Origin: a virus
DNA: 64,000 nucleotides
IMG/VR virus record: IMGVR_UViG_3300033153_010125
Coordinates: 1-64,000 of that record
Strand: one strand, 5' to 3'
Shown: positions 1 to 64,000 of the stretch, one piece after another
Position numbering within the stretch: the first letter of the stretch is position 1
How the letters are laid out: every line of letters starts with the position of its first letter
Notes under the pieces: generated by a model
What the model saw: only the letters and a program-made list of their open reading frames with translations
Databases searched by the model: none
Told to the model about the DNA's origin: nothing
Made by a program: the position numbers and the translations under genes

Positions 1-3000
1 TTACCTATCTCCTCGGTCTGTAAAATATCTACTGAATCTGAATTATGTTTCGGATAATCCATCTCCTGTGACAAGTCATTGACCTTCTTTGGAATCAGGT
101 TCAATTGCCCCGTGTTTTGATAATTGTTATAAACAAAAGCTTTGTTGTATCCAACATCTTTTATATCAGCTGAGTCATACTTGTTGTAGTACTTTCTTAC
201 ATCCATCCAGTAATTAATACTGTGCATTGTTGATCGCATTGCTTTTGAAGGCAGTGCGTACTCAATAATAAACGGTTGTAATTTTCCATAAAATACTTGA
301 TAACTACTTAAGAATGGTAAGTGTGACCAAATTCCGTTCTCCTCTTCGTCTGTAGAAAAGTTTTTTCCTGTCTGGAAATATGTTTCATACCCAACATAAT
401 AATTAGGATGGAACCCATAATATGAGATCCACATCCCTGTCACTGGACTGTACGCTATAGTAAATGAGCAGTTTGTAAAATACTCCTCTTCATGTAAGAA
501 CACTTCTTTTAATGCAGTTGGGTCTTCTCTGTCCGATACATAGAATTTCCCTAGCTCGTATGTCACACCTTGTCCCTTAACAGCCTGATAATCAAGTTTT
601 GTTAAGAAAATCCTTTTTGATCTAGCATCCCATCCCATGGAAATACCTAATCCTTTAAAGGCGTTATCTAATTCCTTATCTGTAATCGTTGGGAAGTCTT
701 TTAAAATCTTGAATGGAAGATGTTCTTTGAACCACTCTTCTATCCCTTCTGTGATTTGCCCCATACCTTTACCATTTGGCTGTAGGTTGAAGACTTCTCC
801 CCTTTTAGCATCTGCCCAAAAATGCCCAAATTCACAACTCACTTTTGCAATGTGTTGTGATCCGGCATACCCTAAATCAGTTTCGTTAAAGTTGATATTT
901 CTTCCTGAAAAAATTCCTCCGCTGCCTAATCTAACGTTTTCTGGAGTAAGTCTGTCACGTAAAATATCGATAGCCCCAAAAATAGTTACCCCATTTTCGA
1001 ACCTACCTAACATTTGTTCTGACTCAATACTATCTACATCCACAACCCTTCCATAAGATGTTGGGAACTGATATGCATCCAAAGGTTTATAGTTCAACCA
1101 AGGATCTACTAAACTGTTCTCTGTCCTATCTTGACCAGAATATATAATAGTACTAGAAAGATCACTCAACTTAGTATATGTCTCTCTGTCATAATCCGTT
1201 GGTAACATTCTCCAAGGCATTCTTGTAGGTCTTGTTGAGTACACATGGTTGTAGAAATATGTATTCGGTTGCCTAATACTTATATTTTTCTCCTGTGTGA
1301 ACTTAATTGTATCCTTAACATTAGGATAGAAGTTCTCATGCGGCTCTCTTTTTGCATATCTATAGTTCATATTAAAAGAGCTTTCTACAAGAAAGTGTGG
1401 AAAACCATAAGCGAATAAGAAGAACTTAGCAGGTGGTTTAATATATATTGAAAGTGGATCAAACGGTTGTGAAAATAGGTTATATTTAGACTTATTTGTA
1501 GGAAATGTGAACCCCCCTACTGAGAACCCCTCATTTGGATCATTAATCAAATAGTCAATAAAATATTTATTAACCTCTGTTAGTGGATTAATATTAAACT
1601 GATCTGAGTACTTAAATGGTGTCAATGGTGCTAATCCAAAAGCGTTGTTTAAGAAATAAGGAAATTTCCTTTTTGGCGCAAACCTAGAAATATAAGTATC
1701 CCCTCCAAAAATAGGATCACAATCTGTTGTTTTATTTACATACCCACAGTACCCTGTAGTAAACCAGTCCACGGAAGATACGCTTCCATACTGTGAGGGT
1801 AGATACTGTTTTAAAGATACATACGGTGACCCAGCTCTCCCCACCATTTTTGGGCTTACCCCTTCACCAGTCCATGCTTTCTTACTTGAAGCACCAGGAT
1901 TTGCTGAAAGATTATCCCAATTACTGTATGTGCTTGGATAAAAAATTCCATAATTAGCAGCTGACCCTAACCCAACAAATACTGAATCTGACCGATCAAC
2001 ATTATTAATGTTTATAGTATTCCCTGCAGACTCTTGTGCTACACTCCATCTACCCTCCGATAAATATGTTTTAGACGCTATCCCTCGAAGCATACTATTA
2101 ACTACCGGGTTTTTTAGAAATCTATTATAGTGTCCTATTGTTGTGGAGTAATAAGCAAACTGTTCTGGATGCCCTAGATTACGTAGTGTTTCTATCCACT
2201 GTCTCCTATACTCTAGTGTTTTAAATATCCCTGTAGCAACGGCTATCAAAGCCCCAATAAGAACTATCCCTGTTAACACAATACCTGGTAGTGTCCCTGC
2301 TCCTGCTGCTTGCATCCCGAACTCTACCCCTTGGATTAAAAGTTCAAAAACTACCTCAGCAATTGCCAAAGCTGTCGCCAAAAAATACCCTGTAGGTGAA
2401 AGTATCACATATGTTGGATGATCTTCTACTACATCAAAATATGTTTCTGATTCTCCTAATTGATACCCCTCGATCTTCATCTCTGGTGGTAATGTAGGTT
2501 TATAGAAACTGGTATCTGGTGAATGGAATGTAAATAGACTATTCCTTATACTCCCACCAATATGTGGTACATTTCCGTTAAGCGCATCTGTTCCTAAAGA
2601 GTTTAACGGAAAGTTTGGATAGAAAACTGTTTCACTGGTGACTTCCTGATATGCGTACATATCAAAAAGTATCCCTTTAGCAATAATAGATTTATCAACA
2701 CTTCTGTCCCCTCTAAAGATTTCATACTTATTGATCTTATTTCTTTCCTCTAATGTGATCAGCCCGTTTTTAACAGCTACATCTAAAAATGTTCTAATAA
2801 CCTCTGGATCTACTGAAAACCCTATTGGATAAATAACACTATCTGTAAATGGAGCCGGTGCGTTTAAGTAGTCAGACATAAACGGGATCTTAGTAGAACA
2901 CGGAAATTTATAATGCCTAATAGCTTTATCTCTTAAATCAGTATTATCATTAAGTGTATACGCTCCATTTGCTATCCCTCCTGAAAAATATATCTCAAAA

Positions 3001-5960
3001 TCTTCCTTTATTGCCTCCGGAATATCACCTACCTCTATTTCTAAATCTTTAGAGTTATAAAGTTCCCCATTACAAGGATACTTTATCTCTGACTCCCAAT
3101 ATGAAAATTTACCATATTTATGTGGAACTGGCTCACAGTCCGTCAATACTGGTACAGTATAACTACATACAGATTTGTATGTAATCCTTTTTCCGAAGGT
3201 CAGATTTAGAAAAGTAATTGCCTCAGCAGTAGGTAGCTCTCTTATAAAGACATTCATACAACTAGTAGGTGGTGTAAGTCTGTACACTCTTCTATCTTCC
3301 CTGTCATATGAAGTAGCCCCATCTGTAGTTGTAATACTAGCTATCCCTGCAAAAGTTGTAGCTATCACCACATAGTCACCATCTGCTGCGATATTTAAAC
3401 CTTCTACAGAAAGTATGGTTGCTGCATGTGTACTGACAAAATCAGTAGCAGTGGTTGCTGCATCTGTGTTAAATGTCGCTATATAGGTATTCCCATTAAT
3501 AATTATCTCATTTGGCCCATCACTCAGCATCTCTATTCTCACAAGAGCCTCTTCCACATATGGAGCATCTATTGCTATTACTGCCTCTCCAGTAAAGTCT
3601 GCTGATACAAGTTCTATATACTTAGTAACATCATCTGGTGTTGTCACATCTGTTATGATTCTACTATATGCTGATAGATCAGATGTGCTGCACCCATCAA
3701 AAACAGTCATCCTTACAGAACTTCCTGTATTGTCGTCTTGATTTAAATTAAGTGTGTTAGATATCTCAAATATTGTTACTGGATCTGTTAGAGTGGCTTT
3801 AAACCACAGAGCATTTGTATGTACTTTGTTGCTATACCCTGCCCCTGTAGCAGAAGATGTGTATGTTGTCTGTAAATTAGAAAATGCCCCAGTAGTTCCT
3901 TCGTTTTGTAAAAAGAATGGATTTTGTATAGAGGCTGAAAAATACTCAGGTGGTACAGACGCAGCTGCACAACTTGTATTAGCGTAAGGATCTATCTTAC
4001 TATTCACGGTTGCTGTCGCCAACATATACGCATCTATAAACGCAGTGTCCTGCCCTATTGGTAATACAAGTGGCTCACACAAAGCTGGTATGTGTATCCT
4101 AACCTGTTCATCAAAAGTGGGGCTTGTCGTTGTACTTGTTTCATTATCTGTATCTATGGCTAATATCTCTGCAGAAATCTCTACCCATGGTGCACAGTTG
4201 TCTGTAAACCCTGGTTCACAGTGCCCCGGATAAGCAGCTGGGTTGCTCATAATGGCTTTGATAGCTGCCCACTGTGGATCAGAACTTGCCAATATCTCTG
4301 AAGCGTTATTATTTATATAGCTGGCAATAGTACCACTTGTATCTATAGTAAGTGTTCCTGATGCAATAGCCGCCACTGTTGAAATCTCTCCCTCTGCCCC
4401 TTCTAAATAACAAGATAATTCTTCTTCTCTTTCAACTGTTGCTGTAGATCCTGGACTTGCCTCTACAACACAATCCCCTTCTACCACTGCAGTATTCTCA
4501 TATTGCCACCTCTTATCCCTAAGATTCTCAGAGCAGTTAGGATTATGTGCATTCACAGAATTCGTATTATTGTCTTCAGGAAACTCCCCACTCCCTAATA
4601 CCTGCAACTCATATGCTGTAGGTGGACGTGGTACAAATACATAATTTGGTGTTTCATAACCACCTTCCATGTAGAATTTTATAGATAGTGGAACTACCTC
4701 ATCTCTCATATAAGAAAGATATTTAGATACTCCAACACCATCCTTATAAATATCCTCTTTAGCCTGTACAGTAGCCCATTTAACAAATGCTCCTGCTAAG
4801 TTGATAACTGGTTGCAAGTTAAGTTCCTCTTGTGCCTCTAACCCATACTGAAACAGATACCCATTCCCTTCAGCCAATCCTTGTGCATTTTTATAAATAG
4901 TTCTCCTACTGAGAATGTCTCTAAGACTAAGTTTTGGTTTATCTACTAAAGTGGATAATGATACACTATTGTTATCTATTGGATAAATTCCGTACTCATA
5001 AACACTTACTGCTGCATCAAGACCGCTTTTATAAATTACTACAACTTTATAGTATTCATAATTCTTATCCAAATCAGTTACGTTTAAACCTATTGCTAAG
5101 TTCGTTTCATAATCAAGATTTGTTTGATCTAGTATATTGTTATTTGGATCATGGATGGGGATCATGTTTGTCTTCGAATAGAAGTCTGATATTGTATTCC
5201 CGTTGATGTCGCAATATGCAGCTGTTGCCTCATACATTCCTGCAGGTAAATTTCCCCCACCTTGAATTGTTCTTGGTTCAAGACACAGTTTGTCGTATAA
5301 AGGAAAGATTCTGAGTTTGTCACATTGGAAACAGGTTTCAGTTGTTTCATCTGTACAGTCATCTACATCTATAGTGTATATTTCCAGATTATCTAGTTGT
5401 AAATACCTTTGAGGCTCTTCCCCATCTGTCCAATACATTGTCGCACCCGTAAGTTCGTCTTTGATTATAATGTTGCTCTCGTGAATAGGTTTGTCTATGC
5501 TAAAATTTAAACAACCTGTGCAAGTTTTTGTAATCTCACAGTAATCAGATATGATAGTAACATATGTGCAAGTGGCTACCTTCTGTGTGTTTTCCAATGG
5601 GTTCTCTAAGATCACTTGTATATCACAACCACATTCTTCAGACACTGCCTCTAGACTATCTGCATTTTGAATACTGCTGATATACCCTATCTCGGAACAT
5701 CCTGTCTCAGCATTTGCTAAAAAGAAATAAGTTCGGTCCCGTCCTAAGTGAAATTTATGCCCAACGACTTTATAACCATCTTTGAATCCTGAGCAATAGA
5801 TATTAGAAGGTTCATTCTGTAAATTTACTTTACCCGTACCATGCTCATCACTAAAATTAGCGTTGAAGGCAAAACTATATTCTGCTTCTGTCATTTCAAA
5901 GACACCAGAAGACCTGTTCATCCCCTTCTTTGGTGTATTCGCTCCTTTAGCTATTGCCAT
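1..5960 (-). CDS. Giant tail protein, crAss-like stump/muzzle candidate (3' end beyond window)
   Basis: A single frame stays open from an ATG at 5960 to the left edge (over 1,985 codons), so the C-terminus is missing. The first 200 residues are Cys-rich (ECGCD, TCTGC and FQCDK motifs). The middle contains Ig-like beta segments, a hydrophobic stretch encoded near 2390-2190 (ATALAIAEVVFELL and then GIVLTGIVLIGALI), and a segment FGGDTYISRFAPKRKFPYF near 1730-1670. I recall a similar GGD-x-YI-x-R stretch in crAss-like stump/muzzle proteins, the large protein closing the podovirus tail tip. It follows a ring-like protein by about 30 nt in one operon, as expected for that role. Size and context support a virion tail protein; the exact crAss homology is from memory. 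A secreted adhesin is less likely because there is no signal peptide. Confidence 0.6.
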   Translation of the reverse strand, partial: MAIAKGANTPKKGMNRSSGVFEMTEAEYSFAFNANFSDEHGTGKVNLQNEPSNIYCSGFKDGYKVVGHKFHLGRDRTYFFLANAETGCSEIGYISSIQNADSLEAVSEECGCDIQVILENPLENTQKVATCTYVTIISDYCEITKTCTGCLNFSIDKPIHESNIIIKDELTGATMYWTDGEEPQRYLQLDNLEIYTIDVDDCTDETTETCFQCDKLRIFPLYDKLCLEPRTIQGGGNLPAGMYEATAAYCDINGNTISDFYSKTNMIPIHDPNNNILDQTNLDYETNLAIGLNVTDLDKNYEYYKVVVIYKSGLDAAVSVYEYGIYPIDNNSVSLSTLVDKPKLSLRDILSRRTIYKNAQGLAEGNGYLFQYGLEAQEELNLQPVINLAGAFVKWATVQAKEDIYKDGVGVSKYLSYMRDEVVPLSIKFYMEGGYETPNYVFVPRPPTAYELQVLGSGEFPEDNNTNSVNAHNPNCSENLRDKRWQYENTAVVEGDCVVEASPGSTATVEREEELSCYLEGAEGEISTVAAIASGTLTIDTSGTIASYINNNASEILASSDPQWAAIKAIMSNPAAYPGHCEPGFTDNCAPWVEISAEILAIDTDNETSTTTSPTFDEQVRIHIPALCEPLVLPIGQDTAFIDAYMLATATVNSKIDPYANTSCAAASVPPEYFSASIQNPFFLQNEGTTGAFSNLQTTYTSSATGAGYSNKVHTNALWFKATLTDPVTIFEISNTLNLNQDDNTGSSVRMTVFDGCSTSDLSAYSRIITDVTTPDDVTKYIELVSADFTGEAVIAIDAPYVEEALVRIEMLSDGPNEIIINGNTYIATFNTDAATTATDFVSTHAATILSVEGLNIAADGDYVVIATTFAGIASITTTDGATSYDREDRRVYRLTPPTSCMNVFIRELPTAEAITFLNLTFGKRITYKSVCSYTVPVLTDCEPVPHKYGKFSYWESEIKYPCNGELYNSKDLEIEVGDIPEAIKEDFEIYFSGGIANGAYTLNDNTDLRDKAIRHYKFPCSTKIPFMSDYLNAPAPFTDSVIYPIGFSVDPEVIRTFLDVAVKNGLITLEERNKINKYEIFRGDRSVDKSIIAKGILFDMYAYQEVTSETVFYPNFPLNSLGTDALNGNVPHIGGSIRNSLFTFHSPDTSFYKPTLPPEMKIEGYQLGESETYFDVVEDHPTYVILSPTGYFLATALAIAEVVFELLIQGVEFGMQAAGAGTLPGIVLTGIVLIGALIAVATGIFKTLEYRRQWIETLRNLGHPEQFAYYSTTIGHYNRFLKNPVVNSMLRGIASKTYLSEGRWSVAQESAGNTININNVDRSDSVFVGLGSAANYGIFYPSTYSNWDNLSANPGASSKKAWTGEGVSPKMVGRAGSPYVSLKQYLPSQYGSVSSVDWFTTGYCGYVNKTTDCDPIFGGDTYISRFAPKRKFPYFLNNAFGLAPLTPFKYSDQFNINPLTEVNKYFIDYLINDPNEGFSVGGFTFPTNKSKYNLFSQPFDPLSIYIKPPAKFFLFAYGFPHFLVESSFNMNYRYAKREPHENFYPNVKDTIKFTQEKNISIRQPNTYFYNHVYSTRPTRMPWRMLPTDYDRETYTKLSDLSSTIIYSGQDRTENSLVDPWLNYKPLDAYQFPTSYGRVVDVDSIESEQMLGRFENGVTIFGAIDILRDRLTPENVRLGSGGIFSGRNINFNETDLGYAGSQHIAKVSCEFGHFWADAKRGEVFNLQPNGKGMGQITEGIEEWFKEHLPFKILKDFPTITDKELDNAFKGLGISMGWDARSKRIFLTKLDYQAVKGQGVTYELGKFYVSDREDPTALKEVFLHEEEYFTNCSFTIAYSPVTGMWISYYGFHPNYYVGYETYFQTGKNFSTDEEENGIWSHLPFLSSYQVFYGKLQPFIIEYALPSKAMRSTMHSINYWMDVRKYYNKYDSADIKDVGYNKAFVYNNYQNTGQLNLIPKKVNDLSQEMDYPKHNSDSVDILQTEEIG

Positions 5961-5990
5961 TTTATTCCTTAGTTTATCTTACAGTGATTT

Positions 5991-6878
5991 TTATCTTCCT
6001 CCGTACCCTTTAATGTTTCCAGTAAATGGTGACTCATATTGCATAGACTCTAATTTGTTGAGCCTACTGATACGTTTAAATGTCTTTGGCTTCAAACTGG
6101 TCATCTTGATCTCATTAGAAGCATTCTTCAATGCAATCCTTTCTTGTGTAGTGTATGTTCCATACAAGCTAGAAAGCCCTACTGCATCATTATTTCCAAT
6201 CAATCTTTCGGCTGCTTTTCTCTTAACTCTATATTCCAGGTACTCTTCCAAGTGCCCATTTTTTGTATCAGGTATTTCAATAAGTCCATCCGAATCTACT
6301 GGTAAGCCATAGTACTGCATATAAATATGCCCTTTTGGAAAATTGGCTTGTAATGTATTCCTGATTATAATAATTTCATTCGGATTATCTCTGACTATTT
6401 TATTTCTACACTCTCTATGACATGCTGTCTTATTGAAAGTTTTTCCTAAAGAGAGTAACTGTGGTTTATCATAATAAAATTCTGCAACCTTCTTTTCTTT
6501 AAAATATAAATTTTCCTTAACAACTGTTTCAGAGACAGTCTCACAACAAGCTTCGCATTCATTCCACTCTGTTGTTCTGGAGGTTCTCTCTGTATAAACA
6601 GTTGAGTCTTGTAAGTGATGTACCTCTGTAGTTGTTGGATAATATCCAACAGGGTTACATAGGTACGCAAAATAAAGTGTTCTAAAATTTTCTGGTAAGC
6701 TAACTTCCCCCTCTTCCACCTCAACTACGGTCTCATGAAGTTCAAGAATATCATTACCCATTCTTTTGAGTCCCATGACAATATCTCTGTACATAGAGTC
6801 TTCATCCAACAGATGGGCATCAGCGTATTTATTCAAATCACTTTTTACCTCTGCTATTAAACCTTGTGTGTTACTCAT
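5991..6878 (-). CDS. Ring / head-tail adaptor protein (tail stabilisation-like)
   Basis: 295 aa. The N-terminus (LNKYADAHLLDEDSMYRDIVMGLKR is the start region, residues about 15-40) has the helical layout of P22 gp4-like and crAss ring proteins: a helix pair, then a beta segment with LPENFRTLYFAYL, where an aromatic-rich 'LP.nf..l' motif is typical of these adaptors. It shares this layout with the 221-aa product at 31880-32545 (FELPENYFDL). The middle contains two Cys clusters (CEACC near residue 105 and CHREC near 155) that may bind metal. The start overlaps the preceding gene by 4 nt (ATGA type), and the giant tail gene follows. I infer a ring between portal and tail. Family assignment is by pattern only. 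Confidence 0.5.
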   Translation of the reverse strand: MSNTQGLIAEVKSDLNKYADAHLLDEDSMYRDIVMGLKRMGNDILELHETVVEVEEGEVSLPENFRTLYFAYLCNPVGYYPTTTEVHHLQDSTVYTERTSRTTEWNECEACCETVSETVVKENLYFKEKKVAEFYYDKPQLLSLGKTFNKTACHRECRNKIVRDNPNEIIIIRNTLQANFPKGHIYMQYYGLPVDSDGLIEIPDTKNGHLEEYLEYRVKRKAAERLIGNNDAVGLSSLYGTYTTQERIALKNASNEIKMTSLKPKTFKRISRLNKLESMQYESPFTGNIKGYGGR

Positions 6879-7339
6879 ACTTTCTTCAATGAAAATAAAT
6901 AATTTCTATACTCAAACCCTGATCTAAGTTTTTCTGAGACTCCTGTTTTTATCTTTTGATTAAACTGTTTGTCCATGGTCCAACTGGATCTCATATGCAG
7001 CTTACCTGCCATTGGAACATATGTTGGTAAAAACATATATTGGTTGGTGTGGTAATTAAAACGCTCCTCTAATTTTTCTCCCTTAATTAAGAGATGGTAT
7101 GCCATTTTTCTAGGTGGTTTCCAATTAAAGAAATATCCAAATCCTTTTATGTAAACTCCCCCAGGGCATTCTACTATCCCTGTTGCTACATGTTTACAAA
7201 GTGTTTTTAAGATCTTACGCATTTCCTCTCGGTCTTCCGCTACATGTTTCTGTGGGATCTTCCCCTCTTTCACATATTTATTATACTCCACATTTGTTTT
7301 AGCATCAAGAAGGTTATATGGTTTTATTACTTTCCTCAC
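6875..7339 (-). CDS. IHF/HU-like or phage structural regulator-like protein
   Basis: 154 aa, GTG start whose G is also the last base of the upstream TAG stop, which implies translational coupling. Residues about 40-75 read as helix, helix, then V-Y-I-K-G-F-G-Y-F-F, the 'Lp.lG.f' turn of IHF/HU-like phage proteins. The C-terminal half is basic and aromatic with no close match in memory. crAss-like phages carry IHF-like genes beside the stump gene, and this gene lies two genes upstream of the stump-like ORF, which fits. It could equally be a small tail protein. No catalytic motif is visible. Confidence 0.35.
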   Translation of the reverse strand: MRKVIKPYNLLDAKTNVEYNKYVKEGKIPQKHVAEDREEMRKILKTLCKHVATGIVECPGGVYIKGFGYFFNWKPPRKMAYHLLIKGEKLEERFNYHTNQYMFLPTYVPMAGKLHMRSSWTMDKQFNQKIKTGVSEKLRSGFEYRNYLFSLKKV

Positions 7340-8037
7340 TAAGTTGTTGTTTGCGTTTTCTGATGTTCATCCAAATTAGGATTTTCATCCGGCATAGATG
7401 TTCTATAAAAATTGGCCACTTCCGAAATTGTATCCTGAACAACTAACTCTAAAAACCTATCTGGACATACAAAATCTGCATCCCATACATTTCTACACCC
7501 ACTATCTTTTGGGGCACAAGATGAGGTTTGTTCAGCATCATCTCGGTCTATCGCAATCATCTCTATCTCGAGAAGTTCCGCATTTGACTCAGGACAAATT
7601 AAGCGTTCATCCTTGATCGTAAAATATCTAGCTGAGGTATTTCTGTATTTCCTTTTTTTAAGACGAGCGTACTCTTTTGCAGTAACATACTTATACTCTT
7701 TCGACTCGTCAATATTAGTTACCCTGAGGATGCCTGTTCCACTCTTACCAAAAATAGTTTCTGGTAGCTTGTTACAAGATCTCATAACCCTGTCGCAAAG
7801 TTTAAACTCCACAATGCCACAATCTTTAGATTGAATCCTCTCCATTGGAAAGCATTCAATCCTGAATTTAATTCCCTCCTCTTTGTTTAAAGAAAGCTCA
7901 TCCAACTTTTGACTCATTAGAAACTTAGCCTTCATTCTAGCAATACTTAGGATATACCTCCAACGTATTGATCCATCTTTTGTAACGAATCTTCCTCCAT
8001 TTATTACTCTAGAAACTACTTCCCTGTTTGTTGACAT
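7339..8037 (-). CDS. Unknown tail-operon protein
   Basis: 232 aa from the ATG at 8037. The frame extends upstream to 8094, but that would place the start above the promoter -7 box at 8043-8050, so 8037 is preferred. The product is basic at the N-terminus with a helix rich in K and M, then mixed beta. Near the C-terminus there are paired cysteines (SSCAPKDSGC and DFVCPD). First gene of the operon that ends with the giant tail protein, so a ring, barrel or hub role is plausible, but I do not recognise the family. Confidence 0.6.
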   Translation of the reverse strand: MSTNREVVSRVINGGRFVTKDGSIRWRYILSIARMKAKFLMSQKLDELSLNKEEGIKFRIECFPMERIQSKDCGIVEFKLCDRVMRSCNKLPETIFGKSGTGILRVTNIDESKEYKYVTAKEYARLKKRKYRNTSARYFTIKDERLICPESNAELLEIEMIAIDRDDAEQTSSCAPKDSGCRNVWDADFVCPDRFLELVVQDTISEVANFYRTSMPDENPNLDEHQKTQTTT

Positions 8038-8042
8038 AATTA

Positions 8043-8086
8043 CAAAGCTAATAAAAATCGAAATATTTGAAAAATAGATTAGAAAA
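8043..8086 (-). promoter_or_regulatory. Class A (late) promoter, near-leaderless
   Basis: Minus strand: TAGCTTTG -7 box at 8050-8043, preceded by an upstream TTTTTCTAATCTATTTTTC element at 8086-8069. The -33 core is TTTC instead of TTTG. The box ends 5 nt before the ATG at 8037. It directly follows a terminator, so the ring/muzzle operon is an independent unit. Confidence 0.6.
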
Positions 8087-8094
8087 ACTCCCAT

Positions 8095-8128
8095 AAAAAA
8101 GGCCCCCGATAAAAATACCGAGGGCCTA
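8095..8128 (-). terminator. Rho-independent terminator
   Basis: On the minus strand a 10-bp stem (AGGCCCTCGG with TCGGGGGCCT, one or two wobbles) is followed by six U. It ends the fibre operon after the 79-aa gene. Confidence 0.85.
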
Positions 8129-8155
8129 TGAGATAGTTAGAAAAACCAACTAAAA

Positions 8156-8395
8156 CTAACTATCAGCCTTTTCCGCTTCTTTTACCTCTTCTACTGTAGA
8201 CTTCTCTTCAGTCTTTTCCTCTTCAGAGGTTTCTGGTTTAGCCTTTGCTTCTGCCATTGCTTGTTTCTCAATAGCCGCTGCTTGTTGCACAATACTGTCC
8301 ATGATTGGTCTCACGGCATCATGTGGTTGTGCTCCTAATGCTTTTAAGACGCTATTCACCTCATCTGCACTTCTAAATTTAATTGTGTACTCCAT
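8156..8395 (-). CDS. Small acidic C-terminal-tail protein, unknown
   Basis: 79 aa. Residues 1-45 form a compact domain beginning MEYTIKFRSADEVN; the last 35 residues are Glu/Lys/Ala-rich (EEEKTEEKS) and probably helical or disordered. It is the last gene before the terminator at 8095-8128 and follows the 1196-aa fibre by 49 nt. A possible -7 box TATATTTG lies at 8438-8431 with a poor -33. It may be a fibre chaperone or tail accessory by position. No family recognised. Confidence 0.6.
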   Translation of the reverse strand: MEYTIKFRSADEVNSVLKALGAQPHDAVRPIMDSIVQQAAAIEKQAMAEAKAKPETSEEEKTEEKSTVEEVKEAEKADS

Positions 8396-8444
8396 ACTAT
8401 GGTTTTTTATTTATTTATTATTAGTTGTTACAAATATATACTTT

Positions 8445-11400
8445 TTATGCGAATCCTTGAATATATGATCCTAAATAATTTGTTCCATCATAGTAGAGCC
8501 TGATTAAATCTATGAAATTATCAGTCGCTGATATAACAGGTGCCCCAATTGCTCCTTCCCAAAACACAGTTCCTGGCCAAGTGATGTTATTACCCCCTGA
8601 TCCTTGGATAACTTTAATAGCGTACCAAGCTCCTGCCTTAGGATTACTTAATGTTAATGTTACTGTTCCAGTTGATGGCTCCATATCAAGTACAGTATGA
8701 TTTCCTTCATCCCAATCGATAGTGGCTGTAGTTGTTCCTACGGTATCTGTTGTTTGAGCAACATACATTTGCCCTCCAGTAATCTCCAATAACGCATCTG
8801 GTGCAAATGTTCCTAATCCGTTAAGTGGTGCATTTGTTAGGAACCCATAATTAGTCGTTGCCCCAGAGATATCTAAATAAACTCCGTAGTGGGTTGTTCC
8901 TCCCTCATTCATTACAACCCTTGCTCCATATTTAGTAGGAGTGGTTCCACCAAAGTCTACATCTATTCCGTATCCTGTACCTGATGTAAAGGTCGTATCA
9001 AAATCTACTTTAACTCCATACCCTGTACCAGACGCTTGATCCCCAGACAGTATAATATTTTGACCGTACTTGTTCGCTGTGTTAGTTTGTACATTTTCAA
9101 AATAAGAAGCATATGTACTTGTTGCACTAGTACTTGCACTGTTGGATGTATGCCCATATGTTGCTATGTCTGCTAGAGAGGGTGTTGTTGTTGTTCCCCA
9201 CGTATATGAAGCTTGTCCTACATTTCTAGTAGATGAGTTTCTTGCGAGAACTTTTACCCCCCAGTTTGTTCCTGATGTACTCCCTGAAACATCAATGTCT
9301 ACCCCAGCATTTTCTGCTGTTCCTGAATTACTAGCACTAACTAAAATTGCTTTTTTACTACCTGTTGTAGCACCTGAACTTTGAACATGTAATTTTCCTG
9401 ATGGACCTGCTGTTCCTATACCAACACTATCTGTTGCTGCATCTATAACAAGTACGTTAAATAAAGTATCCCCATGAAAACTAATAGCATGAGGTTGTCT
9501 AGTATTATTAAATACAAGAGCTGCTCCTAATGTAACATCTGTAGCTATTGCTACAGTACCAGAACCATCATAAATACCATCTCCACTAGCAATTACCCAA
9601 TCCGCATTTCCTAATGCATCCGTTGATTGAAGTACATACCCAGCGGCTGGAGTAGTTGTAAGGTTAGCAAGTCTAAATGAACTATTAAATGTTGCAGGAC
9701 CGGTGACGGCTGTACCAGTCGCAGTAAAATCTAGGTATGCAGTACTTCCGCTACCAAATCCTATTTTGGTAGATGTTGTTCCCATATCTATCCAACCCTC
9801 AGCAAATCCGAGATTATCTGTTGTTACGAAAATCTGGTTTGAGTTCAAACTTATGTTTGATTGGCCATTTGTTATTGCTATATTTGCATCAGCTGTTGTT
9901 TTAGTAACTGTGAAAGCTTGGATTGCTCCAGCATATACGTCAATTGCTATGTCGCCATTTGATGCTCCACCTGTTCTTTTGAATGTTCCTGAATTAGTGA
10001 ACTCAAGATCAAAGGCACCTGATACAGTTGTATTAACAGTAAGTGATCCTGAACCATCATAGATTCCATCTCCTGTAGCTGCTGGTATATCTGTTAAGAA
10101 AGCGAGTGTTCCATCACCATCTTGTAATGTCCAAGTTCTAGCAACTGTAAGTAATGGAGCGTTAGTTAATACACCTGCATTTGCATTTACATTATCATTA
10201 AAATATAATGATTGACTTGCAACACTTGCTCTTGTAAGCTGAACAAGACTGTAGATTGCAACACCTGCACCACCATACATGTTTACTTCATCTGCATTTA
10301 TTTCTATATAAGCTCCATCTCCACTTTCGGCTTTGAAGTTAGTATTAACAAACTGTATAAGATTTTCATTACCAGTTACGGTTCTATTACCCGTAATAGA
10401 GTCATCTGCACTATATAAAGTATTAGCAGCTGCTGGTATATCACTTAGCAAAGCAACGGTTCCGTTTACATCAGTTGGAAGTAAAAGTGTGAAGTTTGTA
10501 CTTGGTGTAGCTGGTACTGGAAAGCTAAGTATTGTTTGTCCTTCTCCCACTGAACCTCCTTGTCTGTAAACACCTGAGTCTCCATCAAGCACCATACTAT
10601 CTCCACTTGCGGTAAACGTAGACGTTACAACCCCTGAATTAATAGTTATTAAACCTGTCGTATCAGAGAAATTTACAAATGAGAAGTTACTTGCACTTTG
10701 ATCAAAGGTTAAGCTATTGGACCCCATTGTGACAGTTCTGCTTCCAGTCAGAGATCCATCATTAGTATACAGACTTCCTCCACCTACTAACTGGTAAGCA
10801 GCTCCATCCCAAAAATAAACTATGTCTGTATCATCTGTTACATAAAAGATATCCGGGTCACCAGATACTGGTAAAGATGCAAAATCTGTTACATGTTGAA
10901 TATTTACTTCTGATCCAAAAGTTCTCCATGCTCCACCTTCGTAGAACCTGAAGTGATCATCAGTTGTATCATATTTAACCATCCCAGCAATACCTACTGT
11001 AACGTTTCCATCTGGGTTTGCGTCTGATGGTGCAATCCAAGCACCGTCAGGATCTGTTACATTTACAATACTGTTACCTGCCCCTGTTGAGGTATTTGTC
11101 TTACCTGCTGAGGTCTCCGAAGAAGCCCCTACTACAGAAACAGTCTTGTTTCCACCAATAATTTCATCTGCATCCCCTGCAGTTACTAAATCATATGTTG
11201 CTGTCGAAATAGTGTATGCTAAAATGCCTGTAAAAGTCAAGTTGTTACTTCCTCCACTAACTGTTCTGTTTCCTGTAAGTGCTCCATCAACTGCATAGAA
11301 GTTTGAAAAAACTCCAGACAGTGGTATATATGCAACACCATCCCAAAAATAAACTAGTTGAGAATCATCAGCAATGTAGAGAATGTCCATATCCCCTGTT

Positions 11401-12035
11401 CCTGGAAAGCTTCCTAATGTAGCTTCATGTTGAATGTTTGGTAAAGATATTGGTGTATACGCAGCTCCGTCCCATAGGAAGGCCTCATTTACATCATCAG
11501 CTAAATAAATAACTCCTAAAGATCCTGTGCCTGGAAAAGCAGCTTCGTTGGCATAATTAATAACTTCATCTAATATTGCATCCTCAAGATTTAATTGGAT
11601 AGCCATGAAATCGGATGCTGTAGCTGCTGTATCCACTAGCGCAATTAAAACATCTCCTGCATCAAGTTCATCTGATCCTGAAGCAAGTCCTACAATTGTT
11701 CCTGCTACAGTAATTCGCCAAGTATCTCCTGCCTCTATCGATAAATCCGCTGCTCCTAAATCATCAACACCTGATCCTTGTGTAGGTATCAATCCTCCAG
11801 ATGCATCATGCCCCCCTGGTATTAATGATCCAAATTTATTTAAGTCATCTATATTAGCTATTTGACGTACTTGCCCACCACTATAGTGATACACATGGTC
11901 ATCTGTTGTCAGTTGCCATGCACGTCCTTCAAAAAGGTCTCCTCCTGTTGGATGGGCCGCTAATTTCTCAATAGAAAAATTCTGTATCTCTTGTTGATTA
12001 AAATCCTGATCAACGTATGTGTTTTTCTTAGCCAT
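8445..12035 (-). CDS. Large modular tail fibre
   Basis: 1196 aa, Gly/Thr/Ser-rich beta modules with no signal peptide. Residues about 150-430 hold three copies of a unit with the pattern FPGTG...D-ILY-ADD...YFWDG-AY, each ending in a D-G-x-L-T-G-N-R-T-V motif that recurs alone downstream (DDSITGNRTV, GSLTVNTTV). Around residue 800 there is a stretch VGIGTAGPSGKLHVQ typical of fibre shaft-to-head transitions, then a C-terminal domain with TGYGVKVDFD and GTGYGIDVDFG repeats. These features are typical of long trimeric fibres in Bacteroidota phages. It follows a run of small tail genes with 9-nt spacing and probably carries host recognition, though no receptor-binding site can be named. Confidence 0.75.
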   Translation of the reverse strand: MAKKNTYVDQDFNQQEIQNFSIEKLAAHPTGGDLFEGRAWQLTTDDHVYHYSGGQVRQIANIDDLNKFGSLIPGGHDASGGLIPTQGSGVDDLGAADLSIEAGDTWRITVAGTIVGLASGSDELDAGDVLIALVDTAATASDFMAIQLNLEDAILDEVINYANEAAFPGTGSLGVIYLADDVNEAFLWDGAAYTPISLPNIQHEATLGSFPGTGDMDILYIADDSQLVYFWDGVAYIPLSGVFSNFYAVDGALTGNRTVSGGSNNLTFTGILAYTISTATYDLVTAGDADEIIGGNKTVSVVGASSETSAGKTNTSTGAGNSIVNVTDPDGAWIAPSDANPDGNVTVGIAGMVKYDTTDDHFRFYEGGAWRTFGSEVNIQHVTDFASLPVSGDPDIFYVTDDTDIVYFWDGAAYQLVGGGSLYTNDGSLTGSRTVTMGSNSLTFDQSASNFSFVNFSDTTGLITINSGVVTSTFTASGDSMVLDGDSGVYRQGGSVGEGQTILSFPVPATPSTNFTLLLPTDVNGTVALLSDIPAAANTLYSADDSITGNRTVTGNENLIQFVNTNFKAESGDGAYIEINADEVNMYGGAGVAIYSLVQLTRASVASQSLYFNDNVNANAGVLTNAPLLTVARTWTLQDGDGTLAFLTDIPAATGDGIYDGSGSLTVNTTVSGAFDLEFTNSGTFKRTGGASNGDIAIDVYAGAIQAFTVTKTTADANIAITNGQSNISLNSNQIFVTTDNLGFAEGWIDMGTTSTKIGFGSGSTAYLDFTATGTAVTGPATFNSSFRLANLTTTPAAGYVLQSTDALGNADWVIASGDGIYDGSGTVAIATDVTLGAALVFNNTRQPHAISFHGDTLFNVLVIDAATDSVGIGTAGPSGKLHVQSSGATTGSKKAILVSASNSGTAENAGVDIDVSGSTSGTNWGVKVLARNSSTRNVGQASYTWGTTTTPSLADIATYGHTSNSASTSATSTYASYFENVQTNTANKYGQNIILSGDQASGTGYGVKVDFDTTFTSGTGYGIDVDFGGTTPTKYGARVVMNEGGTTHYGVYLDISGATTNYGFLTNAPLNGLGTFAPDALLEITGGQMYVAQTTDTVGTTTATIDWDEGNHTVLDMEPSTGTVTLTLSNPKAGAWYAIKVIQGSGGNNITWPGTVFWEGAIGAPVISATDNFIDLIRLYYDGTNYLGSYIQGFA

Positions 12036-12044
12036 TTCTATTTA

Positions 12045-13007
12045 TTATGTAGAATAAATTACTCTTACTTCAATATCTACTAAACCAACATTGGATGTTA
12101 ATGTTATATTGTCTCCGGAAACCGATATAAGAATTCCGTCTGTGATATTTTCCCCTGTACTATCTAGTACTAATATTGATTCCATCCCCACCATAGTGGC
12201 TACATTTACAACAAGTGGTGTAAGTGCTACTAAGGTCTCTGTTGATGAGAAAGTATTCAGTGTATCTCCTGCAACCTGTAGAGCATAAAAGTGTCCGTTT
12301 ACATAAACAGACCCTCCACTTTGTGTCACAGTTACAAGCATTGTACTATTCGCTGGAATAGGAAAACCTGTTGCTGATAACTCAACGATTGCTCCACCAT
12401 CTCTTATCCAAGCTCCTGTTGTGTTCGAAAATGTAATAGCCCTTGCCACTGCTGTGGTGTTGACTACTAAATATAGATAATCATCTGATACTAAGTGATC
12501 ATTCCCATCAATTAAAAGGTCTCCCGTATTTTCAAGATGTACCTCTCTTTTAGAATGTGTATTTGGATCAAGTGTTAATGTAGATATTACACTATGGTGT
12601 ATTGTCTCTTCTTTAAATCTTGGTAAAGATGTTGCTAATACCGTTGATTCCCAAAGATCAATAGTTCCGTTATTTGTATACCACTTAAGTTGACTTGTGT
12701 TTGTATCATACCACGTATCCCCATATTTAGGAGATGTATGTGCTGCTACTCCAGTGGTATGTTGCCCTGTCACAAACGTTGTGCTTGTTCCAGATTCATC
12801 TCCTGGAGCATGTGTATATGTACCATCTGCATTGTTTACCAATGTTGAAGTAGCTACACCCTCTATGATATAGTTAGTGATATTCTGGATCACGACCTCT
12901 ATAAGGTCACCAGTAGTAATTCCTAATTCTGGAATGTCTGGTCCAGTATACCTTGCGACTGTTGTTGAACAACAACATGCACTTTGATTACATTTTGGAC
13001 AGGCCAT
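12045..13007 (-). CDS. Fibre-associated protein with Cys-rich N-terminus
   Basis: 320 aa. The N-terminus MACPKCNQSACCC carries six cysteines in 13 residues, probably a metal-binding or disulfide knot in the virion. It is followed by YTGPDIPELGITTGD and then VVIQNI helix, a module shared in outline with the products at 13010, 14297 and 14863. The rest is beta-rich with a KYGDTWYD motif like that of fibre head domains. Position between two fibres suggests a short fibre or fibre adaptor. Confidence 0.6.
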   Translation of the reverse strand: MACPKCNQSACCCSTTVARYTGPDIPELGITTGDLIEVVIQNITNYIIEGVATSTLVNNADGTYTHAPGDESGTSTTFVTGQHTTGVAAHTSPKYGDTWYDTNTSQLKWYTNNGTIDLWESTVLATSLPRFKEETIHHSVISTLTLDPNTHSKREVHLENTGDLLIDGNDHLVSDDYLYLVVNTTAVARAITFSNTTGAWIRDGGAIVELSATGFPIPANSTMLVTVTQSGGSVYVNGHFYALQVAGDTLNTFSSTETLVALTPLVVNVATMVGMESILVLDSTGENITDGILISVSGDNITLTSNVGLVDIEVRVIYST

Positions 13008-13009
13008 AC

Positions 13010-14290
13010 TTATTCTTGTATTTGAGCAATTGCTTGCTGTATTTGTGTTAATGTGATATCTTCTCCTAATGGATAACTTGTTGTGAATTTAATCCTAAAC
13101 CCTCCTAAATCAGCCGCTTTTCTACCGTCAAAATCTGCTGGATAGTTCGCAGAAGATATTGGACTGACTCTTTTATCTGCTGCTGAGGCTCCATCATACT
13201 CTGTATAAAATGTAGTATAATTTGGTGCTATCCCCCCTCTAGTAACTCTCGACACTACTTGATGAAATGGTGAATTTGGTGTAACAACTGCAGCATACGC
13301 ATCATTATCTGTGTCGGATAATGTATTTAATGCTACTGTTCCATCAGTATTTATCTTAGTCTCTGGAAAAAGTGTTGTTAAGTTAAGCTCATACTTACCT
13401 CCTGTATCATCTATTGCCCTATAGCTCATTTCAAAGTGGCTCAATAAATGCGTTTTTGATGGGGCAAGATCTACAGGCATTACAGGATTGTGTGTCTGCA
13501 TAGTCCCTTCTGTCAAAACATCATACCCTCCAGACATTCCTGTATAGATTTGAACTTTTGATTTATACGAGTCTGGGTATTCACTACTATTTGTCAGAAG
13601 AGTCGCTCCTCCAAAAACACTAGATAGTGGTAATAATAGATACCCCTCTAAGAAAACTGTCGTACCAACCACTCTAATACAAGGATAATCCCCTTTTAAA
13701 TCATAAGCTGGTAGACCAAAATTATATGTGGTGTTGAAATCATTCATTATGATCCATCCACTGTCATACATACTGTCTCCGTCATTACCGTTGTAGACAA
13801 CAAATGTTCCTAAAGAGATAGTTTCTAAAGCATCTGCCCACAATGTGTAGGTATCCGTTTGTCCAGCTGCTCCTGCTGTAGGTGTAGCTCCATCTGTTGA
13901 TGTAAAAGACGCATGATCAATTCCCTGTCCATCAACTCCGTTATACACAACAAAGGTTCCGAGTACTATAGTTTCTTCAGCATCCCCATAAATAGTGTAT
14001 GTAGAGGTTTGCCCAGTTTGGCCCTCAGTTCCTGCCTCACCTGTGAAAATTACATGATCAATTCCTTGACCATCATCTCCCGGATCTCCATCTAGCCCTG
14101 GAGCCATTTCACAAATCTTAGCTTCTATTTTTTGTATGATTGCCTCTAATGTATCTCCTTTAACAACCTCAATACAAGGCATCCCTTCTCCAGCATGCCT
14201 TATACAGGCAAGTGAAGTTATTTCAATTGGACAACCGCAGGTCTCTAAGCAGTCATTTGTAGTAGATTCAGTACATTCTTCGCAAGCCAT
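13010..14290 (-). CDS. Collagen-like short tail fibre
   Basis: 426 aa. The N-terminal Cys-rich segment (CEECTES and CLETCGCP) leads to a 'GDTLEAIIQKIEAKI' helix, then a G-x-y collagen-like stretch (GLDGDPGDDGQGID, residues about 65-80). Two copies follow of a roughly 45-residue unit reading GQTxTYT...ETI-LGTFVVYNGxDG. The C-terminal 250 residues are a mixed beta domain. The repeats are typical of phage fibres, with the N-terminus acting as the virion anchor. Confidence 0.65.
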   Translation of the reverse strand: MACEECTESTTNDCLETCGCPIEITSLACIRHAGEGMPCIEVVKGDTLEAIIQKIEAKICEMAPGLDGDPGDDGQGIDHVIFTGEAGTEGQTGQTSTYTIYGDAEETIVLGTFVVYNGVDGQGIDHASFTSTDGATPTAGAAGQTDTYTLWADALETISLGTFVVYNGNDGDSMYDSGWIIMNDFNTTYNFGLPAYDLKGDYPCIRVVGTTVFLEGYLLLPLSSVFGGATLLTNSSEYPDSYKSKVQIYTGMSGGYDVLTEGTMQTHNPVMPVDLAPSKTHLLSHFEMSYRAIDDTGGKYELNLTTLFPETKINTDGTVALNTLSDTDNDAYAAVVTPNSPFHQVVSRVTRGGIAPNYTTFYTEYDGASAADKRVSPISSANYPADFDGRKAADLGGFRIKFTTSYPLGEDITLTQIQQAIAQIQE

Positions 14291-14296
14291 AATTTC

Positions 14297-14860
14297 TTAG
14301 TTGTAAATCTTAATCTCTAATATTGTATTCACTCCATCAAGTAGCCCATCTGTGAGTGTTGTTGCCGCCCCAACTTCTACAGCTGTTTTAATAGACAATG
14401 TATTATCATCAACTCTTTCTACATAAAACTTATCCAAACTTGTTTCATCAAGTACTGCGTATGTAGGTCTATCATTTGGTGGTGTTATCACTGTCTTTGT
14501 TGCTATAAAAGCTCCAGTAGACACCAATGTAAATTCCCCTGCTGATACCCTAGTTAAAGTGGGTGTTAAGCTGGCACTATTAGTAATAACAGTCGCCTCT
14601 GTTGGATCTGATGTGCCATCTTGGTCCAACGCTACTACATATGTAGTATACGTAGGTAAATAGGTACTCTGTGCAGTTTTCAACTTCTGTATCGCCCTAG
14701 AGATAACTCCTAGAATTGTTGACATAGTGATACCTTTTCCGTACCTTAAATATATATCAGCCTCTTCTGAGATAATACAGTCTGTACTAACCAAGTCAGT
14801 ACATTCTAAAGACTCGTTGTCCACAGTAGGCTCATTTGGGTCTATACAATCTTCAGCCAT
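14297..14860 (-). CDS. Small tail/fibre protein, unknown
   Basis: 187 aa. N-terminal cysteines (MAEDC, LECTD, TDC) then GKGITMSTILGVISRAIQKL, matching the anchor-like module of its neighbours. The rest is Thr/Val-rich beta. It sits in a tightly packed run (2-7 nt gaps) between 15321 and 13010. Probably a paralogous fibre subunit or adaptor. Confidence 0.55.
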   Translation of the reverse strand: MAEDCIDPNEPTVDNESLECTDLVSTDCIISEEADIYLRYGKGITMSTILGVISRAIQKLKTAQSTYLPTYTTYVVALDQDGTSDPTEATVITNSASLTPTLTRVSAGEFTLVSTGAFIATKTVITPPNDRPTYAVLDETSLDKFYVERVDDNTLSIKTAVEVGAATTLTDGLLDGVNTILEIKIYN

Positions 14861-14862
14861 CT

Positions 14863-15321
14863 TTATTTATTTAATTTGTTAAGCATTAATTGAAGTAAGT
14901 CTTTTACTGTTGAAGGCTGTTCTCCGCAATCATCAACAAGTTCTCCTAACTCCAATCCCATACATGAAATTGTTTCATCAAAAATAGGTGAGCAACTTTC
15001 ACACCCCGTACATCCTGGTGTAGGAAGTCCAACATACTCTGCTATCTCACAGATCTTTTCCTCCATGGCCAAAAATGCTTCCTTGGCTTTTAAGGTATCT
15101 CCTTCTTTTGCATATGCAATACAGTTGTTCCCCAGCTCTCCTAAGTCTAACCCTTCAGAAAGGTCATCTACTTGAAGATTAAGATCCTCAATAACCTCCT
15201 CCACAGAAGGGTTATCACATTCTTCTATTTTGGTGTTCTTATGTAACTCACCCTCATAGTCTACGCATTTTGCGTTGCTCTTCTTTCCGCAGGTGTTTGA
15301 TACTTTATCTTTACAGCTCAT
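14863..15321 (-). CDS. Small Cys-rich tail protein
   Basis: 152 aa with eleven or more cysteines, including CTGCESC near residue 107 and N-terminal CKDK...TCGKK...KCVDYEGE. Two short helix-forming units (LDLGELGNNCIAYAKEGDT and LELGELVDDCGEQPS) look like an internal duplication of the same 'LGELxxDC' motif. Overlaps the previous gene by 11 nt. Probably a virion component of the fibre base. The cysteine pattern suggests metal or disulfide stabilisation. Confidence 0.55.
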   Translation of the reverse strand: MSCKDKVSNTCGKKSNAKCVDYEGELHKNTKIEECDNPSVEEVIEDLNLQVDDLSEGLDLGELGNNCIAYAKEGDTLKAKEAFLAMEEKICEIAEYVGLPTPGCTGCESCSPIFDETISCMGLELGELVDDCGEQPSTVKDLLQLMLNKLNK

Positions 15322-15568
15322 GGATCTTTGTTATTGCTTTTCTAATAAGTGATTCTCTAATTCTAGTTTGTTGATCATCACTTATGTAGCAGTAATCATT
15401 ACAATGTAATCTAGAGAGTCTTAAAATATTTCTCATTTTAGATGTACAAACATACCCGATTTCAAATTTAAGTTCTTTTAATAAGTCTTCAGCAGTACCT
15501 GTCAACATTTGAGCTATTACATCTCCTGTTGGTAAATTCTGTTTAGTTATTATAGATTGAGAACTCAT
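15311..15568 (-). CDS. Unknown small protein of the tail operon
   Basis: 85 aa, basic and helical, with CTSKMRNILRLSRLHCNDYC giving a three-Cys region near residues 40-60. Overlaps both neighbours (26 nt upstream, 11 nt downstream), which supports real translation in a coupled series. No family recognised. Confidence 0.5.
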   Translation of the reverse strand: MSSQSIITKQNLPTGDVIAQMLTGTAEDLLKELKFEIGYVCTSKMRNILRLSRLHCNDYCYISDDQQTRIRESLIRKAITKIHEL

Positions 15569-15806
15569 TTTCTACGTACTCCTTTAAGGCATTTATTGTT
15601 TGTAGATCGGGGCAGGATTCCACAGCCTCTATTAATAGCTGCTCTACATCACTCCGCATCTCTTTATATTCAATTTTTTTATCAGGGTCTGTTGTTATCC
15701 TCTCAAGTGTAATAAGATTGTTCCTGATTTTATGTAAGTCGGATACTTTACCGCTGCAACTAGTACTATTGACTAACCCATTAGTTCCTTTTGTACACCC
15801 ACACAT
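15543..15806 (-). CDS. Unknown small protein of the tail operon
   Basis: 87 aa. The N-terminus MCGCTKGTNGLVNSTSC has three cysteines, then a predicted helical hairpin with charged residues. Its start codon shares a base with the upstream gene's stop. By context an assembly factor or minor tail protein. Confidence 0.5.
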   Translation of the reverse strand: MCGCTKGTNGLVNSTSCSGKVSDLHKIRNNLITLERITTDPDKKIEYKEMRSDVEQLLIEAVESCPDLQTINALKEYVENEFSIYNN

Positions 15807-16321
15807 TACTCACATGTTGAGCAGTTAAGAATGTCATCTACCATTTCTTGAGCCTCTTCAAAAAGCATTGCTGCCTTTTCAATATTGTCATACCTCAAAA
15901 AAGCTTGTGCAGCTAATTTTAAAAACTCAATTCTTGTCATTTTTTTGTTGAATGCCTCTTTATCAATTTCCTCAAGTCTATCAACAAATATCTTATCGAC
16001 CTCCATATCATGGAGATCTGTTTTTAGATAGTAGTACTCTTTAGTATATGTCTCCGGTGATCCTGTTACTGTAATTGTGTAAATACCATCAGGTAATGTT
16101 GTCAGACCCTCTTGTCCTACACAGTTTACGCCAAGCATGTTACTGTTAAAAACATTCAATTTGTTTTTATCATAGAACTTAACAACTGGTTTTTCATACC
16201 CAGGCAACAAGATATTGATAATCGAGGGCTTCTCTTTTATCAGTCCCCAAACACTTAAATCCACTACCTTCAAATAGTATGGATTAGTGTGTATTGAAAA
16301 ATCTATATGGATTGCTGCCAT
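15806..16321 (-). CDS. Beta-rich N-terminal domain protein, first gene of fibre operon
   Basis: 171 aa. Residues 1-105 are beta-rich with LPDGIYTITVTGSPE, like an Ig or carbohydrate-binding fold. Residues 110-165 form two charged helices with a tetratricopeptide-like spacing (FLKLAAQAFLRYDNIEKA). The protein ends CSTCE. The ATG at 16321 is fixed by the promoter box 4 nt upstream. Probable tail or fibre-assembly protein. Confidence 0.55.
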   Translation of the reverse strand: MAAIHIDFSIHTNPYYLKVVDLSVWGLIKEKPSIINILLPGYEKPVVKFYDKNKLNVFNSNMLGVNCVGQEGLTTLPDGIYTITVTGSPETYTKEYYYLKTDLHDMEVDKIFVDRLEEIDKEAFNKKMTRIEFLKLAAQAFLRYDNIEKAAMLFEEAQEMVDDILNCSTCE

Positions 16322-16325
16322 GTTG

Positions 16326-16368
16326 CAAATTTAAGTACAGCCATCCTATTTTCAAAAAAGATTAGATT
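16326..16368 (-). promoter_or_regulatory. Class A (late) promoter, leaderless
   Basis: Minus strand AAATCTAATCTTTTTTG at 16369-16353, 19-nt spacer, then TAAATTTG at 16333-16326. The ATG at 16321 follows after 4 nt. Both the -33 and -7 elements match the Bacteroidota consensus. Confidence 0.8.
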
Positions 16369-16407
16369 TGCTGATATTAAATACATATCCGTTATAAAAA
16401 CAGATTA

Positions 16408-16824
16408 TTATTTTCCATCAAGTCCTAGAAACTCCAATATTTTTATCCACCACCTTACCCACCATTTATCTCTTTTTATAGGAGGTATTATTTCTGGCTC
16501 TTCTTCAACTTCTATTTCTGGCTCAGGTTCTGTCTCAGGTTCTGTCTCAGGTTCAGGCTCAGGTTCCGGCTCAGGTGTTTTAATAGCCATCCTTAATGGG
16601 CCTGCTCCATCAATCTCTTCTTCTGTAGGTTGATAAATATCATCTTGAGTAACCTCTATATATTCTAAATTATTCTTATCAAACAATTCTGGGTGGGTAT
16701 TTAAGCTATTTATATCACAGAAGTGGTCTCCATTAATAGTTACACCATAACCAAAATCGTCTATACCATTTCTTTTATGCGCATTTGATTCGCAAAACCC
16801 TTGTGTTAGTTTTATATATTTCAT
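16408..16824 (-). CDS. Protein with Glu-Pro repeat linker and Trp-rich tail
   Basis: 138 aa. Residues 1-75 form a small charged domain; residues about 76-115 are a low-complexity PEPEPE/TEPE linker; the last 20 residues are basic and aromatic (KRDKWWVRWWIKILEFLG), resembling a membrane-active amphipathic helix. It overlaps the upstream 809-aa gene by 4 nt and is last before the 16.3-kb promoter. Might be a membrane-contact or cap protein. Function unknown. Confidence 0.5.
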   Translation of the reverse strand: MKYIKLTQGFCESNAHKRNGIDDFGYGVTINGDHFCDINSLNTHPELFDKNNLEYIEVTQDDIYQPTEEEIDGAGPLRMAIKTPEPEPEPEPETEPETEPEPEIEVEEEPEIIPPIKRDKWWVRWWIKILEFLGLDGK

Positions 16825-19250
16825 TGTCTTCCTAATATTGTGTTTAACTCTGTTACATTGGTGTTGTTTAATGCCACTTGTGTAGATGTGAGTTTGTCTC
16901 CTATATGCGCATACTGGACATTCCCAGCTGATTTATTGAGTTGTGCTCCATAGTTTTCCCAGGCTCCTATTAGCGTTGAATAAGTTGTTGGCAAAGAGGC
17001 AGCTAGCGCAACACTAGGTGTAGAGTTTATAAGAACTGTTCCTTGATACCCACTCCCTAAAATATTAGATGTACGAGTAACTGTTAAATAAGAAATATAA
17101 TCTGTAGCAGCTATTCCAGTAAATGCCGCATTATTTATATATGCATGGAAAGTGTTCACAGTATTATTTCTTATCGCAGATCCTATAGCTGAACTATCTC
17201 TAGCCCCCATTGATTGAGTGCTATTGGTAGACTTCAGCCATAAAGATATTGCCCAATCAAACCCACCGGTGACTTCAGTTTTAAAATCATTATTTACATC
17301 AATATACTGCGTTGTCCCGTTTAGAATAGTTCCTGTCCCGTCATGTGTTGGGGACCCTATATAGGTTAAATCTGAGACAGCCGTTACCATATTAATAGCA
17401 TGTGTAGCTGCAGTTCCTCCTATGAAAGGATATACTCTTTTAAACCCACCCCATAAGCCATCTGATTTTGAAGTTATTATAAAATTTTCTATTGCACCTT
17501 TTAGAATAGGCACTGATACACCATACAGACTGGGTGCATCAATCTCTGAGCCATTGGCAACAGTTAGCGCATGCCAATAGGTATACGCATCTACATCTGT
17601 AAAAAAATAATCTACTGGTCTAATAGCTGCATTCAACGCCTCAACTGCATTAGTTAGTGTAATCGCTTGAGAACCTGTGAGTGCACCACCTATTGACGCA
17701 AATTTAATATTCCCAGCTATCGTCCCTTGAAAATTGTTTCCAATATTAGCTGCCCCAATAGCACATGGATAGGTGGCTTGTAGAGTATCTGCATTTGTTG
17801 CAGTAGAGTTTGCTACTGAAACCCCATCTATATAAAAATCTGACCTTGTTATACTGGTTCTAGAACCGATTAAAACTTTATGTAGCTCTTCATCTGTAGT
17901 GGCATAACTTACTGTGTCCCCTAAATTGCTCCTATATATAGAAGCAAGATTCCTCATATAGCTTTCATTGGTAGTATTCTGACGGCACCCAATAGACACC
18001 TCACTATTTAATGTGTTCCCAAAGGTTGCTAAGTGAAAATCATTATTAGTAAGATCTGTTGACATATCATTTTGCATATGACATCTCCCAGTAGAAGCCC
18101 CATTAAAATTTACACCTTCTGCGTTATTATATGGCTTACCAGTAGCCCCAGAATATATTAAATCTGAACCTAAATCAACTGCATTAATAGCATGTGTTTC
18201 ATCACTCCCCCCTATAAAGAGAAACATCCTGATCATCTTGTTATAAGTAGTATCCACTTTGAGTGCTATATAGAAGTCATCAATGGCTTTCATTATAGTG
18301 GAATTGTTTTTTCTATATACAGAAGGGCAATCTAAATCTCCTAGGTTAGCATCTGTCAATGCACCCCAATACGCCTCTGCATCTGTATCCGAAAAAGTAT
18401 AATGCCTACCTATATTAGTATTTAATGTTCTTATATCTGTATCAAAATCAATTACTTGTGCTGTATTTAACCCAGTCCCTATTGACGCAGCTTTTATATT
18501 TCCGTCTGGGCTATTAGCCAATACTGGGGTCCCCCCATTATCCCAACAACCAATAAGTGTTGAGTAAGTAGATGGAAGGTTTTCAGCAACCGAGCCAACG
18601 TTGGATAATATTGTAACGGTATCTACATATAACTTCAAGTCTGTTTGTGATAATCTAGTACCAACTATAACTGCTTTAGGCCATTGATTAGCTGGAGCAG
18701 CATCAGTTATAATTAAATTATCAATACCTACTCTAACCTCCCCTTCATTTAAATTCTGTCTCCAATAAAGATTTATAATGGCAGAATCTCTTGACCCCAT
18801 TGAGTAAGGTGAATCAGTGGTAATACCACCCCATTGCATAATATGTGAACTAAACGCTGTTAAATCAGCATCTGGACTATTATTCATGTCGGCATATTGA
18901 GTAGTGCCGTTTAAAACCATTCCTGTACTATTATGTATTGGTGAGCCTACATAAGTTAGTTCAGAAGCAGCTGTTACCATATTAACAGCATGGGTCACAT
19001 CTGTTCCCCCTATAAATGGATACATTCTTACTAAATCTGAATAATATCCATTAACTTTTGCATCAACAAAAAAAGTATCAATTGCGCCTTTTAAGATATC
19101 CAACTCTATTGCATATGTAGTTAAAGCATCTATATCTCCCCCATTGGCTGTGGCTAATGAATTATAGTATGCCGCTGCATCAGAGTCTAGAAAAAGATAC
19201 CCCCCTTCAACGCTCATCATGAACCCAAACCCAAACCTAAACCCTCTCAT
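16821..19250 (-). CDS. Triple-repeat lectin-like fibre
   Basis: 809 aa made of three tandem units of about 265 residues, starting near residues 20, 290 and 555. Each begins with a pattern F-x-D-x-D-A-x-x-Y, continues with a helix, a V-R-M/V-Y-P-F-I-G-G motif, and an LNGTTQY or FNGA motif that recalls concanavalin/LamG-like domains. Copy 2 is the most diverged. The start could also be the Met pair at residues 11-12. No enzyme motif seen. I infer a cell-surface-binding virion protein. Confidence 0.65.
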   Translation of the reverse strand: MRGFRFGFGFMMSVEGGYLFLDSDAAAYYNSLATANGGDIDALTTYAIELDILKGAIDTFFVDAKVNGYYSDLVRMYPFIGGTDVTHAVNMVTAASELTYVGSPIHNSTGMVLNGTTQYADMNNSPDADLTAFSSHIMQWGGITTDSPYSMGSRDSAIINLYWRQNLNEGEVRVGIDNLIITDAAPANQWPKAVIVGTRLSQTDLKLYVDTVTILSNVGSVAENLPSTYSTLIGCWDNGGTPVLANSPDGNIKAASIGTGLNTAQVIDFDTDIRTLNTNIGRHYTFSDTDAEAYWGALTDANLGDLDCPSVYRKNNSTIMKAIDDFYIALKVDTTYNKMIRMFLFIGGSDETHAINAVDLGSDLIYSGATGKPYNNAEGVNFNGASTGRCHMQNDMSTDLTNNDFHLATFGNTLNSEVSIGCRQNTTNESYMRNLASIYRSNLGDTVSYATTDEELHKVLIGSRTSITRSDFYIDGVSVANSTATNADTLQATYPCAIGAANIGNNFQGTIAGNIKFASIGGALTGSQAITLTNAVEALNAAIRPVDYFFTDVDAYTYWHALTVANGSEIDAPSLYGVSVPILKGAIENFIITSKSDGLWGGFKRVYPFIGGTAATHAINMVTAVSDLTYIGSPTHDGTGTILNGTTQYIDVNNDFKTEVTGGFDWAISLWLKSTNSTQSMGARDSSAIGSAIRNNTVNTFHAYINNAAFTGIAATDYISYLTVTRTSNILGSGYQGTVLINSTPSVALAASLPTTYSTLIGAWENYGAQLNKSAGNVQYAHIGDKLTSTQVALNNTNVTELNTILGRQ

Positions 19251-19251
19251 A

Positions 19252-19545
19252 TTATCTGACGTATGTGCAGCTTCCTGCTCCTAGTTGAATATGACTAAAT
19301 ATTGTGCCTGATGTTGTAGGCGCTATCCCATTACCTCCTGTTGGATTACCAATAGTACTCACATACTCCCCAGCGATATTTTCATTAGACCCATTGATTT
19401 TGAGAACAACCACAGTAGCATCTGGACTGAATTGTATTAAAGACGCTTCGATCTCATGTGGCTCAGTATCGTTGATTATCTTTGCCCCTCTATGCCCTGT
19501 TAAGACGTCCATTCCGAAACTCCTTAATCTCTTTATCAGCCCCAT
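19252..19545 (-). CDS. Small beta virion protein (decoration or fibre accessory)
   Basis: 97 aa. After a basic N-terminus the chain alternates short beta strands and ends FSHIQLGAGSCTYVR, a pattern common in small phage decoration or fibre-attachment proteins. One nt separates it from the 809-aa fibre, suggesting coupled production. Function by context only. Confidence 0.5.
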   Translation of the reverse strand: MGLIKRLRSFGMDVLTGHRGAKIINDTEPHEIEASLIQFSPDATVVVLKINGSNENIAGEYVSTIGNPTGGNGIAPTTSGTIFSHIQLGAGSCTYVR

Positions 19546-19567
19546 AATTTGTGTTATTTAAAAATAT

Positions 19568-20152
19568 TTATATTGAAAACTCCTTTAAAACAATAGCACT
19601 GATATACTTCTGTGACTTAGTTAGTTCGATCATCTTTTTATATTTTGGCATAAAATTACAAACGATACATCCGTAGCTCCACCCTTTTATAAACAATCTT
19701 CTGATCTTACTTAGAAAGTCATATGTTGATGCATGTATATTAGTATGCCACATACCTTTCTTAGCTGTCCCAAGTTCCTCTGCAATATCATCCATGTCAT
19801 TATCTCTATGAGCAAAGATATCTTTTACTTGTCTCAGAGCCTTCATCCTCCCATTATGGAGTCCTGGAGAAAATGCGTTATTCATCCAAACACCTGCTTT
19901 TACCACAGCTGCTCCAGCTTTGTTATATTTTTTAAAACCCCCTCTTAATGCCGGTAACCCAGGAGTCGTTGTACAAGTAGTCATCATAACCAAACTCTCT
20001 CCCATCATAAGATTTAGTACATCATTAAACTCATTCGGTTTTTGATCTGCTTCGTTTACACGAACACAGCAAATCCAATACCCCTCTGGAATACCTTGAT
20101 AGTCTTTTGCTTCCTTTGCTTTTGTTACAAGCTGCTCTGCTGTATAGTACAT
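19568..20152 (-). CDS. Endolysin candidate with L,D-transpeptidase-like motif
   Basis: 194 aa, last gene of the lysis cassette. His140 in NIHAST and Ser159-x-Gly-Cys162 in GWSYGC match the catalytic 'H ... S-x-G-C' pattern of YkuD/DUF5675-like folds, which cleave or exchange peptide crosslinks in peptidoglycan. Upstream motifs are PGLHNGR (97-102) and AHRDNDMDD. There is no signal peptide, so release would depend on the holin. It could be a divergent carboxypeptidase instead. The assignment rests on motif order and position next to holin and spanin-like genes, not on an alignment. Confidence 0.5.
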   Translation of the reverse strand: MYYTAEQLVTKAKEAKDYQGIPEGYWICCVRVNEADQKPNEFNDVLNLMMGESLVMMTTCTTTPGLPALRGGFKKYNKAGAAVVKAGVWMNNAFSPGLHNGRMKALRQVKDIFAHRDNDMDDIAEELGTAKKGMWHTNIHASTYDFLSKIRRLFIKGWSYGCIVCNFMPKYKKMIELTKSQKYISAIVLKEFSI

Positions 20153-20156
20153 TATT

Positions 20157-20579
20157 TTAATTTTTAATAAGTATTACCAAAGTAAGCACTGCATTTACAC
20201 CTAAGCTGGAGTAACTGAGTACTTTCATAACTTTTAACTTCCTTCTTTCTTTAAATAGTTGTTTCTCCACATAGAATATATATTCATTGAGATCTTTTAT
20301 TATCCCCTGTAGGTACCCTTGCTGATCCTCACATTTACTAACATCAACTTCTAGGTTCTCAACCTGCTTCTTCAACTTAGTTGTTACAGAATCATAATCA
20401 TACCCCAGCTCTGCGTACTCTAAAAAAAGTGCATACGTATCATAACACATTGTCTTAAGGCTATCGCCTTCTTCGCAATCTATCCAAGAGGTTCCCCCCA
20501 AGGCTGTCGAGTCTTGCGAAATCCCTGTTGTTGTTAGCAGTGCGAATAGCAATGATAACAGTATCGTTCTCAGTTTCAT
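20157..20579 (-). CDS. Outer spanin-like protein with signal peptide and C-terminal anchor
   Basis: 140 aa. An N-terminal signal (KLRTILLSLLFALLTTTG) is followed by an acidic, Cys-containing region, a long coiled coil (residues about 65-115) and a hydrophobic C-terminal segment (LGVNAVLTLVILI). The start lies inside the preceding gene in another frame (119-nt overlap), as in Rz/Rz1 pairs. No lipobox cysteine is visible, so it is not a classical Rz1. I infer a lysis function from position. Confidence 0.5.
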   Translation of the reverse strand: MKLRTILLSLLFALLTTTGISQDSTALGGTSWIDCEEGDSLKTMCYDTYALFLEYAELGYDYDSVTTKLKKQVENLEVDVSKCEDQQGYLQGIIKDLNEYIFYVEKQLFKERRKLKVMKVLSYSSLGVNAVLTLVILIKN

Positions 20580-20808
20580 ATTTTTCTACTTCTATTTTTA
20601 AAATTCTATTTTCTTCTTGAACTTTGACCCTTTCTCTCTCTGCTTCAATAAACTTCCCTCTCCACGCTTCTACGTCTTCAAGTAGCTCCTTCTTCTCAGA
20701 ATCTAACCCTCCTGTCCCTGTGTCAGTAAAATGATCAAATACCTTTACCGCAGCAACTACTACAACAATTAATATGATGTATGGGAATATCTTACGTAGT
20801 ATCTCCAT
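20461..20808 (-). CDS. Inner spanin-like (Rz-like) protein
   Basis: 115 aa from the ATG at 20808; the frame extends upstream to 20865 but that would run deep into the previous gene. One N-terminal membrane segment (IFPYIILIVVVVAAVKVF) precedes a charged coiled coil and a basic end (RLRRRR). This N-in, coiled-coil layout is that of i-spanins, which span the periplasm and disrupt the outer membrane with a partner. The partner would be the overlapping 140-aa product. Confidence 0.5.
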   Translation of the reverse strand: MEILRKIFPYIILIVVVVAAVKVFDHFTDTGTGGLDSEKKELLEDVEAWRGKFIEAERERVKVQEENRILKIEVEKYETENDTVIIAIRTANNNRDFARLDSLGGNLLDRLRRRR

Positions 20809-21097
20809 CTTGTTTATCTCTTTTTTCTTTTTGAATACTGTATTTTTGGTACCCTGCATATGCAAATAGTGTAGCTGTATACGCTAATAATGTGCCTATT
20901 TCCATCCCTATAAAATGACAGATGAACCAGATACCTGATGCGAGCCATGCAGTTAAAAACAACATCCATTCCTGAACTCTCTTCTTAGATAAATAGGAAG
21001 GTTCGTCCGACATAGTTGCTATCAGCTCTTTAATAAACCACTTAATATTGATCCATCCTAAAAAATATTTCTTTTTATTAGTTTCTATCTCTTTCAT
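20792..21097 (-). CDS. Small two-helix membrane protein, holin-like
   Basis: 101 aa with two membrane helices (WMLFLTAWLASGIWFICHF and LLAYTATLFAYAG) and a charged C-terminus (QKEKRDKQDGD). Similar small proteins with an MSD-x-PSxxSKKR start are frequent in lysis cassettes of Bacteroidota phages. The Met at residue 29 (21013) fits that pattern and may be the true start. Overlaps neighbours on both sides. Confidence 0.5.
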   Translation of the reverse strand: MKEIETNKKKYFLGWINIKWFIKELIATMSDEPSYLSKKRVQEWMLFLTAWLASGIWFICHFIGMEIGTLLAYTATLFAYAGYQKYSIQKEKRDKQDGDTT

Positions 21098-21431
21098 CCA
21101 ACTTTCCTTTCATGTACCAAAGCTCTTTTGTAAGTTCGAAGATCTGTTCATCTTGCTTATCATCATGGTTATGAAGTTCATCTGCTTCATTCATGGCTCT
21201 AATATACCTTTTATCACTTCTTGCTCCCCATACCTCAAACTCCCGTGTGGTAGCTTTTTCTTTATCCTCAATCAACATTAAAATTTTATTAATGTTCTCT
21301 GAGTTGCTTTTTATCTGGTAGTATGTTAAGAACCCATACCCTACAATAGTCAGTACTATCCCAAGAATTTTGATCCAGTTACTTATCGTGCTACCCCATA
21401 GGTTGGCTTTTTGAATCTTATCTTCCATCAT
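21078..21431 (-). CDS. Membrane-anchored coiled-coil protein of lysis cassette
   Basis: 117 aa with one N-terminal membrane helix (IKILGIVLTIVGYGFLTYY) and a long charged C-terminal helix. It overlaps the holin stop by 1 nt and the next gene by 20 nt. Could be an antiholin, a second spanin-type protein or a pinholin partner. Two start Mets occur (21431 and 21428). Confidence 0.5.
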   Translation of the reverse strand: MMEDKIQKANLWGSTISNWIKILGIVLTIVGYGFLTYYQIKSNSENINKILMLIEDKEKATTREFEVWGARSDKRYIRAMNEADELHNHDDKQDEQIFELTKELWYMKGKLDERDRN

Positions 21432-21838
21432 TATTCGAACCCCTCCTCATCAATATTTTTATCTCTCCAGATAGCTTTTCTGATTCTATCCCAAAGTTTA
21501 TACCCTAAAATCTTACCAATGTTTTCAAAAATGCTTTTAATCTCGATAACCGCTATAATACTAGTTGTAATATACGTCCAAGCTATGTCTGGTGAAAGAT
21601 ACATTTCCGACACTTTTGCCACTATAATAGCCATTGGATACAGAACAAGTTTTGCAATAATCCTACCGGCCCTCCTTGATGTTATTTTATCCTTATGCTT
21701 TACTGCCGACCAAACTCCGGTAAAAGTATCAACCATTATCAATAGACCTACGGCTATTAGGGTTGGTGTGAGTCCCACAAGAAACATTGCTGCAAATGCT
21801 AAGATTTCACCGAATGCGAGGGTTGCTTGTTCTTTCAT
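21431..21838 (-). CDS. Holin (phage_holin_4-like)
   Basis: 135 aa. Three hydrophobic segments: residues 8-40, 60-80 and 85-105. The central segment has VDTFTGVWSAVKHKDKITSRRAGR, close to the 'DtltGi..A.k...l.S.k...G..rK' signature of toxin-secretion/phage lysis holins. First gene of the lysis cassette, 22 nt after the beta-helix fibre. It would permeabilise the inner membrane. Confidence 0.75.
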   Translation of the reverse strand: MKEQATLAFGEILAFAAMFLVGLTPTLIAVGLLIMVDTFTGVWSAVKHKDKITSRRAGRIIAKLVLYPMAIIVAKVSEMYLSPDIAWTYITTSIIAVIEIKSIFENIGKILGYKLWDRIRKAIWRDKNIDEEGFE

Positions 21839-21860
21839 TACTTATTTTTATTTGTTTATA

Positions 21861-23747
21861 TTATGCGCTTAATGCTGCTGCTAATGCTGCTTGTGCTCTT
21901 GCTAACTGAAGCTCTAAACCGGCTTGCCCGTCTACTGTGTAATTGGACACATCTTTATCCCATATTAAATTTTCAGCCAAAGCTGTTGTGTCTACAGTGG
22001 ACCCTGCTGAATCGTCTGTAAACTGTGTAAGCCCTCTTACACTGATCACACCATTTGTACAAGATGAAGCTAGTGTAACTTTACCCTGACTCATTTCAAT
22101 AGTAACGGTATCTAATGCATTATTTACATCTTTTACGGTAAGCCCCCCTGATAACCCTCTTACACTTAAATCAGAAGTCCCAACCCCGTTTAAGCTAATT
22201 GTTGGCCTACTAAGTCCTGGTATTGTTGAATAGCAGTTTACTAAAATAACATTACTGGCATCCACACAAGTAAGGTCCCCGTTCAACCCACATCTTTCAA
22301 AAACTCCATTTAAAGAAACCCCATTGTCTAACACTGATGAAGTTGCCACAATATTATTAACATATGTGCCCCTTAAAGTACAGTGTAAAAACTCAGTGTT
22401 TTTTAAATCATACCCGGCACAGTTTACAACTGGGTGACCTGTCCCTTTTATGACAAAATTCTTCAGATTTCTATCTAGTGTAATTTCATCAAAAATTGTT
22501 ATTGTTCTTATCCCTTTCTCTTCTGCGTGATCAATAGCATCCCCTATATTGTTAAAAGGTGATCCTGCTGTCCCTTTTCCATTTGTACCTAAACCTGTGT
22601 CCACAAACACGCTTTTTTCCATATTTCTTGTCTGCTCTAATATGTCGGCTCTCAGTAACTCGTTCACAATAGTAACTCCTCCGTTCCAAGTACCAGTTTC
22701 TATAGGTTCCCCATTCTCATCAACAAGTTTCCCTATCCCTCTCACATAAAAAGTACCCCCTGTTATAGTACTAGAATCTAAAATCACCTGTCCAGCACTT
22801 AGGTCTATACTATGTTCAGCTGCTCCTGAGTAGTTTATAAGTTTTACTCCTCCAGTATAGTCCCTTAGAAGTAATATCCCCGTAGAGTTCATATCTATTA
22901 TTGGGGCGGTTCCTCCAGGGATTCCGGAATAACATGCCAGTATGTTAGCAGTTGTTGAAGTCCCTAGTGTAATAGTCCCACTTCCTATTGCACACTTGTG
23001 TATAAACCCGTCAACAAAAGCTAAAGTACTTATTACAGCTCTTTCTATTTGAGAATTCCCATCCAATGTCCCTGTAACCATGCATTCATAAAATTCACAG
23101 TTTGTGACATTCGCACTGGCTTCAACTGTTATGGTACTCTTAATAGCAGATTCCCCAGTAAATTCATATCTAGTCCAGTCTGCTACGCTAGTGATAGTTA
23201 AGTCCCCCAATACACTGATTTTTGATAGTCCCCTCTCCACAGCTATGGCTTCAGTATCGGTTAAATTATCAGAAGGTGTCGCTCTAGTTCCCACCAAATT
23301 TCCAGCCCCTCCCGTACCACTTTTAGCTTTTCCTGTTATATTATCTACATCTATAGCAACTGCATTTTGAAAAGAGCTAAACTCTACAGCTGCACTGTTC
23401 ACAGAGACTGCATCAGAGTTCCTGTCTGAAACTCCTGACCCAGCTATTACTATATATGGAGTAACAAAGTCATCAGAGTATAAATTTAAAGCTACTGTTA
23501 CGACATTCCCATTATTAATTAATACTGTCCAAAGGTTTTGTAAGAAAAAATATTTTGGAGCAAATTGACCAGTAGCAGTGGGGTCACCCCCAAAAGTACG
23601 AAAAGCAGGAGCAAATCCGGCATTGGCTGTACTAAGCTGCTGCCACCTTTTCCAAGCAGAATACAACTCTTTCCCAGCCTCTAATTCAAATATGGCTGAA
23701 TCAGTGACTTCAATCTGCCGAGTTATCCCGTTGAATACTATTGCCAT
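21861..23747 (-). CDS. Beta-helix fibre with duplicated module
   Basis: 628 aa. The N-terminus contains LYSAWKRWQQL and AFRTFGGDPT...GQFAPKYFFL, a conserved virion-attachment start found in Bacteroidota phage fibres. Residues about 185-350 and 385-580 are two copies of a right-handed beta-helix-like module. Shared landmarks include NILACYSGIPG / NCYSTIPGL, a G-G-V-K-L / G-G-L-T-V strand and VRGIGKLVD / VRGLTQFTD. The C-terminus is an Ala/Gln-rich helix (LARAQAALAAALSA), a trimerisation candidate. Confidence 0.7.
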   Translation of the reverse strand: MAIVFNGITRQIEVTDSAIFELEAGKELYSAWKRWQQLSTANAGFAPAFRTFGGDPTATGQFAPKYFFLQNLWTVLINNGNVVTVALNLYSDDFVTPYIVIAGSGVSDRNSDAVSVNSAAVEFSSFQNAVAIDVDNITGKAKSGTGGAGNLVGTRATPSDNLTDTEAIAVERGLSKISVLGDLTITSVADWTRYEFTGESAIKSTITVEASANVTNCEFYECMVTGTLDGNSQIERAVISTLAFVDGFIHKCAIGSGTITLGTSTTANILACYSGIPGGTAPIIDMNSTGILLLRDYTGGVKLINYSGAAEHSIDLSAGQVILDSSTITGGTFYVRGIGKLVDENGEPIETGTWNGGVTIVNELLRADILEQTRNMEKSVFVDTGLGTNGKGTAGSPFNNIGDAIDHAEEKGIRTITIFDEITLDRNLKNFVIKGTGHPVVNCAGYDLKNTEFLHCTLRGTYVNNIVATSSVLDNGVSLNGVFERCGLNGDLTCVDASNVILVNCYSTIPGLSRPTISLNGVGTSDLSVRGLSGGLTVKDVNNALDTVTIEMSQGKVTLASSCTNGVISVRGLTQFTDDSAGSTVDTTALAENLIWDKDVSNYTVDGQAGLELQLARAQAALAAALSA

Positions 23748-23750
23748 CTT

Positions 23751-24281
23751 TTATTTTTTTCCTACCCCTAATAGTTCTAGTTGTTCTGCCAACATTTTCA
23801 TATTTTGTTGTATCAGTCTGACAGCTTTATCAGTATCCGGTTCATCTACAACTACCTTTCCTGAAAGAGAGGCTGATATAACTCTATCTTGTTCACTTTC
23901 TGCTAGAGGTTCTTTAAATGGAACTTCTATTGCATCTATAATAGCTCTGTCTCCAGCAACTATTTGCATTCTCTTAGTTCTTTCATCTAGAAGGATTATC
24001 TTTACAGGAGCTACTACTTTCCTTGCAGGAGAGTTGTGTCTCCCCACCTCCCACTTTAAAGTTCTAGGGTTTAGCCCTACCCATAATATATCCCAAGTTT
24101 CAGAGAAAGTTTCCCATGTTTGGAAATTTTCTAGCTTCTCTACTTGTTCAGGTACATTATCTAAGTATGTATACTCTGACTTTGGGTATAAGATACTTGA
24201 TCGTTTTACAAACAATCTGTTTCTTAACTCTTTTACGGAGAAGTTCTCCATTTTAACTTCTTTTAATTCTGGTTTTTCCAT
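23751..24281 (-). CDS. Unknown protein between two fibres
   Basis: 176 aa, charged N-terminus, central mixed alpha/beta with WETFSETWDILWVGLN and a VVAPVKIILLD strand, C-terminal helix (QQNMKMLAEQLELLG) likely coiled coil. Spacings are 3 nt and 21 nt to its neighbours. Probably a fibre-assembly or tail accessory protein. No family recognised. Confidence 0.55.
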   Translation of the reverse strand: MEKPELKEVKMENFSVKELRNRLFVKRSSILYPKSEYTYLDNVPEQVEKLENFQTWETFSETWDILWVGLNPRTLKWEVGRHNSPARKVVAPVKIILLDERTKRMQIVAGDRAIIDAIEVPFKEPLAESEQDRVISASLSGKVVVDEPDTDKAVRLIQQNMKMLAEQLELLGVGKK

Positions 24282-24302
24282 TTTTTGGTTTATTTTTATA
24301 TT

Positions 24303-25955
24303 CTAAGGGTTTAGATAAACTCTATCAAATCTCTGTGATTGTGGTAAATCCGCATCTAATGATGGAATTGTGTAAGCATATATTTCAATATTTTCATATA
24401 GTACACTTACTAAAAATATATCGACACTAGTTGTTGCAGCTAATGCAAAAGTAAAGCTTCTATCGTCTGTAGTCCCCACTGTTGCAGCCTCAATACCATC
24501 TAGTTCTGTATCAGTACCTGCTGCCATTATTCTTACTTCAGTATCATCCTTTAATTGTGTTATTGTTACATTTGTAGTTGCTACTACGTTTACACTTCCT
24601 GTAAAACTTGCTCCTACTCTTATAGATGGTATAGTTGCTCCTCCTGCTACATTTATTGTTAAGTCAGAGGCAGTGGCTACATTTACATATATAGCTTCAT
24701 TACCTGTTGAAGTTGGTGTTACTGGAGAGCCAGCTGCTCCTGTCTCATATCCTGTCAATATATTACCATCCCAAGACATTGTCCCCCCTCCAATAGAATC
24801 TAGTTCTACTGCATGATTTGAACCATCTGATTCAAAACTATTATCAGTGATGTTTGCAAGTGTACTCGCTAATACCGAAGAAGCAGCTCTGTTATCTACT
24901 ATTGAGGCGTTTGTAAGAGTTCCTCCTGACAATGTAATGGCATCAGTACGTCTAAGAGTTGTACCATCAATACTACCTAAAGTACTTAACCCTATTGTGC
25001 CTATATCTGTCCAGTTTCCTCCAACTGCTTCAAATACAGTACCTGTATTATTAACAAGAATAGTACCCCTATTGTTTGTGCCCAGTGCTGTAATACTTAT
25101 ATTATTCCAATAGCACTTAGTAGATGCATGATCTATTATAAACTGTGTAAATGAAGTAGTTGAATGAACAGTGTCTACAATTACTATATTTTTATCAGCG
25201 GCTTCAAATCTACATAACGTTGCAGTCCCTGCATTATTTTGTCCTATTGCAAAAGTCCCCTGTAATTCAAATGAACCATTAATTAAAGATAAGATACCCC
25301 ATCTATTTGCTACAGCATCATTTTGGGTAGAATACCCTGTAAATGTGCAAGGATCATCTGACCCATCACCTGCTGATATAAGTTCACCTGCTGTTAAAAA
25401 TGCGCCTGTTCCATATCTTACAGCATCAGCACCCATGTTAGAACCTTTCGCAGTTGCAGTTGTTTTAATTCCGTATCCAAAATAGGTTGGAGTTGCTCCC
25501 GGAGTACCATTAACAGTTCTATAAGGAATACTTCCTGTATTAGATGTTGTTACATATCTAATAGGATAGCACTTACCTACACGACCCCCAGCTCCAATAG
25601 TATCATTTCCCTCTACTGTAAACTGCATGAAGTTACCAGTGCTTGTCCCTATTATAATATAAACTCCTCTAGTTGCATAAACATCTGTAATACCTGGTGT
25701 TGCTACGAATCCCCATTGGAAAATATGAACTCCTGCTGCTACTGTACCTGTTCCAGGAGTTTTATTAACTGCTAATCCACGTTCTGCATTAGAAGCTGCT
25801 TTATCCCAACACCCAGCACCTTGCATACCAAGGTCAGCTCCAAATGCAGGCGCACCACCACCACCACCAGAAATATTAAAGGCTGTCCACCCTGTACTCC
25901 CTGATTCAGCTAAATCAATATCTGTTAAATCTTCTGTGTAACTCGGTACTGCCAT
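24303..25955 (-). CDS. Virion beta-rich protein, fibre-like
   Basis: 550 aa, Gly/Thr/Ser-rich with almost no helix and no signal peptide. A pectate-lyase-like run of short repeated strands spans residues about 200-430 (LSGGTLTN and NITDNSFESDG type). It ends in FDRVYLNP, the same YLNP terminus as the 707-aa protein two genes upstream. I infer a fibre or tail surface component. No depolymerase active site is apparent. Confidence 0.6.
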   Translation of the reverse strand: MAVPSYTEDLTDIDLAESGSTGWTAFNISGGGGGAPAFGADLGMQGAGCWDKAASNAERGLAVNKTPGTGTVAAGVHIFQWGFVATPGITDVYATRGVYIIIGTSTGNFMQFTVEGNDTIGAGGRVGKCYPIRYVTTSNTGSIPYRTVNGTPGATPTYFGYGIKTTATAKGSNMGADAVRYGTGAFLTAGELISAGDGSDDPCTFTGYSTQNDAVANRWGILSLINGSFELQGTFAIGQNNAGTATLCRFEAADKNIVIVDTVHSTTSFTQFIIDHASTKCYWNNISITALGTNNRGTILVNNTGTVFEAVGGNWTDIGTIGLSTLGSIDGTTLRRTDAITLSGGTLTNASIVDNRAASSVLASTLANITDNSFESDGSNHAVELDSIGGGTMSWDGNILTGYETGAAGSPVTPTSTGNEAIYVNVATASDLTINVAGGATIPSIRVGASFTGSVNVVATTNVTITQLKDDTEVRIMAAGTDTELDGIEAATVGTTDDRSFTFALAATTSVDIFLVSVLYENIEIYAYTIPSLDADLPQSQRFDRVYLNP

Positions 25956-25972
25956 TCCTTGTTTCTAAAAGT

Positions 25973-26000
25973 AGGGGAGAAGAAACTACTCTACTCCCCT
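25973..26000 (-). terminator. Possible weak terminator
   Basis: Minus strand stem AGGGGAG / CTCCCCT with a 14-nt loop, followed by ACTTTTAG. The U-tract is short, so it may attenuate rather than stop transcription between the 98-aa and 550-aa genes. Confidence 0.35.
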
Positions 26001-26007
26001 TCTCTGA

Positions 26008-26304
26008 TTATCTCTTACATTCTACTTCATACCTAGAACCATCATCAAAAACCGCAGTTATTTTGTCTCCGGGTTTCATACCCATCTGAGTTACTGCCCT
26101 TTTAAAAGCACTGTTATTTCTAACAACTTTAGGAGTTTTATCCACTTCGGCTTCTTTAACAATTTCAGCTTTCTTAAAAACTTCAGCTTCTTTAACCACT
26201 TCGGTTTCTTTAGCAGTTTCAGGCTTCTTAAAACTCTCAACTTTCTTAAAAACTTCAGCCCCTTCAGACTCTTTGTCTTTTTTATCTTTATTAAATATGT
26301 TCAT
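26008..26304 (-). CDS. Lys/Glu repeat protein with small C-terminal domain
   Basis: 98 aa. Residues 8-65 are repeats of the form K-E-A-E-V-F/V-K-K, highly charged and helical. The last 35 residues (MKPGDKITAVFDDGSRYEVECK) form a small beta domain. It lies 1 nt after the 707-aa protein gene. May be a linker or assembly aid. Function unknown. Confidence 0.55.
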   Translation of the reverse strand: MNIFNKDKKDKESEGAEVFKKVESFKKPETAKETEVVKEAEVFKKAEIVKEAEVDKTPKVVRNNSAFKRAVTQMGMKPGDKITAVFDDGSRYEVECKR

Positions 26305-26305
26305 C

Positions 26306-28429
26306 TTATGGATTTAAATAGTTTCTTTCTAACGGTGCTGTAACGGAAACACTAAGCCCAGTTGCTCTAGTAATAGAAGAGCTTGCTTCGGCATTTACTG
26401 CTACATCTGTCCCTAATACTCTAACAACTATATTAGCTGTCGTTGCAGCGGTTCTACCACCTTGGACATTGTTATCATAGTCAAAATCAAATGGTATTGT
26501 AGTTCCTGTTATTGTCCCTGTTATAGGTGTACCAGCATTATCATTGACTACAATTGCATCATCAGAGTCAATTGGGTTCTTATTTATACTAATAGATGCT
26601 CCTGCTGTCTCATCAATAGGACCATCAGCATTAAACCTCTTAGTTAAGTCCATTGCAGTAGATGTAATACCAACATCTGTTATCTCATACTGTCCATCAT
26701 TCTCTGGGTTAGTAAATCCTGATAATTTAATGAATTCACCGTTTACGTGTTCTGTAGTAAAATCATAAGAACCTACGTTAGTTAATGTCATTGTTGCACC
26801 AGCAGAAGCTGTTACGGCAATGTCAGTTTCTATGAACTGTTCAGTATATTCAAAATACATTACGTATTCAGCTGGACCGGCATCATCTACAGCATTCTGA
26901 TTAACAAGTATGTTACCTGCTGCTACGAATGGATAGTTGTACTGGGTTCCTGTATTATCAAAGAAGAACAAGTTATTTGTATCATTAGCATCAAAGCCTA
27001 ATACAGTAACTCCACTCCCTCCACCTTCTGGATTAATAGGTAATGATTTACCGAGTTTTAAATCCGGACCTTCAAATACCGCAAGAGCATCTGCTGTCTT
27101 ACCTGTTACAACTCCACCTCCACCAGCAAGATTAACATCACTTGCTTGTCTTAATGAAAATTGTATCTTCTCATATATTTGTTGTTTTGAAGCAACAATT
27201 GGAGTAGCTGGTTGTAAGTAGAAAGACATTGCTGTATCAGTACTTGTAAATGTTCCTGTAATAGTTATAGTTGTAGCTGTAGTTGATACAATTGGAAATG
27301 TATCTCCTTCATCTGTCCCTGCTGTAATATATAGTGTACCACCATCATAGGCAGTTGAGATAGGGACATCACCAAGGGCAGTTGTAAGAACACTACCAGC
27401 TGCAGTAGTTGCACCATCACTACCTGCAAATGTACCTACATTTACAACTACACCAAATAATCTATTTGTAGTCCCATCAATATCAATACTAAATGCTGTT
27501 GCAAAGTATTGTAGTGTAATATCACTCCAAGGTGTACCTGCAATTGCACCATCTGTTGCTGCTATATTTAAGTCCGTTACATTAGTTAACGGAAATCTAA
27601 ATACTTTATTATCAACTTCTGTTACCCCAATATCTGATAATTTAGATTTAGCAAATGTTTTACCATTAGGGTCACCATCTCTTACACGTAAGAACAATGC
27701 TACTGCATTCCTATTATTTACTGCTAATTCAGCACCTGTGTCTGTACCTGTAGTAAAAGGTGTTCCCGTTACTGTTAAAGTTAAGGTTGCTATTGCTGTA
27801 ACAACATATGTACCATCATTGGATGTAGAATTTAACACTGTTACCTGGCCACCAATTGCATATCCATCAGCGGTAAAGTCCCCTGTTGCTCTAGTAATAG
27901 TACTAGATGTAGCAAAATCACAAGTATCAGGATTCCCTAGATTTTCATAGACTAGGATAGGTTCGTTTACTGGACCTGGAAAATCAAAGTCAACTGCTGC
28001 CCCTGTATCTGTTGGGTCATCCCCTAATACAAAGTATGCATTATCAGTTGCTGTATCTTCAAAGGTCCCAAGTGATACAGCCCCAACAAACTCTTTTACG
28101 ATTTTGTTACCATTGTCTGTATCAATATATCTCCATCCACCAGTTCTCACTGCTTTCTCTGAAGTTGTTGAAGCATGTTCCCATCCTTTTCTCATCTCCA
28201 TTTGCTCTGGGGTAATTGCATCAAACAAGAAAGGGTAACGAGACCTATTGACTACGTCTTTCCATTCTTCTTTATACCATGAGTATAAAGCTTGTTCAGC
28301 AATTCCATCAGCAGCGGCTGGGATATTTGTACCAGAACCAGGATTAATTGTAACCGTCCTAGTGGTAGTGTTTGTTGTGACATCATCAGCTTCTATGATG
28401 TTGTCAGGATCTGTAATTATTACTGCCAT
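26306..28429 (-). CDS. Virion protein, long fibre-like with YLNP terminus
   Basis: 707 aa. The N-terminus MAVIITDPDNIIEADDV leads into helical QALYSWYKEEWKD and RYPFLFDAITPEQME, a conserved domain I have seen in phage capsid-fibre proteins of Bacteroidota. The middle has Thr/Val beta repeats (GDTFPIVSTTATTITITGTF; DGQYEITDV) and the end reads ERNYLNP. No catalytic motif. Likely a head or tail fibre. Confidence 0.6.
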   Translation of the reverse strand: MAVIITDPDNIIEADDVTTNTTTRTVTINPGSGTNIPAAADGIAEQALYSWYKEEWKDVVNRSRYPFLFDAITPEQMEMRKGWEHASTTSEKAVRTGGWRYIDTDNGNKIVKEFVGAVSLGTFEDTATDNAYFVLGDDPTDTGAAVDFDFPGPVNEPILVYENLGNPDTCDFATSSTITRATGDFTADGYAIGGQVTVLNSTSNDGTYVVTAIATLTLTVTGTPFTTGTDTGAELAVNNRNAVALFLRVRDGDPNGKTFAKSKLSDIGVTEVDNKVFRFPLTNVTDLNIAATDGAIAGTPWSDITLQYFATAFSIDIDGTTNRLFGVVVNVGTFAGSDGATTAAGSVLTTALGDVPISTAYDGGTLYITAGTDEGDTFPIVSTTATTITITGTFTSTDTAMSFYLQPATPIVASKQQIYEKIQFSLRQASDVNLAGGGGVVTGKTADALAVFEGPDLKLGKSLPINPEGGGSGVTVLGFDANDTNNLFFFDNTGTQYNYPFVAAGNILVNQNAVDDAGPAEYVMYFEYTEQFIETDIAVTASAGATMTLTNVGSYDFTTEHVNGEFIKLSGFTNPENDGQYEITDVGITSTAMDLTKRFNADGPIDETAGASISINKNPIDSDDAIVVNDNAGTPITGTITGTTIPFDFDYDNNVQGGRTAATTANIVVRVLGTDVAVNAEASSSITRATGLSVSVTAPLERNYLNP

Positions 28430-28453
28430 TTTATTCTATTTTTTATTTTTTAA

Positions 28454-29293
28454 TTATGAATAAGCTACTGATGTTATATTATTACCAGTGTATGTAAAAG
28501 TCTTTGTTAAATTTATTCCAATTGGTGTATCTCCGCTTAAAACTACGGTATCTAATTTATTACCTGTGTAACTAAATGTTTTTGTAATACTCATCCCTCC
28601 TCCGAGATCATATATTATTGTTGAAACCTTATTACCACTATAACTTAATGCGTATGGATATGTCTTTAAATTACCTGAGACTGTTTCAAAGGTCTCTGCT
28701 GATGTTCCTACAACCGGTTTATATGTACCGTCATCAGCTAAATAGTTTGTTCCTGGACCTGCGCTCGTAAGTAACCCCACTAAGGTTTTCTCACTGTCTG
28801 TGTAAGCATTTGTGTCTGAATTAGATTCGTACAGAGTTTTAATCTCCTCTGCTGTTAGATCTAAAGTTTCAAATCCTAACGACTCCTCATAGTCAAAATC
28901 TTTTCTTTGTGTCTTATAGACATAAATTATTGCTATGTCCCCTACTGGCGTTCCAGTTAAGGTATAATTACCAGCAACATCAAAAGAACTTACCGCTATT
29001 GATATTCCTAGGACCGTCCTTGGCGTTTCCCAAGTAGGTGTCCCCGACCCGTCAATCTTAGATACAATCGCATCAACCTCTCCTTCAAATTGGTCCAAAA
29101 GGATTGTCCCTCCCGGTGGTGCCGTAATACTTCCGACTGCTGTCGAGATAACCGTGAAGTTCGCTGTTTTAATATATCCATTCTCAAGACTAGCTATTCT
29201 GTCACTGATAGATCCTCCTCCTCCAAAAGCAATACAATTTAGCTTATTAGATAACTTTTTTATCTGTTGTCTTGCTATTGTATCTCTTGACAT
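28454..29293 (-). CDS. Short fibre protein
   Basis: 279 aa. N-terminal helix (ARQQIKKLSNKLNCIAFGGGG), central LADDGTYKPV motif typical of fibre shafts, and C-terminal repeats with TKTFSYTGNKLDTV / TKTFTYTGNNITSV. The repeats resemble RHS-like YxxNG patterns but are much shorter. First gene after the promoter at 29330-29373. Confidence 0.6.
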   Translation of the reverse strand: MSRDTIARQQIKKLSNKLNCIAFGGGGSISDRIASLENGYIKTANFTVISTAVGSITAPPGGTILLDQFEGEVDAIVSKIDGSGTPTWETPRTVLGISIAVSSFDVAGNYTLTGTPVGDIAIIYVYKTQRKDFDYEESLGFETLDLTAEEIKTLYESNSDTNAYTDSEKTLVGLLTSAGPGTNYLADDGTYKPVVGTSAETFETVSGNLKTYPYALSYSGNKVSTIIYDLGGGMSITKTFSYTGNKLDTVVLSGDTPIGINLTKTFTYTGNNITSVAYS

Positions 29294-29329
29294 TTCTCCT
29301 TTCTAATAACAGTATATGTTTACAAGATC

Positions 29330-29373
29330 TAAAAGTAAGGAAGAAAAAGCTGTCTTACAAAAACATTAAGAAT
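29330..29373 (-). promoter_or_regulatory. Class A-like promoter
   Basis: Minus strand TTAATGTTTTTG, 20-nt spacer, TACTTTTA at 29337-29330. One mismatch from TAnnTTTG. Leader of about 33 nt to the ATG at 29293. It restarts transcription after the terminator at 29417-29449. Confidence 0.5.
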
Positions 29374-29416
29374 TTTGATATACAATCGAACAGTTTCTTT
29401 TACTATCATACTGGAC

Positions 29417-29449
29417 ACAAAAAAAGCCTGTTCAATTAAGAACAGGCTT
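29417..29449 (-). terminator. Rho-independent terminator
   Basis: Perfect 10-bp stem (AAGCCTGTTC / GAACAGGCTT, 6-nt loop) followed by a U run on the minus strand. It closes the 759-aa gene. Confidence 0.9.
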
Positions 29450-29471
29450 CTAGTTATATTTATTCTACTGA

Positions 29472-31751
29472 TTATGCTCCGAAAGCTCTTACAGCAGGTA
29501 CGCCTGCATGTGTAGCGATATCGTTAAGCAAAGTCTCAACAGCTCCGTGTCGTCCAACCTCAACCCAAACGTGGTAATTGATGTCTTGAGAAACACGTCC
29601 TCCGAAACCTTGTGCACCTTTACCAGACCTAATCTGTAACGTGTACATCACGTACTGCTTAAGTTGATCTTCCATATTAGAGATCTCTCCAGTTAACAGC
29701 CTTCCAAGATAATCTTTGTAGTCATATCCTCTAAAGTAAGATCTTCCCTCATTCTCAAGATCCCTAAGGTTTCCTGCTAAGTGAGTTCTAGGTACCCATC
29801 TAGATATGTGTTTAGCTTGGTACTGTCCTTGCTTGATTCGTCCGATTCCTTCTCTAACCTCTATTGGGTATCCAGCTGACGCTCTAACCATTGTAGAAGC
29901 TTCAATGAAACCAACAGTATCTCTTAAAGACTCTTCAGACTCAAGTGAGAATGCTTTACCTTTAATTCTGATTCCTGTTAAACAAGTTCCTTCAGGGTTT
30001 GAACCAACATTAGCATCTTTTTCCCATACTTGGAAATCATAAGCTTCTGGTGCTTCAGTTCTGTAGAAGTCTTCAAATACTGGATCACATTCATCACAAA
30101 CAAGGTTTGAGATTACTGACATAGTATATTTAGTTTGACAAGCATCTTGAGCTGGCATAGTAGTAGCAGTTGTTCCGCTAACTGTTCCATCTAAATCTGT
30201 AGTTACATTTGCAATAGAAGGTAATTCATAATCTTCATCCGGTGTTTCGAATGTCAATACTCCTGCTGCTGCAGTCACTACTGAATTACTAGTAGCTAAG
30301 ATCGCTGCTGCGTGAGCAGTAACAAAATTATCTGCTGTAGTAGTTAAATCCGTTAGGAAAGTAGACAAGTAATCAACTCCTTCAAGAGTCACATTAGCTG
30401 TTCCAGAAGTTCCTGTTAAAGTAATGTCTATTGAAGTAGATGCATATGTTGCAATCGTAACTGTATTTTCATAAGCTCCATTCAACTCAACCAATTTGTC
30501 ATTACCACACGTATCGTCTGCTAAAGTAATTGTATAAGTCTCTTCGATTGCATTACAAGTTCCACAATTAGCCCATGCAGTAGAAGTAACTGTAGCGTCA
30601 GCACAGATAGCAGCTACTACTCCAAAGCTCTCAATTATTGCTGTTGATGTAATAGCATTCGTTCCTAAGAAAGATGTGATCTCTGCTGCAGTTAACTCAT
30701 TATCCATTACTGCTGTATAGAATCCAACACCTGCTGCTCCACCATCTTCTCTATTAGAAGTTGTCGCAACATATCCAGGAAGTGCTTCTACTAAAGCAAC
30801 TTGGTCTGTTCCATCATCCTCCATTGAAATAGTATAAAGTATTCCTTCAGGAGATGCTGTATACCCAGCTGGACAATCTTCACATCCTTTGATTAAACTA
30901 GCGATAGTCTGATCATAGTCTGCTGGTGCTCCTGCTGTTTGAGGAAGTAACATTTGGTAAGTAGATGTTGCATCTACTCTCTCAGTTCTAATAACTGCTG
31001 TATCATATTGTTGAGCAACTAAAGCTAATGCTTGTTCTGTTCCTGAATCACATACGCTTACGCAATAGTAATCATAAGGAATCTCTGTAGCTGTTCTAGG
31101 ATTATCACAACGGAAAACTGGAGTGATATCAACAAATTGGCTAACAGTGTTACCACCTACAACTTGTCTGTTTTTCAACCTTTCAATTGTTTCTTCTATG
31201 ATCTCTTTTGGATCTATTGACGCACAAGGGTCGCAAGACTCACAATCATCAGTGTCGTTACAGTCTGGAATATCTACGTTTACACTTACATACTCACAGT
31301 CTGATTCACCACCACCTCTATAAGCTAAAGCATCTCCCTTTAACTCTAAAGTAACTCTGAATACTGCATCACCCGTTCTAAAATCAAAAGCTGTATCTGG
31401 ATTGATACCATCATACCCAAGAATAACTTCATCAATTAACTGCTCAGTGTTTTCAGGTGCTGATACTTTTAAATCAATCACCTCGTCCAAAGAGAACGGT
31501 AATGTTTTTTGTGACCCATTTCCATGAGATCTCGTTGCGTCTCTTTCTGAAACACCTAATCTAAGAACTAAGTCCTTATCTCTTTTACTTTTTCCAGCTA
31601 GTGTCGATAAAACACTTAGCCCATCTACAGTACTTGCTTTTTGATCAACAAGTGCTAATTCTCCTTTACTAAGATTCAAAGAACCTCCAGTAAGTTTAAC
31701 TGCACCTCCGATAACAAAATAGTCCCTGTCATGTGGATTTCCTATTGCCAT
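29472..31751 (-). CDS. Major virion protein with Cys-rich/Ig-like insertion, unknown
   Basis: 759 aa. The N-terminal 155 residues (RDYFVIGGAVKLTGG and DEVILGYDGIN motifs) and C-terminal 170 residues (IEASTMVRASAGYPIEVREG to the end) look like two halves of one compact domain split by a 430-residue insertion rich in Cys (DDCESCDPCASID) and Ig-like strands. Residues 445-510 match a segment of the giant tail protein. It has its own strong promoter and perfect terminator, so it should be made in bulk. Candidates are an auxiliary capsid, tube or ring protein; I cannot decide between them. Confidence 0.55.
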   Translation of the reverse strand: MAIGNPHDRDYFVIGGAVKLTGGSLNLSKGELALVDQKASTVDGLSVLSTLAGKSKRDKDLVLRLGVSERDATRSHGNGSQKTLPFSLDEVIDLKVSAPENTEQLIDEVILGYDGINPDTAFDFRTGDAVFRVTLELKGDALAYRGGGESDCEYVSVNVDIPDCNDTDDCESCDPCASIDPKEIIEETIERLKNRQVVGGNTVSQFVDITPVFRCDNPRTATEIPYDYYCVSVCDSGTEQALALVAQQYDTAVIRTERVDATSTYQMLLPQTAGAPADYDQTIASLIKGCEDCPAGYTASPEGILYTISMEDDGTDQVALVEALPGYVATTSNREDGGAAGVGFYTAVMDNELTAAEITSFLGTNAITSTAIIESFGVVAAICADATVTSTAWANCGTCNAIEETYTITLADDTCGNDKLVELNGAYENTVTIATYASTSIDITLTGTSGTANVTLEGVDYLSTFLTDLTTTADNFVTAHAAAILATSNSVVTAAAGVLTFETPDEDYELPSIANVTTDLDGTVSGTTATTMPAQDACQTKYTMSVISNLVCDECDPVFEDFYRTEAPEAYDFQVWEKDANVGSNPEGTCLTGIRIKGKAFSLESEESLRDTVGFIEASTMVRASAGYPIEVREGIGRIKQGQYQAKHISRWVPRTHLAGNLRDLENEGRSYFRGYDYKDYLGRLLTGEISNMEDQLKQYVMYTLQIRSGKGAQGFGGRVSQDINYHVWVEVGRHGAVETLLNDIATHAGVPAVRAFGA

Positions 31752-31822
31752 TGTATATTATTTAAGTTTAAAATTTCTTTGTAGAAATGTACATCACCAG
31801 AACGGTGTGTAATTTAATATTA

Positions 31823-31864
31823 CAAATCTAGAAACTCTTTTCCCCTTTTCCAAAAAGATTAGAT
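31823..31864 (-). promoter_or_regulatory. Class A (late) promoter
   Basis: Minus strand ATCTAATCTTTTTGG at 31864-31850, exactly 20-nt spacer, TAGATTTG at 31830-31823. Best-matching member of the class. A leader of about 65 nt with a short CACC/GGTG hairpin precedes the ATG at 31751. Confidence 0.85.
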
Positions 31865-31879
31865 TTTATTCTATATTTA

Positions 31880-32545
31880 TTAAGTGGGTGAATTTAACCT
31901 ATCCTTGTCTAATTGATACTGACTACTGTCGCCAGCATTAGCTGCCACCTCTTTAGACATTATTCTAAGGATTTTCTCAACCGCCTTGTCAGAAAGTTCT
32001 GGATCAATTGTAGTAGACGGTGTTTTATCAAGATGTATATATCCTGCTATATCTACTTTTTTAGGCTTCCTATAATATGTTAGGTATGCCTTTTCTATTT
32101 TAAAGTCTTTCCTGTAGACTAAAAGATTTCCTTCAGAAGGTATATAAAAAGATTCTCTGTATTTGAAAGAAGGCTCGTGGCTCCAATCATTATACTTCTC
32201 CTCTTGATCTTCTGGTTTTGCTTCGAAGAGTTTTATGTCATCAGTACATCCATCTAAGGACGCCTCTGCATAAGCACTTGATAAATCAAAATAGTTCTCC
32301 GGTAATTCAAAAGAAGAGTGAGTTTTTTGTTCACTCACTCTCCCTAATTTTTTATCTACTATTAAAAGTTCTGAAATATAACGTGGGCTGTCATCATTCT
32401 TTTTATCCAAAATGTTCTCAACAAACCTGATTTGAGAACTGTTGAACAAAAGAACGAACCTTGGTCTGTCTACACTGATATTGTTATTAGTCATGTTTCC
32501 ATTAACTAATTGTAGGAACCTGGTATACGCTGTTGTTATAGTCAT
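31880..32545 (-). CDS. Head-tail adaptor / ring protein
   Basis: 221 aa. Predicted helices then FELPENYFDLSSAYAE, an 'LPeny' motif shared with the 295-aa ring-like protein at 5991. A beta strand YLTYYRKPKKVD and a C-terminal helix with EKILRIMSKEVAANAGD follow, the common ending of P22 gp4-like and crAss ring proteins. Located just after the capsid block, where the first connector is expected. Confidence limited by lack of alignment. Confidence 0.55.
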   Translation of the reverse strand: MTITTAYTRFLQLVNGNMTNNNISVDRPRFVLLFNSSQIRFVENILDKKNDDSPRYISELLIVDKKLGRVSEQKTHSSFELPENYFDLSSAYAEASLDGCTDDIKLFEAKPEDQEEKYNDWSHEPSFKYRESFYIPSEGNLLVYRKDFKIEKAYLTYYRKPKKVDIAGYIHLDKTPSTTIDPELSDKAVEKILRIMSKEVAANAGDSSQYQLDKDRLNSPT

Positions 32546-32558
32546 TGCTTATTTTGTC

Positions 32559-33524
32559 TTAGTCCTCGTCTTCGTCTCCTAAAAGTATCTCTCTTTTAAT
32601 ATCAGCTAAATCCGATCTTTTTGCAATATTCTCTGCTGCTGCTTTTAGATCTACTCCAACTTCCGTGGATTCATAAAAGATTGTTCCTGCACTTCCTTTA
32701 GAGACTTTAGAATTCTTAATGTTCCTACTCTTTAGTGCGTAATAAATATTTAATTTTGCCATCCCTGTTTCTGAGTCAGACTCTTCTACTATCTTATTGA
32801 ATGTCTCAATATTTGCTGGAGAAGATTCCAAGTATGCTTTAAACATACCTCTATACGCATCAACTGACGTCCCCTCAGCCATATTCCTATTTATATAATA
32901 TAGAATTGTGTCTAACTTAGGTTGATCATTTGCATAGAGTACTTCAAAGACTCCAATAGCTTTAAACATACTAGAAGCATCTTCATCACGTTTTTTCAAC
33001 TTCTCACCAATGTCTATAATAACATATGCAGCATCTGCAAAAGCTGAATCCCCTTTTAACTTCTTTGGTACAAGTTCTCTATTTCTTAATGCAAAATAAA
33101 GAGCAAGTACATGCTCAGGATTATCTGTTTTAAAAACTTGTCCCTCTTCAACCATCCACATGTGTGAATCAAAGAACTCATTATCGTGTTGTTGTAATGC
33201 CTCTGGTTTCCCAATAAATGATCTATACGGATCAACAACTGTCTTCTGCAAAGTCTTTACAATTATTTTTACCTCCTCTTTCGACCTTCCTGAGTAACAT
33301 GGTGAGTGCTCATAGAAGCCTGTGTCCCATATCCCATCTTTACTAGATGTCTTTTTATACGGGCATTGAAAGGTGTTTCCTACTCCATCAGATGGTATTT
33401 TAGTCACTCCCTTTTCTTGAAGTCCTGTAGGGGCGTTGTAGTCCATTTTATCGGCTACAAGATATGTTGAATCTGACATAACCCGAAAGCCATGTAGTTC
33501 AAACAGTAATGTTTTATCGCTCAT
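32559..33524 (-). CDS. Unknown protein after the capsid gene
   Basis: 321 aa from the ATG at 33524. The frame extends to a TTG at 33557, which lies inside the -7 box, so the longer start is rejected. Highly charged, mostly helical, with Asp/Glu-rich end (GDEDED). Contains a hydrophilic region CPYKKTSSKDGIWDTGFYEHSPC near residues 40-70 that might bind metal. Context suggests a head-completion or internal virion protein. No family recognised. Confidence 0.6.
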   Translation of the reverse strand: MSDKTLLFELHGFRVMSDSTYLVADKMDYNAPTGLQEKGVTKIPSDGVGNTFQCPYKKTSSKDGIWDTGFYEHSPCYSGRSKEEVKIIVKTLQKTVVDPYRSFIGKPEALQQHDNEFFDSHMWMVEEGQVFKTDNPEHVLALYFALRNRELVPKKLKGDSAFADAAYVIIDIGEKLKKRDEDASSMFKAIGVFEVLYANDQPKLDTILYYINRNMAEGTSVDAYRGMFKAYLESSPANIETFNKIVEESDSETGMAKLNIYYALKSRNIKNSKVSKGSAGTIFYESTEVGVDLKAAAENIAKRSDLADIKREILLGDEDED

Positions 33525-33554
33525 ATTAATTTTGGTTTTTTGAAACTTACCCAA

Positions 33555-33598
33555 CAAAAGTATAGGTAAGTCAACAGGTTTCCAAAAAAATTAGAAAA
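33555..33598 (-). promoter_or_regulatory. Class A (late) promoter
   Basis: Minus strand TTTTCTAATTTTTTTGG at 33598-33582, 20-nt spacer, TACTTTTG at 33562-33555. It follows the MCP terminator directly and sets the 33524 start, with a leader of about 27-30 nt. Confidence 0.8.
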
Positions 33599-33608
33599 CC
33601 TTATATAT

Positions 33609-33640
33609 AAAAAAAGAGGGCAAACATAAGTCAGCCCTCT
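33609..33640 (-). terminator. Rho-independent terminator after MCP
   Basis: Minus strand GAGGGC / GCCCTC stem with a 12-nt loop and seven U. Ends the scaffold-MCP transcript. Confidence 0.85.
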
Positions 33641-33663
33641 TTAAATATTTATTAATCTTCAGC

Positions 33664-35355
33664 TTATCGCTTCAACTCGATAATGATATATCTAGTTGTA
33701 TCAAGTACTAAGGCTGCTGACTGAGATGTTGCCCAGAAAGTTTTCCCCATATACTTAAGTGAAGATGCGATATTCGTTTGTTGAGATCCGTTCTCCATTC
33801 TTCCTTGCTCGTATCCATAAACTACGTGGCTACCTTCCGGCTTAACATAGTAGATATTTGCATTCTTAGAACCGCCCTCTACCAAGTCAGCACCTTTAAC
33901 CTTGCTAGATACATTGCTGTACTCAGGTTTAGAAGCATCCCAGATAACTAAAGAGTGAGAAGTGTGAGCTTCTCCTTCTCCGAACATTCCAGATGAGAAT
34001 CTATCAGATAATGGTTGGTAATCTAATGAAGCGTCATGCTGTATAACTACTCTACCGATTCCAGGGAACAATACTGATTCAATTTGAACAGCTTGCATGT
34101 GCAACTCATCAAGTTTCCCTGTGAACACTTGCTCTTTAATTTGAGCTTGATCTCCTAACATTCCTGCAGGAAGTCTTCCTAGTTGGCTTAACGCCTCTTC
34201 TCTAAACAATTGAAGCATATTTTGGTAACCGTACCAACCAGCTTTAAATTTCAACACCCTTTCTTTAGGCGTGATCTTAGAGTTCTTAAAGATATATGCT
34301 GCAGCCTCATGGATATGATCTAATGTGATCGCTCCTGGTCTTGCATACTTAATCAATTTACCTCTTCTAATTTGATGCCAAACTCCTTCGTTTACTCTCT
34401 TCACTCCGTTAGAGCTTTGTAAAGTTGCAGCCCTAGCAAATAATAAAGAATAAGTCTCCATAAGAGCTAATTCCATAAGAGCTAAATACTCAAGTGTAGC
34501 TCCAATTTTCATTCCTTTACTCTTAGCTGAACCATCTTTGTTCAAACTAGCAACAAAGAACATCTCACGATCTTTTCCTCCAAGAGAGTTAAGTTCATTT
34601 TGAACAGTATCCCTCATGTCATCTGCAAAAGCATTAAGACCTGGTGAATGCATTCTAGCAGCCTTCGCTGTAGAGAATGTTTCAACCCCTCTAGGTGATC
34701 CAAGAACGAATTCACTAGTGATTGTTCCACCCGGATTCTTCAACATATTGATTGAAGAGAATGTAGTATCGTACTCAGCAAGTGCGTTACCTATTTTCAT
34801 CCAACTAACTCCAGCTACTAATTGTTCTTTTGGGAACCAAGATGCTTTGTTGTTTGTAGCATACTGTACAATGTGACGGAAGTGTTCACCAACTCTTTCG
34901 ATTTCGTGTTCACTAGATACATGTACTTGCTCACCATATTGAGGATCATAAGTTAAGATATCTCCTTTTGTAAATTCTCTGTTTAAGATAATTTCAAAAT
35001 ACCCTTCATCAATTCCTGGGAATTCATGTTTGTTTGAAGTGTCTACCGCAGTAAAACACTTGTATTTAGATCTATTTACAGGAAGATCGTATGTAATGCT
35101 TTGTCCCTCTTCACATTCTAAAACTGCTGAATCTTCAAACAGGTCCTTCATAAAAGGAACTGCCACGTCATGAGTAGTTTGGAATAAATTAATCATTCCT
35201 AAATGCTTCTTATGGGCCTGACCATTATCATCATCCATCAAATAGGCCGAAACCTTTGCGGAGTCCAACCAACCCTGAGTCTTCATCTCTTTGGCTGATG
35301 TGAACGCAATGACAGAATCTCCGTTGATTACCTGTCTGATGTCAAATTTGTTCAT
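33664..35355 (-). CDS. Major capsid protein (HK97 fold, inferred)
   Basis: 563 aa. Follows a scaffold-like gene by 30 nt and precedes a strong terminator, the usual place for the most abundant head protein. Length is close to crAss-like MCPs (about 490-560 aa). A long helix-rich region around residues 255-320 (LEYLALMELALMETYSLLFARA) could be the spine helix; a beta-rich C-terminus (TTRYIIIELKR) follows. No N-terminal propeptide is evident. Identity comes from order and composition; HK97 fold is expected for tailed phages. Confidence 0.7.
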   Translation of the reverse strand: MNKFDIRQVINGDSVIAFTSAKEMKTQGWLDSAKVSAYLMDDDNGQAHKKHLGMINLFQTTHDVAVPFMKDLFEDSAVLECEEGQSITYDLPVNRSKYKCFTAVDTSNKHEFPGIDEGYFEIILNREFTKGDILTYDPQYGEQVHVSSEHEIERVGEHFRHIVQYATNNKASWFPKEQLVAGVSWMKIGNALAEYDTTFSSINMLKNPGGTITSEFVLGSPRGVETFSTAKAARMHSPGLNAFADDMRDTVQNELNSLGGKDREMFFVASLNKDGSAKSKGMKIGATLEYLALMELALMETYSLLFARAATLQSSNGVKRVNEGVWHQIRRGKLIKYARPGAITLDHIHEAAAYIFKNSKITPKERVLKFKAGWYGYQNMLQLFREEALSQLGRLPAGMLGDQAQIKEQVFTGKLDELHMQAVQIESVLFPGIGRVVIQHDASLDYQPLSDRFSSGMFGEGEAHTSHSLVIWDASKPEYSNVSSKVKGADLVEGGSKNANIYYVKPEGSHVVYGYEQGRMENGSQQTNIASSLKYMGKTFWATSQSAALVLDTTRYIIIELKR

Positions 35356-35385
35356 TTGTTATTATTTATGTTTATAATTTACTTA

Positions 35386-36675
35386 CTATTCTTGGTTAAG
35401 TGCAAGTAGGTCAATTTTTCCCTCATCTTTCTTTTTCGATCTGTTCTTAGCCTCTGCTACACTAGATGTCTTCTTCTTCACGAGTGAAAGTTTTGTAGCT
35501 GATGTTAGCTGCGTTGCCTTCTTGGTATCTTTACTTACTTGTTTGTTGTACTCCGTTGTATCTAGGATAAATAAAGCTAATTGTGCAGCTTTCTTTGGAT
35601 CCTCCTTCATTTGGAAGTACAGGTTGTCAATTTCAAATCTTTCCTTGTCATCCCTTTTTACAGAGAGTTTGGCGATTTTTCTTTTGATCTTATCTTCGAG
35701 TTCAAATTGGTCAAGGTTCTTTTCAATGTCCTGTTCGTACTCCTTAGTCAGTTTTGCTATATTCGCCTTCTTATCAAGTGTGGCCTGTTTTGCCTGTTCT
35801 ACTTGTTGTTGAACAGCCGCCTTAAGCTCTTCATCAGCAGTTGTTGCTTTATCCTCTAGTACCCCTTTGTCCTCGTATCCCTTTATAAGAATCTCGATTT
35901 CTTCATCAGAATACTGTCCTCCAGCCTTATATCTTAAAAATACTGCCTTCTTTTGATCCTCCTTCTTAGTTAGATCTAAAGTGTCAAGTACATCTGAGTA
36001 GGTCTTCTTTGCTTCAAGTAGAGAATCTATCTCTCCTCCTGCTCTGTCTATCTCAATAAGTTCTCGTGTGAACTCTGATATACCTTCTGTAGAAACTGTG
36101 TCTTTCTTAGCCTCTTCTTTTATCTCAGCCATCTTAGCTGTTAGAATCTCTTCGTAAAGCTCTTGTGTCATTTCAACATCTTCCAATGCTATTTCGACTG
36201 ACTCTCCTTTATCATTCTCCTGGATTATATGACTAATGTCTTCTCCAAAAAGATTTTTAAGAGAGGTTGTATACTCGGAAACTTCTCCTTCACCTCCTTC
36301 AGCTTTGATCCTCGCAGCCTCTTCTTCGGCTTTAATTCTCTCGGCTTCTATCTCTTCTTCCGTCTTATCTTCTTCCTCAGCTTTGATCCTCGCAGCCTCT
36401 TCTTCTTCAGCTTTAATTCTCTCGGCTTCTAGCTCTTCTTCAGACTTACCTTCATCTTCTTCAGCCTTAATCCTTGCAGCTTCTGCTGCTTCTTCTTCAG
36501 CTTTAATTCTCTCGGCTTCTACCTCTTCTTCATCACCATTTACTCCTAAGAGATCTTCTGGTTTTTTGTTGGGGTTTCCGTTAAAAGGTTCGGCTGGTGG
36601 TGTCTCACTACCAATTTGTTCCGACATTAACGATTTTAGATCGATAATTGTAGCTGATTTTTCTTCTTCTGCCAT
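35386..36675 (-). CDS. Scaffold-like acidic repeat protein
   Basis: 429 aa. Residues about 50-135 are near-perfect repeats of E-R-I-K-A-E-E-E-A-A (six or more), then coiled-coil segments with Glu/Lys/Gln and a basic C-terminus (KKKTSSVAEAKNRSKKK). High charge, coiled coil and position directly before the MCP match a phage capsid scaffold or internal core protein. The repeats suggest copy-number variation between relatives. Confidence 0.65.
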   Translation of the reverse strand: MAEEEKSATIIDLKSLMSEQIGSETPPAEPFNGNPNKKPEDLLGVNGDEEEVEAERIKAEEEAAEAARIKAEEDEGKSEEELEAERIKAEEEEAARIKAEEEDKTEEEIEAERIKAEEEAARIKAEGGEGEVSEYTTSLKNLFGEDISHIIQENDKGESVEIALEDVEMTQELYEEILTAKMAEIKEEAKKDTVSTEGISEFTRELIEIDRAGGEIDSLLEAKKTYSDVLDTLDLTKKEDQKKAVFLRYKAGGQYSDEEIEILIKGYEDKGVLEDKATTADEELKAAVQQQVEQAKQATLDKKANIAKLTKEYEQDIEKNLDQFELEDKIKRKIAKLSVKRDDKERFEIDNLYFQMKEDPKKAAQLALFILDTTEYNKQVSKDTKKATQLTSATKLSLVKKKTSSVAEAKNRSKKKDEGKIDLLALNQE

Positions 36676-36677
36676 TG

Positions 36678-36708
36678 CAAATATATTTTATGGTTTTTAA
36701 TTATGAAA
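36678..36708 (-). promoter_or_regulatory. Weak promoter candidate before scaffold gene
   Basis: Minus strand TTTC, 19-nt spacer, TATATTTG ending only 2 nt before the ATG at 36675. The -7 box is good but the -33 core is off, so transcription could equally come from the portal promoter. Confidence 0.35.
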
Positions 36709-36817
36709 CTTTATTGAGTATATGTGTAATTTACTAATACACCCCAAAAGAGGTTTCAGGTTTTATTGTATTATTGAAAATCTTATGATAATAATCATTA
36801 GAAGATTTACAATGTTT

Positions 36818-39571
36818 TTAGTTTTTATTAATTGTCGCTATGTATTCAGCACTCTTTCTTCCTGCCCGTTTTTCTTGTAACTCTTTGGCTCTCAGTTTTA
36901 ATGCCTCCATCTGTACTCTCGTATTTTCAGTGTCCTTCTTCTCTTGGGCTTTCATCTTATCTGTCGCAATATTTGTATCAGCATCAATCTTATTCTGCTG
37001 TATCGCTTGATCGGCTGCTATTTTTATGTGTTCAAACCCAGCAGCATCAGATTCCTTATCAGAAGCTCTACCAAGAGCATTCAGTTTAGCTACCTCTATT
37101 TTAGTCTCTCTATCTTTCTGATTCTCCTCAGACTCTCTCATCAACCTCGTCTCCTCTGCTTCTTTTGCAGCTGCTATTCCTTGATTTTGCATCTGAGCTT
37201 GCTCTCCTCTTATTTGATCTTCTCTTGCTTGATTACGTTCTTGTGCTAATCTTGCTATCTCAACAGCTTCTGCCATTCCATCAGATGATATAAGTTTAGC
37301 TAGTTCTAGTGTATCAGAGCCTAATGTGTTATTGTTGATAAGAAGTGTTTTAAACGTCTCTAACTCTTTTCGTTTAGCCGAGTCCATTGTTGCAATCAAT
37401 CCTATCCTTCTAAAAGGAAAGCTAGGATCATTCATTTTTAAGAACTCTATTGACCCATCAGATTTTGTATAATAAAGACTATTATCTTTTTTATTACTCT
37501 GTGCGTATTGTGCTACAGATAAATGTAACTCTCTGGCTGATTTTAAATAGATATTAAAGTTTTCGAATATCTCAGCAAGTTGTGCCCACCCAGCTTCTTG
37601 GTTTTGTCTAACCCCTTCTGCTGTTTCATATTTAGTTGGTTGTTGTAATATCGCTTGATTTATCCCTATAACCTCATAAGCCTTCCTCTGTGTAAACTCT
37701 GCCATCTTAATACGATCGGCAATTTGTGAACTATTAGAAAGATTGTATGATGAGAATTGATTAAAATTACTGGCTGGTCCTTGTCCATCTTGAGATGTGG
37801 CTACTGGCATTATTCCAGTGTCTTTAGCAATATTCCTAACAGCCATCAGTGCCTCCTGAGCATCTCCCCATCCCTCAAATTCTGATGGGATCATAGCTAC
37901 ATCCATTAAAAAGAAAATACCAAGCTCTTTCTCGAGTAGAGAATAAACCTGGTTCATACATAAATTATGTTTCGCTTGGTATGGCTCTATTCTTTTGGCC
38001 ACCGACTCCCCTATATATCCTGCTACTGGTAAGTACCTATCAAACTCGCTTTCCCCTTTAATCACATGCTCCCACTCATCACATTGAAGATATAGTGGAT
38101 CTTTAAGGTTTCCGGATTGTACTTTGACTCCTTTATATATAACGGGACGTAATACCCATTTAAGTGTATTTACTTCAAAATCTTCTACTATCTCGACAAG
38201 TGACTCCTTATATGTTTGTTTAATCCCCTTCTCCTTAATTACCTCTGATAAGATATCCTCTGTCACTTCCTCTGTCACAACAGTTCCATAATCATCCTCA
38301 TATGTAAGATATCCATATCGATCGAAAGCTCTGAAATATACCTCAGTCACTTGACAAAGATCTGTACGGTGCTCAAAATCACCTCGCATTATTCCAGCGT
38401 ATCCATCATAAACCGACCCTCTGTTGTGTCCTGCTAATTTTGGTAAAAACCTTTCCTTTGTTGTACTTGTCCCATCATCATTAAACAATGTCTGAACCCC
38501 TAAAGGTACTCCTGTTTCTTCCTGTAAACCAAGATAGAAGTTGTAATCTGCGTAATTTGAGAAAGGTGTTGTAGCTTGTTTGTTGAAGTTTGACTTCAAT
38601 GACTCAGTAATGTTTCCTGTATAAAGATCATCTCCTACAAATTCTCCCCAACCTTCATTACCTCCTAGGAGATCTTTTTGAATCTTGGTGTCTATTAGAT
38701 GTCCATGTGTCCTAACAACCTGTGCTGGTGTAAACCAGTTAATGTTTCCAGCATACTCGCCTTTGTGGACCAAACTAATATCTGCTTCTTTTGAAAAGAA
38801 TGTGTTTTTTGCACTCCAAGTCTCTGGTTCGTAATTATCAAACCCTATTCTAAAGTGTCTGAAACACCTACCTGCTGTGAGATAGTGTTTGAAATCCTCT
38901 TTGTCTAAATAGTTAAAGTTGAATCTCTCCTTATCATGTTCTAAAGTAGCCTCCCCCCAAGTAGTCCCTACTGTTTTAAATGTTTTTTTGCTGGCGTCAA
39001 GTGTATCCTTTGGCGTAAATGCTTCCTTCGCTTGCTGTAACTCGGCCATATAAGCTTGTTGCTCTTCAGGTGACTCAAACGTATTCAGGTCCTTGTCGTA
39101 CCCAGCCTCTGCCATTCTTAATTGAATAGAGTTTTCGAGCACCTTCTCAAGCATTCCTTTGAGTTTGTCATTTTGATGACGCATAAACTCATTCTGTGCA
39201 ATCTCCCCCGTATCTGTTACGTGAAACTTATCTTGCATCTGGATTAGAATCCCAGTAAGGCCCTTTATAACAACCCCTATTATATCGTAGTGTTTTATGA
39301 ATGTTGGTACACCTACTCCGTCAAGAAGATTTTGGATATCTTCAAAATGTGGTGCTACTTCAGATAATTCTTGATAGGTGAGTTTTCCTTCAACCATTCT
39401 ATACAGGTCAACAAACTCTAGGTTTTCCATAAACTGGTCTACCGCAATTCTTTCAAACCCATCTAGCACCGCCCTCTTCCAAGGATCTTTCTTTTTGACC
39501 GACCTTTTTACGGTCATTGGTGGCAGGTTATACGTGTTGTAATACCTGCTATATGGCGTTGTGCTAAACAT
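36818..39571 (-). CDS. Portal protein
   Basis: 917 aa. Follows TerL and precedes scaffold and MCP. The first 780 residues mix helix and beta with a tail-tube-like region (EWHEHVIKGES type, FDRYLPVAGYIGESVAKRI). The last 130 residues are a long coiled coil (EETRLMRESEENQKDRE and further Gln/Lys/Glu runs), typical of large podovirus and crAss-like portals whose C-terminus enters the capsid as a barrel. Length is at the upper end for crAss-like portals (about 750-900). Confidence 0.75.
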   Translation of the reverse strand: MFSTTPYSRYYNTYNLPPMTVKRSVKKKDPWKRAVLDGFERIAVDQFMENLEFVDLYRMVEGKLTYQELSEVAPHFEDIQNLLDGVGVPTFIKHYDIIGVVIKGLTGILIQMQDKFHVTDTGEIAQNEFMRHQNDKLKGMLEKVLENSIQLRMAEAGYDKDLNTFESPEEQQAYMAELQQAKEAFTPKDTLDASKKTFKTVGTTWGEATLEHDKERFNFNYLDKEDFKHYLTAGRCFRHFRIGFDNYEPETWSAKNTFFSKEADISLVHKGEYAGNINWFTPAQVVRTHGHLIDTKIQKDLLGGNEGWGEFVGDDLYTGNITESLKSNFNKQATTPFSNYADYNFYLGLQEETGVPLGVQTLFNDDGTSTTKERFLPKLAGHNRGSVYDGYAGIMRGDFEHRTDLCQVTEVYFRAFDRYGYLTYEDDYGTVVTEEVTEDILSEVIKEKGIKQTYKESLVEIVEDFEVNTLKWVLRPVIYKGVKVQSGNLKDPLYLQCDEWEHVIKGESEFDRYLPVAGYIGESVAKRIEPYQAKHNLCMNQVYSLLEKELGIFFLMDVAMIPSEFEGWGDAQEALMAVRNIAKDTGIMPVATSQDGQGPASNFNQFSSYNLSNSSQIADRIKMAEFTQRKAYEVIGINQAILQQPTKYETAEGVRQNQEAGWAQLAEIFENFNIYLKSARELHLSVAQYAQSNKKDNSLYYTKSDGSIEFLKMNDPSFPFRRIGLIATMDSAKRKELETFKTLLINNNTLGSDTLELAKLISSDGMAEAVEIARLAQERNQAREDQIRGEQAQMQNQGIAAAKEAEETRLMRESEENQKDRETKIEVAKLNALGRASDKESDAAGFEHIKIAADQAIQQNKIDADTNIATDKMKAQEKKDTENTRVQMEALKLRAKELQEKRAGRKSAEYIATINKN

Positions 39572-39577
39572 AGGCTA

Positions 39578-39620
39578 CAAAGATGCCAAACCTTTCAACA
39601 CTTTCCAAAAAAATTAGAAA
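39578..39620 (-). promoter_or_regulatory. Class A (late) promoter before portal, near-leaderless
   Basis: Minus strand TTTCTAATTTTTTTGG at 39620-39605, 20-nt spacer, CATCTTTG at 39585-39578 (first base differs from TAnnTTTG). The ATG at 39571 follows after 6 nt. Confidence 0.7.
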
Positions 39621-39629
39621 ATCCCTAAT

Positions 39630-41690
39630 TTAATATTTCTTATGTCTAATGTTCCCATACGGGTTCTTCCTAGTGAGTCTTGCTTTTTTAGCCAACTCTT
39701 TTTGATCTAGGTTTTTAGACTTAGGCCTTGAGGGTTGTACTCTGTCCTTATCTAATTCTTTTGCATAAACAAGTGCGTGAGAAAAAGATGTAATCCTATC
39801 AACGTTGTTTCCAGCCTTATAATCTAACATTTCTCTGAGTAGATCAATGTCATCAAGGTACTCTACACTATACTTTATAATTGGGTTATTGTCCTCGTCT
39901 ATCCCTATCGAATGTTCTTCCCAGCACCAATCAACAAGTAAATTAAATCTGTAGGTATTATTACCAACATTCGGATATAGTCCAAATTTAGAATTTAATT
40001 TTGATTTATGTTTAGATGTTTTCTGGGTAAAGCTAAAGGCTGGACATAGATACTCAAACTCAAGACCCTTGTTCTCAAGATGGTGCTGTAGCCCAACATC
40101 AATAGACTCCATATTTGTCATAGCATTCCACGACTTCAACATTAATTCTGAGTCCTGTAGAAATGTCTTCATCTTAGGTGGCCGTGTTGTCAAACTGGCC
40201 GCTATTGTCTCACAAGGTTCATTCGGAGCCATGTTTCTCCGCTTAATAACATATGTGGATCCTAGAGAATCTGTATCAGAAACATCAATCTTATATCCAT
40301 CATGTCCCCCTACAAATATAAATTTCTCTGGTGGCTTCTCTGGAATTTCTTGAAACAAGATTACTGGTGCATCAATAGACCCTCCTCCGTGACTAACATC
40401 TGCTCTTTTCTTATTGATAAATTCATACTGGTATTTTCCACCATCTCTGTATAAAGATACATCCTTACCAATTCTACCTGCTGTTTCTAGCTCCTCTATC
40501 CTTTTAGCAATAATAGCTTTTGGGAAGGGGTTTACAGAGTCTGTTAAAAAACAATGTTCTACCCTTGTCGGATAATACATTTTATCTTTATTAACATCCT
40601 CTTCTTTTTTTATCGAACTCCTTCTTTCATCAAGAAACTTTGTGGTTGCAAGCCAGTCTGTTGTTCGAACTTTTATTTTACTAAGTTCTTTATTTTTTCT
40701 ACCAAGATACTTATCCAATGTTGTATCAAGTTTTGGCACCTCTAATCTATAAGACATCTGTCCTGGAACAAATGTACAAAATGTTTCCTCTTTTGCATCC
40801 TTCCAAGTCAACGCCTCTTCTGGAACACTTCTATCCAATCGATCCCTATTTAACATAAGGAGTCTATAGGCAGTTGGGTTTTGCATTATCGTTTTTGCAT
40901 CCTTTGATAGTTCTGTATTACCACCTGTTCCTGATAATACGTGTACCAACTTAGCTCCATTCTCTGTCATAAAAGATGGAATAGCAGATTGTAGTATTTT
41001 AATGGGGTTCCATTTACCGATCTCATCAGCTACATACCCTACCGGACTTAGTCCAGCCCCTTTCTCACTCGATTTCTTTTTCTTATCATCTGCATTCTTG
41101 ATCTCGAATCTTGAATGTATGTGCTTAGTATTATCCTTCTCCTTTATTCCGAACTCAACATGGCTGGTCCAATCTGATTTTAATCTCGGGATATAAAAAG
41201 CAGGTGGTACATTGTCCAATCCTGTCTGCATTAGGTGGGATATAGCGTTGAGGTCTCCATCATCTCCTCCCACAATCATAGTAGCTCCGTTTTCTCTAGT
41301 TGTGGCTAACCACCCAGATAAAGATGCAATAGCTGTAGATTTGGCAAAGCCCCTGCACCCAAACATACACAGCCCCTTATCCTCATCTTCTGCCTGTTTA
41401 TAGGTATCGGTGATATAAAGAATGTTGTCATCAAGTGGTGGATTTAAAATCTTTTCTTTATCCCTACCATTTTCTTTAATTGGTAAAGGTGTCTTGAAAT
41501 AATTGATATGCCAATATAGCCAGGGGTGCACAAAGAACCCTCCTATATTTGTTCCGTACAGAAGTTTGTGTCTTTCTTCTGTATAGAAGTCTAACACATC
41601 CTTGGTTTGTTCAAAATAATGCTTCTTAGGATTGTACTTTGGTACATCCTTCATATTAATGTATAGCTCTTTTGAAGTAGTTATGCTCAT
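39630..41690 (-). CDS. terL: Terminase large subunit
   Basis: 686 aa ATP-driven DNA packaging motor. A Walker A-like loop is at residues 110-119 (FGCRGFAKST), Walker B at 218-223 (VGYVADE), and a coupling motif LSGTGG near 247. The C-terminal nuclease shows GGHDGYKIDVSDTDS with candidate acidic residues, MESIDVG, and DRITSFSHALVYA near the end. The Walker A lacks the usual G-x-G-K-T/S, having Phe-Ala-Lys-Ser, as in several phage terminases. Preceded by small genes that may include TerS. Confidence 0.9.
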   Translation of the reverse strand: MSITTSKELYINMKDVPKYNPKKHYFEQTKDVLDFYTEERHKLLYGTNIGGFFVHPWLYWHINYFKTPLPIKENGRDKEKILNPPLDDNILYITDTYKQAEDEDKGLCMFGCRGFAKSTAIASLSGWLATTRENGATMIVGGDDGDLNAISHLMQTGLDNVPPAFYIPRLKSDWTSHVEFGIKEKDNTKHIHSRFEIKNADDKKKKSSEKGAGLSPVGYVADEIGKWNPIKILQSAIPSFMTENGAKLVHVLSGTGGNTELSKDAKTIMQNPTAYRLLMLNRDRLDRSVPEEALTWKDAKEETFCTFVPGQMSYRLEVPKLDTTLDKYLGRKNKELSKIKVRTTDWLATTKFLDERRSSIKKEEDVNKDKMYYPTRVEHCFLTDSVNPFPKAIIAKRIEELETAGRIGKDVSLYRDGGKYQYEFINKKRADVSHGGGSIDAPVILFQEIPEKPPEKFIFVGGHDGYKIDVSDTDSLGSTYVIKRRNMAPNEPCETIAASLTTRPPKMKTFLQDSELMLKSWNAMTNMESIDVGLQHHLENKGLEFEYLCPAFSFTQKTSKHKSKLNSKFGLYPNVGNNTYRFNLLVDWCWEEHSIGIDEDNNPIIKYSVEYLDDIDLLREMLDYKAGNNVDRITSFSHALVYAKELDKDRVQPSRPKSKNLDQKELAKKARLTRKNPYGNIRHKKY

Positions 41691-41697
41691 AAGCTAT

Positions 41698-42183
41698 TTA
41701 CATAGACATGTATAATTGCTTAAGGGCCTCTTCTGATTCTATTTTTTCTTGAAGAGCTTTCATAAGTGTTGATGTGATCGCATTATCAACCATTGCAGGC
41801 TTACCATCTTGTAGTGTAAAAATGTGTGGGCTTGTAGATATAACTGTTTTAAAATACGCCTGAGCACCTTCCGGTATATCCAGTTCTACTTTAAAAAGTG
41901 TTGCCATCACATTATACTCAAAGATTACTCCCTGCAAGTGTTTTGTACTTTGATCCAAAAGGAACATGTTATAGTGTACCTCTTGAAGTGAGATCAATTG
42001 TCCTCTAGCCTCTGTGAAACCTTTGTCCCCCTTATCAGCTTTTAGTTTGATAATCTTTTCTTTAATAGTCGTCAGGGCTTTCTGATTCGACTGTATCTGT
42101 GCAAAAAAAGCAGAAGAGGTTGTCAAATATTCTTTGACTTTCTCATTTATGTACCCTGCCATTGATTCATTATTATCCTTCAT
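41698..42183 (-). CDS. Unknown helical protein before terL (small-terminase candidate)
   Basis: 161 aa, mostly alpha-helical with coiled-coil character (residues 25-75) and a C-terminal helix (LMKALQEKIESEEALKQL). Directly upstream of terL by 7 nt, the usual slot for TerS. No HTH is obvious, so DNA binding is not evident. Overlaps the gene before it by 11 nt. Confidence 0.4.
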   Translation of the reverse strand: MKDNNESMAGYINEKVKEYLTTSSAFFAQIQSNQKALTTIKEKIIKLKADKGDKGFTEARGQLISLQEVHYNMFLLDQSTKHLQGVIFEYNVMATLFKVELDIPEGAQAYFKTVISTSPHIFTLQDGKPAMVDNAITSTLMKALQEKIESEEALKQLYMSM

Positions 42184-42400
42184 TACTTTCTCCTTTTTCT
42201 CTTTTTAAAGATAAATCCAACCCTGTATAAAAATCTGCATCAGATAGATTTAAAAAATCTGATTTTTTGTTTATATTTTTTTTCTTTAAACTTGCTGCTA
42301 TACTATAGATAAGTTCCCCATAAGTATAGTCAGGGTTTTGTTTAAAAAACTCCTGGACCTTTTCTTCAATAAGTGGTTTATAATTTAAGTCGTTGCTCAT
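42173..42400 (-). CDS. Small helical protein, unknown
   Basis: 75 aa, basic N-terminal helix with EKVQEFFKQNPDYTYGEL and GLDLSLKREKGES at the end. Starts 4 nt inside the upstream gene and overlaps the downstream one. Compact, well-packed context supports it as real. Function unknown. Confidence 0.5.
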   Translation of the reverse strand: MSNDLNYKPLIEEKVQEFFKQNPDYTYGELIYSIAASLKKKNINKKSDFLNLSDADFYTGLDLSLKREKGESNEG

Positions 42401-43059
42401 TTCATTTTCAATTTTATTGTTACAATAGCTTTTTCAATTCTTGAAGAGCTGGCATAATATTGTATAGTAAAAGTTCTTTCAATATTGGCTCCTGCTCTAA
42501 AGCTTTTTGTACTAAGAGCTATATCAAACCTATATGATTCTTCATCTGTTTTTATAGGGTCTGCCACTGTACACTTACAGCTAACCTCTGTTGATTTTAT
42601 ATCAAACCCCCCTTTTCTCTTCATGGAGATTGAGAAGTCTATTCTCTCTTCAGCAGACTCCCCTAAATCGTAAATCATCTGCTTAGAGTCCATTCGAAGC
42701 TCTCCTACTTCAGGTGTAAGATTCTCAGCCGTTATTTTAGTATCAAGTTTTGAGTCTAATTCCAAAGCTGGCCATTTAGGGTTAAGCCCAATTTCTGCTA
42801 AACCACATGCCTGATTTTTAGAAGCTGCTTTTCTGTGTGTGCAACAGCCACATGCTGTACAATGATCCCCCTCGGGACATAAGCTTGTCGCTAACTTGAT
42901 TTTATCCATTGTGGATAATTGCTCTTTTGTCATATTCTTTGTATTACGATCACACGTATTACAAAACTCCATCCTTTTTTCAAACCAATCCTCTCCTTCT
43001 GGAAGAGGGTTGATCATAGCCTTGGCAATTGTCTTAATTTTTTTTATTTTTTCCCCCAT
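42397..43059 (-). CDS. Zinc-binding plus DUF1573-like protein
   Basis: 220 aa. Residues 33-85 hold Cys clusters (CNTCDRN, CPEGDHCTACGCC, QACGL) that probably coordinate Zn or Fe-S. The C-terminal 100 residues match the ASH/DUF1573 pattern: an acidic-aromatic strand, sCxCTv (VSCKCTVAD), and alternating strands to the end. DUF1573 is abundant in Bacteroidota. It lies in the pre-terminase operon and so may act in head assembly, or as a host-derived interaction domain. Confidence 0.55.
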   Translation of the reverse strand: MGEKIKKIKTIAKAMINPLPEGEDWFEKRMEFCNTCDRNTKNMTKEQLSTMDKIKLATSLCPEGDHCTACGCCTHRKAASKNQACGLAEIGLNPKWPALELDSKLDTKITAENLTPEVGELRMDSKQMIYDLGESAEERIDFSISMKRKGGFDIKSTEVSCKCTVADPIKTDEESYRFDIALSTKSFRAGANIERTFTIQYYASSSRIEKAIVTIKLKMK

Positions 43060-43450
43060 GGTTTTGAAATTCCTCTAGTTCTTTTCTATTCTTAGTCCCA
43101 GTAAAATAGGGATTATGTATTCTTCTTTTTGTATTATGTAAAGATATATTATCAAAAGACTTTAACTTTTTGAGAATATCTTCTATATCCCTCTCATTTT
43201 TAGCAAACTTCTCATGATGCTTGCCCTCTAGCTCTCTACTTTTTAAGTATATGTTCATATGAGAACATCCCTTAACATTTCTATACATAGTTCCCAAATG
43301 GGGAAGTTGTATAGAATGAATATCATCTCGCTCTACTGTCTGATCCAAAAATTTCTTTAAAAAAGTGAGATGGTGTTCTATCTTCTTACTATCCATAGAT
43401 AGTTCAGAAGCCACAGCTCTGATTAGATCTTTTTCAAACAGTATCTCAAC
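43034..43450 (-). CDS. IHF/HU-like DNA-binding protein
   Basis: 138 aa from the ATG at 43450; this start overlaps the preceding stop by 5 nt, whereas the longer frame begins at a TTG. The first 60 residues have helix-helix-beta with LIRAVASELSM and SIQLPHLGTMY, matching the IHF/HU pattern 'l..vA..l.......v...v..f...i...l..G..v.l..lGtF'. crAss-like phages keep IHF-like genes near the terminase. The C-terminus is very basic (KNRKELEEFQNHGGKNKKN). Probably a DNA-bending packaging or replication factor. Confidence 0.5.
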   Translation of the reverse strand, partial: VEILFEKDLIRAVASELSMDSKKIEHHLTFLKKFLDQTVERDDIHSIQLPHLGTMYRNVKGCSHMNIYLKSRELEGKHHEKFAKNERDIEDILKKLKSFDNISLHNTKRRIHNPYFTGTKNRKELEEFQNHGGKNKKN

Positions 43451-43862
43451 CATCCTCTGGAACAAGTTGGAACAATACAAGGGGCTGTCCACCACCAGTG
43501 TCCAGTTTGCCAATATAGTTCTTTAGTAAAGTTAAATCTGGGTGTAGATGATTTATTCGAGTGTTCATCCTGTCCTTCGTTAAATACTTGCCGGTTCTCA
43601 ATTCTAAGTTCATAGAATTTATAGAGTTTATTTCAACATCAAGTATCTTACAAGCCTTGTTCTTGGTCTCCTTATTAAAACCGTCCTTCAAATATAGTGT
43701 AAGTAGCACAACAAGTTTGTTTCTTAAAACGTTAGAAACCCTATTTTGCATCTTCCACTGATAAGAAAACAGCTCTACCAACTTCTTAAGCCCGTCAAAA
43801 TCATCCTTGTAGGACAACTCTAGTGCATAGATTTGGGGTGATTTATTGCTTTTATCGCTCAC
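43446..43862 (-). CDS. Unknown protein, second gene of the terminase operon
   Basis: 138 aa with GTG start. Basic, helical; residues about 45-110 (LVVLLTLYLKDGFNKETKN and LGxYLTKDRMNTRIN-like region) could include an HTH. TerS is one possibility. A partial -7 box TAAGTTTG lies at 43890-43883 with a poor -33. No family recognised. Confidence 0.5.
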   Translation of the reverse strand: MSDKSNKSPQIYALELSYKDDFDGLKKLVELFSYQWKMQNRVSNVLRNKLVVLLTLYLKDGFNKETKNKACKILDVEINSINSMNLELRTGKYLTKDRMNTRINHLHPDLTLLKNYIGKLDTGGGQPLVLFQLVPEDG

Positions 43863-43941
43863 AGTCTTTGATTAGATACCTGCAAACTTATAAGAAACAT
43901 TTGAATATTCCTAATTTTTCAAGAACTTTTTTCGAGAAAGT

Positions 43942-44226
43942 TTATCGAAGCCCGTATTTAGCTATTGCTGAGAAGAATACCTCTAAAGATCGCCCAGCTA
44001 ACTTTGGCGGCATGTCTCCCTGCCTATTATCCCTGTCACGGAAGTCTTTTATCATACTGTGGATAAGGGTCTTGTTTCTATTGTGGAATTCGTCAGACAG
44101 AATATTGGCCGATACAGCATTCAATGTCTGTATGATATAATCACCTTCTGTGAGAATATCTTGGATTTCTTCCTCCGAACGAAGGTCAATGGCCTCGTGG
44201 TCAATGTTAGATTGGTTTTCTGACAT
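43942..44226 (-). CDS. First gene of leftward operon, unknown
   Basis: 94 aa from the ATG at 44226; the frame extends upstream to 44319 but that crosses the promoter. Acidic N-terminal half, then a basic helix (IKDFRDRDNRQGDMPPKLAGR) and an amphipathic C-terminus. The ATG lies 4 nt after the -7 box. It leads the terminase operon, so a regulatory or head role is possible, but no family is recognised. Confidence 0.55.
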   Translation of the reverse strand: MSENQSNIDHEAIDLRSEEEIQDILTEGDYIIQTLNAVSANILSDEFHNRNKTLIHSMIKDFRDRDNRQGDMPPKLAGRSLEVFFSAIAKYGLR

Positions 44227-44230
44227 ACCC

Positions 44231-44274
44231 CAAAAGTATATCGAAATCTGCTGGCCACAAAAAAGATTGGAAAA
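44231..44274 (-). promoter_or_regulatory. Class A (late) promoter, leaderless, terminase operon
   Basis: Minus strand TTTTCCAATCTTTTTTG at 44274-44258 (CCAATC instead of CTAATC), 19-nt spacer, TACTTTTG at 44238-44231. ATG at 44226 follows after 4 nt. Confidence 0.8.
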
Positions 44275-44540
44275 CCTATAATTTAATAACACAAAAATTT
44301 CGGCCCCAAAAATATCCATTTATCTCTATCTCTCAGGTGTGCCTGCGTACTTATCTCTATATTCTAAATAACGTAATATATAAATACACAGGTATATATA
44401 AAGACTTGATTAAAAAATATAAGAAAAGTTACAATAAAAAAACCCTTTTTTAAAGCCCCCTATTTATTTAATAATCAGGTGTTTAGTGGATAGTAGACTC
44501 TATGTGTTTTTTGGGCCTTTGTGAGAAGATATTCAATATT

Positions 44541-44573
44541 TTTGCTATAGGTCGCTTTAAAGTGTTATCTTTG
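44541..44573 (+). promoter_or_regulatory. Class B promoter of the recA operon
   Basis: TTTG at 44541-44544, 21-nt spacer, TATCTTTG at 44566-44573. It lacks the CTAATC element. Expected start near 44577-44579, giving a leader of about 40 nt to the ATG at 44617. Confidence 0.8.
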
Positions 44574-44616
44574 TGCTTGCTTTTTACAGAAGTTATTCTT
44601 AATATTGCAAACCACT

Positions 44617-45861
44617 ATGCACAAACCTACCCACACAGAAAATAATTATACCGCAGAATACTTAGGGGTAAGAAGACACGAGGGATCGAGGAAGAATACG
44701 TCAACGAAGAAAAAGAAAGTTTCTGACAAAAGAGGGAGAAAACCAAAAGAGGGAAGACTTATACGAAAGTTTAAAGTCACACTTCTTACAACACCTCAAC
44801 AGGATAAGAATCTAGATCTTGATCTAAAGTTTTTCAACAGCATGTACCTGTATACAAGAGAGAGGTTGTCAGAAGACTTGGTATGTACTGCAGATAATGT
44901 TTACACAGGGTATGATGTAGAAAATACTCGAAAGACTGTCATCCATCATAAAAGGGTGGGGGTTGTTCCTCATACGCCTAAGTACATAATGGATAGTCAA
45001 AACTCTCTACTAGCGGAGCAGAAGTGGATGCAGGGGTGTACTTATCAAGTATCATATCGTGCAACAATACACGCATTTTCTGACGCAATTAAGCCATACG
45101 CTGAGAGGGAATTTTTCCCAAATGGTGATACGTTTGAGGCAAAACTTTGCTACCGTATAGTAAATGGTTTTCTTTATTTAAAGAAGTTTGACCAACTGAT
45201 TAATATTAAAGAGTCTCTTCCAAAAGGGGGTCTTGAATCTATCAGGATTACTAAGGGAGTAGATGGTGGCTGGTCGGCTGTTGTAGAGATCCTAGAACCT
45301 TATGATAAGGCTGAGGATATCAGAGAATCTAAAAAAGGTATTTTAGAAACAGATACTAAAACTTCTGCACTGATATGTTTATCGGGGTATCGAGAAGATA
45401 CACTAGTGGAAAAGGCTGCGCTATTTAATAAGATAGCAAATAGGATTATAAAGGATAGGTTTGGTCACAAGAGCCTTATGGACAAACTTGAGGCCTGCCA
45501 AGATGAATATGAAGTGCATGAGATTGATATAGGTTTAATAAACATGGCCTGTGTTGCTGCAAATGCCAGAAGTTACAAATACAGAAAACGGAACACCCCA
45601 CCTAAAATATCTAAAAACTATATAGCCCTATCGACCGGTTTTTATATAAGGGATAATATTCTTCATATACCTAAATGGGGTTTAATAATATCTATTAAAA
45701 AAGGATCAAGGCTCAACAAGAAGTGGCTTGATTATATTGTGATTACACAAAACAAAAGTGGTGGCTGGGAAATATCCGGTAAACGCCAAAAACGAAAAAT
45801 CTTTAGGAACCTTTCTAGAATAGTTAGAGAGTTTTCTTGGAAAGATAAAACATTATTTTAA
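44617..45861 (+). CDS. TnpB-like protein lacking nuclease domain, apparent internal duplication
   Basis: 414 aa from the ATG at 44617 (a TTG start 12 nt upstream is less likely). Residues 25-50 are a very basic tail. Residues 51-85 (KFKVTLLTTPQQ...FFNSMYLYTRERL) match the TnpB start 'KfrLyPt..Q......c..fYN..l'. Residues 143-165 give a helix like the 'sqal..al..l..afk' segment, and 181-225 (NGFLYLKKFDQLINI...GGLESIRITKGVDGGWSAVVEI) match the WED/OB strands. The RuvC-I slot GIDLGxxN is replaced by GILETDTKT, and no RuvC-II, RuvC-III or zinc finger follows. Instead residues 269-390 (LFNKIANRI...GFYIRDNILHIPKWGLIISIK...SGGWEISG) resemble a second helical-plus-OB unit. It is first in the recA operon. 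Probably a nuclease-dead TnpB derivative that binds RNA or DNA. Confidence 0.5.
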   Translation: MHKPTHTENNYTAEYLGVRRHEGSRKNTSTKKKKVSDKRGRKPKEGRLIRKFKVTLLTTPQQDKNLDLDLKFFNSMYLYTRERLSEDLVCTADNVYTGYDVENTRKTVIHHKRVGVVPHTPKYIMDSQNSLLAEQKWMQGCTYQVSYRATIHAFSDAIKPYAEREFFPNGDTFEAKLCYRIVNGFLYLKKFDQLINIKESLPKGGLESIRITKGVDGGWSAVVEILEPYDKAEDIRESKKGILETDTKTSALICLSGYREDTLVEKAALFNKIANRIIKDRFGHKSLMDKLEACQDEYEVHEIDIGLINMACVAANARSYKYRKRNTPPKISKNYIALSTGFYIRDNILHIPKWGLIISIKKGSRLNKKWLDYIVITQNKSGGWEISGKRQKRKIFRNLSRIVREFSWKDKTLF

Positions 45862-45872
45862 AACAGGAAAAA

Positions 45873-46838
45873 ATGGGAGTATCCAAAAAAGCACTAGATG
45901 TTGTACAAAAACTTTACGGAAAAGAGGCTGTAAGGAAATTATCTGAAACAGAAACTGATGTAGATTTTTTACCATCAGGGTCTTTATACCTAGACTATAC
46001 TCTAGGAGGAGGGTTTGCTCGTGGAAGAATCATTGAAATCTTTGGGCCAGAATCTTCTGGGAAAACAACCATAGCAATCGAAGCAATTGCTGAAACACAG
46101 AGATCGGGGCTTAATGCCTTTTTTTGTGATGCAGAACAGGCTTTTGATAAGGACTATGCAGAGAAGCTTGGAGTGAATGTAGAAGAGCTTATCCTGAATC
46201 AACCAGATAGTGGGGAGCAAGCCCTTAATGTAACAATAGCAATGATCGAGACAGGAGAGATTGCCTTAGTAGTGATTGATTCAACCTCAGCTCTTACTCC
46301 TAAGGCTGAACTAGAGGGGGAAATGGAAGATCAACAAATAGGGCTACAGGCAAGAATGTTATCAAAAGCTTTGAGGAAAATTACTGCAGTTGCAGCTAGA
46401 GCCAACTGTGCAGTTATATTTATCTCTCAACTTAGGGAAAATATTGGGCCTTATGGGGGACAAAAAATTGGTGTTGGAAATGCTATGAAATTCTATGCTT
46501 CTCAAAGGCTTAACGTGAAAAAATCGTATCCTCCTATTATGGAAGGAACAGTGGCTGTTGGGCATAAAATGTTAATGAAGGCTACAAAAAACAAAGTACA
46601 CACACCTTATAAGACTTGTGAGGTAATTCTTAAGTATGGTCATGGTTATGACAAAGGAGGAGAAGTAGTAATGCTTGCAGAGGAAATGGGAATTATAGAA
46701 AGAAAGGGATCTTGGTATGCATATCAAGGAACCAATCTGGCACAAGGTCTTGATAAAACAGCTTTAGTTGTAGCGGATAACCCAGAGCTTCATGACGAAT
46801 TACTGACACAAGTTGTAGAAGGACTCAAAAATCAATGA
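45873..46838 (+). CDS. recA: RecA recombinase
   Basis: 321 aa. Homologous pairing and strand exchange on ssDNA. Walker A GPESSGKTT at residues 58-66 is identical to cellular RecA; Walker B VVIDSTSAL around 132-140; ISQLRENIG and the GGQKIGVGNAMKFYAS stretch correspond to the L2-adjacent and MAW-like core. It lacks the extended C-terminus of host RecA (about 350 aa). It starts 11 nt after the TnpB-like gene and its stop overlaps the next tiny ORF. Typical phage recombination/replication gene, resembling true RecA more than UvsX. Confidence 0.95.
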   Translation: MGVSKKALDVVQKLYGKEAVRKLSETETDVDFLPSGSLYLDYTLGGGFARGRIIEIFGPESSGKTTIAIEAIAETQRSGLNAFFCDAEQAFDKDYAEKLGVNVEELILNQPDSGEQALNVTIAMIETGEIALVVIDSTSALTPKAELEGEMEDQQIGLQARMLSKALRKITAVAARANCAVIFISQLRENIGPYGGQKIGVGNAMKFYASQRLNVKKSYPPIMEGTVAVGHKMLMKATKNKVHTPYKTCEVILKYGHGYDKGGEVVMLAEEMGIIERKGSWYAYQGTNLAQGLDKTALVVADNPELHDELLTQVVEGLKNQ

Positions 46839-46933
46839 TGAAAAAAAGAAAAAGGCTTAAGTGTAAAAGAAAGCCTATCCCAAGGGTACTTGTTAGATTA
46901 CGAAAGACTAAAATTGACTTACACAATAAATAA
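46838..46933 (+). CDS. 31-residue basic peptide ORF
   Basis: A TGATG overlap with the recA stop starts a 31-aa ORF (MKKRKRLKCKRKPIPRVLVR...) with 15 Arg/Lys, ending 1 nt before the GIY-YIG start at 46935. Tight coupling on both sides supports translation. It could be a translational coupling leader or a nucleic-acid-binding peptide. Confidence 0.45.
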   Translation: MKKRKRLKCKRKPIPRVLVRLRKTKIDLHNK

Positions 46934-46934
46934 G

Positions 46935-47390
46935 ATGACACCACAGTGGACATATAAAGGAACCGAGATAACTGAAGTAACACAGTTTCCAGAGGGGGTT
47001 ATTGGTTTCGTGTATCAAATAATTGATCACACAAACAATAAGAATTACATAGGCAGGAAGGCTATATACTCTACCAGAAAAAAACATTTTGGTAAAAGAA
47101 AGCTTGCCGAGATAACTGATAAGAGGATAAAAACCTATGAGATGATTACTAAGATTATGCCCAAGTGGCAATCTTATACTGGCTCATGTAAACCCCTCAA
47201 CGAGCAAATTGATGCTGGTGTCAGATATACAAAACAGATATTAACTTTCTGCTATTCTAAACAGGAGATGTCTTATTATGAATTGAAGCATCAATTAGCT
47301 AAAGGAGTGATTGAACCTGGGAACAGTTCATATAATGAAAATATTGCAGGCAAATTTTATCCTAAACTTTTTGTAAATGATAGTAACTAA
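46935..47390 (+). CDS. GIY-YIG endonuclease, SegE-like
   Basis: 151 aa from the ATG at 46935, which follows the tiny ORF by 1 nt; a longer frame start at 46890 (an in-frame TTG) would overlap it. Residues 24-29 (GFVYQI) and 37-42 (NYIGRK) form the GIY-YIG motif pair, and the WQSYTGSCKPLNEQID and ELKHQL/NSSYN parts match the SegE-type catalytic region with Glu. Free-standing phage homing-type nucleases of this kind cut DNA and spread into neighbouring sites. Its position beside recA fits homing or a repair role. Confidence 0.75.
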   Translation: MTPQWTYKGTEITEVTQFPEGVIGFVYQIIDHTNNKNYIGRKAIYSTRKKHFGKRKLAEITDKRIKTYEMITKIMPKWQSYTGSCKPLNEQIDAGVRYTKQILTFCYSKQEMSYYELKHQLAKGVIEPGNSSYNENIAGKFYPKLFVNDSN

Positions 47391-47583
47391 GGAGCAATAT
47401 ACTAAGATGCGACTCAAGAGAACCTTTCTTTATGAGTATTTCCTTGCCGCAGGTGGGGCACGTATCCCAGAACATGAGTTTTCTATAGTTTTCGGGGTAT
47501 GGCTTGGTAGATTTGGGATCAATCCACAGGATGCTACTAGGAGAATAGTTACTTTTCTTGATAAAAAATTTGGTCAGAAGTAA
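47377..47583 (+). CDS. Small unknown protein
   Basis: 68 aa, basic, with FLYEYFLAAGGARIPEHEF and an amphipathic helix (FSIVFGVWLGRFGINPQDA). Starts within the GIY-YIG stop region (14-nt overlap) and precedes the SSB-like gene by 49 nt. No family recognised. Confidence 0.5.
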   Translation: MIVTKEQYTKMRLKRTFLYEYFLAAGGARIPEHEFSIVFGVWLGRFGINPQDATRRIVTFLDKKFGQK

Positions 47584-47632
47584 AATTATTCCTACACTTG
47601 TAATCAGTATTAACAAAAAACAACAAAAAGAA

Positions 47633-48607
47633 ATGCCTACAATTTATTTAAATGCTGGATTTGATGGAACAATCTATGAATCTTCTAAGCAACCAAAAGA
47701 GGGTTTTGAGCAACACACCAGCTCAAAAGGAAACCTCTCATATAGAAAACTTTATAAAAAAGGACTCTATGGTATCTACAAAGGTGTAGAGTTGAGAGAC
47801 TCACCAATCGGACAACAGCTTTCAATACATGTTGTTGATCAAGCTAACAACACTATCTATTTTCAGCTACCTTTTAAAGATCAAAAAGGAGACATAGGCA
47901 CATTTGCTGAGTCCTTTATTGCTAAACTTCCTTATATACAGGCAGAGTTTTTGTATAGATTTTATGCATATAATATGCCAGTTGAAGGTAAGACTTATAG
48001 TAATATTGGGATATCTATAAAACATGCAAATTTAGATTACGCAACTGTTAGAGAGGATATACTTATTGAGCAGCTAACCTTTGCATATACTATTAAAGCT
48101 ACTGGAGAAAAGGTGGCAGGAGTTGTACCAGAAATTGTTTGGACTACAACTTTTGACGGTAAGAATGTTGCCGACAAATCTGCTAAGAATTCATATCTAT
48201 ATGGAGTACTTAGTCAGTATGGAACTATCCAAGAAGCAGCACCAGTAGCAGCACCAGTTCAAGCAGCACCAGTTCAAGCAGCACCAGTAGCAGCACCTGT
48301 AGCGGCACCAGTTCAAGCAGCACCTGTAGCGGCACCAGTTCAAGCAGCACCAGTAGCAGCACCTGTAGCAGCACCAGTTCAAGCAGCACCAGTAGCAGCA
48401 CCTGTAGCGGCACCAGTTCAAGCAGCACCTGTTCAAGCAGCACCTGTTCAAGCAGCACCTGTTCAAGCAGCACCAGTTCAAGCAGCACCAGTTCAAGCAG
48501 CACCTGTAGCAGCACCTGTAGCGGCACCTGTAGCTCAAACACAAGGAGCTGTTCAATACGTACAGCCACCTGCAGACACTGGAGCGAATGACGATTTACC
48601 ATTCTAA
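47633..48607 (+). CDS. ssb: Single-stranded DNA-binding protein with AP-rich linker
   Basis: 324 aa from the ATG at 47633; a TTG start 75 nt upstream is unlikely because it overlaps the previous gene. The first 200 residues are an OB-like beta domain (LYGIYKGVELRDSPIGQQLSIHVVD, aromatic positions), then about 100 residues of VAAPVQAAP repeats, then ADTGANDDLPF, an acidic SSB-type tip like DDDIPF that recruits partner proteins. crAss-like phages have similar SSBs. It would protect ssDNA and load RecA, encoded upstream in the same operon. Confidence 0.75.
   Translation: MPTIYLNAGFDGTIYESSKQPKEGFEQHTSSKGNLSYRKLYKKGLYGIYKGVELRDSPIGQQLSIHVVDQANNTIYFQLPFKDQKGDIGTFAESFIAKLPYIQAEFLYRFYAYNMPVEGKTYSNIGISIKHANLDYATVREDILIEQLTFAYTIKATGEKVAGVVPEIVWTTTFDGKNVADKSAKNSYLYGVLSQYGTIQEAAPVAAPVQAAPVQAAPVAAPVAAPVQAAPVAAPVQAAPVAAPVAAPVQAAPVAAPVAAPVQAAPVQAAPVQAAPVQAAPVQAAPVQAAPVAAPVAAPVAQTQGAVQYVQPPADTGANDDLPF
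48236..48535 (+). repeat. Ala-Pro-Val-Gln coding repeats in SSB linker
   Basis: About 20 tandem units of 12-15 nt (GCAGCACCAGTTCAA and GCAGCACCTGTAGCA types) encode QAAPV and AAPVA blocks. Near-identical units in long runs suggest slippage-driven length change. Confidence 0.9.
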
Positions 48608-48625
48608 TAATAAGTACTAACCAAA

Positions 48626-48658
48626 GAAGACCTAGGATAAACCTGGGTCTTCATTTTT
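48626..48658 (+). terminator. Rho-independent terminator after SSB gene
   Basis: 11-bp stem (GAAGACCTAGG / CCTGGGTCTTC, one wobble), 5-nt loop, then ATTTTTAATT. Stem strong, U-tract moderate. Confidence 0.75.
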
Positions 48659-48671
48659 AATTCTAAATTTT

Positions 48672-49046
48672 ATGAAACTGATAACAACAATATTTTTTAC
48701 ATTATTAATGATTTCTGGATACGCACAAGTTACAAAGGTAACAGGTATCGCAACAGAGGACACAACAGAAATTTTTACAAAAGGAACCGATAGTGATTTC
48801 AAACTTGAGTATGTGGCAAATGGATCCACAATAAAAGAGTTTGCCGACCATGAATTAGTTGATGAGCTTACTGTTAACAAAGTAGAATTCTTTACTGACA
48901 GGATCTTTTATAAGGTTACAAATTCAGAAGGCTTTACTTTTGGTGTCACGTATACTTTTAATGACAGCACTGTATTTTTTGCTGATATTGATGGAAATTT
49001 TACAGAAGTTTATGGGGAAGGTTTATCCTTTACCCACCAATATTAA
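48672..49046 (+). CDS. Small exported protein, unknown
   Basis: 124 aa. An N-terminal signal peptide (LITTIFFTLLMISGYAQ, with AQ cleavage-type site) precedes a beta-rich domain with several Thr/Phe strands. The product should act outside the inner membrane. No lipobox. In a phage operon this could be a superinfection or envelope factor, but that is speculation. Confidence 0.65.
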   Translation: MKLITTIFFTLLMISGYAQVTKVTGIATEDTTEIFTKGTDSDFKLEYVANGSTIKEFADHELVDELTVNKVEFFTDRIFYKVTNSEGFTFGVTYTFNDSTVFFADIDGNFTEVYGEGLSFTHQY

Positions 49047-49064
49047 AAACCAATAAACCATAGA

Positions 49065-49304
49065 ATGAAAAAAGCCGAGTTGACACATATCCCTTTTATG
49101 ATCTTTGCAGATATTGTTAAAGACATTAAAAAACATTTACCAAAAACCTGTACTTTCTTGTCCCCCTTGAAAACAACAAAAGGGCTTTTACAGGTGAGAG
49201 CAGTAATAAAAAATACAGAGTATAGGTTTACGACACCAGCAGATCTGAAATTTACAAATGCTGATGTTAAAAAACTTCGATCATCCCTTTTAGAAAAGTG
49301 TTAA
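49065..49304 (+). CDS. Small basic protein, unknown
   Basis: 79 aa, Lys-rich, helix then beta (LLQVRAVIKNTEYRFTTPADL). Overlaps nothing; spacing of 18 nt and 3 nt to neighbours. No family recognised. Confidence 0.55.
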   Translation: MKKAELTHIPFMIFADIVKDIKKHLPKTCTFLSPLKTTKGLLQVRAVIKNTEYRFTTPADLKFTNADVKKLRSSLLEKC

Positions 49305-49307
49305 GCC

Positions 49308-49502
49308 ATGTCTGTTACAGAAATGAGAGCTATTTATATGGCACTTTCGGAGAGTGGGGATCTTAAAAAAATGTTTCCAAGCCTTACGGGGAGTTGGGAA
49401 AAAGACGAAAAAACCTTCACAACAGAATATAATACTAATGAGAGAATCTTAGAAAATCTTGAAATAGAGGACGTAGAGGAGGATCTTGAAAATTATTTTT
49501 AG
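49308..49502 (+). CDS. Small acidic protein, unknown
   Basis: 64 aa, helical, acidic end (EIEDVEEDLENYF). Two nt before the A1-like gene. Could be a small regulatory partner of the nuclease. Not recognised. Confidence 0.55.
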   Translation: MSVTEMRAIYMALSESGDLKKMFPSLTGSWEKDEKTFTTEYNTNERILENLEIEDVEEDLENYF

Positions 49503-49504
49503 AA

Positions 49505-51076
49505 ATGAAGAAACAACACACGTATGACAGAGCACTTTTAAAGCAGCTCTGTAAACAACAGCCAAAAAACAATTTCAATGCCACAACAGTGACTAGAGAA
49601 TATTGTGAAGAGGTTGGAATAGAGTTTTCTGTATACAAGGCGAGGCAAGTCCAGAAGATTATAAAGAAGGAGAATTTTCATGAAACAGGGTCTAAACCAC
49701 ACGAATCAGACCACTATAAGGAGGCCACAAAAAGGAAAATTAAGAAAAAAATTGGCCTTTACTTAATTACTTGGGCGCAGGCTCATACCCCTATAAATGA
49801 AGTATTGTGGGAAAATATGAAAGCCTACGCACAGAAAATTGGTGCCAAGATTATTGTCCTTCCTGGAACATATTTAAATTACAATTCTTCTTTTAAGAAG
49901 CTAGAACGTACTTGGGACGACAGACTTCTTGAATACATGTATGCTTCAGAAAATAAACTCTTTAAACATTTACACATAATACCTGATGCAGATATCCTCC
50001 CTACAGCACAAATGCCTCTTATGGGAATGGAGAGTGTTACAGGAATTGAGAGTTCTATAATTGGGCACCCTCGTCAACACAAGATGATTGTTCCAACCCT
50101 GAAAACCTCACGTAGAAAATTAATGGCCACAACTGGTTCAATCACTGTTGAGAACTACAGAAGAGCAAGAGTTGGTAAAAAAGCCAGAACTCATCATAAG
50201 ATGGGGTTCCTTATCGCTGAAAAAATCGATAAAGAGGAATTTGTAATGAGGCATGTTGAGGCAGAGAAAGACGGCTCTTTCCAAGATCTTGTTTTTAGAG
50301 TAGAGGAGGGGAAGGTTTCAATGACGGCTAAATGGGCAGCCATTGTCAATGGAGATACACACTTATCAAAAGAGTGTAGTGATATGTTAAAGGAGACTCG
50401 TAGAATTGTCGAAATAGGAAAACCGGATGTTACAATTTGGCACGATTTATTTGACGGGTATTCTATCAACCATCATCAACAAAAAGATTTTGTAGCACAG
50501 GTGATTAAGGAGAAGAAAAATCTTAATAGTCTTCAGGGAGAAATTGATCTCAATATGAATTTCATCAAGGAGTGGAAAGATACAAATATGATTATCATTC
50601 CAAGTAATCATAATGATTGGTTAGATAAGTGGGTGAGATTCTCTGAGGGGACCAAAGATTTAAAAAATGCAAAACTCTTTAATGAGTTTCAAGCAGTCCT
50701 GTTTGAGGAAAAAGCTCCAAAAGGGTTATATGCATATCTTGTTGACCGAGAATTCGGTGATGAGGTAAAAACTCTAGACAGGAATGCTTCCTATATGGTA
50801 GCAGGTCATGAGATTAATAACCACGGAGACCTTGGTTCAAATGGTGCCAAAGGGACCCCAATTACTTTTAAGAAGTTGAATACTAAGATTGTATCTGGAG
50901 ATAAACATTTTTTATATACTTTTGATAATGCATTTGGTGTAGGTATCACTACAGTACTTGATCATGGGTATAATAGAGGAATGAGTTCTTGGATTCAATC
51001 CAGTGGCCTTATTCACGCAAACGGAACCTTCCAACATTTAATATTTGCTGGAGGAAAATTTACCACACTTTTCTAG
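49505..51076 (+). CDS. Metallophosphoesterase-like protein, T5 A1-like
   Basis: 523 aa. The motif order WHDLFDGYSINHHQQ (residues about 320-333), SNHNDWLDKW and AGHEINNHGDLGSNGAKG recalls the D-x-H / G-N-H / GH-x-x-H set of metallophosphoesterases and, from memory, the T5 A1 protein that breaks down host DNA. The N-terminal 170 residues form a separate DNA-binding-like basic domain (KQQPKNNFNATTVTREYC and HTH-like). The early position in the recA operon fits host-DNA degradation. Alternative: a phosphatase with a different substrate. Confidence 0.55.
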   Translation: MKKQHTYDRALLKQLCKQQPKNNFNATTVTREYCEEVGIEFSVYKARQVQKIIKKENFHETGSKPHESDHYKEATKRKIKKKIGLYLITWAQAHTPINEVLWENMKAYAQKIGAKIIVLPGTYLNYNSSFKKLERTWDDRLLEYMYASENKLFKHLHIIPDADILPTAQMPLMGMESVTGIESSIIGHPRQHKMIVPTLKTSRRKLMATTGSITVENYRRARVGKKARTHHKMGFLIAEKIDKEEFVMRHVEAEKDGSFQDLVFRVEEGKVSMTAKWAAIVNGDTHLSKECSDMLKETRRIVEIGKPDVTIWHDLFDGYSINHHQQKDFVAQVIKEKKNLNSLQGEIDLNMNFIKEWKDTNMIIIPSNHNDWLDKWVRFSEGTKDLKNAKLFNEFQAVLFEEKAPKGLYAYLVDREFGDEVKTLDRNASYMVAGHEINNHGDLGSNGAKGTPITFKKLNTKIVSGDKHFLYTFDNAFGVGITTVLDHGYNRGMSSWIQSSGLIHANGTFQHLIFAGGKFTTLF

Positions 51077-51096
51077 GTAGGTAATTATTTTTAATA

Positions 51097-51104
51097 TATA
51101 TTTG
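51097..51104 (+). promoter_or_regulatory. -7 box of a groEL promoter candidate
   Basis: TATATTTG matches TAnnTTTG. The -33 position (about 51073-51077) reads CTAGG, not TTTG, so the promoter is weak or activator-dependent. Leader of about 29 nt before the ATG at 51134. Confidence 0.45.
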
Positions 51105-51133
51105 CAGAAGAACAAAATTTAAAACCAACAACA

Positions 51134-52714
51134 ATGAGTGATATTCTTTCAAAAGAAGAAGCCAGAAATGGTATCAAGAACGGAATCAATAAAGTAGCAG
51201 ACACAGTAGGTTTAACTGCTGGTCCAAAGGGACGTAATGTAGTAATAGCACAGGGATTTGGTGCATCAATAAATACCAATGACGGTGTAACAGTTGCCAG
51301 AGCAATTTCTTTGGGGGATCCTTTAGAAGATATTGGTGCTCACATGGTAAAAGAAGTGGCTACTAATACAGAAGAAGCTACAGGTGACGGAACTACTACT
51401 GCTACAATCTTACTTCAAGCACTCGTAGAAGGTGGTTTAAAGAAAATTGCTGCAGGGGCTGACCCAAACCAGTTAAAGGTAGGGATGGCTAAAGCGGCTA
51501 ATAAAATCGTAGAGCATCTTGACTCACTAAGTATTCCGGTAAGTGATAACGCCACCATTAAAAAAGTTGCCACAATTGCAGCAAATAATGACGAGGAATT
51601 AGGAACCCTCATTGCAGAAGCTTTTGCAGAAGCAGGAGATGCAGGAGAAGTAGCGGTAACTGAATCAGGGACTTTCGAAACAAAACTAGAGGTTGTAGAA
51701 GGCCTACGTTTTGATAGGGGGTATTTACACAGAGCATTTATTAACAATGTTGCAGCAAGAAGAGCCGATTTAGAATCACCAAATATCCTTGTAACAGATA
51801 AGAAAATTAATTCCTCAAGAGATTTGATGCCTATCCTAGAGCTGCTTGCAACAACTACAAACTCTAAACTATTATTAATTAGTGATGATATTGAGCAAGA
51901 TGTCTTGATGTCGATTGCTATGTCAAAAGCGCAAGGGAAGATAGACATCACCTGTGTAAAGGCCCCAGGCTTTGGAGATAGCAGGGCTGAAATGTTGGAA
52001 GATATTGCAGCTATTGTGGGAGCAACCTTTATTGGACCGTCTCATGAACTTCAGAAAACAACACTTGATGATCTTGGATATGCTGAGTATGTATATGCTG
52101 AGAAAGATGAGACCACTATTATAGGTGGTGGGGGAGAAGAAGATGAAATCAACAGTCGTATTGATAATATAAAAGAAGCGTTAAAGGAACCGGAGTTAGA
52201 AGATTACCCTAAACAGATCCTACAAAAAAGACTAGGATATCTTAAAGGAGGTGTGTCTGTTCTATATGTTGGGGCCGCTTCTGATACAGAACTTGCTGAA
52301 AAGAAGTATCGTATTGAGGATGCTATTGGTGCAACAAGATCAGCTATTGCGGAGGGGATTGTTCCTGGATGTGGGATTGCTTTGATCAGAGTAACCAATG
52401 ATGTAAAGAATTTCAAAATGGTTGAAACAGAGGATGAAGGTCTGGGAGTAATGGTAGTTCTTGAGGCTGTAAAAAAACCCTTCAACAAAATCCTTGAAAA
52501 TGCAGGACTCTCACCAGAGGTTGTAATGGCCAAGATTATTGATGAAGATGCCTTCTACGGAATCAATGTTAAGACAGGAGAATATGGCAATCTTATGAAA
52601 CTGGGCGTTATTGATCCAGTGAAGGTTACTAAAACAGCACTACTTAATGCAGTATCTGTTGCAGGGCTGTTTTTAACTACAGAGGCGGTAGTCTTTGATC
52701 AACGTGGAGAATAA
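51134..52714 (+). CDS. groEL: Chaperonin GroEL homologue
   Basis: 526 aa. Folds proteins in a double-ring cage. Conserved ATP-site motifs: GLTAGPKGRNVVI (residues 26-38), NDGVTV (49-54), GDGTTTA (84-90), and IEDAIGATRSAIAEGIVPGCG with the catalytic Asp of the IEDA helix. The apical domain includes NILVTDKKINSSRDLMP. It ends VVFDQRGE without the GGM tail, and is about 20 residues shorter than host GroEL. Next gene is a GroES-like protein, giving a full phage chaperonin pair. Confidence 0.95.
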   Translation: MSDILSKEEARNGIKNGINKVADTVGLTAGPKGRNVVIAQGFGASINTNDGVTVARAISLGDPLEDIGAHMVKEVATNTEEATGDGTTTATILLQALVEGGLKKIAAGADPNQLKVGMAKAANKIVEHLDSLSIPVSDNATIKKVATIAANNDEELGTLIAEAFAEAGDAGEVAVTESGTFETKLEVVEGLRFDRGYLHRAFINNVAARRADLESPNILVTDKKINSSRDLMPILELLATTTNSKLLLISDDIEQDVLMSIAMSKAQGKIDITCVKAPGFGDSRAEMLEDIAAIVGATFIGPSHELQKTTLDDLGYAEYVYAEKDETTIIGGGGEEDEINSRIDNIKEALKEPELEDYPKQILQKRLGYLKGGVSVLYVGAASDTELAEKKYRIEDAIGATRSAIAEGIVPGCGIALIRVTNDVKNFKMVETEDEGLGVMVVLEAVKKPFNKILENAGLSPEVVMAKIIDEDAFYGINVKTGEYGNLMKLGVIDPVKVTKTALLNAVSVAGLFLTTEAVVFDQRGE

Positions 52715-52739
52715 TACAAACCAAAGAATATTATAAAAA

Positions 52740-52982
52740 ATGGAAGCACAGCTTAAAAAAGTAATAGTTGAGGTAATCAAACCAAAGGATCTCATAGCAG
52801 ATACTGATACGGTAATAACAGCAAAGGGAAAAGTTATCTCAATAGGCCCAACATGTGAATGTGATATAAAACTGGAGGATGTTATCATGTTCTCAGGTTT
52901 TGCAGGATCGAGATTTAAACTTGATGGGAGCGATACAGAATATCTAGTGTTAAACCAAGACGAAGTCTACTTAAAACTATAA
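52740..52982 (+). CDS. groES: GroES-like co-chaperonin
   Basis: 80 aa. The core KKVIVEVIKP...ITAKGKVISIGP and DVIMFSGFAGSRFKLDG...YLVLNQDEV follow the GroES pattern (K-V-x-V..., G-x-V-x-x-V-G, K-x-G-D-x-V, E-x-x-I-x-x-x-D-I). The mobile-loop stretch is reduced to about eight residues (DLIADTDT) without the usual hydrophobic IVL triplet, and the roof hairpin is short. It lies 25 nt after groEL. It may work only with the phage GroEL, or replace host GroES. Confidence 0.75.
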   Translation: MEAQLKKVIVEVIKPKDLIADTDTVITAKGKVISIGPTCECDIKLEDVIMFSGFAGSRFKLDGSDTEYLVLNQDEVYLKL

Positions 52983-52984
52983 TT

Positions 52985-53887
52985 ATGGAAAACCCATTCG
53001 AAGAAGTAAAAGATACAACCTTTCTAAAATGGCTTTGGGCCAATTGGAAAACACATATAGGCCTTATCCTACTTTTTAGTTTGATCTTTATAGTAGGGTC
53101 CTTCTGTATCTTAGGTGGAAACTCCCCATACATTGTGAGTACAGTTGTTTTCCTATGGGCACTATCTGCCTCAGTGATTTTACCTTTCAATGAATACAGA
53201 GATGCCAAACAAAATTATGATGCTTTTGAGGAATCAATAAATAAGCCAGGGGATACTTCCTCCGAAGGTGTGTGGCACCAGATAAACAATAAAGATGTTG
53301 AATATACCAAGCCTTGGGAGGGGGATACAGGTATTCCAGAAAAATCTTTATATAAAAGAATCATATTATCCGGTGGAGCTGGTTCTGGAAAGGACTATCT
53401 TAGAGACATATTCCATAAAAGAGGTTTTATTGTAGATGTATCATACACTACTAGAAACCCTAGGGATGGAGAAACTCCTGGGTATACATACAACTTTGTT
53501 GGAGTAGATCATTTTAAACAATTAGACAACAGGGGAAAATTCTACGAATCTGTTGTATTTAACAAGGCTCTTTATGGTACCTCTAAAGATAGTTGGGAAA
53601 ACTCTGATGTTTTTATTATGACACCTTCTGGAGTAGAGCAAATCTCTGCAGAGGATAGAGAAAATTGTATAGTTGTATACTTTAAAATCGAAGAAGATGT
53701 TCGTAGAGAAAGGATGGGAAAACGCAAAGACAACGGCTTCGATAAGATCGAAAGAAGAATCCTTGCTGACAACGAGGACTTCAAGGGCTTTCTGCCTGAA
53801 GCCGATATGGTAATAACTAATCCACTTTACGATAGCGATATTGTAATAAAGGATATTCTAGACATGGCAGTTTTAAACAAAGATTAA
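52985..53887 (+). CDS. Membrane-anchored guanylate-kinase-like protein
   Basis: 300 aa. Two membrane segments lie at residues about 24-44 and 48-68 (IGLILLFSLIFIVGSF; VSTVVFLWALSASVIL). The C-terminal half has a P-loop GGAGSGKD at 130-137, then SYTTRNPRDGETPGY at 153-167, the GMP-binding T-T-R-x-P-R-x-G-E motif, then YFKIEEDVRRER near 225-240. Guanylate kinases are soluble; the membrane anchor and a GKD loop (usually GKS/T, but GKD occurs in phage dNMP kinases) make it unusual. It would phosphorylate (d)GMP or bind it. Follows groES by 2 nt. Confidence 0.75.
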   Translation: MENPFEEVKDTTFLKWLWANWKTHIGLILLFSLIFIVGSFCILGGNSPYIVSTVVFLWALSASVILPFNEYRDAKQNYDAFEESINKPGDTSSEGVWHQINNKDVEYTKPWEGDTGIPEKSLYKRIILSGGAGSGKDYLRDIFHKRGFIVDVSYTTRNPRDGETPGYTYNFVGVDHFKQLDNRGKFYESVVFNKALYGTSKDSWENSDVFIMTPSGVEQISAEDRENCIVVYFKIEEDVRRERMGKRKDNGFDKIERRILADNEDFKGFLPEADMVITNPLYDSDIVIKDILDMAVLNKD

Positions 53888-54022
53888 ATTCTTTTTGTTG
53901 GTACAATAGGGTGGGGTTCTCAATGACCTCATCCTAATACCAATTATATACACAACTAACCAATATTAAGCAACCAAATCGCTAGGAAGACGTCTGGTTT
54001 TGTAATAATCTAATATTATAGA

Positions 54023-54460
54023 ATGATGAAAAAAATAGTACTGCTTGCAACATTTCTATCGATTTTTAACTCAGCTGAGGCTAGGGTTTATAAAGAATTA
54101 ACTGTTAGAGATGTATATGATGTGATCCTAAAAGAGGACATCAAAAAACCAAAATATGTGCTTGCTCAATCTGCTCTTGAAACAGCTTGGTATAAGTCAT
54201 ATAATTGTACGAAGAGACATAACCTTTTTGGGTTCAGGTCTTCTTCTTGGGTAACCGAGGGTAACTCAAATGGATACAAAGTCTTTACTTCTTGGGAAGA
54301 GTCTGTTGAATATTATAGCAGCTGGCAAACAAGGAAGGGCTACAAAGAAGGTGAGGATTATTTGAAATTCCTTTCCAGAATTGGATACGCAGAGGATCCG
54401 GAGTATGGGTGGAAGCTCAAATCTGTTCTCAAACGTATCGAAACTAAATACGGAATATAA
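54023..54460 (+). CDS. Secreted glucosaminidase (peptidoglycan hydrolase)
   Basis: 145 aa. Signal peptide (KKIVLLATFLSIFNSAEA) then glucosaminidase (PF01832-like) core: SALETAWYKS with Glu53 as the acid, NLFGFRSSSW, GYKVFTSWEESVEYYSSWQ, YAEDPEYGWK. Cuts glycan strands between GlcNAc and MurNAc. It is separate from the lysis cassette and in the recA operon, so it may serve a non-lysis role. Its own Sec-type signal would make it holin-independent. Confidence 0.8.
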   Translation: MMKKIVLLATFLSIFNSAEARVYKELTVRDVYDVILKEDIKKPKYVLAQSALETAWYKSYNCTKRHNLFGFRSSSWVTEGNSNGYKVFTSWEESVEYYSSWQTRKGYKEGEDYLKFLSRIGYAEDPEYGWKLKSVLKRIETKYGI

Positions 54461-54477
54461 ACTAAAACCAATATAAA

Positions 54478-54855
54478 ATGCAAACAAAAAGTTTACAAAA
54501 CACAGATCAAGATGCAGCAAAAAAGAATGTTTCTGATTTAGTGGTGTTCGGGGGAGACCTGTTCAAATTATTATCTAAAGCATCTTCTAAGAATGAGGGC
54601 TGGATGAAATCAACCAAGGCAATGGATGTAGGTTGTGGGTGTGTGATACAAGTGACAACACAGCAATTAAATGATACGGGTATGCATAACGGATTTGATA
54701 AAGGTGGAAATCCTCTATCAGATTGGTCTCATGCAAACAAGTTATTGAATTCTGTTATTGCTGAAGCTCTGACATATGTTCCTGGTGTAAAGCTCCAAGA
54801 GGACAAAAATGCAGAAGGAGAAGTGATTGGTAGAAGTTTAGTACCTATATCCTGA
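54478..54855 (+). CDS. Unknown protein, last gene of recA operon
   Basis: 125 aa. Begins QTKSLQNTDQDAAKKNVSDL; centre has VGCGCVIQVTTQQ with paired cysteines; acidic C-terminus. Followed by the terminator at 54931-54956. No family recognised. Confidence 0.55.
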   Translation: MQTKSLQNTDQDAAKKNVSDLVVFGGDLFKLLSKASSKNEGWMKSTKAMDVGCGCVIQVTTQQLNDTGMHNGFDKGGNPLSDWSHANKLLNSVIAEALTYVPGVKLQEDKNAEGEVIGRSLVPIS

Positions 54856-54930
54856 CACATTGTCACAAATAACCTAATGGCACAATAACTGATATAGAGA
54901 TTGAGCCAACTAATAATAAAACCAAAACTA

Positions 54931-54956
54931 AGCCCCCCCTGTGGGGCTTTTTTTAT
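54931..54956 (+). terminator. Rho-independent terminator
   Basis: AGCCCC / GGGGCT stem with a 6-nt loop followed by seven T. Ends the rightward recA operon. Confidence 0.9.
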
Positions 54957-54962
54957 TCCGTT

Positions 54963-55006
54963 AAATCTAATCTTTTTGGTAAGGTGTTAGTCAATTAGTA
55001 GCTTTG
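54963..55006 (+). promoter_or_regulatory. Class A (late) promoter before basic genes, near-leaderless
   Basis: AAATCTAATCTTTTTGG at 54963-54979, 20-nt spacer from the TTTG at 54975-54978, TAGCTTTG at 54999-55006. ATG 55012 follows after 5 nt. Same class as the capsid promoters, though on the opposite strand. Confidence 0.85.
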
Positions 55007-55011
55007 CTATT

Positions 55012-55380
55012 ATGCCATACGGAAAGAGTAAGATCAAAACTACACGTAGTAAAGACTATGATGGGAAAACGAAAGGAACTGCTAAACAAACAGTTACCAG
55101 TACGAATAGGAAAGGTAAAGGAAAGAAGACTAAAACCTCTACTTATTCACAGAACCTAAATAAAGGAACTGTTAAAATGTCCAATACCGTAACTAAGAAA
55201 AAGAAAAGCGGAGCTACCAAGAGTAAAGGGGTTACTTCTAAATATAAAAGCGGTGGAGGATCCCCAGGAACAACTACCAAAAGTAAAACTCGTTCTAATA
55301 AAAAGAAATCTGTTACTAGGTCGAAGACTACAACAAGAGGTGGAGGTACTACTAGAAAAAAGGTAGTTAAAAAGAAATAA
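55012..55380 (+). CDS. Lys/Thr-rich basic protein 1 (histone-like)
   Basis: 122 aa, about 30% Lys/Arg, with Thr, Ser and Gly and few hydrophobic residues. Repeats of KTKT, TKSK and GGGTTRKK type. Length and composition resemble protamine or H1-tail-like DNA-condensing proteins; no folded domain is expected. First of three such genes behind the late promoter. Confidence 0.7.
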   Translation: MPYGKSKIKTTRSKDYDGKTKGTAKQTVTSTNRKGKGKKTKTSTYSQNLNKGTVKMSNTVTKKKKSGATKSKGVTSKYKSGGGSPGTTTKSKTRSNKKKSVTRSKTTTRGGGTTRKKVVKKK

Positions 55381-55382
55381 TT

Positions 55383-55544
55383 ATGGCTAAGAAAAAAACA
55401 GGTATGAAAAATACCTATAAAGGTGATATGACTAATAGAAAGTCTAGGACAAAGAGGACAATAGCAAAAGCTAGAAAAACTACAAACACACGTACTGCAA
55501 AAAATACAAGTACACCTAAACGTAAACCGGGTAAAAAGAAATAA
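55383..55544 (+). CDS. Basic protein 2 (53 aa)
   Basis: 53 aa, 2 nt after the previous stop. Starts MAKKKTGMKNTYKGDMTNRK, ends KPGKKK; over 35% Lys/Arg. Same style as its neighbours, so likely co-translated. Not folded by composition. Confidence 0.65.
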   Translation: MAKKKTGMKNTYKGDMTNRKSRTKRTIAKARKTTNTRTAKNTSTPKRKPGKKK

Positions 55545-55546
55545 TT

Positions 55547-55798
55547 ATGCCAAAGAAAATTACACCAAAACGGTCAGAGGTTGCTGGCAATGTGAAGAGT
55601 AAGAAAAAGTCCTCTCAAAGGAGTTCTTCCAAAAAGAAGACAGCTACAAGAAAAAAAGCTTCAGGGAGAGCTTCTGGAAAAGGTAATAGACCTTTAACAA
55701 AAGGGCCGGGTGCAGGTGCACCACCTCCTAAGAAAAAAATTAAATCAACTACAGCTCCTAAAAGAGTAACCAGGAAACAGAGTAAAAGACGTAGATAG
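55547..55798 (+). CDS. Basic protein 3 (83 aa)
   Basis: 83 aa, 2 nt after the previous stop. Ser/Lys-rich N-terminus, a Gly/Pro segment (GPGAGAPPPKKK), and a basic end (KQSKRRR). Looks histone-H1-like. Followed by a terminator. Confidence 0.65.
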   Translation: MPKKITPKRSEVAGNVKSKKKSSQRSSSKKKTATRKKASGRASGKGNRPLTKGPGAGAPPPKKKIKSTTAPKRVTRKQSKRRR

Positions 55799-55822
55799 AA
55801 AGATCCTAAACATTTTTAAATA

Positions 55823-55847
55823 AGCTCCTTTAAGGGGCTTTTTTTAT
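55823..55847 (+). terminator. Terminator of the basic-gene operon
   Basis: AGCTCC / GGGGCT stem (one wobble) with T run (TTTTTTT). Faces the convergent terminator at 55893-55924. Confidence 0.8.
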
Positions 55848-55892
55848 TTCCTGGTGTGAATACCCCTTTTTCAAGAGAAGTCCTCTCAGGGC

Positions 55893-55924
55893 ACAAAAAA
55901 ACCGTCTCAAATTAATGAAACGGT
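55893..55924 (-). terminator. Convergent rho-independent terminator
   Basis: Minus strand ACCGTTTC / GAGACGGT stem (one wobble) followed by seven U. Ends the leftward right-hand module. Confidence 0.85.
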
Positions 55925-55945
55925 CTCCTTTCTAATGTTGTATGT

Positions 55946-56149
55946 CTACAGATCGAACGTGGATAGATAAAAATCTACATCCCTATTCTTAATTTCTGTT
56001 CTTAAAAACTTTTCTCGCTTAATGGCCTTACGTATCTCCTCAACGGTACAATCCTCACCGCTTAGGATTGGGTAAACTTGTTCATTGACCTCTTTTAGCC
56101 TTTCATCAATATATATTTTTACTTCTGGATTGTTGTAGTATGCACTCAT
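55946..56149 (-). CDS. Small helical protein, unknown
   Basis: 67 aa, charged, helical (KIYIDERLKEVNEQV; IRKAIKREKFLRTEI). Start ATG lies inside the upstream stop (4-nt overlap), supporting coupled translation. Function unknown. Confidence 0.6.
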   Translation of the reverse strand: MSAYYNNPEVKIYIDERLKEVNEQVYPILSGEDCTVEEIRKAIKREKFLRTEIKNRDVDFYLSTFDL

Positions 56150-56265
56150 TCCTTTTTCTTATTTTTTCGTTTATAAATTAATATTTTAATTGATACCCAT
56201 GCTCCAAGGATCAGGATATACGCTCCCATTAGAGAGATTATGGTTGCACCGATAGAAAGATTCAT
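56146..56265 (-). CDS. Small single-pass membrane protein (39 aa)
   Basis: 39 aa, hydrophobic segment (IGATIISLMGAYILILGAW) then a basic tail (YKRKNKKKE). Its ATG overlaps the previous stop (ATGA) and its stop overlaps the next start. Typical small phage membrane peptide. Confidence 0.55.
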   Translation of the reverse strand: MNLSIGATIISLMGAYILILGAWVSIKILIYKRKNKKKE

Positions 56266-56441
56266 ACCTGTCCCTCCTCAAACATTCTCAAGGCCAGCTC
56301 AGATTGGTCCTCTTCTAAGATTTTGATCTTATGGTCTATCTCAACGAGGTTTTTAAGATCCTCGGCAGATTCTTTAGCACTCCTTAAGATTGTGATCCTC
56401 AGGGAGTACTCTTTGTAGTGGTCTAAATCATCTTGTTGCAT
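56262..56441 (-). CDS. Small coiled-coil protein (59 aa)
   Basis: 59 aa, helical with Leu/Lys/Glu heptads (LRITILRSAKESAEDLK). ATG at 56441 follows the -7 box by 4 nt; stop overlaps the membrane peptide's start. First gene of a three-gene cassette. Confidence 0.6.
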   Translation of the reverse strand: MQQDDLDHYKEYSLRITILRSAKESAEDLKNLVEIDHKIKILEEDQSELALRMFEEGQV

Positions 56442-56445
56442 GGTA

Positions 56446-56477
56446 CAAGTATAGGTAGGATTTCCCGTAAAACCAAA
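56446..56477 (-). promoter_or_regulatory. Class B promoter, leaderless
   Basis: Minus strand TTTG at 56477-56474, 20-nt spacer, TATACTTG at 56453-56446 (one mismatch to TAnnTTTG). ATG follows after 4 nt. Confidence 0.7.
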
Positions 56478-56526
56478 TTAATATTGGTTATTAGTATTTG
56501 CTATATGAATTTGGAAATGTGGTAAA

Positions 56527-56550
56527 CAAAAAATGGACCCGAAGGCCCAT
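56527..56550 (-). terminator. Rho-independent terminator
   Basis: Minus strand TGGGCC / GGTCCA stem with UUCG loop, six U. Ends the 56597 gene. Confidence 0.85.
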
Positions 56551-56596
56551 TATTGCGTATTGCGATATGCGATAATTTGTAATCTAAGAAGCTTTA

Positions 56597-56860
56597 TCAG
56601 TTCAATATTGCAAGATCTTCTTCCACCTCCTCAAACTCTTCTACACTTACAGGATCCTTGTCCAATACAGCAAATCTGGTGGCATCATAACCATTCCACT
56701 GAAAACCTGTATCTGTAGTAGCATTATTTACTACCCCCTCTAAGAAATAAATCTTCTGACCGAAGTTGTTTATCCTTGAAGATAATACTTCATAATCATT
56801 ACCTGCAGATATTTCAGCATATTGAGGCAACTTTTTATCATTTGTGCAGAGTACTCTCAT
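56597..56860 (-). CDS. Unknown small protein
   Basis: 87 aa, mixed, with a C-terminal acidic helix (EEFEEVEEDLAIL). ATG overlaps the upstream stop (TAATG). No family recognised. Confidence 0.6.
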   Translation of the reverse strand: MRVLCTNDKKLPQYAEISAGNDYEVLSSRINNFGQKIYFLEGVVNNATTDTGFQWNGYDATRFAVLDKDPVSVEEFEEVEEDLAILN

Positions 56861-57045
56861 TATGGCTTGGCATTAAATCCAATTTTTTTACTACGTGTTC
56901 CATCAGGTAAAATACTCTCAACCTCTAATACCCTTTTTCTGATAGGTATGCCAAAAAGCTTCCATGTGATTATTGTTCTCTCACTCAAAACTTTTTCATT
57001 AAGATCTATCCACTCGAGTTGTTGTTTACATGTTCTTACAAGCAT
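56860..57045 (-). CDS. Unknown small basic protein
   Basis: 61 aa, basic, possibly a small beta domain (IITWKLFGIPIRKRVLEVESI). Behind promoter at 57070-57101 and directly coupled to the next gene. Not recognised. Confidence 0.55.
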   Translation of the reverse strand: MLVRTCKQQLEWIDLNEKVLSERTIITWKLFGIPIRKRVLEVESILPDGTRSKKIGFNAKP

Positions 57046-57069
57046 TTTCTATAATTTTATTAATGTGTA

Positions 57070-57101
57070 CCAATATAGACAATAGGTTCCGAATAGCCAA
57101 A
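57070..57101 (-). promoter_or_regulatory. Class B promoter candidate
   Basis: Minus strand TTTG at 57101-57098, 20-nt spacer, TATATTGG at 57077-57070 (one mismatch). Leader of about 24 nt. Confidence 0.55.
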
Positions 57102-57112
57102 ACTATTGGTAG

Positions 57113-57595
57113 TTATTCTACATGGAGGATTTCTCGAAGTTTTCCTTTTGCTCTGAAGATTTGTGGCTTAACAGTCCCTTCAGGAATATCAAGAGTATTA
57201 GAAATATCTCTGATACTTCTCCCCTTTAGTCGCATTTCGATAACATCCTTATATTTTTTTGGTAATTCCTCTACAGCCAGTAACATTTTATCCATATCAG
57301 ATACCTCTCCAAAATCATGTGTCTGCTCTACTGACCCATATTCTACTAAACCCTTTAGTGTAAGGAACTCATACCTGTCCTTCCGGCACTTATCATACCA
57401 CATACGTCTGATCATTATACTCAACCAACTTAGTAGCGCACCCTTACCTGAATCATATTGATGACATTTGTCGAGAGCTTTTATCAACCCATTTTGAACA
57501 AGATCTTCAGAATCACTTAGATTTTTTGTATAGACAAGACTCATCCTTATTAAGGATGCTCTATGAGAGATGATATCTTGTGTTAAATGGTGCAA
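57113..57595 (-). CDS. Sigma-70 family (ECF-like) sigma factor
   Basis: 160 aa, TTG start that overlaps the upstream gene by 13 nt. Region 2 covers residues about 10-75 (SEDLVQNGLIKAL; WLSIMIRRMWYD), region 4 about 105-158 with MRLKGRSIRDISNTL and EGTVKPQIFRAKGKLREIL, the HTH that reads the -35/-33. Region 3 is absent, as in ECF sigmas. A phage sigma would redirect host RNA polymerase to phage promoters; which class it reads is unknown. Confidence 0.85.
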   Translation of the reverse strand: MHHLTQDIISHRASLIRMSLVYTKNLSDSEDLVQNGLIKALDKCHQYDSGKGALLSWLSIMIRRMWYDKCRKDRYEFLTLKGLVEYGSVEQTHDFGEVSDMDKMLLAVEELPKKYKDVIEMRLKGRSIRDISNTLDIPEGTVKPQIFRAKGKLREILHVE

Positions 57596-57933
57596 TCGCT
57601 TAGGTATAAAGTTTTTGGAAAGTCTCCGAAAACAAACTTGGTTACATCACATAGCCACATTCGAAAATCATAATCAATATTATTAATTTTTCCAACCTTG
57701 TAGTAAGCTCCTCCTGTTACAGTAGAGCAAACTTCTGATATTTCAAGTGAATCATAACCAGGAGCTTCTGCCTCAGATGCTGATAAAGATACTTTTTGGG
57801 CACCTTGAGCATAGATGTCTAACATCATGTCTGCACCCATTACCATTTCAAGGTCATCTTTTGGCCCAGTCCACTCAGGGAGTACTATATACCAGCGTCC
57901 TTCTGGTGTTTTTTCGAAGTCTAACGTTTTCAT
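57583..57933 (-). CDS. DUF6717-like protein
   Basis: 116 aa from the ATG at 57933. Motif order GRWYIVLPEWTGPKDDLEMV...GADMMLDI...GGAYYKV...MWLCDVTKFVFGDFPKTLYL matches what I recall for DUF6717, a family common in Bacteroidota. Function unknown. A weak upstream promoter (CTTG, 20 nt, TACATTGC at 57946-57939) may precede it. Confidence 0.6.
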   Translation of the reverse strand: MKTLDFEKTPEGRWYIVLPEWTGPKDDLEMVMGADMMLDIYAQGAQKVSLSASEAEAPGYDSLEISEVCSTVTGGAYYKVGKINNIDYDFRMWLCDVTKFVFGDFPKTLYLSDCTI

Positions 57934-58002
57934 GACACGCAATGTAAAAAGGATATATGAGAAATCCAAGAGATTCCCTCTTTATTTTCAACAGGAGCTG
58001 TG

Positions 58003-58140
58003 TTATTGATCTAAAACATCCTCATCTTCTTCATCCTTTGATTTGATATACAAGCTCATGATGAATAAAAAGAGATTGAACACACATGATAATATTAGTC
58101 CACACAAAAGGTGGCCAAATGTAATAGGCATGTCCAACAT
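58003..58140 (-). CDS. Small membrane protein with acidic tail (45 aa)
   Basis: 45 aa, one membrane helix (LLCGLILSCVFNLFLFIMSL) and an acidic end (DEEDEDVLDQ). Starts 2 nt after the preceding stop. An overlapping longer frame at 58031-58216 is less convincing. Confidence 0.55.
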   Translation of the reverse strand: MLDMPITFGHLLCGLILSCVFNLFLFIMSLYIKSKDEEDEDVLDQ

Positions 58141-58142
58141 AC

Positions 58143-58403
58143 TTAGGAAAATATTCTGAATAGTAGTAAAGAAAGGCAGACACCAATTGCGAAGCCTCTA
58201 AAAAAAGTTGAGGCACTAAAAATTGCCCTCCCTTTAGTTATACCCTGTTGGATATAGAACTCACGCTCCAGATTTTCGACACCAGAAATCTTCTTGATAA
58301 TATTCTTCTCGATATATTCAGCATTCCGGTCATCTCCTGGAGTGCCCATCACTTGAACAAAGATTCTAATTTCTTTAGCCTTTTCTTTCACAGGATTCTC
58401 CAT
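58143..58403 (-). CDS. Protein with C-terminal membrane anchor
   Basis: 86 aa, helical N-terminal half with GTPGDDRNAEYIEKN and a C-terminal hydrophobic tail (GFAIGVCLSLLLFRIF). Overlaps the zinc-ribbon gene start region by 29 nt. Function unknown. Confidence 0.55.
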   Translation of the reverse strand: MENPVKEKAKEIRIFVQVMGTPGDDRNAEYIEKNIIKKISGVENLEREFYIQQGITKGRAIFSASTFFRGFAIGVCLSLLLFRIFS

Positions 58404-58563
58404 AATCTCTTGTATCTATAGGTGTTGTTGAATTAGTAGCAATAGTGGTATGGTCTACATCCTCTGTTGGTTGTATTTTGCCACAGTATTTACACTTCAT
58501 CCAGTATATGGACCAAGCAACATAGTTGTGGGTATCTGTGGGGGATAATAAACAACTCTCCAT
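58375..58563 (-). CDS. Small zinc-ribbon-type protein
   Basis: 62 aa with CKYCGKIQPTED (C-x-x-C pair) near residue 24 and a further Cys at the end. Only one full pair is visible, so it may need a partner. Small phage zinc ribbons of this size are common. Function unknown. Confidence 0.5.
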   Translation of the reverse strand: MESCLLSPTDTHNYVAWSIYWMKCKYCGKIQPTEDVDHTTIATNSTTPIDTRDYGESCERKG

Positions 58564-58720
58564 ATCTGATTAAGTGTTTACAAATTTCTTTCTTGACACC
58601 TTTACAAAAGGCGTCCATCCGAAACCTTTCATATAAACCCTCGTTAAGATAGTTCTTATGGTGATTGACTTATTTATTAAACTAGGTCTCCACTTTGTAG
58701 AAGAGTTCCATTTTTCAAAG

Positions 58721-58960
58721 TTAATTCCGATCATACCCTATTATTTCTTTTTCGTTCATCACCTGCTCACTGCCATCTTCATCTTCATCTTCACACCAAT
58801 AGTTTTTAGTACCGTCTGTACTTTCCCATTTAGCTATTCTTATAATAGTGAGTTTTATCCCCTTTGCAAAATGGTGCTCTATCTTTGTAGAGTTGTCCTT
58901 ATCCGCTACCTCATTTATAGGTGTGACAAGATCTCCGATATTTCTGAGTGTATTCATCAT
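58721..58960 (-). CDS. Unknown small acidic protein
   Basis: 79 aa. The start is fixed at 58960 by a promoter box 4 nt upstream, although a second Met follows immediately. Beta-rich centre (IKLTIIRIAKWES) and acidic stretch (CEDEDEDGSEQ). No family recognised. Confidence 0.6.
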   Translation of the reverse strand: MMNTLRNIGDLVTPINEVADKDNSTKIEHHFAKGIKLTIIRIAKWESTDGTKNYWCEDEDEDGSEQVMNEKEIIGYDRN

Positions 58961-58964
58961 ATAG

Positions 58965-58996
58965 CAAACTTAGATATAAATTGTCAGTAATGCAAG
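58965..58996 (-). promoter_or_regulatory. Class B promoter, leaderless
   Basis: Minus strand CTTG at 58996-58993, 20-nt spacer, TAAGTTTG at 58972-58965. ATG follows after 4 nt. Confidence 0.65.
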
Positions 58997-59017
58997 AAAT
59001 TTTCAGGTTTATTATTT

Positions 59018-59074
59018 ATTCTCGCCACTTTGGCGAGTTTATGGCGAGAATGTACGGCAATCTTCCGTACATTC
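59018..59074. other. Overlapping alternative hairpins
   Basis: Arms ATTCTCGCCA (59018-59027) and TGGCGAGAAT (59042-59051) pair over 10 bp. The first arm also pairs with TGGCGAG (59031-59037) as a 7-bp hairpin. The second arm shares GAAT with a further 10-bp hairpin GAATGTACGG / CCGTACATTC (59048-59074). The three are mutually exclusive. No U-run follows on either strand. Confidence 0.7.
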
Positions 59075-59139
59075 ACATAAGAATATAATATCTACAAGGG
59101 CTTTAGGTGTTACTATCATATAAGATCAACATCTTGATC

Positions 59140-59457
59140 TTAGCGGTGTCTTATTTGGACCTTCACCGGTTTACCATCCCAGATAGTAGCAATACCGAAT
59201 TGCATTTTAAGCTCCCCATTCTCAGTCACCTTCTTACGGAACTCTTGACCCTTCTTACTTCCATGTGGAGATTTAGTAAACACTTCAAGAGGTTGTACAG
59301 TATAAGCAACATATCCAGGAGCTGCTTCAAGTTTCTCAACCTTTTCTTTTTTTAACTCTCGTAGGGTAATTGACTTTTCTGTCTCCTTAATCACTTTGAA
59401 GAACTGAACAAGGTTATCATCATCACCCCAGTTATATACGTAAATTTTGTTTTCCAT
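59140..59457 (-). CDS. Unknown protein
   Basis: 105 aa, mixed alpha/beta with KETEKSITLRELKKEK and GKPVKVQIRHR. Its start lies 7 nt downstream of the terminator region at 59465-59495, so a promoter must be near or readthrough must occur. No family recognised. Confidence 0.6.
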   Translation of the reverse strand: MENKIYVYNWGDDDNLVQFFKVIKETEKSITLRELKKEKVEKLEAAPGYVAYTVQPLEVFTKSPHGSKKGQEFRKKVTENGELKMQFGIATIWDGKPVKVQIRHR

Positions 59458-59464
59458 GGTTATT

Positions 59465-59495
59465 TAAATTAAAACAAGCCCCCACGAAGGAGGGC
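59465..59495 (-). terminator. Terminator-like hairpin
   Basis: Minus strand GCCCUC / GGGGGC stem with UUCG-containing loop, then UUGUUUUAAUUU. Ends the 59521 gene. Confidence 0.65.
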
Positions 59496-59520
59496 CTGTA
59501 GTTCTTATCAGGGAGGGTTA

Positions 59521-59874
59521 TTATTCTTCTTCGTCTTTAGAGGCAGCTCCACGTTTTTCTTTTGTAGTGTCTACATCATTTTCAGAGTCATTATTTTCAC
59601 CACCATCCTCTTTTCCTTCTGGGGGTTTAGTGTTTTCATCTAAATCGATTGGTCCGGGACCAGCTGATCCTTCATCAGTAACCTCATCAGTAACCTCTTC
59701 CCCAGGTTCTCCATAAACTTTGTCAAAATCTTCTATTGGAACCCATCCTTTTTTGTCAGTTGAGGTATCTACTATTAAGAATGAGGTTGCATTCTTTCTA
59801 ATGATCTCGATTGTTACCTCTTCATTGTCAGATCTTCTCATTACAAGATATGATCTACCTACTTGAACTTTCAT
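59521..59874 (-). CDS. Small domain protein with acidic disordered tail
   Basis: 117 aa. Residues 1-55 form a small beta domain (VQVGRSYLVMRR; IVDTSTDKKGW). The remaining half is acidic with Gly, Pro and Asp/Glu runs (GPGPIDLDENTKPPEGKEDGGE) and probably disordered. Function unknown. Confidence 0.6.
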   Translation of the reverse strand: MKVQVGRSYLVMRRSDNEEVTIEIIRKNATSFLIVDTSTDKKGWVPIEDFDKVYGEPGEEVTDEVTDEGSAGPGPIDLDENTKPPEGKEDGGENNDSENDVDTTKEKRGAASKDEEE

Positions 59875-59903
59875 ATATACGTATTTATTGGTTATTATGT
59901 GGC

Positions 59904-59935
59904 GAATGTAAGTATAAATTGTTTTCTATCCAAAT
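59904..59935 (-). promoter_or_regulatory. Class B promoter candidate
   Basis: Minus strand TTTG at 59935-59932, 20-nt spacer, TACATTCG at 59911-59904 (one mismatch). Leader of about 26 nt to the ATG at 59874. Confidence 0.55.
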
Positions 59936-60005
59936 TTACAACCAAGTTTGTCCAGTTTTTTAATTAATTAACTGGAGATTCTGTCACAATTGTTTACTAA
60001 ATTTG

Positions 60006-60428
60006 TTACAAATCTATTGCGACACCTTCCCCAATTAGATCGGATTTCCAATCAAAATGTTTCTCGTCTAACCACTTAGCAGCCTCTATCCATTTCTTAG
60101 TAGTGAGATTGTACCCACCCTCATTCATAAGGGACTCTACAAAGTTGGTTACTGAGATAACTCCAATAATATCTGCAAGTTCATATCTTAGATCATTTTC
60201 TATATCTAGTAGATCTGATAATGGACGCAGAAGAAGTCTTATTTCGAAGAATGATTTACCTGTTGAGCCACCTTCATAGGTAAAATGTGGGGTGTTGTTT
60301 AAGATATAATGACCGGTGATATGTGAGTATTCAATACCTACATAGTCGCTAAGGTGATTAAGGATCTTTATTTTCACCTTATGGGGGAGATACCCGTAAA
60401 CGGCCTCAAGGAGTTCTTGATTTTTCAT
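60006..60428 (-). CDS. Unknown helical protein
   Basis: 140 aa. The frame extends to a TTG at 60437 that lies inside the -7 box, so the ATG at 60428 is the start. Helix-rich, e.g. YGYLPHKVKIKILNHLSDY and the LLRPLSDLLDIENDLRYELADI region. No motif recognised. Confidence 0.6.
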   Translation of the reverse strand: MKNQELLEAVYGYLPHKVKIKILNHLSDYVGIEYSHITGHYILNNTPHFTYEGGSTGKSFFEIRLLLRPLSDLLDIENDLRYELADIIGVISVTNFVESLMNEGGYNLTTKKWIEAAKWLDEKHFDWKSDLIGEGVAIDL

Positions 60429-60434
60429 AGTCTT

Positions 60435-60466
60435 CAAATATATAAATAAAATGTGTATTGGCCAAA
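60435..60466 (-). promoter_or_regulatory. Class B promoter, near-leaderless
   Basis: Minus strand TTTG at 60466-60463, 20-nt spacer, TATATTTG at 60442-60435. ATG 60428 follows after 6 nt. Confidence 0.75.
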
Positions 60467-60589
60467 AGAAATAGGTTTATCGCTCAATCTATACCCATAT
60501 ATCGCTCATATTATGTAAAAAATGAGCTTCAACTGGCATCTATTTGAGCTACAAACTTTCGGCAGTATAATTAAACTACTGCCAATAGA

Positions 60590-60706
60590 TTAACATCTCT
60601 CCTTACACCTTGAACATTTGAAATATGAAATTACACCGGTTTTTGTACGCTTGTTAACATAGTAGGGCCTAGTGTGTCCGAATATTCTACATAGCAATCT
60701 TTTCAT
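60590..60706 (-). CDS. DUF1660-like zinc-finger protein (38 aa)
   Basis: 38 aa. Pattern LLCRIFGHT...CSRCKERC matches the small prophage protein type with C-x-x-x-G-H then C-x-x-C. Last gene of the long operon; 10 nt from the 65-aa gene. Likely zinc-binding. Function unknown. Confidence 0.55.
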   Translation of the reverse strand: MKRLLCRIFGHTRPYYVNKRTKTGVISYFKCSRCKERC

Positions 60707-60716
60707 TCTTAACTTA

Positions 60717-60914
60717 TTATTGCCCCGAAGGGGTTCGCAAATTTTTATCTACCGGAGCGTCATCCAAAGGGGTTAGTATCTTAACGTCTTCTACTTCACA
60801 AACCTCGTTGGGGCAAAAATAGAGTGAAACTATTCCTTCACCTTCCATACTATAGTCCTCATAAGAGAAGTCATTGCTCCATATTAGTTCTGTTTTACAG
60901 TTCTTACACTCCAT
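60717..60914 (-). CDS. Zinc-ribbon protein (65 aa)
   Basis: 65 aa with MECKNCKTELIW and YFCPNEVCEVED, two C-x-x-C-like pairs that form a rubredoxin-type zinc ribbon. Start overlaps the upstream stop by 11 nt. Confidence 0.65.
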   Translation of the reverse strand: MECKNCKTELIWSNDFSYEDYSMEGEGIVSLYFCPNEVCEVEDVKILTPLDDAPVDKNLRTPSGQ

Positions 60915-61188
60915 CTTGTATTTCTTTAATCACCTTGTTTACTACACGAATCCTTTTTCTACGCCTATTGACATTCCACCAAAAACCTCCATGCCTTTTT
61001 TTATTTCTGGGTTTAAACTTTAAAAACTCAGGGAAGTGGTCATGTATAACATTAGGCCCTGGAGATATATAAATGCCCATAGCTTCTTCATACCCCACTG
61101 TAATACAGTAGCAAATACCATAGGAGGTTTGAAGCTTTTCTTTAGTAACCTCTAGGATTGCTATTCTTTGTTGTTTTGTCAGATTCAT
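60904..61188 (-). CDS. Unknown basic protein
   Basis: 94 aa, basic with KPRNKKRHGGFWWNVNRRRKR region near the end; N-terminal helix TKQQRIAILEVTKEK. May bind nucleic acid by charge. Start overlaps the previous stop by 4 nt. Confidence 0.55.
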   Translation of the reverse strand: MNLTKQQRIAILEVTKEKLQTSYGICYCITVGYEEAMGIYISPGPNVIHDHFPEFLKFKPRNKKRHGGFWWNVNRRRKRIRVVNKVIKEIQDGV

Positions 61189-61415
61189 TGGTTTTTTAAG
61201 CTTAATTCCTCAACTGTGGGTGTAAGAACGCCCTTATCCCAAGTATAAGAGATGTGATATCTATGTCCAACTTCTTCTTTTAATTCGCCAAAGAATGTAG
61301 AAACCTTCTTATGTGGAGGGACTTTTGTGTTAAAAATCCAACCTGTCTTAGACAAGGTTCCCCCTAACTGCTCTAAGAAGTGGTATATTTTAGACAACTG
61401 TCTTCCCTCGCTCAT
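61185..61415 (-). CDS. Unknown small protein
   Basis: 76 aa with KTGWIFNTKVPPHKKVSTFFGEL and HRYHISYTWDKG. Coupled by overlap to the next gene. No family recognised. Confidence 0.55.
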   Translation of the reverse strand: MSEGRQLSKIYHFLEQLGGTLSKTGWIFNTKVPPHKKVSTFFGELKEEVGHRYHISYTWDKGVLTPTVEELSLKNQ

Positions 61416-61421
61416 ATCCTT

Positions 61422-62021
61422 TTACTTTTTATAAGGTTCTGGGAGGTGCATCCACCCAACTACGTTTTCTATTGAGTCAGTAACTACTTGACCGTAATAA
61501 GGTTCTATCCAGTTATGCATATCACTACTCTCCTTAAAATAGGCCTCTTGTACATATTTAACCTTCTTACCTTGAACAGTTACTAAGTACGTTCCGGACT
61601 TTCTAGGAGGATCGGTAATAGGATCTCTCCATGGCACAGTACTATTTACAAAAGCCTTGAGACCATCAACAATTTGCTGATCATTCTCGATCTTCTTGCC
61701 TTTATACATAATGTCTCCATTAGCTCTCAACAGTAGAATAGATTTATTATCTACATGAAAGTCTAAAGAGTTTTGTTCAGTAGCTAGATTAACAGCTGTG
61801 ATATTTATCTCAGGCTCCTCTATAAGAGGCTCACCTGTGTCCAGATTGATTAGAAACACTTCACCATCCTCTAGTCCAAATTTCTCGAGCTGTTGATGCG
61901 TCCAGATATAACAAAGATCTGCAGTTGCAGGTTTACCTTTTTTGACCCAAGATGGTATTATAAAAACAACCTTCCCTGCAGGATGGGTATAATCGATAGC
62001 GACTTTATATTCATTATCCAT
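61422..62021 (-). CDS. DUF551-containing protein
   Basis: 199 aa. The C-terminal 70 residues fit DUF551: PWRDPITDPPRKSGTYLVT...VKYVQEAYF...VVGWMHLPEPY. N-terminal half includes GKVVFIIPSWVKKG and an LRANGDIMYKGKKI strand. DUF551 occurs in many phages; its function is unknown. Coupled 1-nt overlap with upstream gene. Confidence 0.65.
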   Translation of the reverse strand: MDNEYKVAIDYTHPAGKVVFIIPSWVKKGKPATADLCYIWTHQQLEKFGLEDGEVFLINLDTGEPLIEEPEINITAVNLATEQNSLDFHVDNKSILLLRANGDIMYKGKKIENDQQIVDGLKAFVNSTVPWRDPITDPPRKSGTYLVTVQGKKVKYVQEAYFKESSDMHNWIEPYYGQVVTDSIENVVGWMHLPEPYKK

Positions 62022-62356
62022 TAGTCTTCTTTTTGAATTACAATTGTATGATCAATGATGTTTGTAATAACAGGTGTAGAACCACTTCCACAACAATCAC
62101 ATCCTCCTTCGGTTATAGTTTCTGCAACTGTTGTTGCATCTGCTTCTGTTAAAAAGGCTCCTGTTAAAGTATGCCAATCGATTGTATTCGTCCAGGCTCC
62201 ATTGAATGGACTTGCTGCACTATGTACATTTGTTGTATCTACTACAGGGATATAATGATACATACCAGTATCTACTTTTTCTATAAACCACAGTGTACCA
62301 CCTTCGTTGTACCTTCTGTGAATTTCATCTTGTTCTCTGTCTTTGTAAAATCTCAT
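62021..62356 (-). CDS. Cys/Gly motif protein, unknown
   Basis: 111 aa. Central GGCDCCGSGSTP motif with three cysteines could bind metal; N-terminal YKDREQDEIHRRYNEGG. No family recognised. Confidence 0.55.
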   Translation of the reverse strand: MRFYKDREQDEIHRRYNEGGTLWFIEKVDTGMYHYIPVVDTTNVHSAASPFNGAWTNTIDWHTLTGAFLTEADATTVAETITEGGCDCCGSGSTPVITNIIDHTIVIQKED

Positions 62357-62367
62357 ATTATTGGTTT

Positions 62368-62727
62368 TTATTTTTTAATTAACTCTTCCCCATCTAAAGC
62401 AAAGTAAAGATTTTGTAATTGATGTATGTATTCTATTGTTGCACAATTAACTTTATCACCTCTCATGTTGTAAACATAAAAATGCCAACAATTTATAATA
62501 TTATCATAAACCAAATCATAAGCCAATAAACCTTCTTCCGTCATACATAGTCTATCCCAATTAAACTTAACTAACTCCTCTTCTGTTAGGGGGATGGGCT
62601 TATATATCTCACGCCATGCTCCTTTAGAGTCACACATGTTCATTAAATCTCCTGGAGAAACGGCTAAGGGGGTTCCATTCATGTTTACCAAATTCCCTAT
62701 CCTTAATTCATTTGCTAGTGTTCCCAT
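62368..62727 (-). CDS. Bacteroidota phage protein with QLQNLYFAL end
   Basis: 119 aa. Motifs ELRIGNLV, PIPLTEEELVKF and YIHQLQNLYFALDGEEL match a small protein family I have seen repeatedly in Bacteroidota phages and prophages. Function unknown. Supports the host assignment. Confidence 0.65.
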   Translation of the reverse strand: MGTLANELRIGNLVNMNGTPLAVSPGDLMNMCDSKGAWREIYKPIPLTEEELVKFNWDRLCMTEEGLLAYDLVYDNIINCWHFYVYNMRGDKVNCATIEYIHQLQNLYFALDGEELIKK

Positions 62728-62730
62728 TTT

Positions 62731-62961
62731 TTAATGTATTGATTCATGTTTACCACAATACTTACAATTGCAAGCTGTTGTACCGTCATTCATATAGAAG
62801 CTACACTTCTTTTCAGTTCCGGATTCCAAAAGCTGTTGTTCAAGCCACTCTACATATAAATCACTAAATCCAACACCATTACCAAGCATGGGCTTCATAT
62901 TAGACTCCTGTTTATACTTCATCCGGAGATCAAGCTTGTTTTTAAATGTTGGTTGGTTCAT
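62731..62961 (-). CDS. Small zinc-binding protein
   Basis: 76 aa. MLGNGVGFSDLYVEWLEQQLLES then CNCKYCGKH at the end gives a C-x-C-x-x-C cluster. Start overlaps the upstream gene by 20 nt. Confidence 0.55.
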   Translation of the reverse strand: MNQPTFKNKLDLRMKYKQESNMKPMLGNGVGFSDLYVEWLEQQLLESGTEKKCSFYMNDGTTACNCKYCGKHESIH

Positions 62962-63190
62962 CTTTTTTTAAGTATGTGAATAGAGTTGTTTTAAAGAGCC
63001 GAAAAATAATCCCATCTAGAAACCATATAGGCGCCCCTAAGAATAGGCAAACTTGGATAAAGGTATAGAATTCTTCACGGGTCATTGTGTGAGAGGGGTA
63101 CCATAACTCCCTATGAATTTTAGCCTTGTGCCAAATAAATAGATTCGAGACCCACATCAACACCCATATTAGTATAAGTATTATTCCCAT
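62942..63190 (-). CDS. Small two-helix membrane protein
   Basis: 82 aa with hydrophobic segments ILILIWVLMWVSNLFIW and FIQVCLFLGAPIWFLDGIIF. Basic loops. Function unknown, possibly membrane-protective in phage infection. Confidence 0.6.
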   Translation of the reverse strand: MGIILILIWVLMWVSNLFIWHKAKIHRELWYPSHTMTREEFYTFIQVCLFLGAPIWFLDGIIFRLFKTTLFTYLKKDEPTNI

Positions 63191-63195
63191 TGGTT

Positions 63196-63501
63196 CTATT
63201 TTATATGTTCTGTTAAATCAATTATTTTCCGTATCCATGTTTTGGGGATCTTGAAGACTCCTCCAAACACCTCACTATGTATACATCTCTTATTTGCTAT
63301 AATCATGTATTCATCAGTCTCTTCCAGAATAAACCCAACCTCTATGGTTTCCCAACTTTGGTCAGCTCCCATTTCTTTACACTCCTCTAGAGAATTCCAT
63401 GCTATACTAGATGTGATCGTTACGGCATCACACCATACAATATAAACTAGCCTTAATTCCTCCTCGGTTTTTTCCGGTGTACAGCGATTGTTTTCTCCCA
63501 T
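63196..63501 (-). CDS. Unknown protein
   Basis: 101 aa, with IAWNSLEECKEMGADQSWETIEVGFILEETDEYMIIA and KIPKTWIRKIIDL. I recall similar small phage proteins but cannot name the family. Between membrane protein and class B promoter gene. Confidence 0.55.
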   Translation of the reverse strand: MGENNRCTPEKTEEELRLVYIVWCDAVTITSSIAWNSLEECKEMGADQSWETIEVGFILEETDEYMIIANKRCIHSEVFGGVFKIPKTWIRKIIDLTEHIK

Positions 63502-63508
63502 GGTTTTA

Positions 63509-63727
63509 TTAATTTAAAGGTGCTGCTCTCCTCTGTTTTTCTATTTCATCAATATGTTCTATCAAGGCCTCCCCTAAAGCCCTAATATGTTTACGAGAGA
63601 TCAGTATTGTAGCAGTCTCCCCTGCAATAAATGCTATTGTTGTGAAACCTTTATCGGTTTTTACCTCAATTCTTTCCCCAAGTTTTTTTCCTATGGGGGT
63701 CTCTACTATTGTTAACTTTGCTTTCAT
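63509..63727 (-). CDS. Unknown small protein
   Basis: 72 aa from the ATG at 63727; the frame extends to 63754 but that crosses the -7 box. Beta-rich then a charged helix (ALGEALIEHIDEIEKQRRA). First gene of a ten- or eleven-gene operon ending at 60590. Confidence 0.6.
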   Translation of the reverse strand: MKAKLTIVETPIGKKLGERIEVKTDKGFTTIAFIAGETATILISRKHIRALGEALIEHIDEIEKQRRAAPLN

Positions 63728-63731
63728 GTTC

Positions 63732-63763
63732 CAAATGTATATATAAATAAACACTGTTCCAAA
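63732..63763 (-). promoter_or_regulatory. Class B promoter, leaderless
   Basis: Minus strand TTTG at 63763-63760, 20-nt spacer, TACATTTG at 63739-63732. ATG 63727 follows after 4 nt. Drives the long right-hand operon. Confidence 0.8.
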
Positions 63764-63786
63764 TAAAATCCTTATTTAGAATCATT

Positions 63787-64000
63787 CTAAATATCACTTG
63801 GGTCCCAGATTACCATTTTATGAGATGTGTGTGAAGGGCTTCCGGGATATACACTATCAAAAGAAGGACTATCTTGTACTGATATTGTGCTGAGGTATTT
63901 ACTTGGAGCCTCAATTGTTCCATATCCCCTATATATCTGAAACCCTCCCTCACTCTTTGTCAGGATCCATCCATTATTTCCTTCAGATCTTCCGTGTTGT
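63787..64000 (-). CDS. C-terminal part of an unknown protein (5' end beyond window)
   Basis: Open minus-strand frame from the right edge to a TAG at 63787, 70 residues. Contains WILTKSEGGFQIYRGYGTIEAPSKYL and a C-terminal HKMVIWDPSDI, a pattern seen in small phage proteins. No function can be assigned. Confidence 0.55.
   Translation of the reverse strand, partial: QHGRSEGNNGWILTKSEGGFQIYRGYGTIEAPSKYLSTISVQDSPSFDSVYPGSPSHTSHKMVIWDPSDI

Follow-up and report, generated by a model that had tools for sequence, protein, structure and literature searches.

Small basic proteins in viral particles

Tailed phages generally package naked DNA, together with polyamines and divalent cations. This is the textbook view of these viruses, and it counts against reading the proteins described below as core proteins. 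In eukaryotic double-stranded DNA viruses, proteins such as VII and mu of adenovirus, P6.9 of baculovirus and P64 of ascovirus are small or repetitive, strongly basic and of low complexity (PMC6163548).

Small basic proteins have also been found in the particles of a cultured flavophage. Two proteins of the Cellulophaga phage phi40:1 (Pervagoviridae, a family other than that of the phage described here), gp069 and gp080, are annotated as 'structural protein' from experimental MS/MS data. The gp080 protein has 101 aa, 32% of them Lys or Arg, and is a member of phrog_6437 (E 3.8e-22). The gene of gp069 (113 aa, 28% Lys+Arg) has tRNA genes as neighbours and is separated from the capsid genes by some 13-15 kb; the detection of this protein by MS/MS shows that flavophage particles do contain small K/R-rich proteins whose genes lie away from the capsid run. 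A phrog_6437-like basic ORF of 103 aa is also present in csAssE-Sib (125250-125561, minus strand), where it lies in the replication region, not in the structural one; the annotated part of this ORF is the hypothetical protein WOZ57352.

Another family of this kind, DUF6321, has matches in 518 of 50,697 phage records. The cyanophage protein T4-GC0119 ends in DUF6321 and is annotated as structural in a second-hand annotation, and the main text of the source paper calls this cluster a hypothetical protein (PMC3037559). A reading of the locus described below that was made from its sequence alone (the sequence-only reading) had considered such proteins rare in phages. The number of DUF6321 records leaves that statement unsupported, and proteins of this kind are less rare than they looked, similar ones being present in the particles of phi40:1.

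The phage and its relatives

The DNA analysed here, called the window, comprises positions 1-64000 of the 65,611-base virus record IMGVR_UViG_3300033153_010125. It contains profile matches to capsid, terL and portal genes, the portal gene (36818-39571) being identified by phrog_6547. The major capsid protein shares 34% identity with those of the Cellulophaga phages phi4:1 and phi17:2, 37% with that of csAssE-Sib, and 56-73% with those of eleven virus contigs (G001-G011). The source is a marine Bacteroidetes phage distantly related to phi4:1 and phi17:2 (Lightbulbvirus).

Among the relatives, G003 (124,113 bp) is probably circular and complete because it carries a 123-bp terminal repeat, and G001 is a fragment. 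Searches with terL, recA and portal added G014, G015 (130,346 bp) and others, and the three-gene unit described below was present in none of them; no further relative was confirmed when the DNA-transfer gene of phrog_1745 served as the query. Both G003 and G015 are syntenic with the window in the structural strand as well as in the opposite-strand recA-groEL region.

The plus strand of the window encodes a member of phrog_1745 ('DNA transfer protein'; 49505-51076) that is conserved in relatives, phi4:1 gp020 being annotated alike. It is followed by a phage GroEL of 526 aa and a short GroES-like gene (51134-52982), kept in G002, G003, G009 and G015, and by a gene (52985-53887) in which a guanylate-kinase domain comes after a stretch of about 120 residues that apparently contains two membrane segments; the counterparts in G002 and G003 consist of the kinase part only. 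On the minus strand, 57113-57595 encodes an ECF-type sigma factor (TIGR02937, E 9.5e-19), a gene that is absent from the relatives searched, save for a weak match in G007.

The three-gene unit and its boundaries

Three orphan genes follow one another on the plus strand: ORF A (55012-55380, 122 aa), ORF B (55383-55544, 53 aa) and ORF C (55547-55798, 83 aa). They are the frames given by the sequence-only reading, and the spacing of 2 nt that it reported is confirmed by the TAA-TT-ATG that joins each pair. Its figure of 30-40% Lys/Arg per ORF also agrees with the measured contents, which are 32% in ORF A (33 K and 6 R, net charge +37), 40% in ORF B (15 K and 6 R, net +20) and 37% in ORF C (21 K and 10 R, net +30). 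The A protein is rich in T, S and G, and the C protein in P, A, G and S. Acidic residues number two in A and one each in B and C, and the pI values range from 11.3 to 12. Among all ORFs of the record that reach 45 aa, these are the top three by positive charge, with a net charge per residue of 0.30-0.38 versus 0.19 for the next one.

Hydrophobic residues make up 8-12% of the three proteins. As expected for disordered DNA-binding tails, acidic residues are nearly absent and hydrophobic ones few, a composition that would suit such a role. In their extreme net charge, low hydrophobicity and disorder type, the three proteins have the composition of the protamine-like class. A mutual paralogy of A, B and C is unsupported (pairwise z 0.9 for B-C and 1.6 for A-C).

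Terminators lie on both sides of the unit, in agreement with what had been proposed. Upstream, an intrinsic terminator (54930-54949, plus strand; 7-pair stem plus T-run, -12 kcal/mol, z -2.9) closes the module that contains the endolysin. Downstream, a weaker one (55822-55840, plus strand; z -1.2), situated 24 nt beyond the ORF C stop, closes the unit itself. The two have in common an exact 15-nt arm and tail, GGGGCTTTTTTTATT. A further hairpin (55885-55930, minus strand; -19.1 kcal/mol, z -4.2) terminates the opposing minus-strand genes. The unit had also been placed 10 kb away from, and opposite to, the capsid genes. The structural strand is indeed the minus strand, and its nearest end (44,319) is about 10.7 kb away; however, the major capsid gene itself (33664-35355) is about 20 kb from the unit, and terL about 13 kb.

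The endolysin (glucosaminidase domain, 54023-54460) is encoded about 0.55 kb upstream of the unit, a neighbourhood that, together with cationic products and late expression, could suit lysis helpers, that is, cationic peptides which, like disruptins, break down the outer membrane as infection ends. However, a terminator separates the endolysin from the unit, and the three sequences have no visible signal peptide. Strongly amphipathic or hydrophobic segments, as in a membrane-active helix, are also absent: over 18-residue stretches the best mean hydrophobicity is -0.05 and the moments are low (0.37-0.53). A function in lysis is very unlikely.

A virion-class promoter ahead of the unit

When the upstream sequences of all genes were compared, a repeated element, CTAATYTTTTTTG, was found 32 nt (start to start) ahead of a TANNTTTG box. 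The box is the -7 element of the primary sigma factor of Bacteroidetes, whose consensus is TAnnTTTG (PMC7366714). Promoters of this type, here called class A, have a CTAATNTTTTTTG upstream element and the box 32 nt from its start, and both are found ahead of ORF A. The promoter of the unit reads CTAATCTTTTTGG-N19-TAGCTTTG, with the upstream element CTAATCTTTTTGG at 54967-54979 and the -7 box TAGCTTTG, of the TAnnTTTG type, at 54999-55006, both on the plus strand.

A PWM was trained on six structural-strand sites of this genome and five of G001, the site at 54967 being excluded. Held out in this way, the site scored 35.1; the training sites ranged from 32.5 to 45.2, and nothing in ten third-order shuffles exceeded 15.5. 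This confirms that a promoter of the proposed class precedes the unit. Structural sites include those at 16321-16365 (minus strand, 41.9), upstream of the virion-module gene 15806-16321, and at 39571-39617 (minus strand, 35.2), upstream of the portal gene. Taken alone, the upstream element scored 20.8 at the unit, and the other six class A sites ranged from 14 to 23.6. The scores did not exceed 7.5 at 11 further TANNTTTG boxes close to the starts of genes, among them the boxes of groEL and of the gene that precedes recA. All six other strong sites are minus-strand sites of the structural module, so 54967 is the sole plus-strand site; recA and groEL, which are plus-strand genes around the unit, lack the class A element. 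The held-out and upstream-element scores indicate that the unit, unlike the other genes of its strand, shares the promoter of the virion genes.

The genes that the other class A sites precede suggest that the unit is expressed late in infection, a prediction that we consider well supported. The terminators and the promoter scores also support its description as a self-contained late unit.

Only 5 nt separate the box from the ATG of ORF A, and the mRNA of the unit is therefore probably leaderless or nearly so. In the window, the ATG is 4-6 nt past the box at five of the seven class A sites (54967, 44270, 39617, 16365 and 8082), and the same spacing is seen at positions 7802, 12461 and 25461 of G001. 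Such a short gap at most class A late promoters predicts leaderless late mRNAs. In Bacteroides thetaiotaomicron, 5' UTRs of less than 10 nt account for only about 3.7% (PMC7366714). A scan of all viral contigs for class A promoters next to an ATG returned G001 and two weak or unrelated contigs alone, and hence no second class-A-driven basic operon. A phage ECF sigma factor as the reader of class A is unsupported, G001 (a fragment) having class A sites and no sigma gene.

Chance open frames in A-rich non-coding DNA could also be of low complexity and have no homologue, as is the case here, and 49 of 500 shuffles of the region produced a K/R-rich ORF with 50 aa or more. However, the three frames span the unit from end to end with identical junctions, between a promoter box (recovered when held out) just before the first ATG and a terminator shortly after the last stop. 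Their Lys codons (AAA:AAG 47:22) are also used in a ratio near that of the genome (526:302). An origin of the three frames by chance is extremely unlikely.

Homology searches

Searches with A, B and C were empty in Pfam (E up to 1) and NCBIfam, as were PDB sequence searches with A and C, and PHROGs returned nothing significant, with chance-level matches for A alone. No relatives of ORF A were found by tblastn in phages, and none was confirmed in virus contigs, where 34 pattern stretches equally failed to be confirmed by tblastn. Back-translated or degenerate DNA patterns for the three proteins gave nothing significant. A degenerate KDYDGKTKG pattern was found in two contigs, one of which was inspected and proved to be an unrelated exonuclease-like ORF. 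The profiles of phrog_6437 and phrog_4590 did not match A, B or C (pairwise z at most 2.1), nor did the Pfam profiles of DUF5872, DUF5754 and DUF6321.

The term histone-like, which the sequence-only reading had applied to these genes, is appropriate as a description of their composition; however, none of the three proteins matched a histone, HU or H1-like family in Pfam or NCBIfam, nor did A and C in PDB. This lack of matches is weak evidence of absence, because search filters penalise low complexity. Fast-evolving, low-complexity basic proteins escape filtered homology searches, and for this reason a class of virion DNA-binding proteins of marine flavophages may have been overlooked. The combination of a late promoter and composition offers a handle to find such genes without homology.

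Basic proteins in related phages

A search by composition in related phages, which had been suggested as a check, revealed K/R-rich genes in the structural operons of G003 and G015. At least eight are present in G003 across the contig join (122096-4107), two of them encoding members of DUF5872 and DUF5754. The single one of G015 encodes a protein of 94 aa with 40% Lys+Arg and is directly upstream of the orthologue of the window gene 15806-16321; a homologue (z 31.7) is found near the same place in G003. Both phages have members that match phrog_6437, and within the phrog_6437/4590 family phi40:1 gp080 aligns with the csAssE protein at z 18.0. The K/R-rich genes of G003 and G015 adjoin orthologues of virion-module genes of the window, which has no basic gene at the matching position. 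This absence would fit a function that has moved to a separate unit, the proteins themselves not being homologous.

Other relatives differ in this respect. In G004, a DUF6321 protein and two long K-rich proteins are encoded between tail-module genes. The latter two (L042 and L043, 18996-21755; 409 and 498 aa) lie between giant tail-module genes and contain KKVMAKK/KKTxAPVSK-type repeats, reminiscent of bacterial H1-like tails. A single basic gene is present in G001, on the non-structural recA strand, and no class A promoter precedes it. Of the cultured relatives for which MS/MS virion data exist, phi4:1 is the closest; it encodes no comparable basic protein, indicating that a capsid of this type can do without the function, and its gp024 (62 aa, structural by MS/MS) was rejected as a homologue, since it is not basic. 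No comparable basic gene was found in the scanned half of the phi14:2 genome.

Possible functions of the three proteins

The explanation that we favour, to which we give about an even chance, is that the three products are disordered polycations, made late, which associate with the phage DNA and accompany it in the particle as accessory core or protamine-like proteins. The unit would be transcribed during capsid and tail synthesis from the late promoter class of the phage, yielding three disordered polycationic proteins. These would bind double-stranded DNA without sequence specificity and travel in the particle with the genome, neutralising part of the DNA charge. Their presence in the virion is likely, judging from the relatives and from the mass spectrometry of phi40:1 virions, and it is proposed by analogy because they have no homology to the proteins detected by MS/MS (best z 2.1). 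That they may bind or condense DNA is suggested by their charge alone. The role that the sequence-only reading had proposed, in condensing or packaging DNA or as an internal virion protein, is thus plausible, with indirect support from the K/R-rich genes of the relatives and from phi40:1 gp069 and gp080.

A particular form of this explanation is a dedicated, separately promoted three-gene core operon, whose orphan protamine-like proteins would coat and condense the packaged genome in the manner of adenovirus and which would have left the structural operon, the place where unrelated basic proteins are encoded in relatives. We regard it as tentative and rather doubtful.

The evidence for late expression and for virion presence gives the same support to proteins that are packaged as cargo and act after ejection, either by protecting the DNA that enters the cell against nucleases or host defence or by binding host nucleic acids. 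Cargo proteins can be present in the head and tail of Bacteroidetes phages, as in phi-crAss001 (PMC10172136), and the DNA-transfer-type gene of phrog_1745 is in the same plus-strand region as the unit. However, the cargo proteins known from crAss phages are large proteins of 60-277 kDa (PMC10172136), and no domain or family match points to an effector role. A function as cargo is unlikely.

The late promoter and the position of the unit apart from the capsid genes would also be compatible with proteins that stay in the cell, either as nucleic acid-binding helpers of packaging or assembly or as RNA chaperones, and the analogy on which virion presence is proposed leaves room for them. The occurrence of other small basic flavophage proteins, phi40:1 gp069 and gp080, in particles argues against such non-virion proteins, which we consider improbable. 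If the accessory core reading were confirmed, protein core factors for high genome density in some tailed phages would become testable.

Comparison with known systems

The proteins of phrog_6437/4590 (phi40:1 gp080, gp46 of the Flavobacterium elemo phages, and those of csAssE-Sib, G003 and G015) are, like A, B and C, small and basic (87-103 aa, 32-40% Lys+Arg), belong to Bacteroidetes phages and are mostly encoded in the late or structural region, gp080 being detected in virions by MS/MS. However, they have a conserved core with acidic residues and the motif NRGSKSD..GD..ARG, which is absent from A, B and C, and their genes are usually single and in the structural region, whereas A, B and C form a separate three-gene unit. 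The gp069 protein of phi40:1 is likewise small, basic, encoded outside the main capsid gene run and detected in virions by MS/MS, but it shows no detectable homology (z 1.9 with A), has tRNA-gene neighbours and a more hydrophobic N-terminus. DUF5872, DUF5754 and DUF6321 are small K/R-rich proteins present in G003, G004 and hundreds of cyanophages and pelagiphages; their conserved domains, which contain Cys, Trp and acidic residues, are recognisable, and A, B and C match none of them.

The core proteins of eukaryotic double-stranded DNA viruses, in whose manner A, B and C would act, belong to unrelated viruses and are protamine-like or histone-like; no sequence homology between them and A, B and C was found, and their DNA binding or condensing has been shown by experiment. 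In being strongly basic and of low complexity, the three proteins resemble those of adenovirus, baculovirus and ascovirus.
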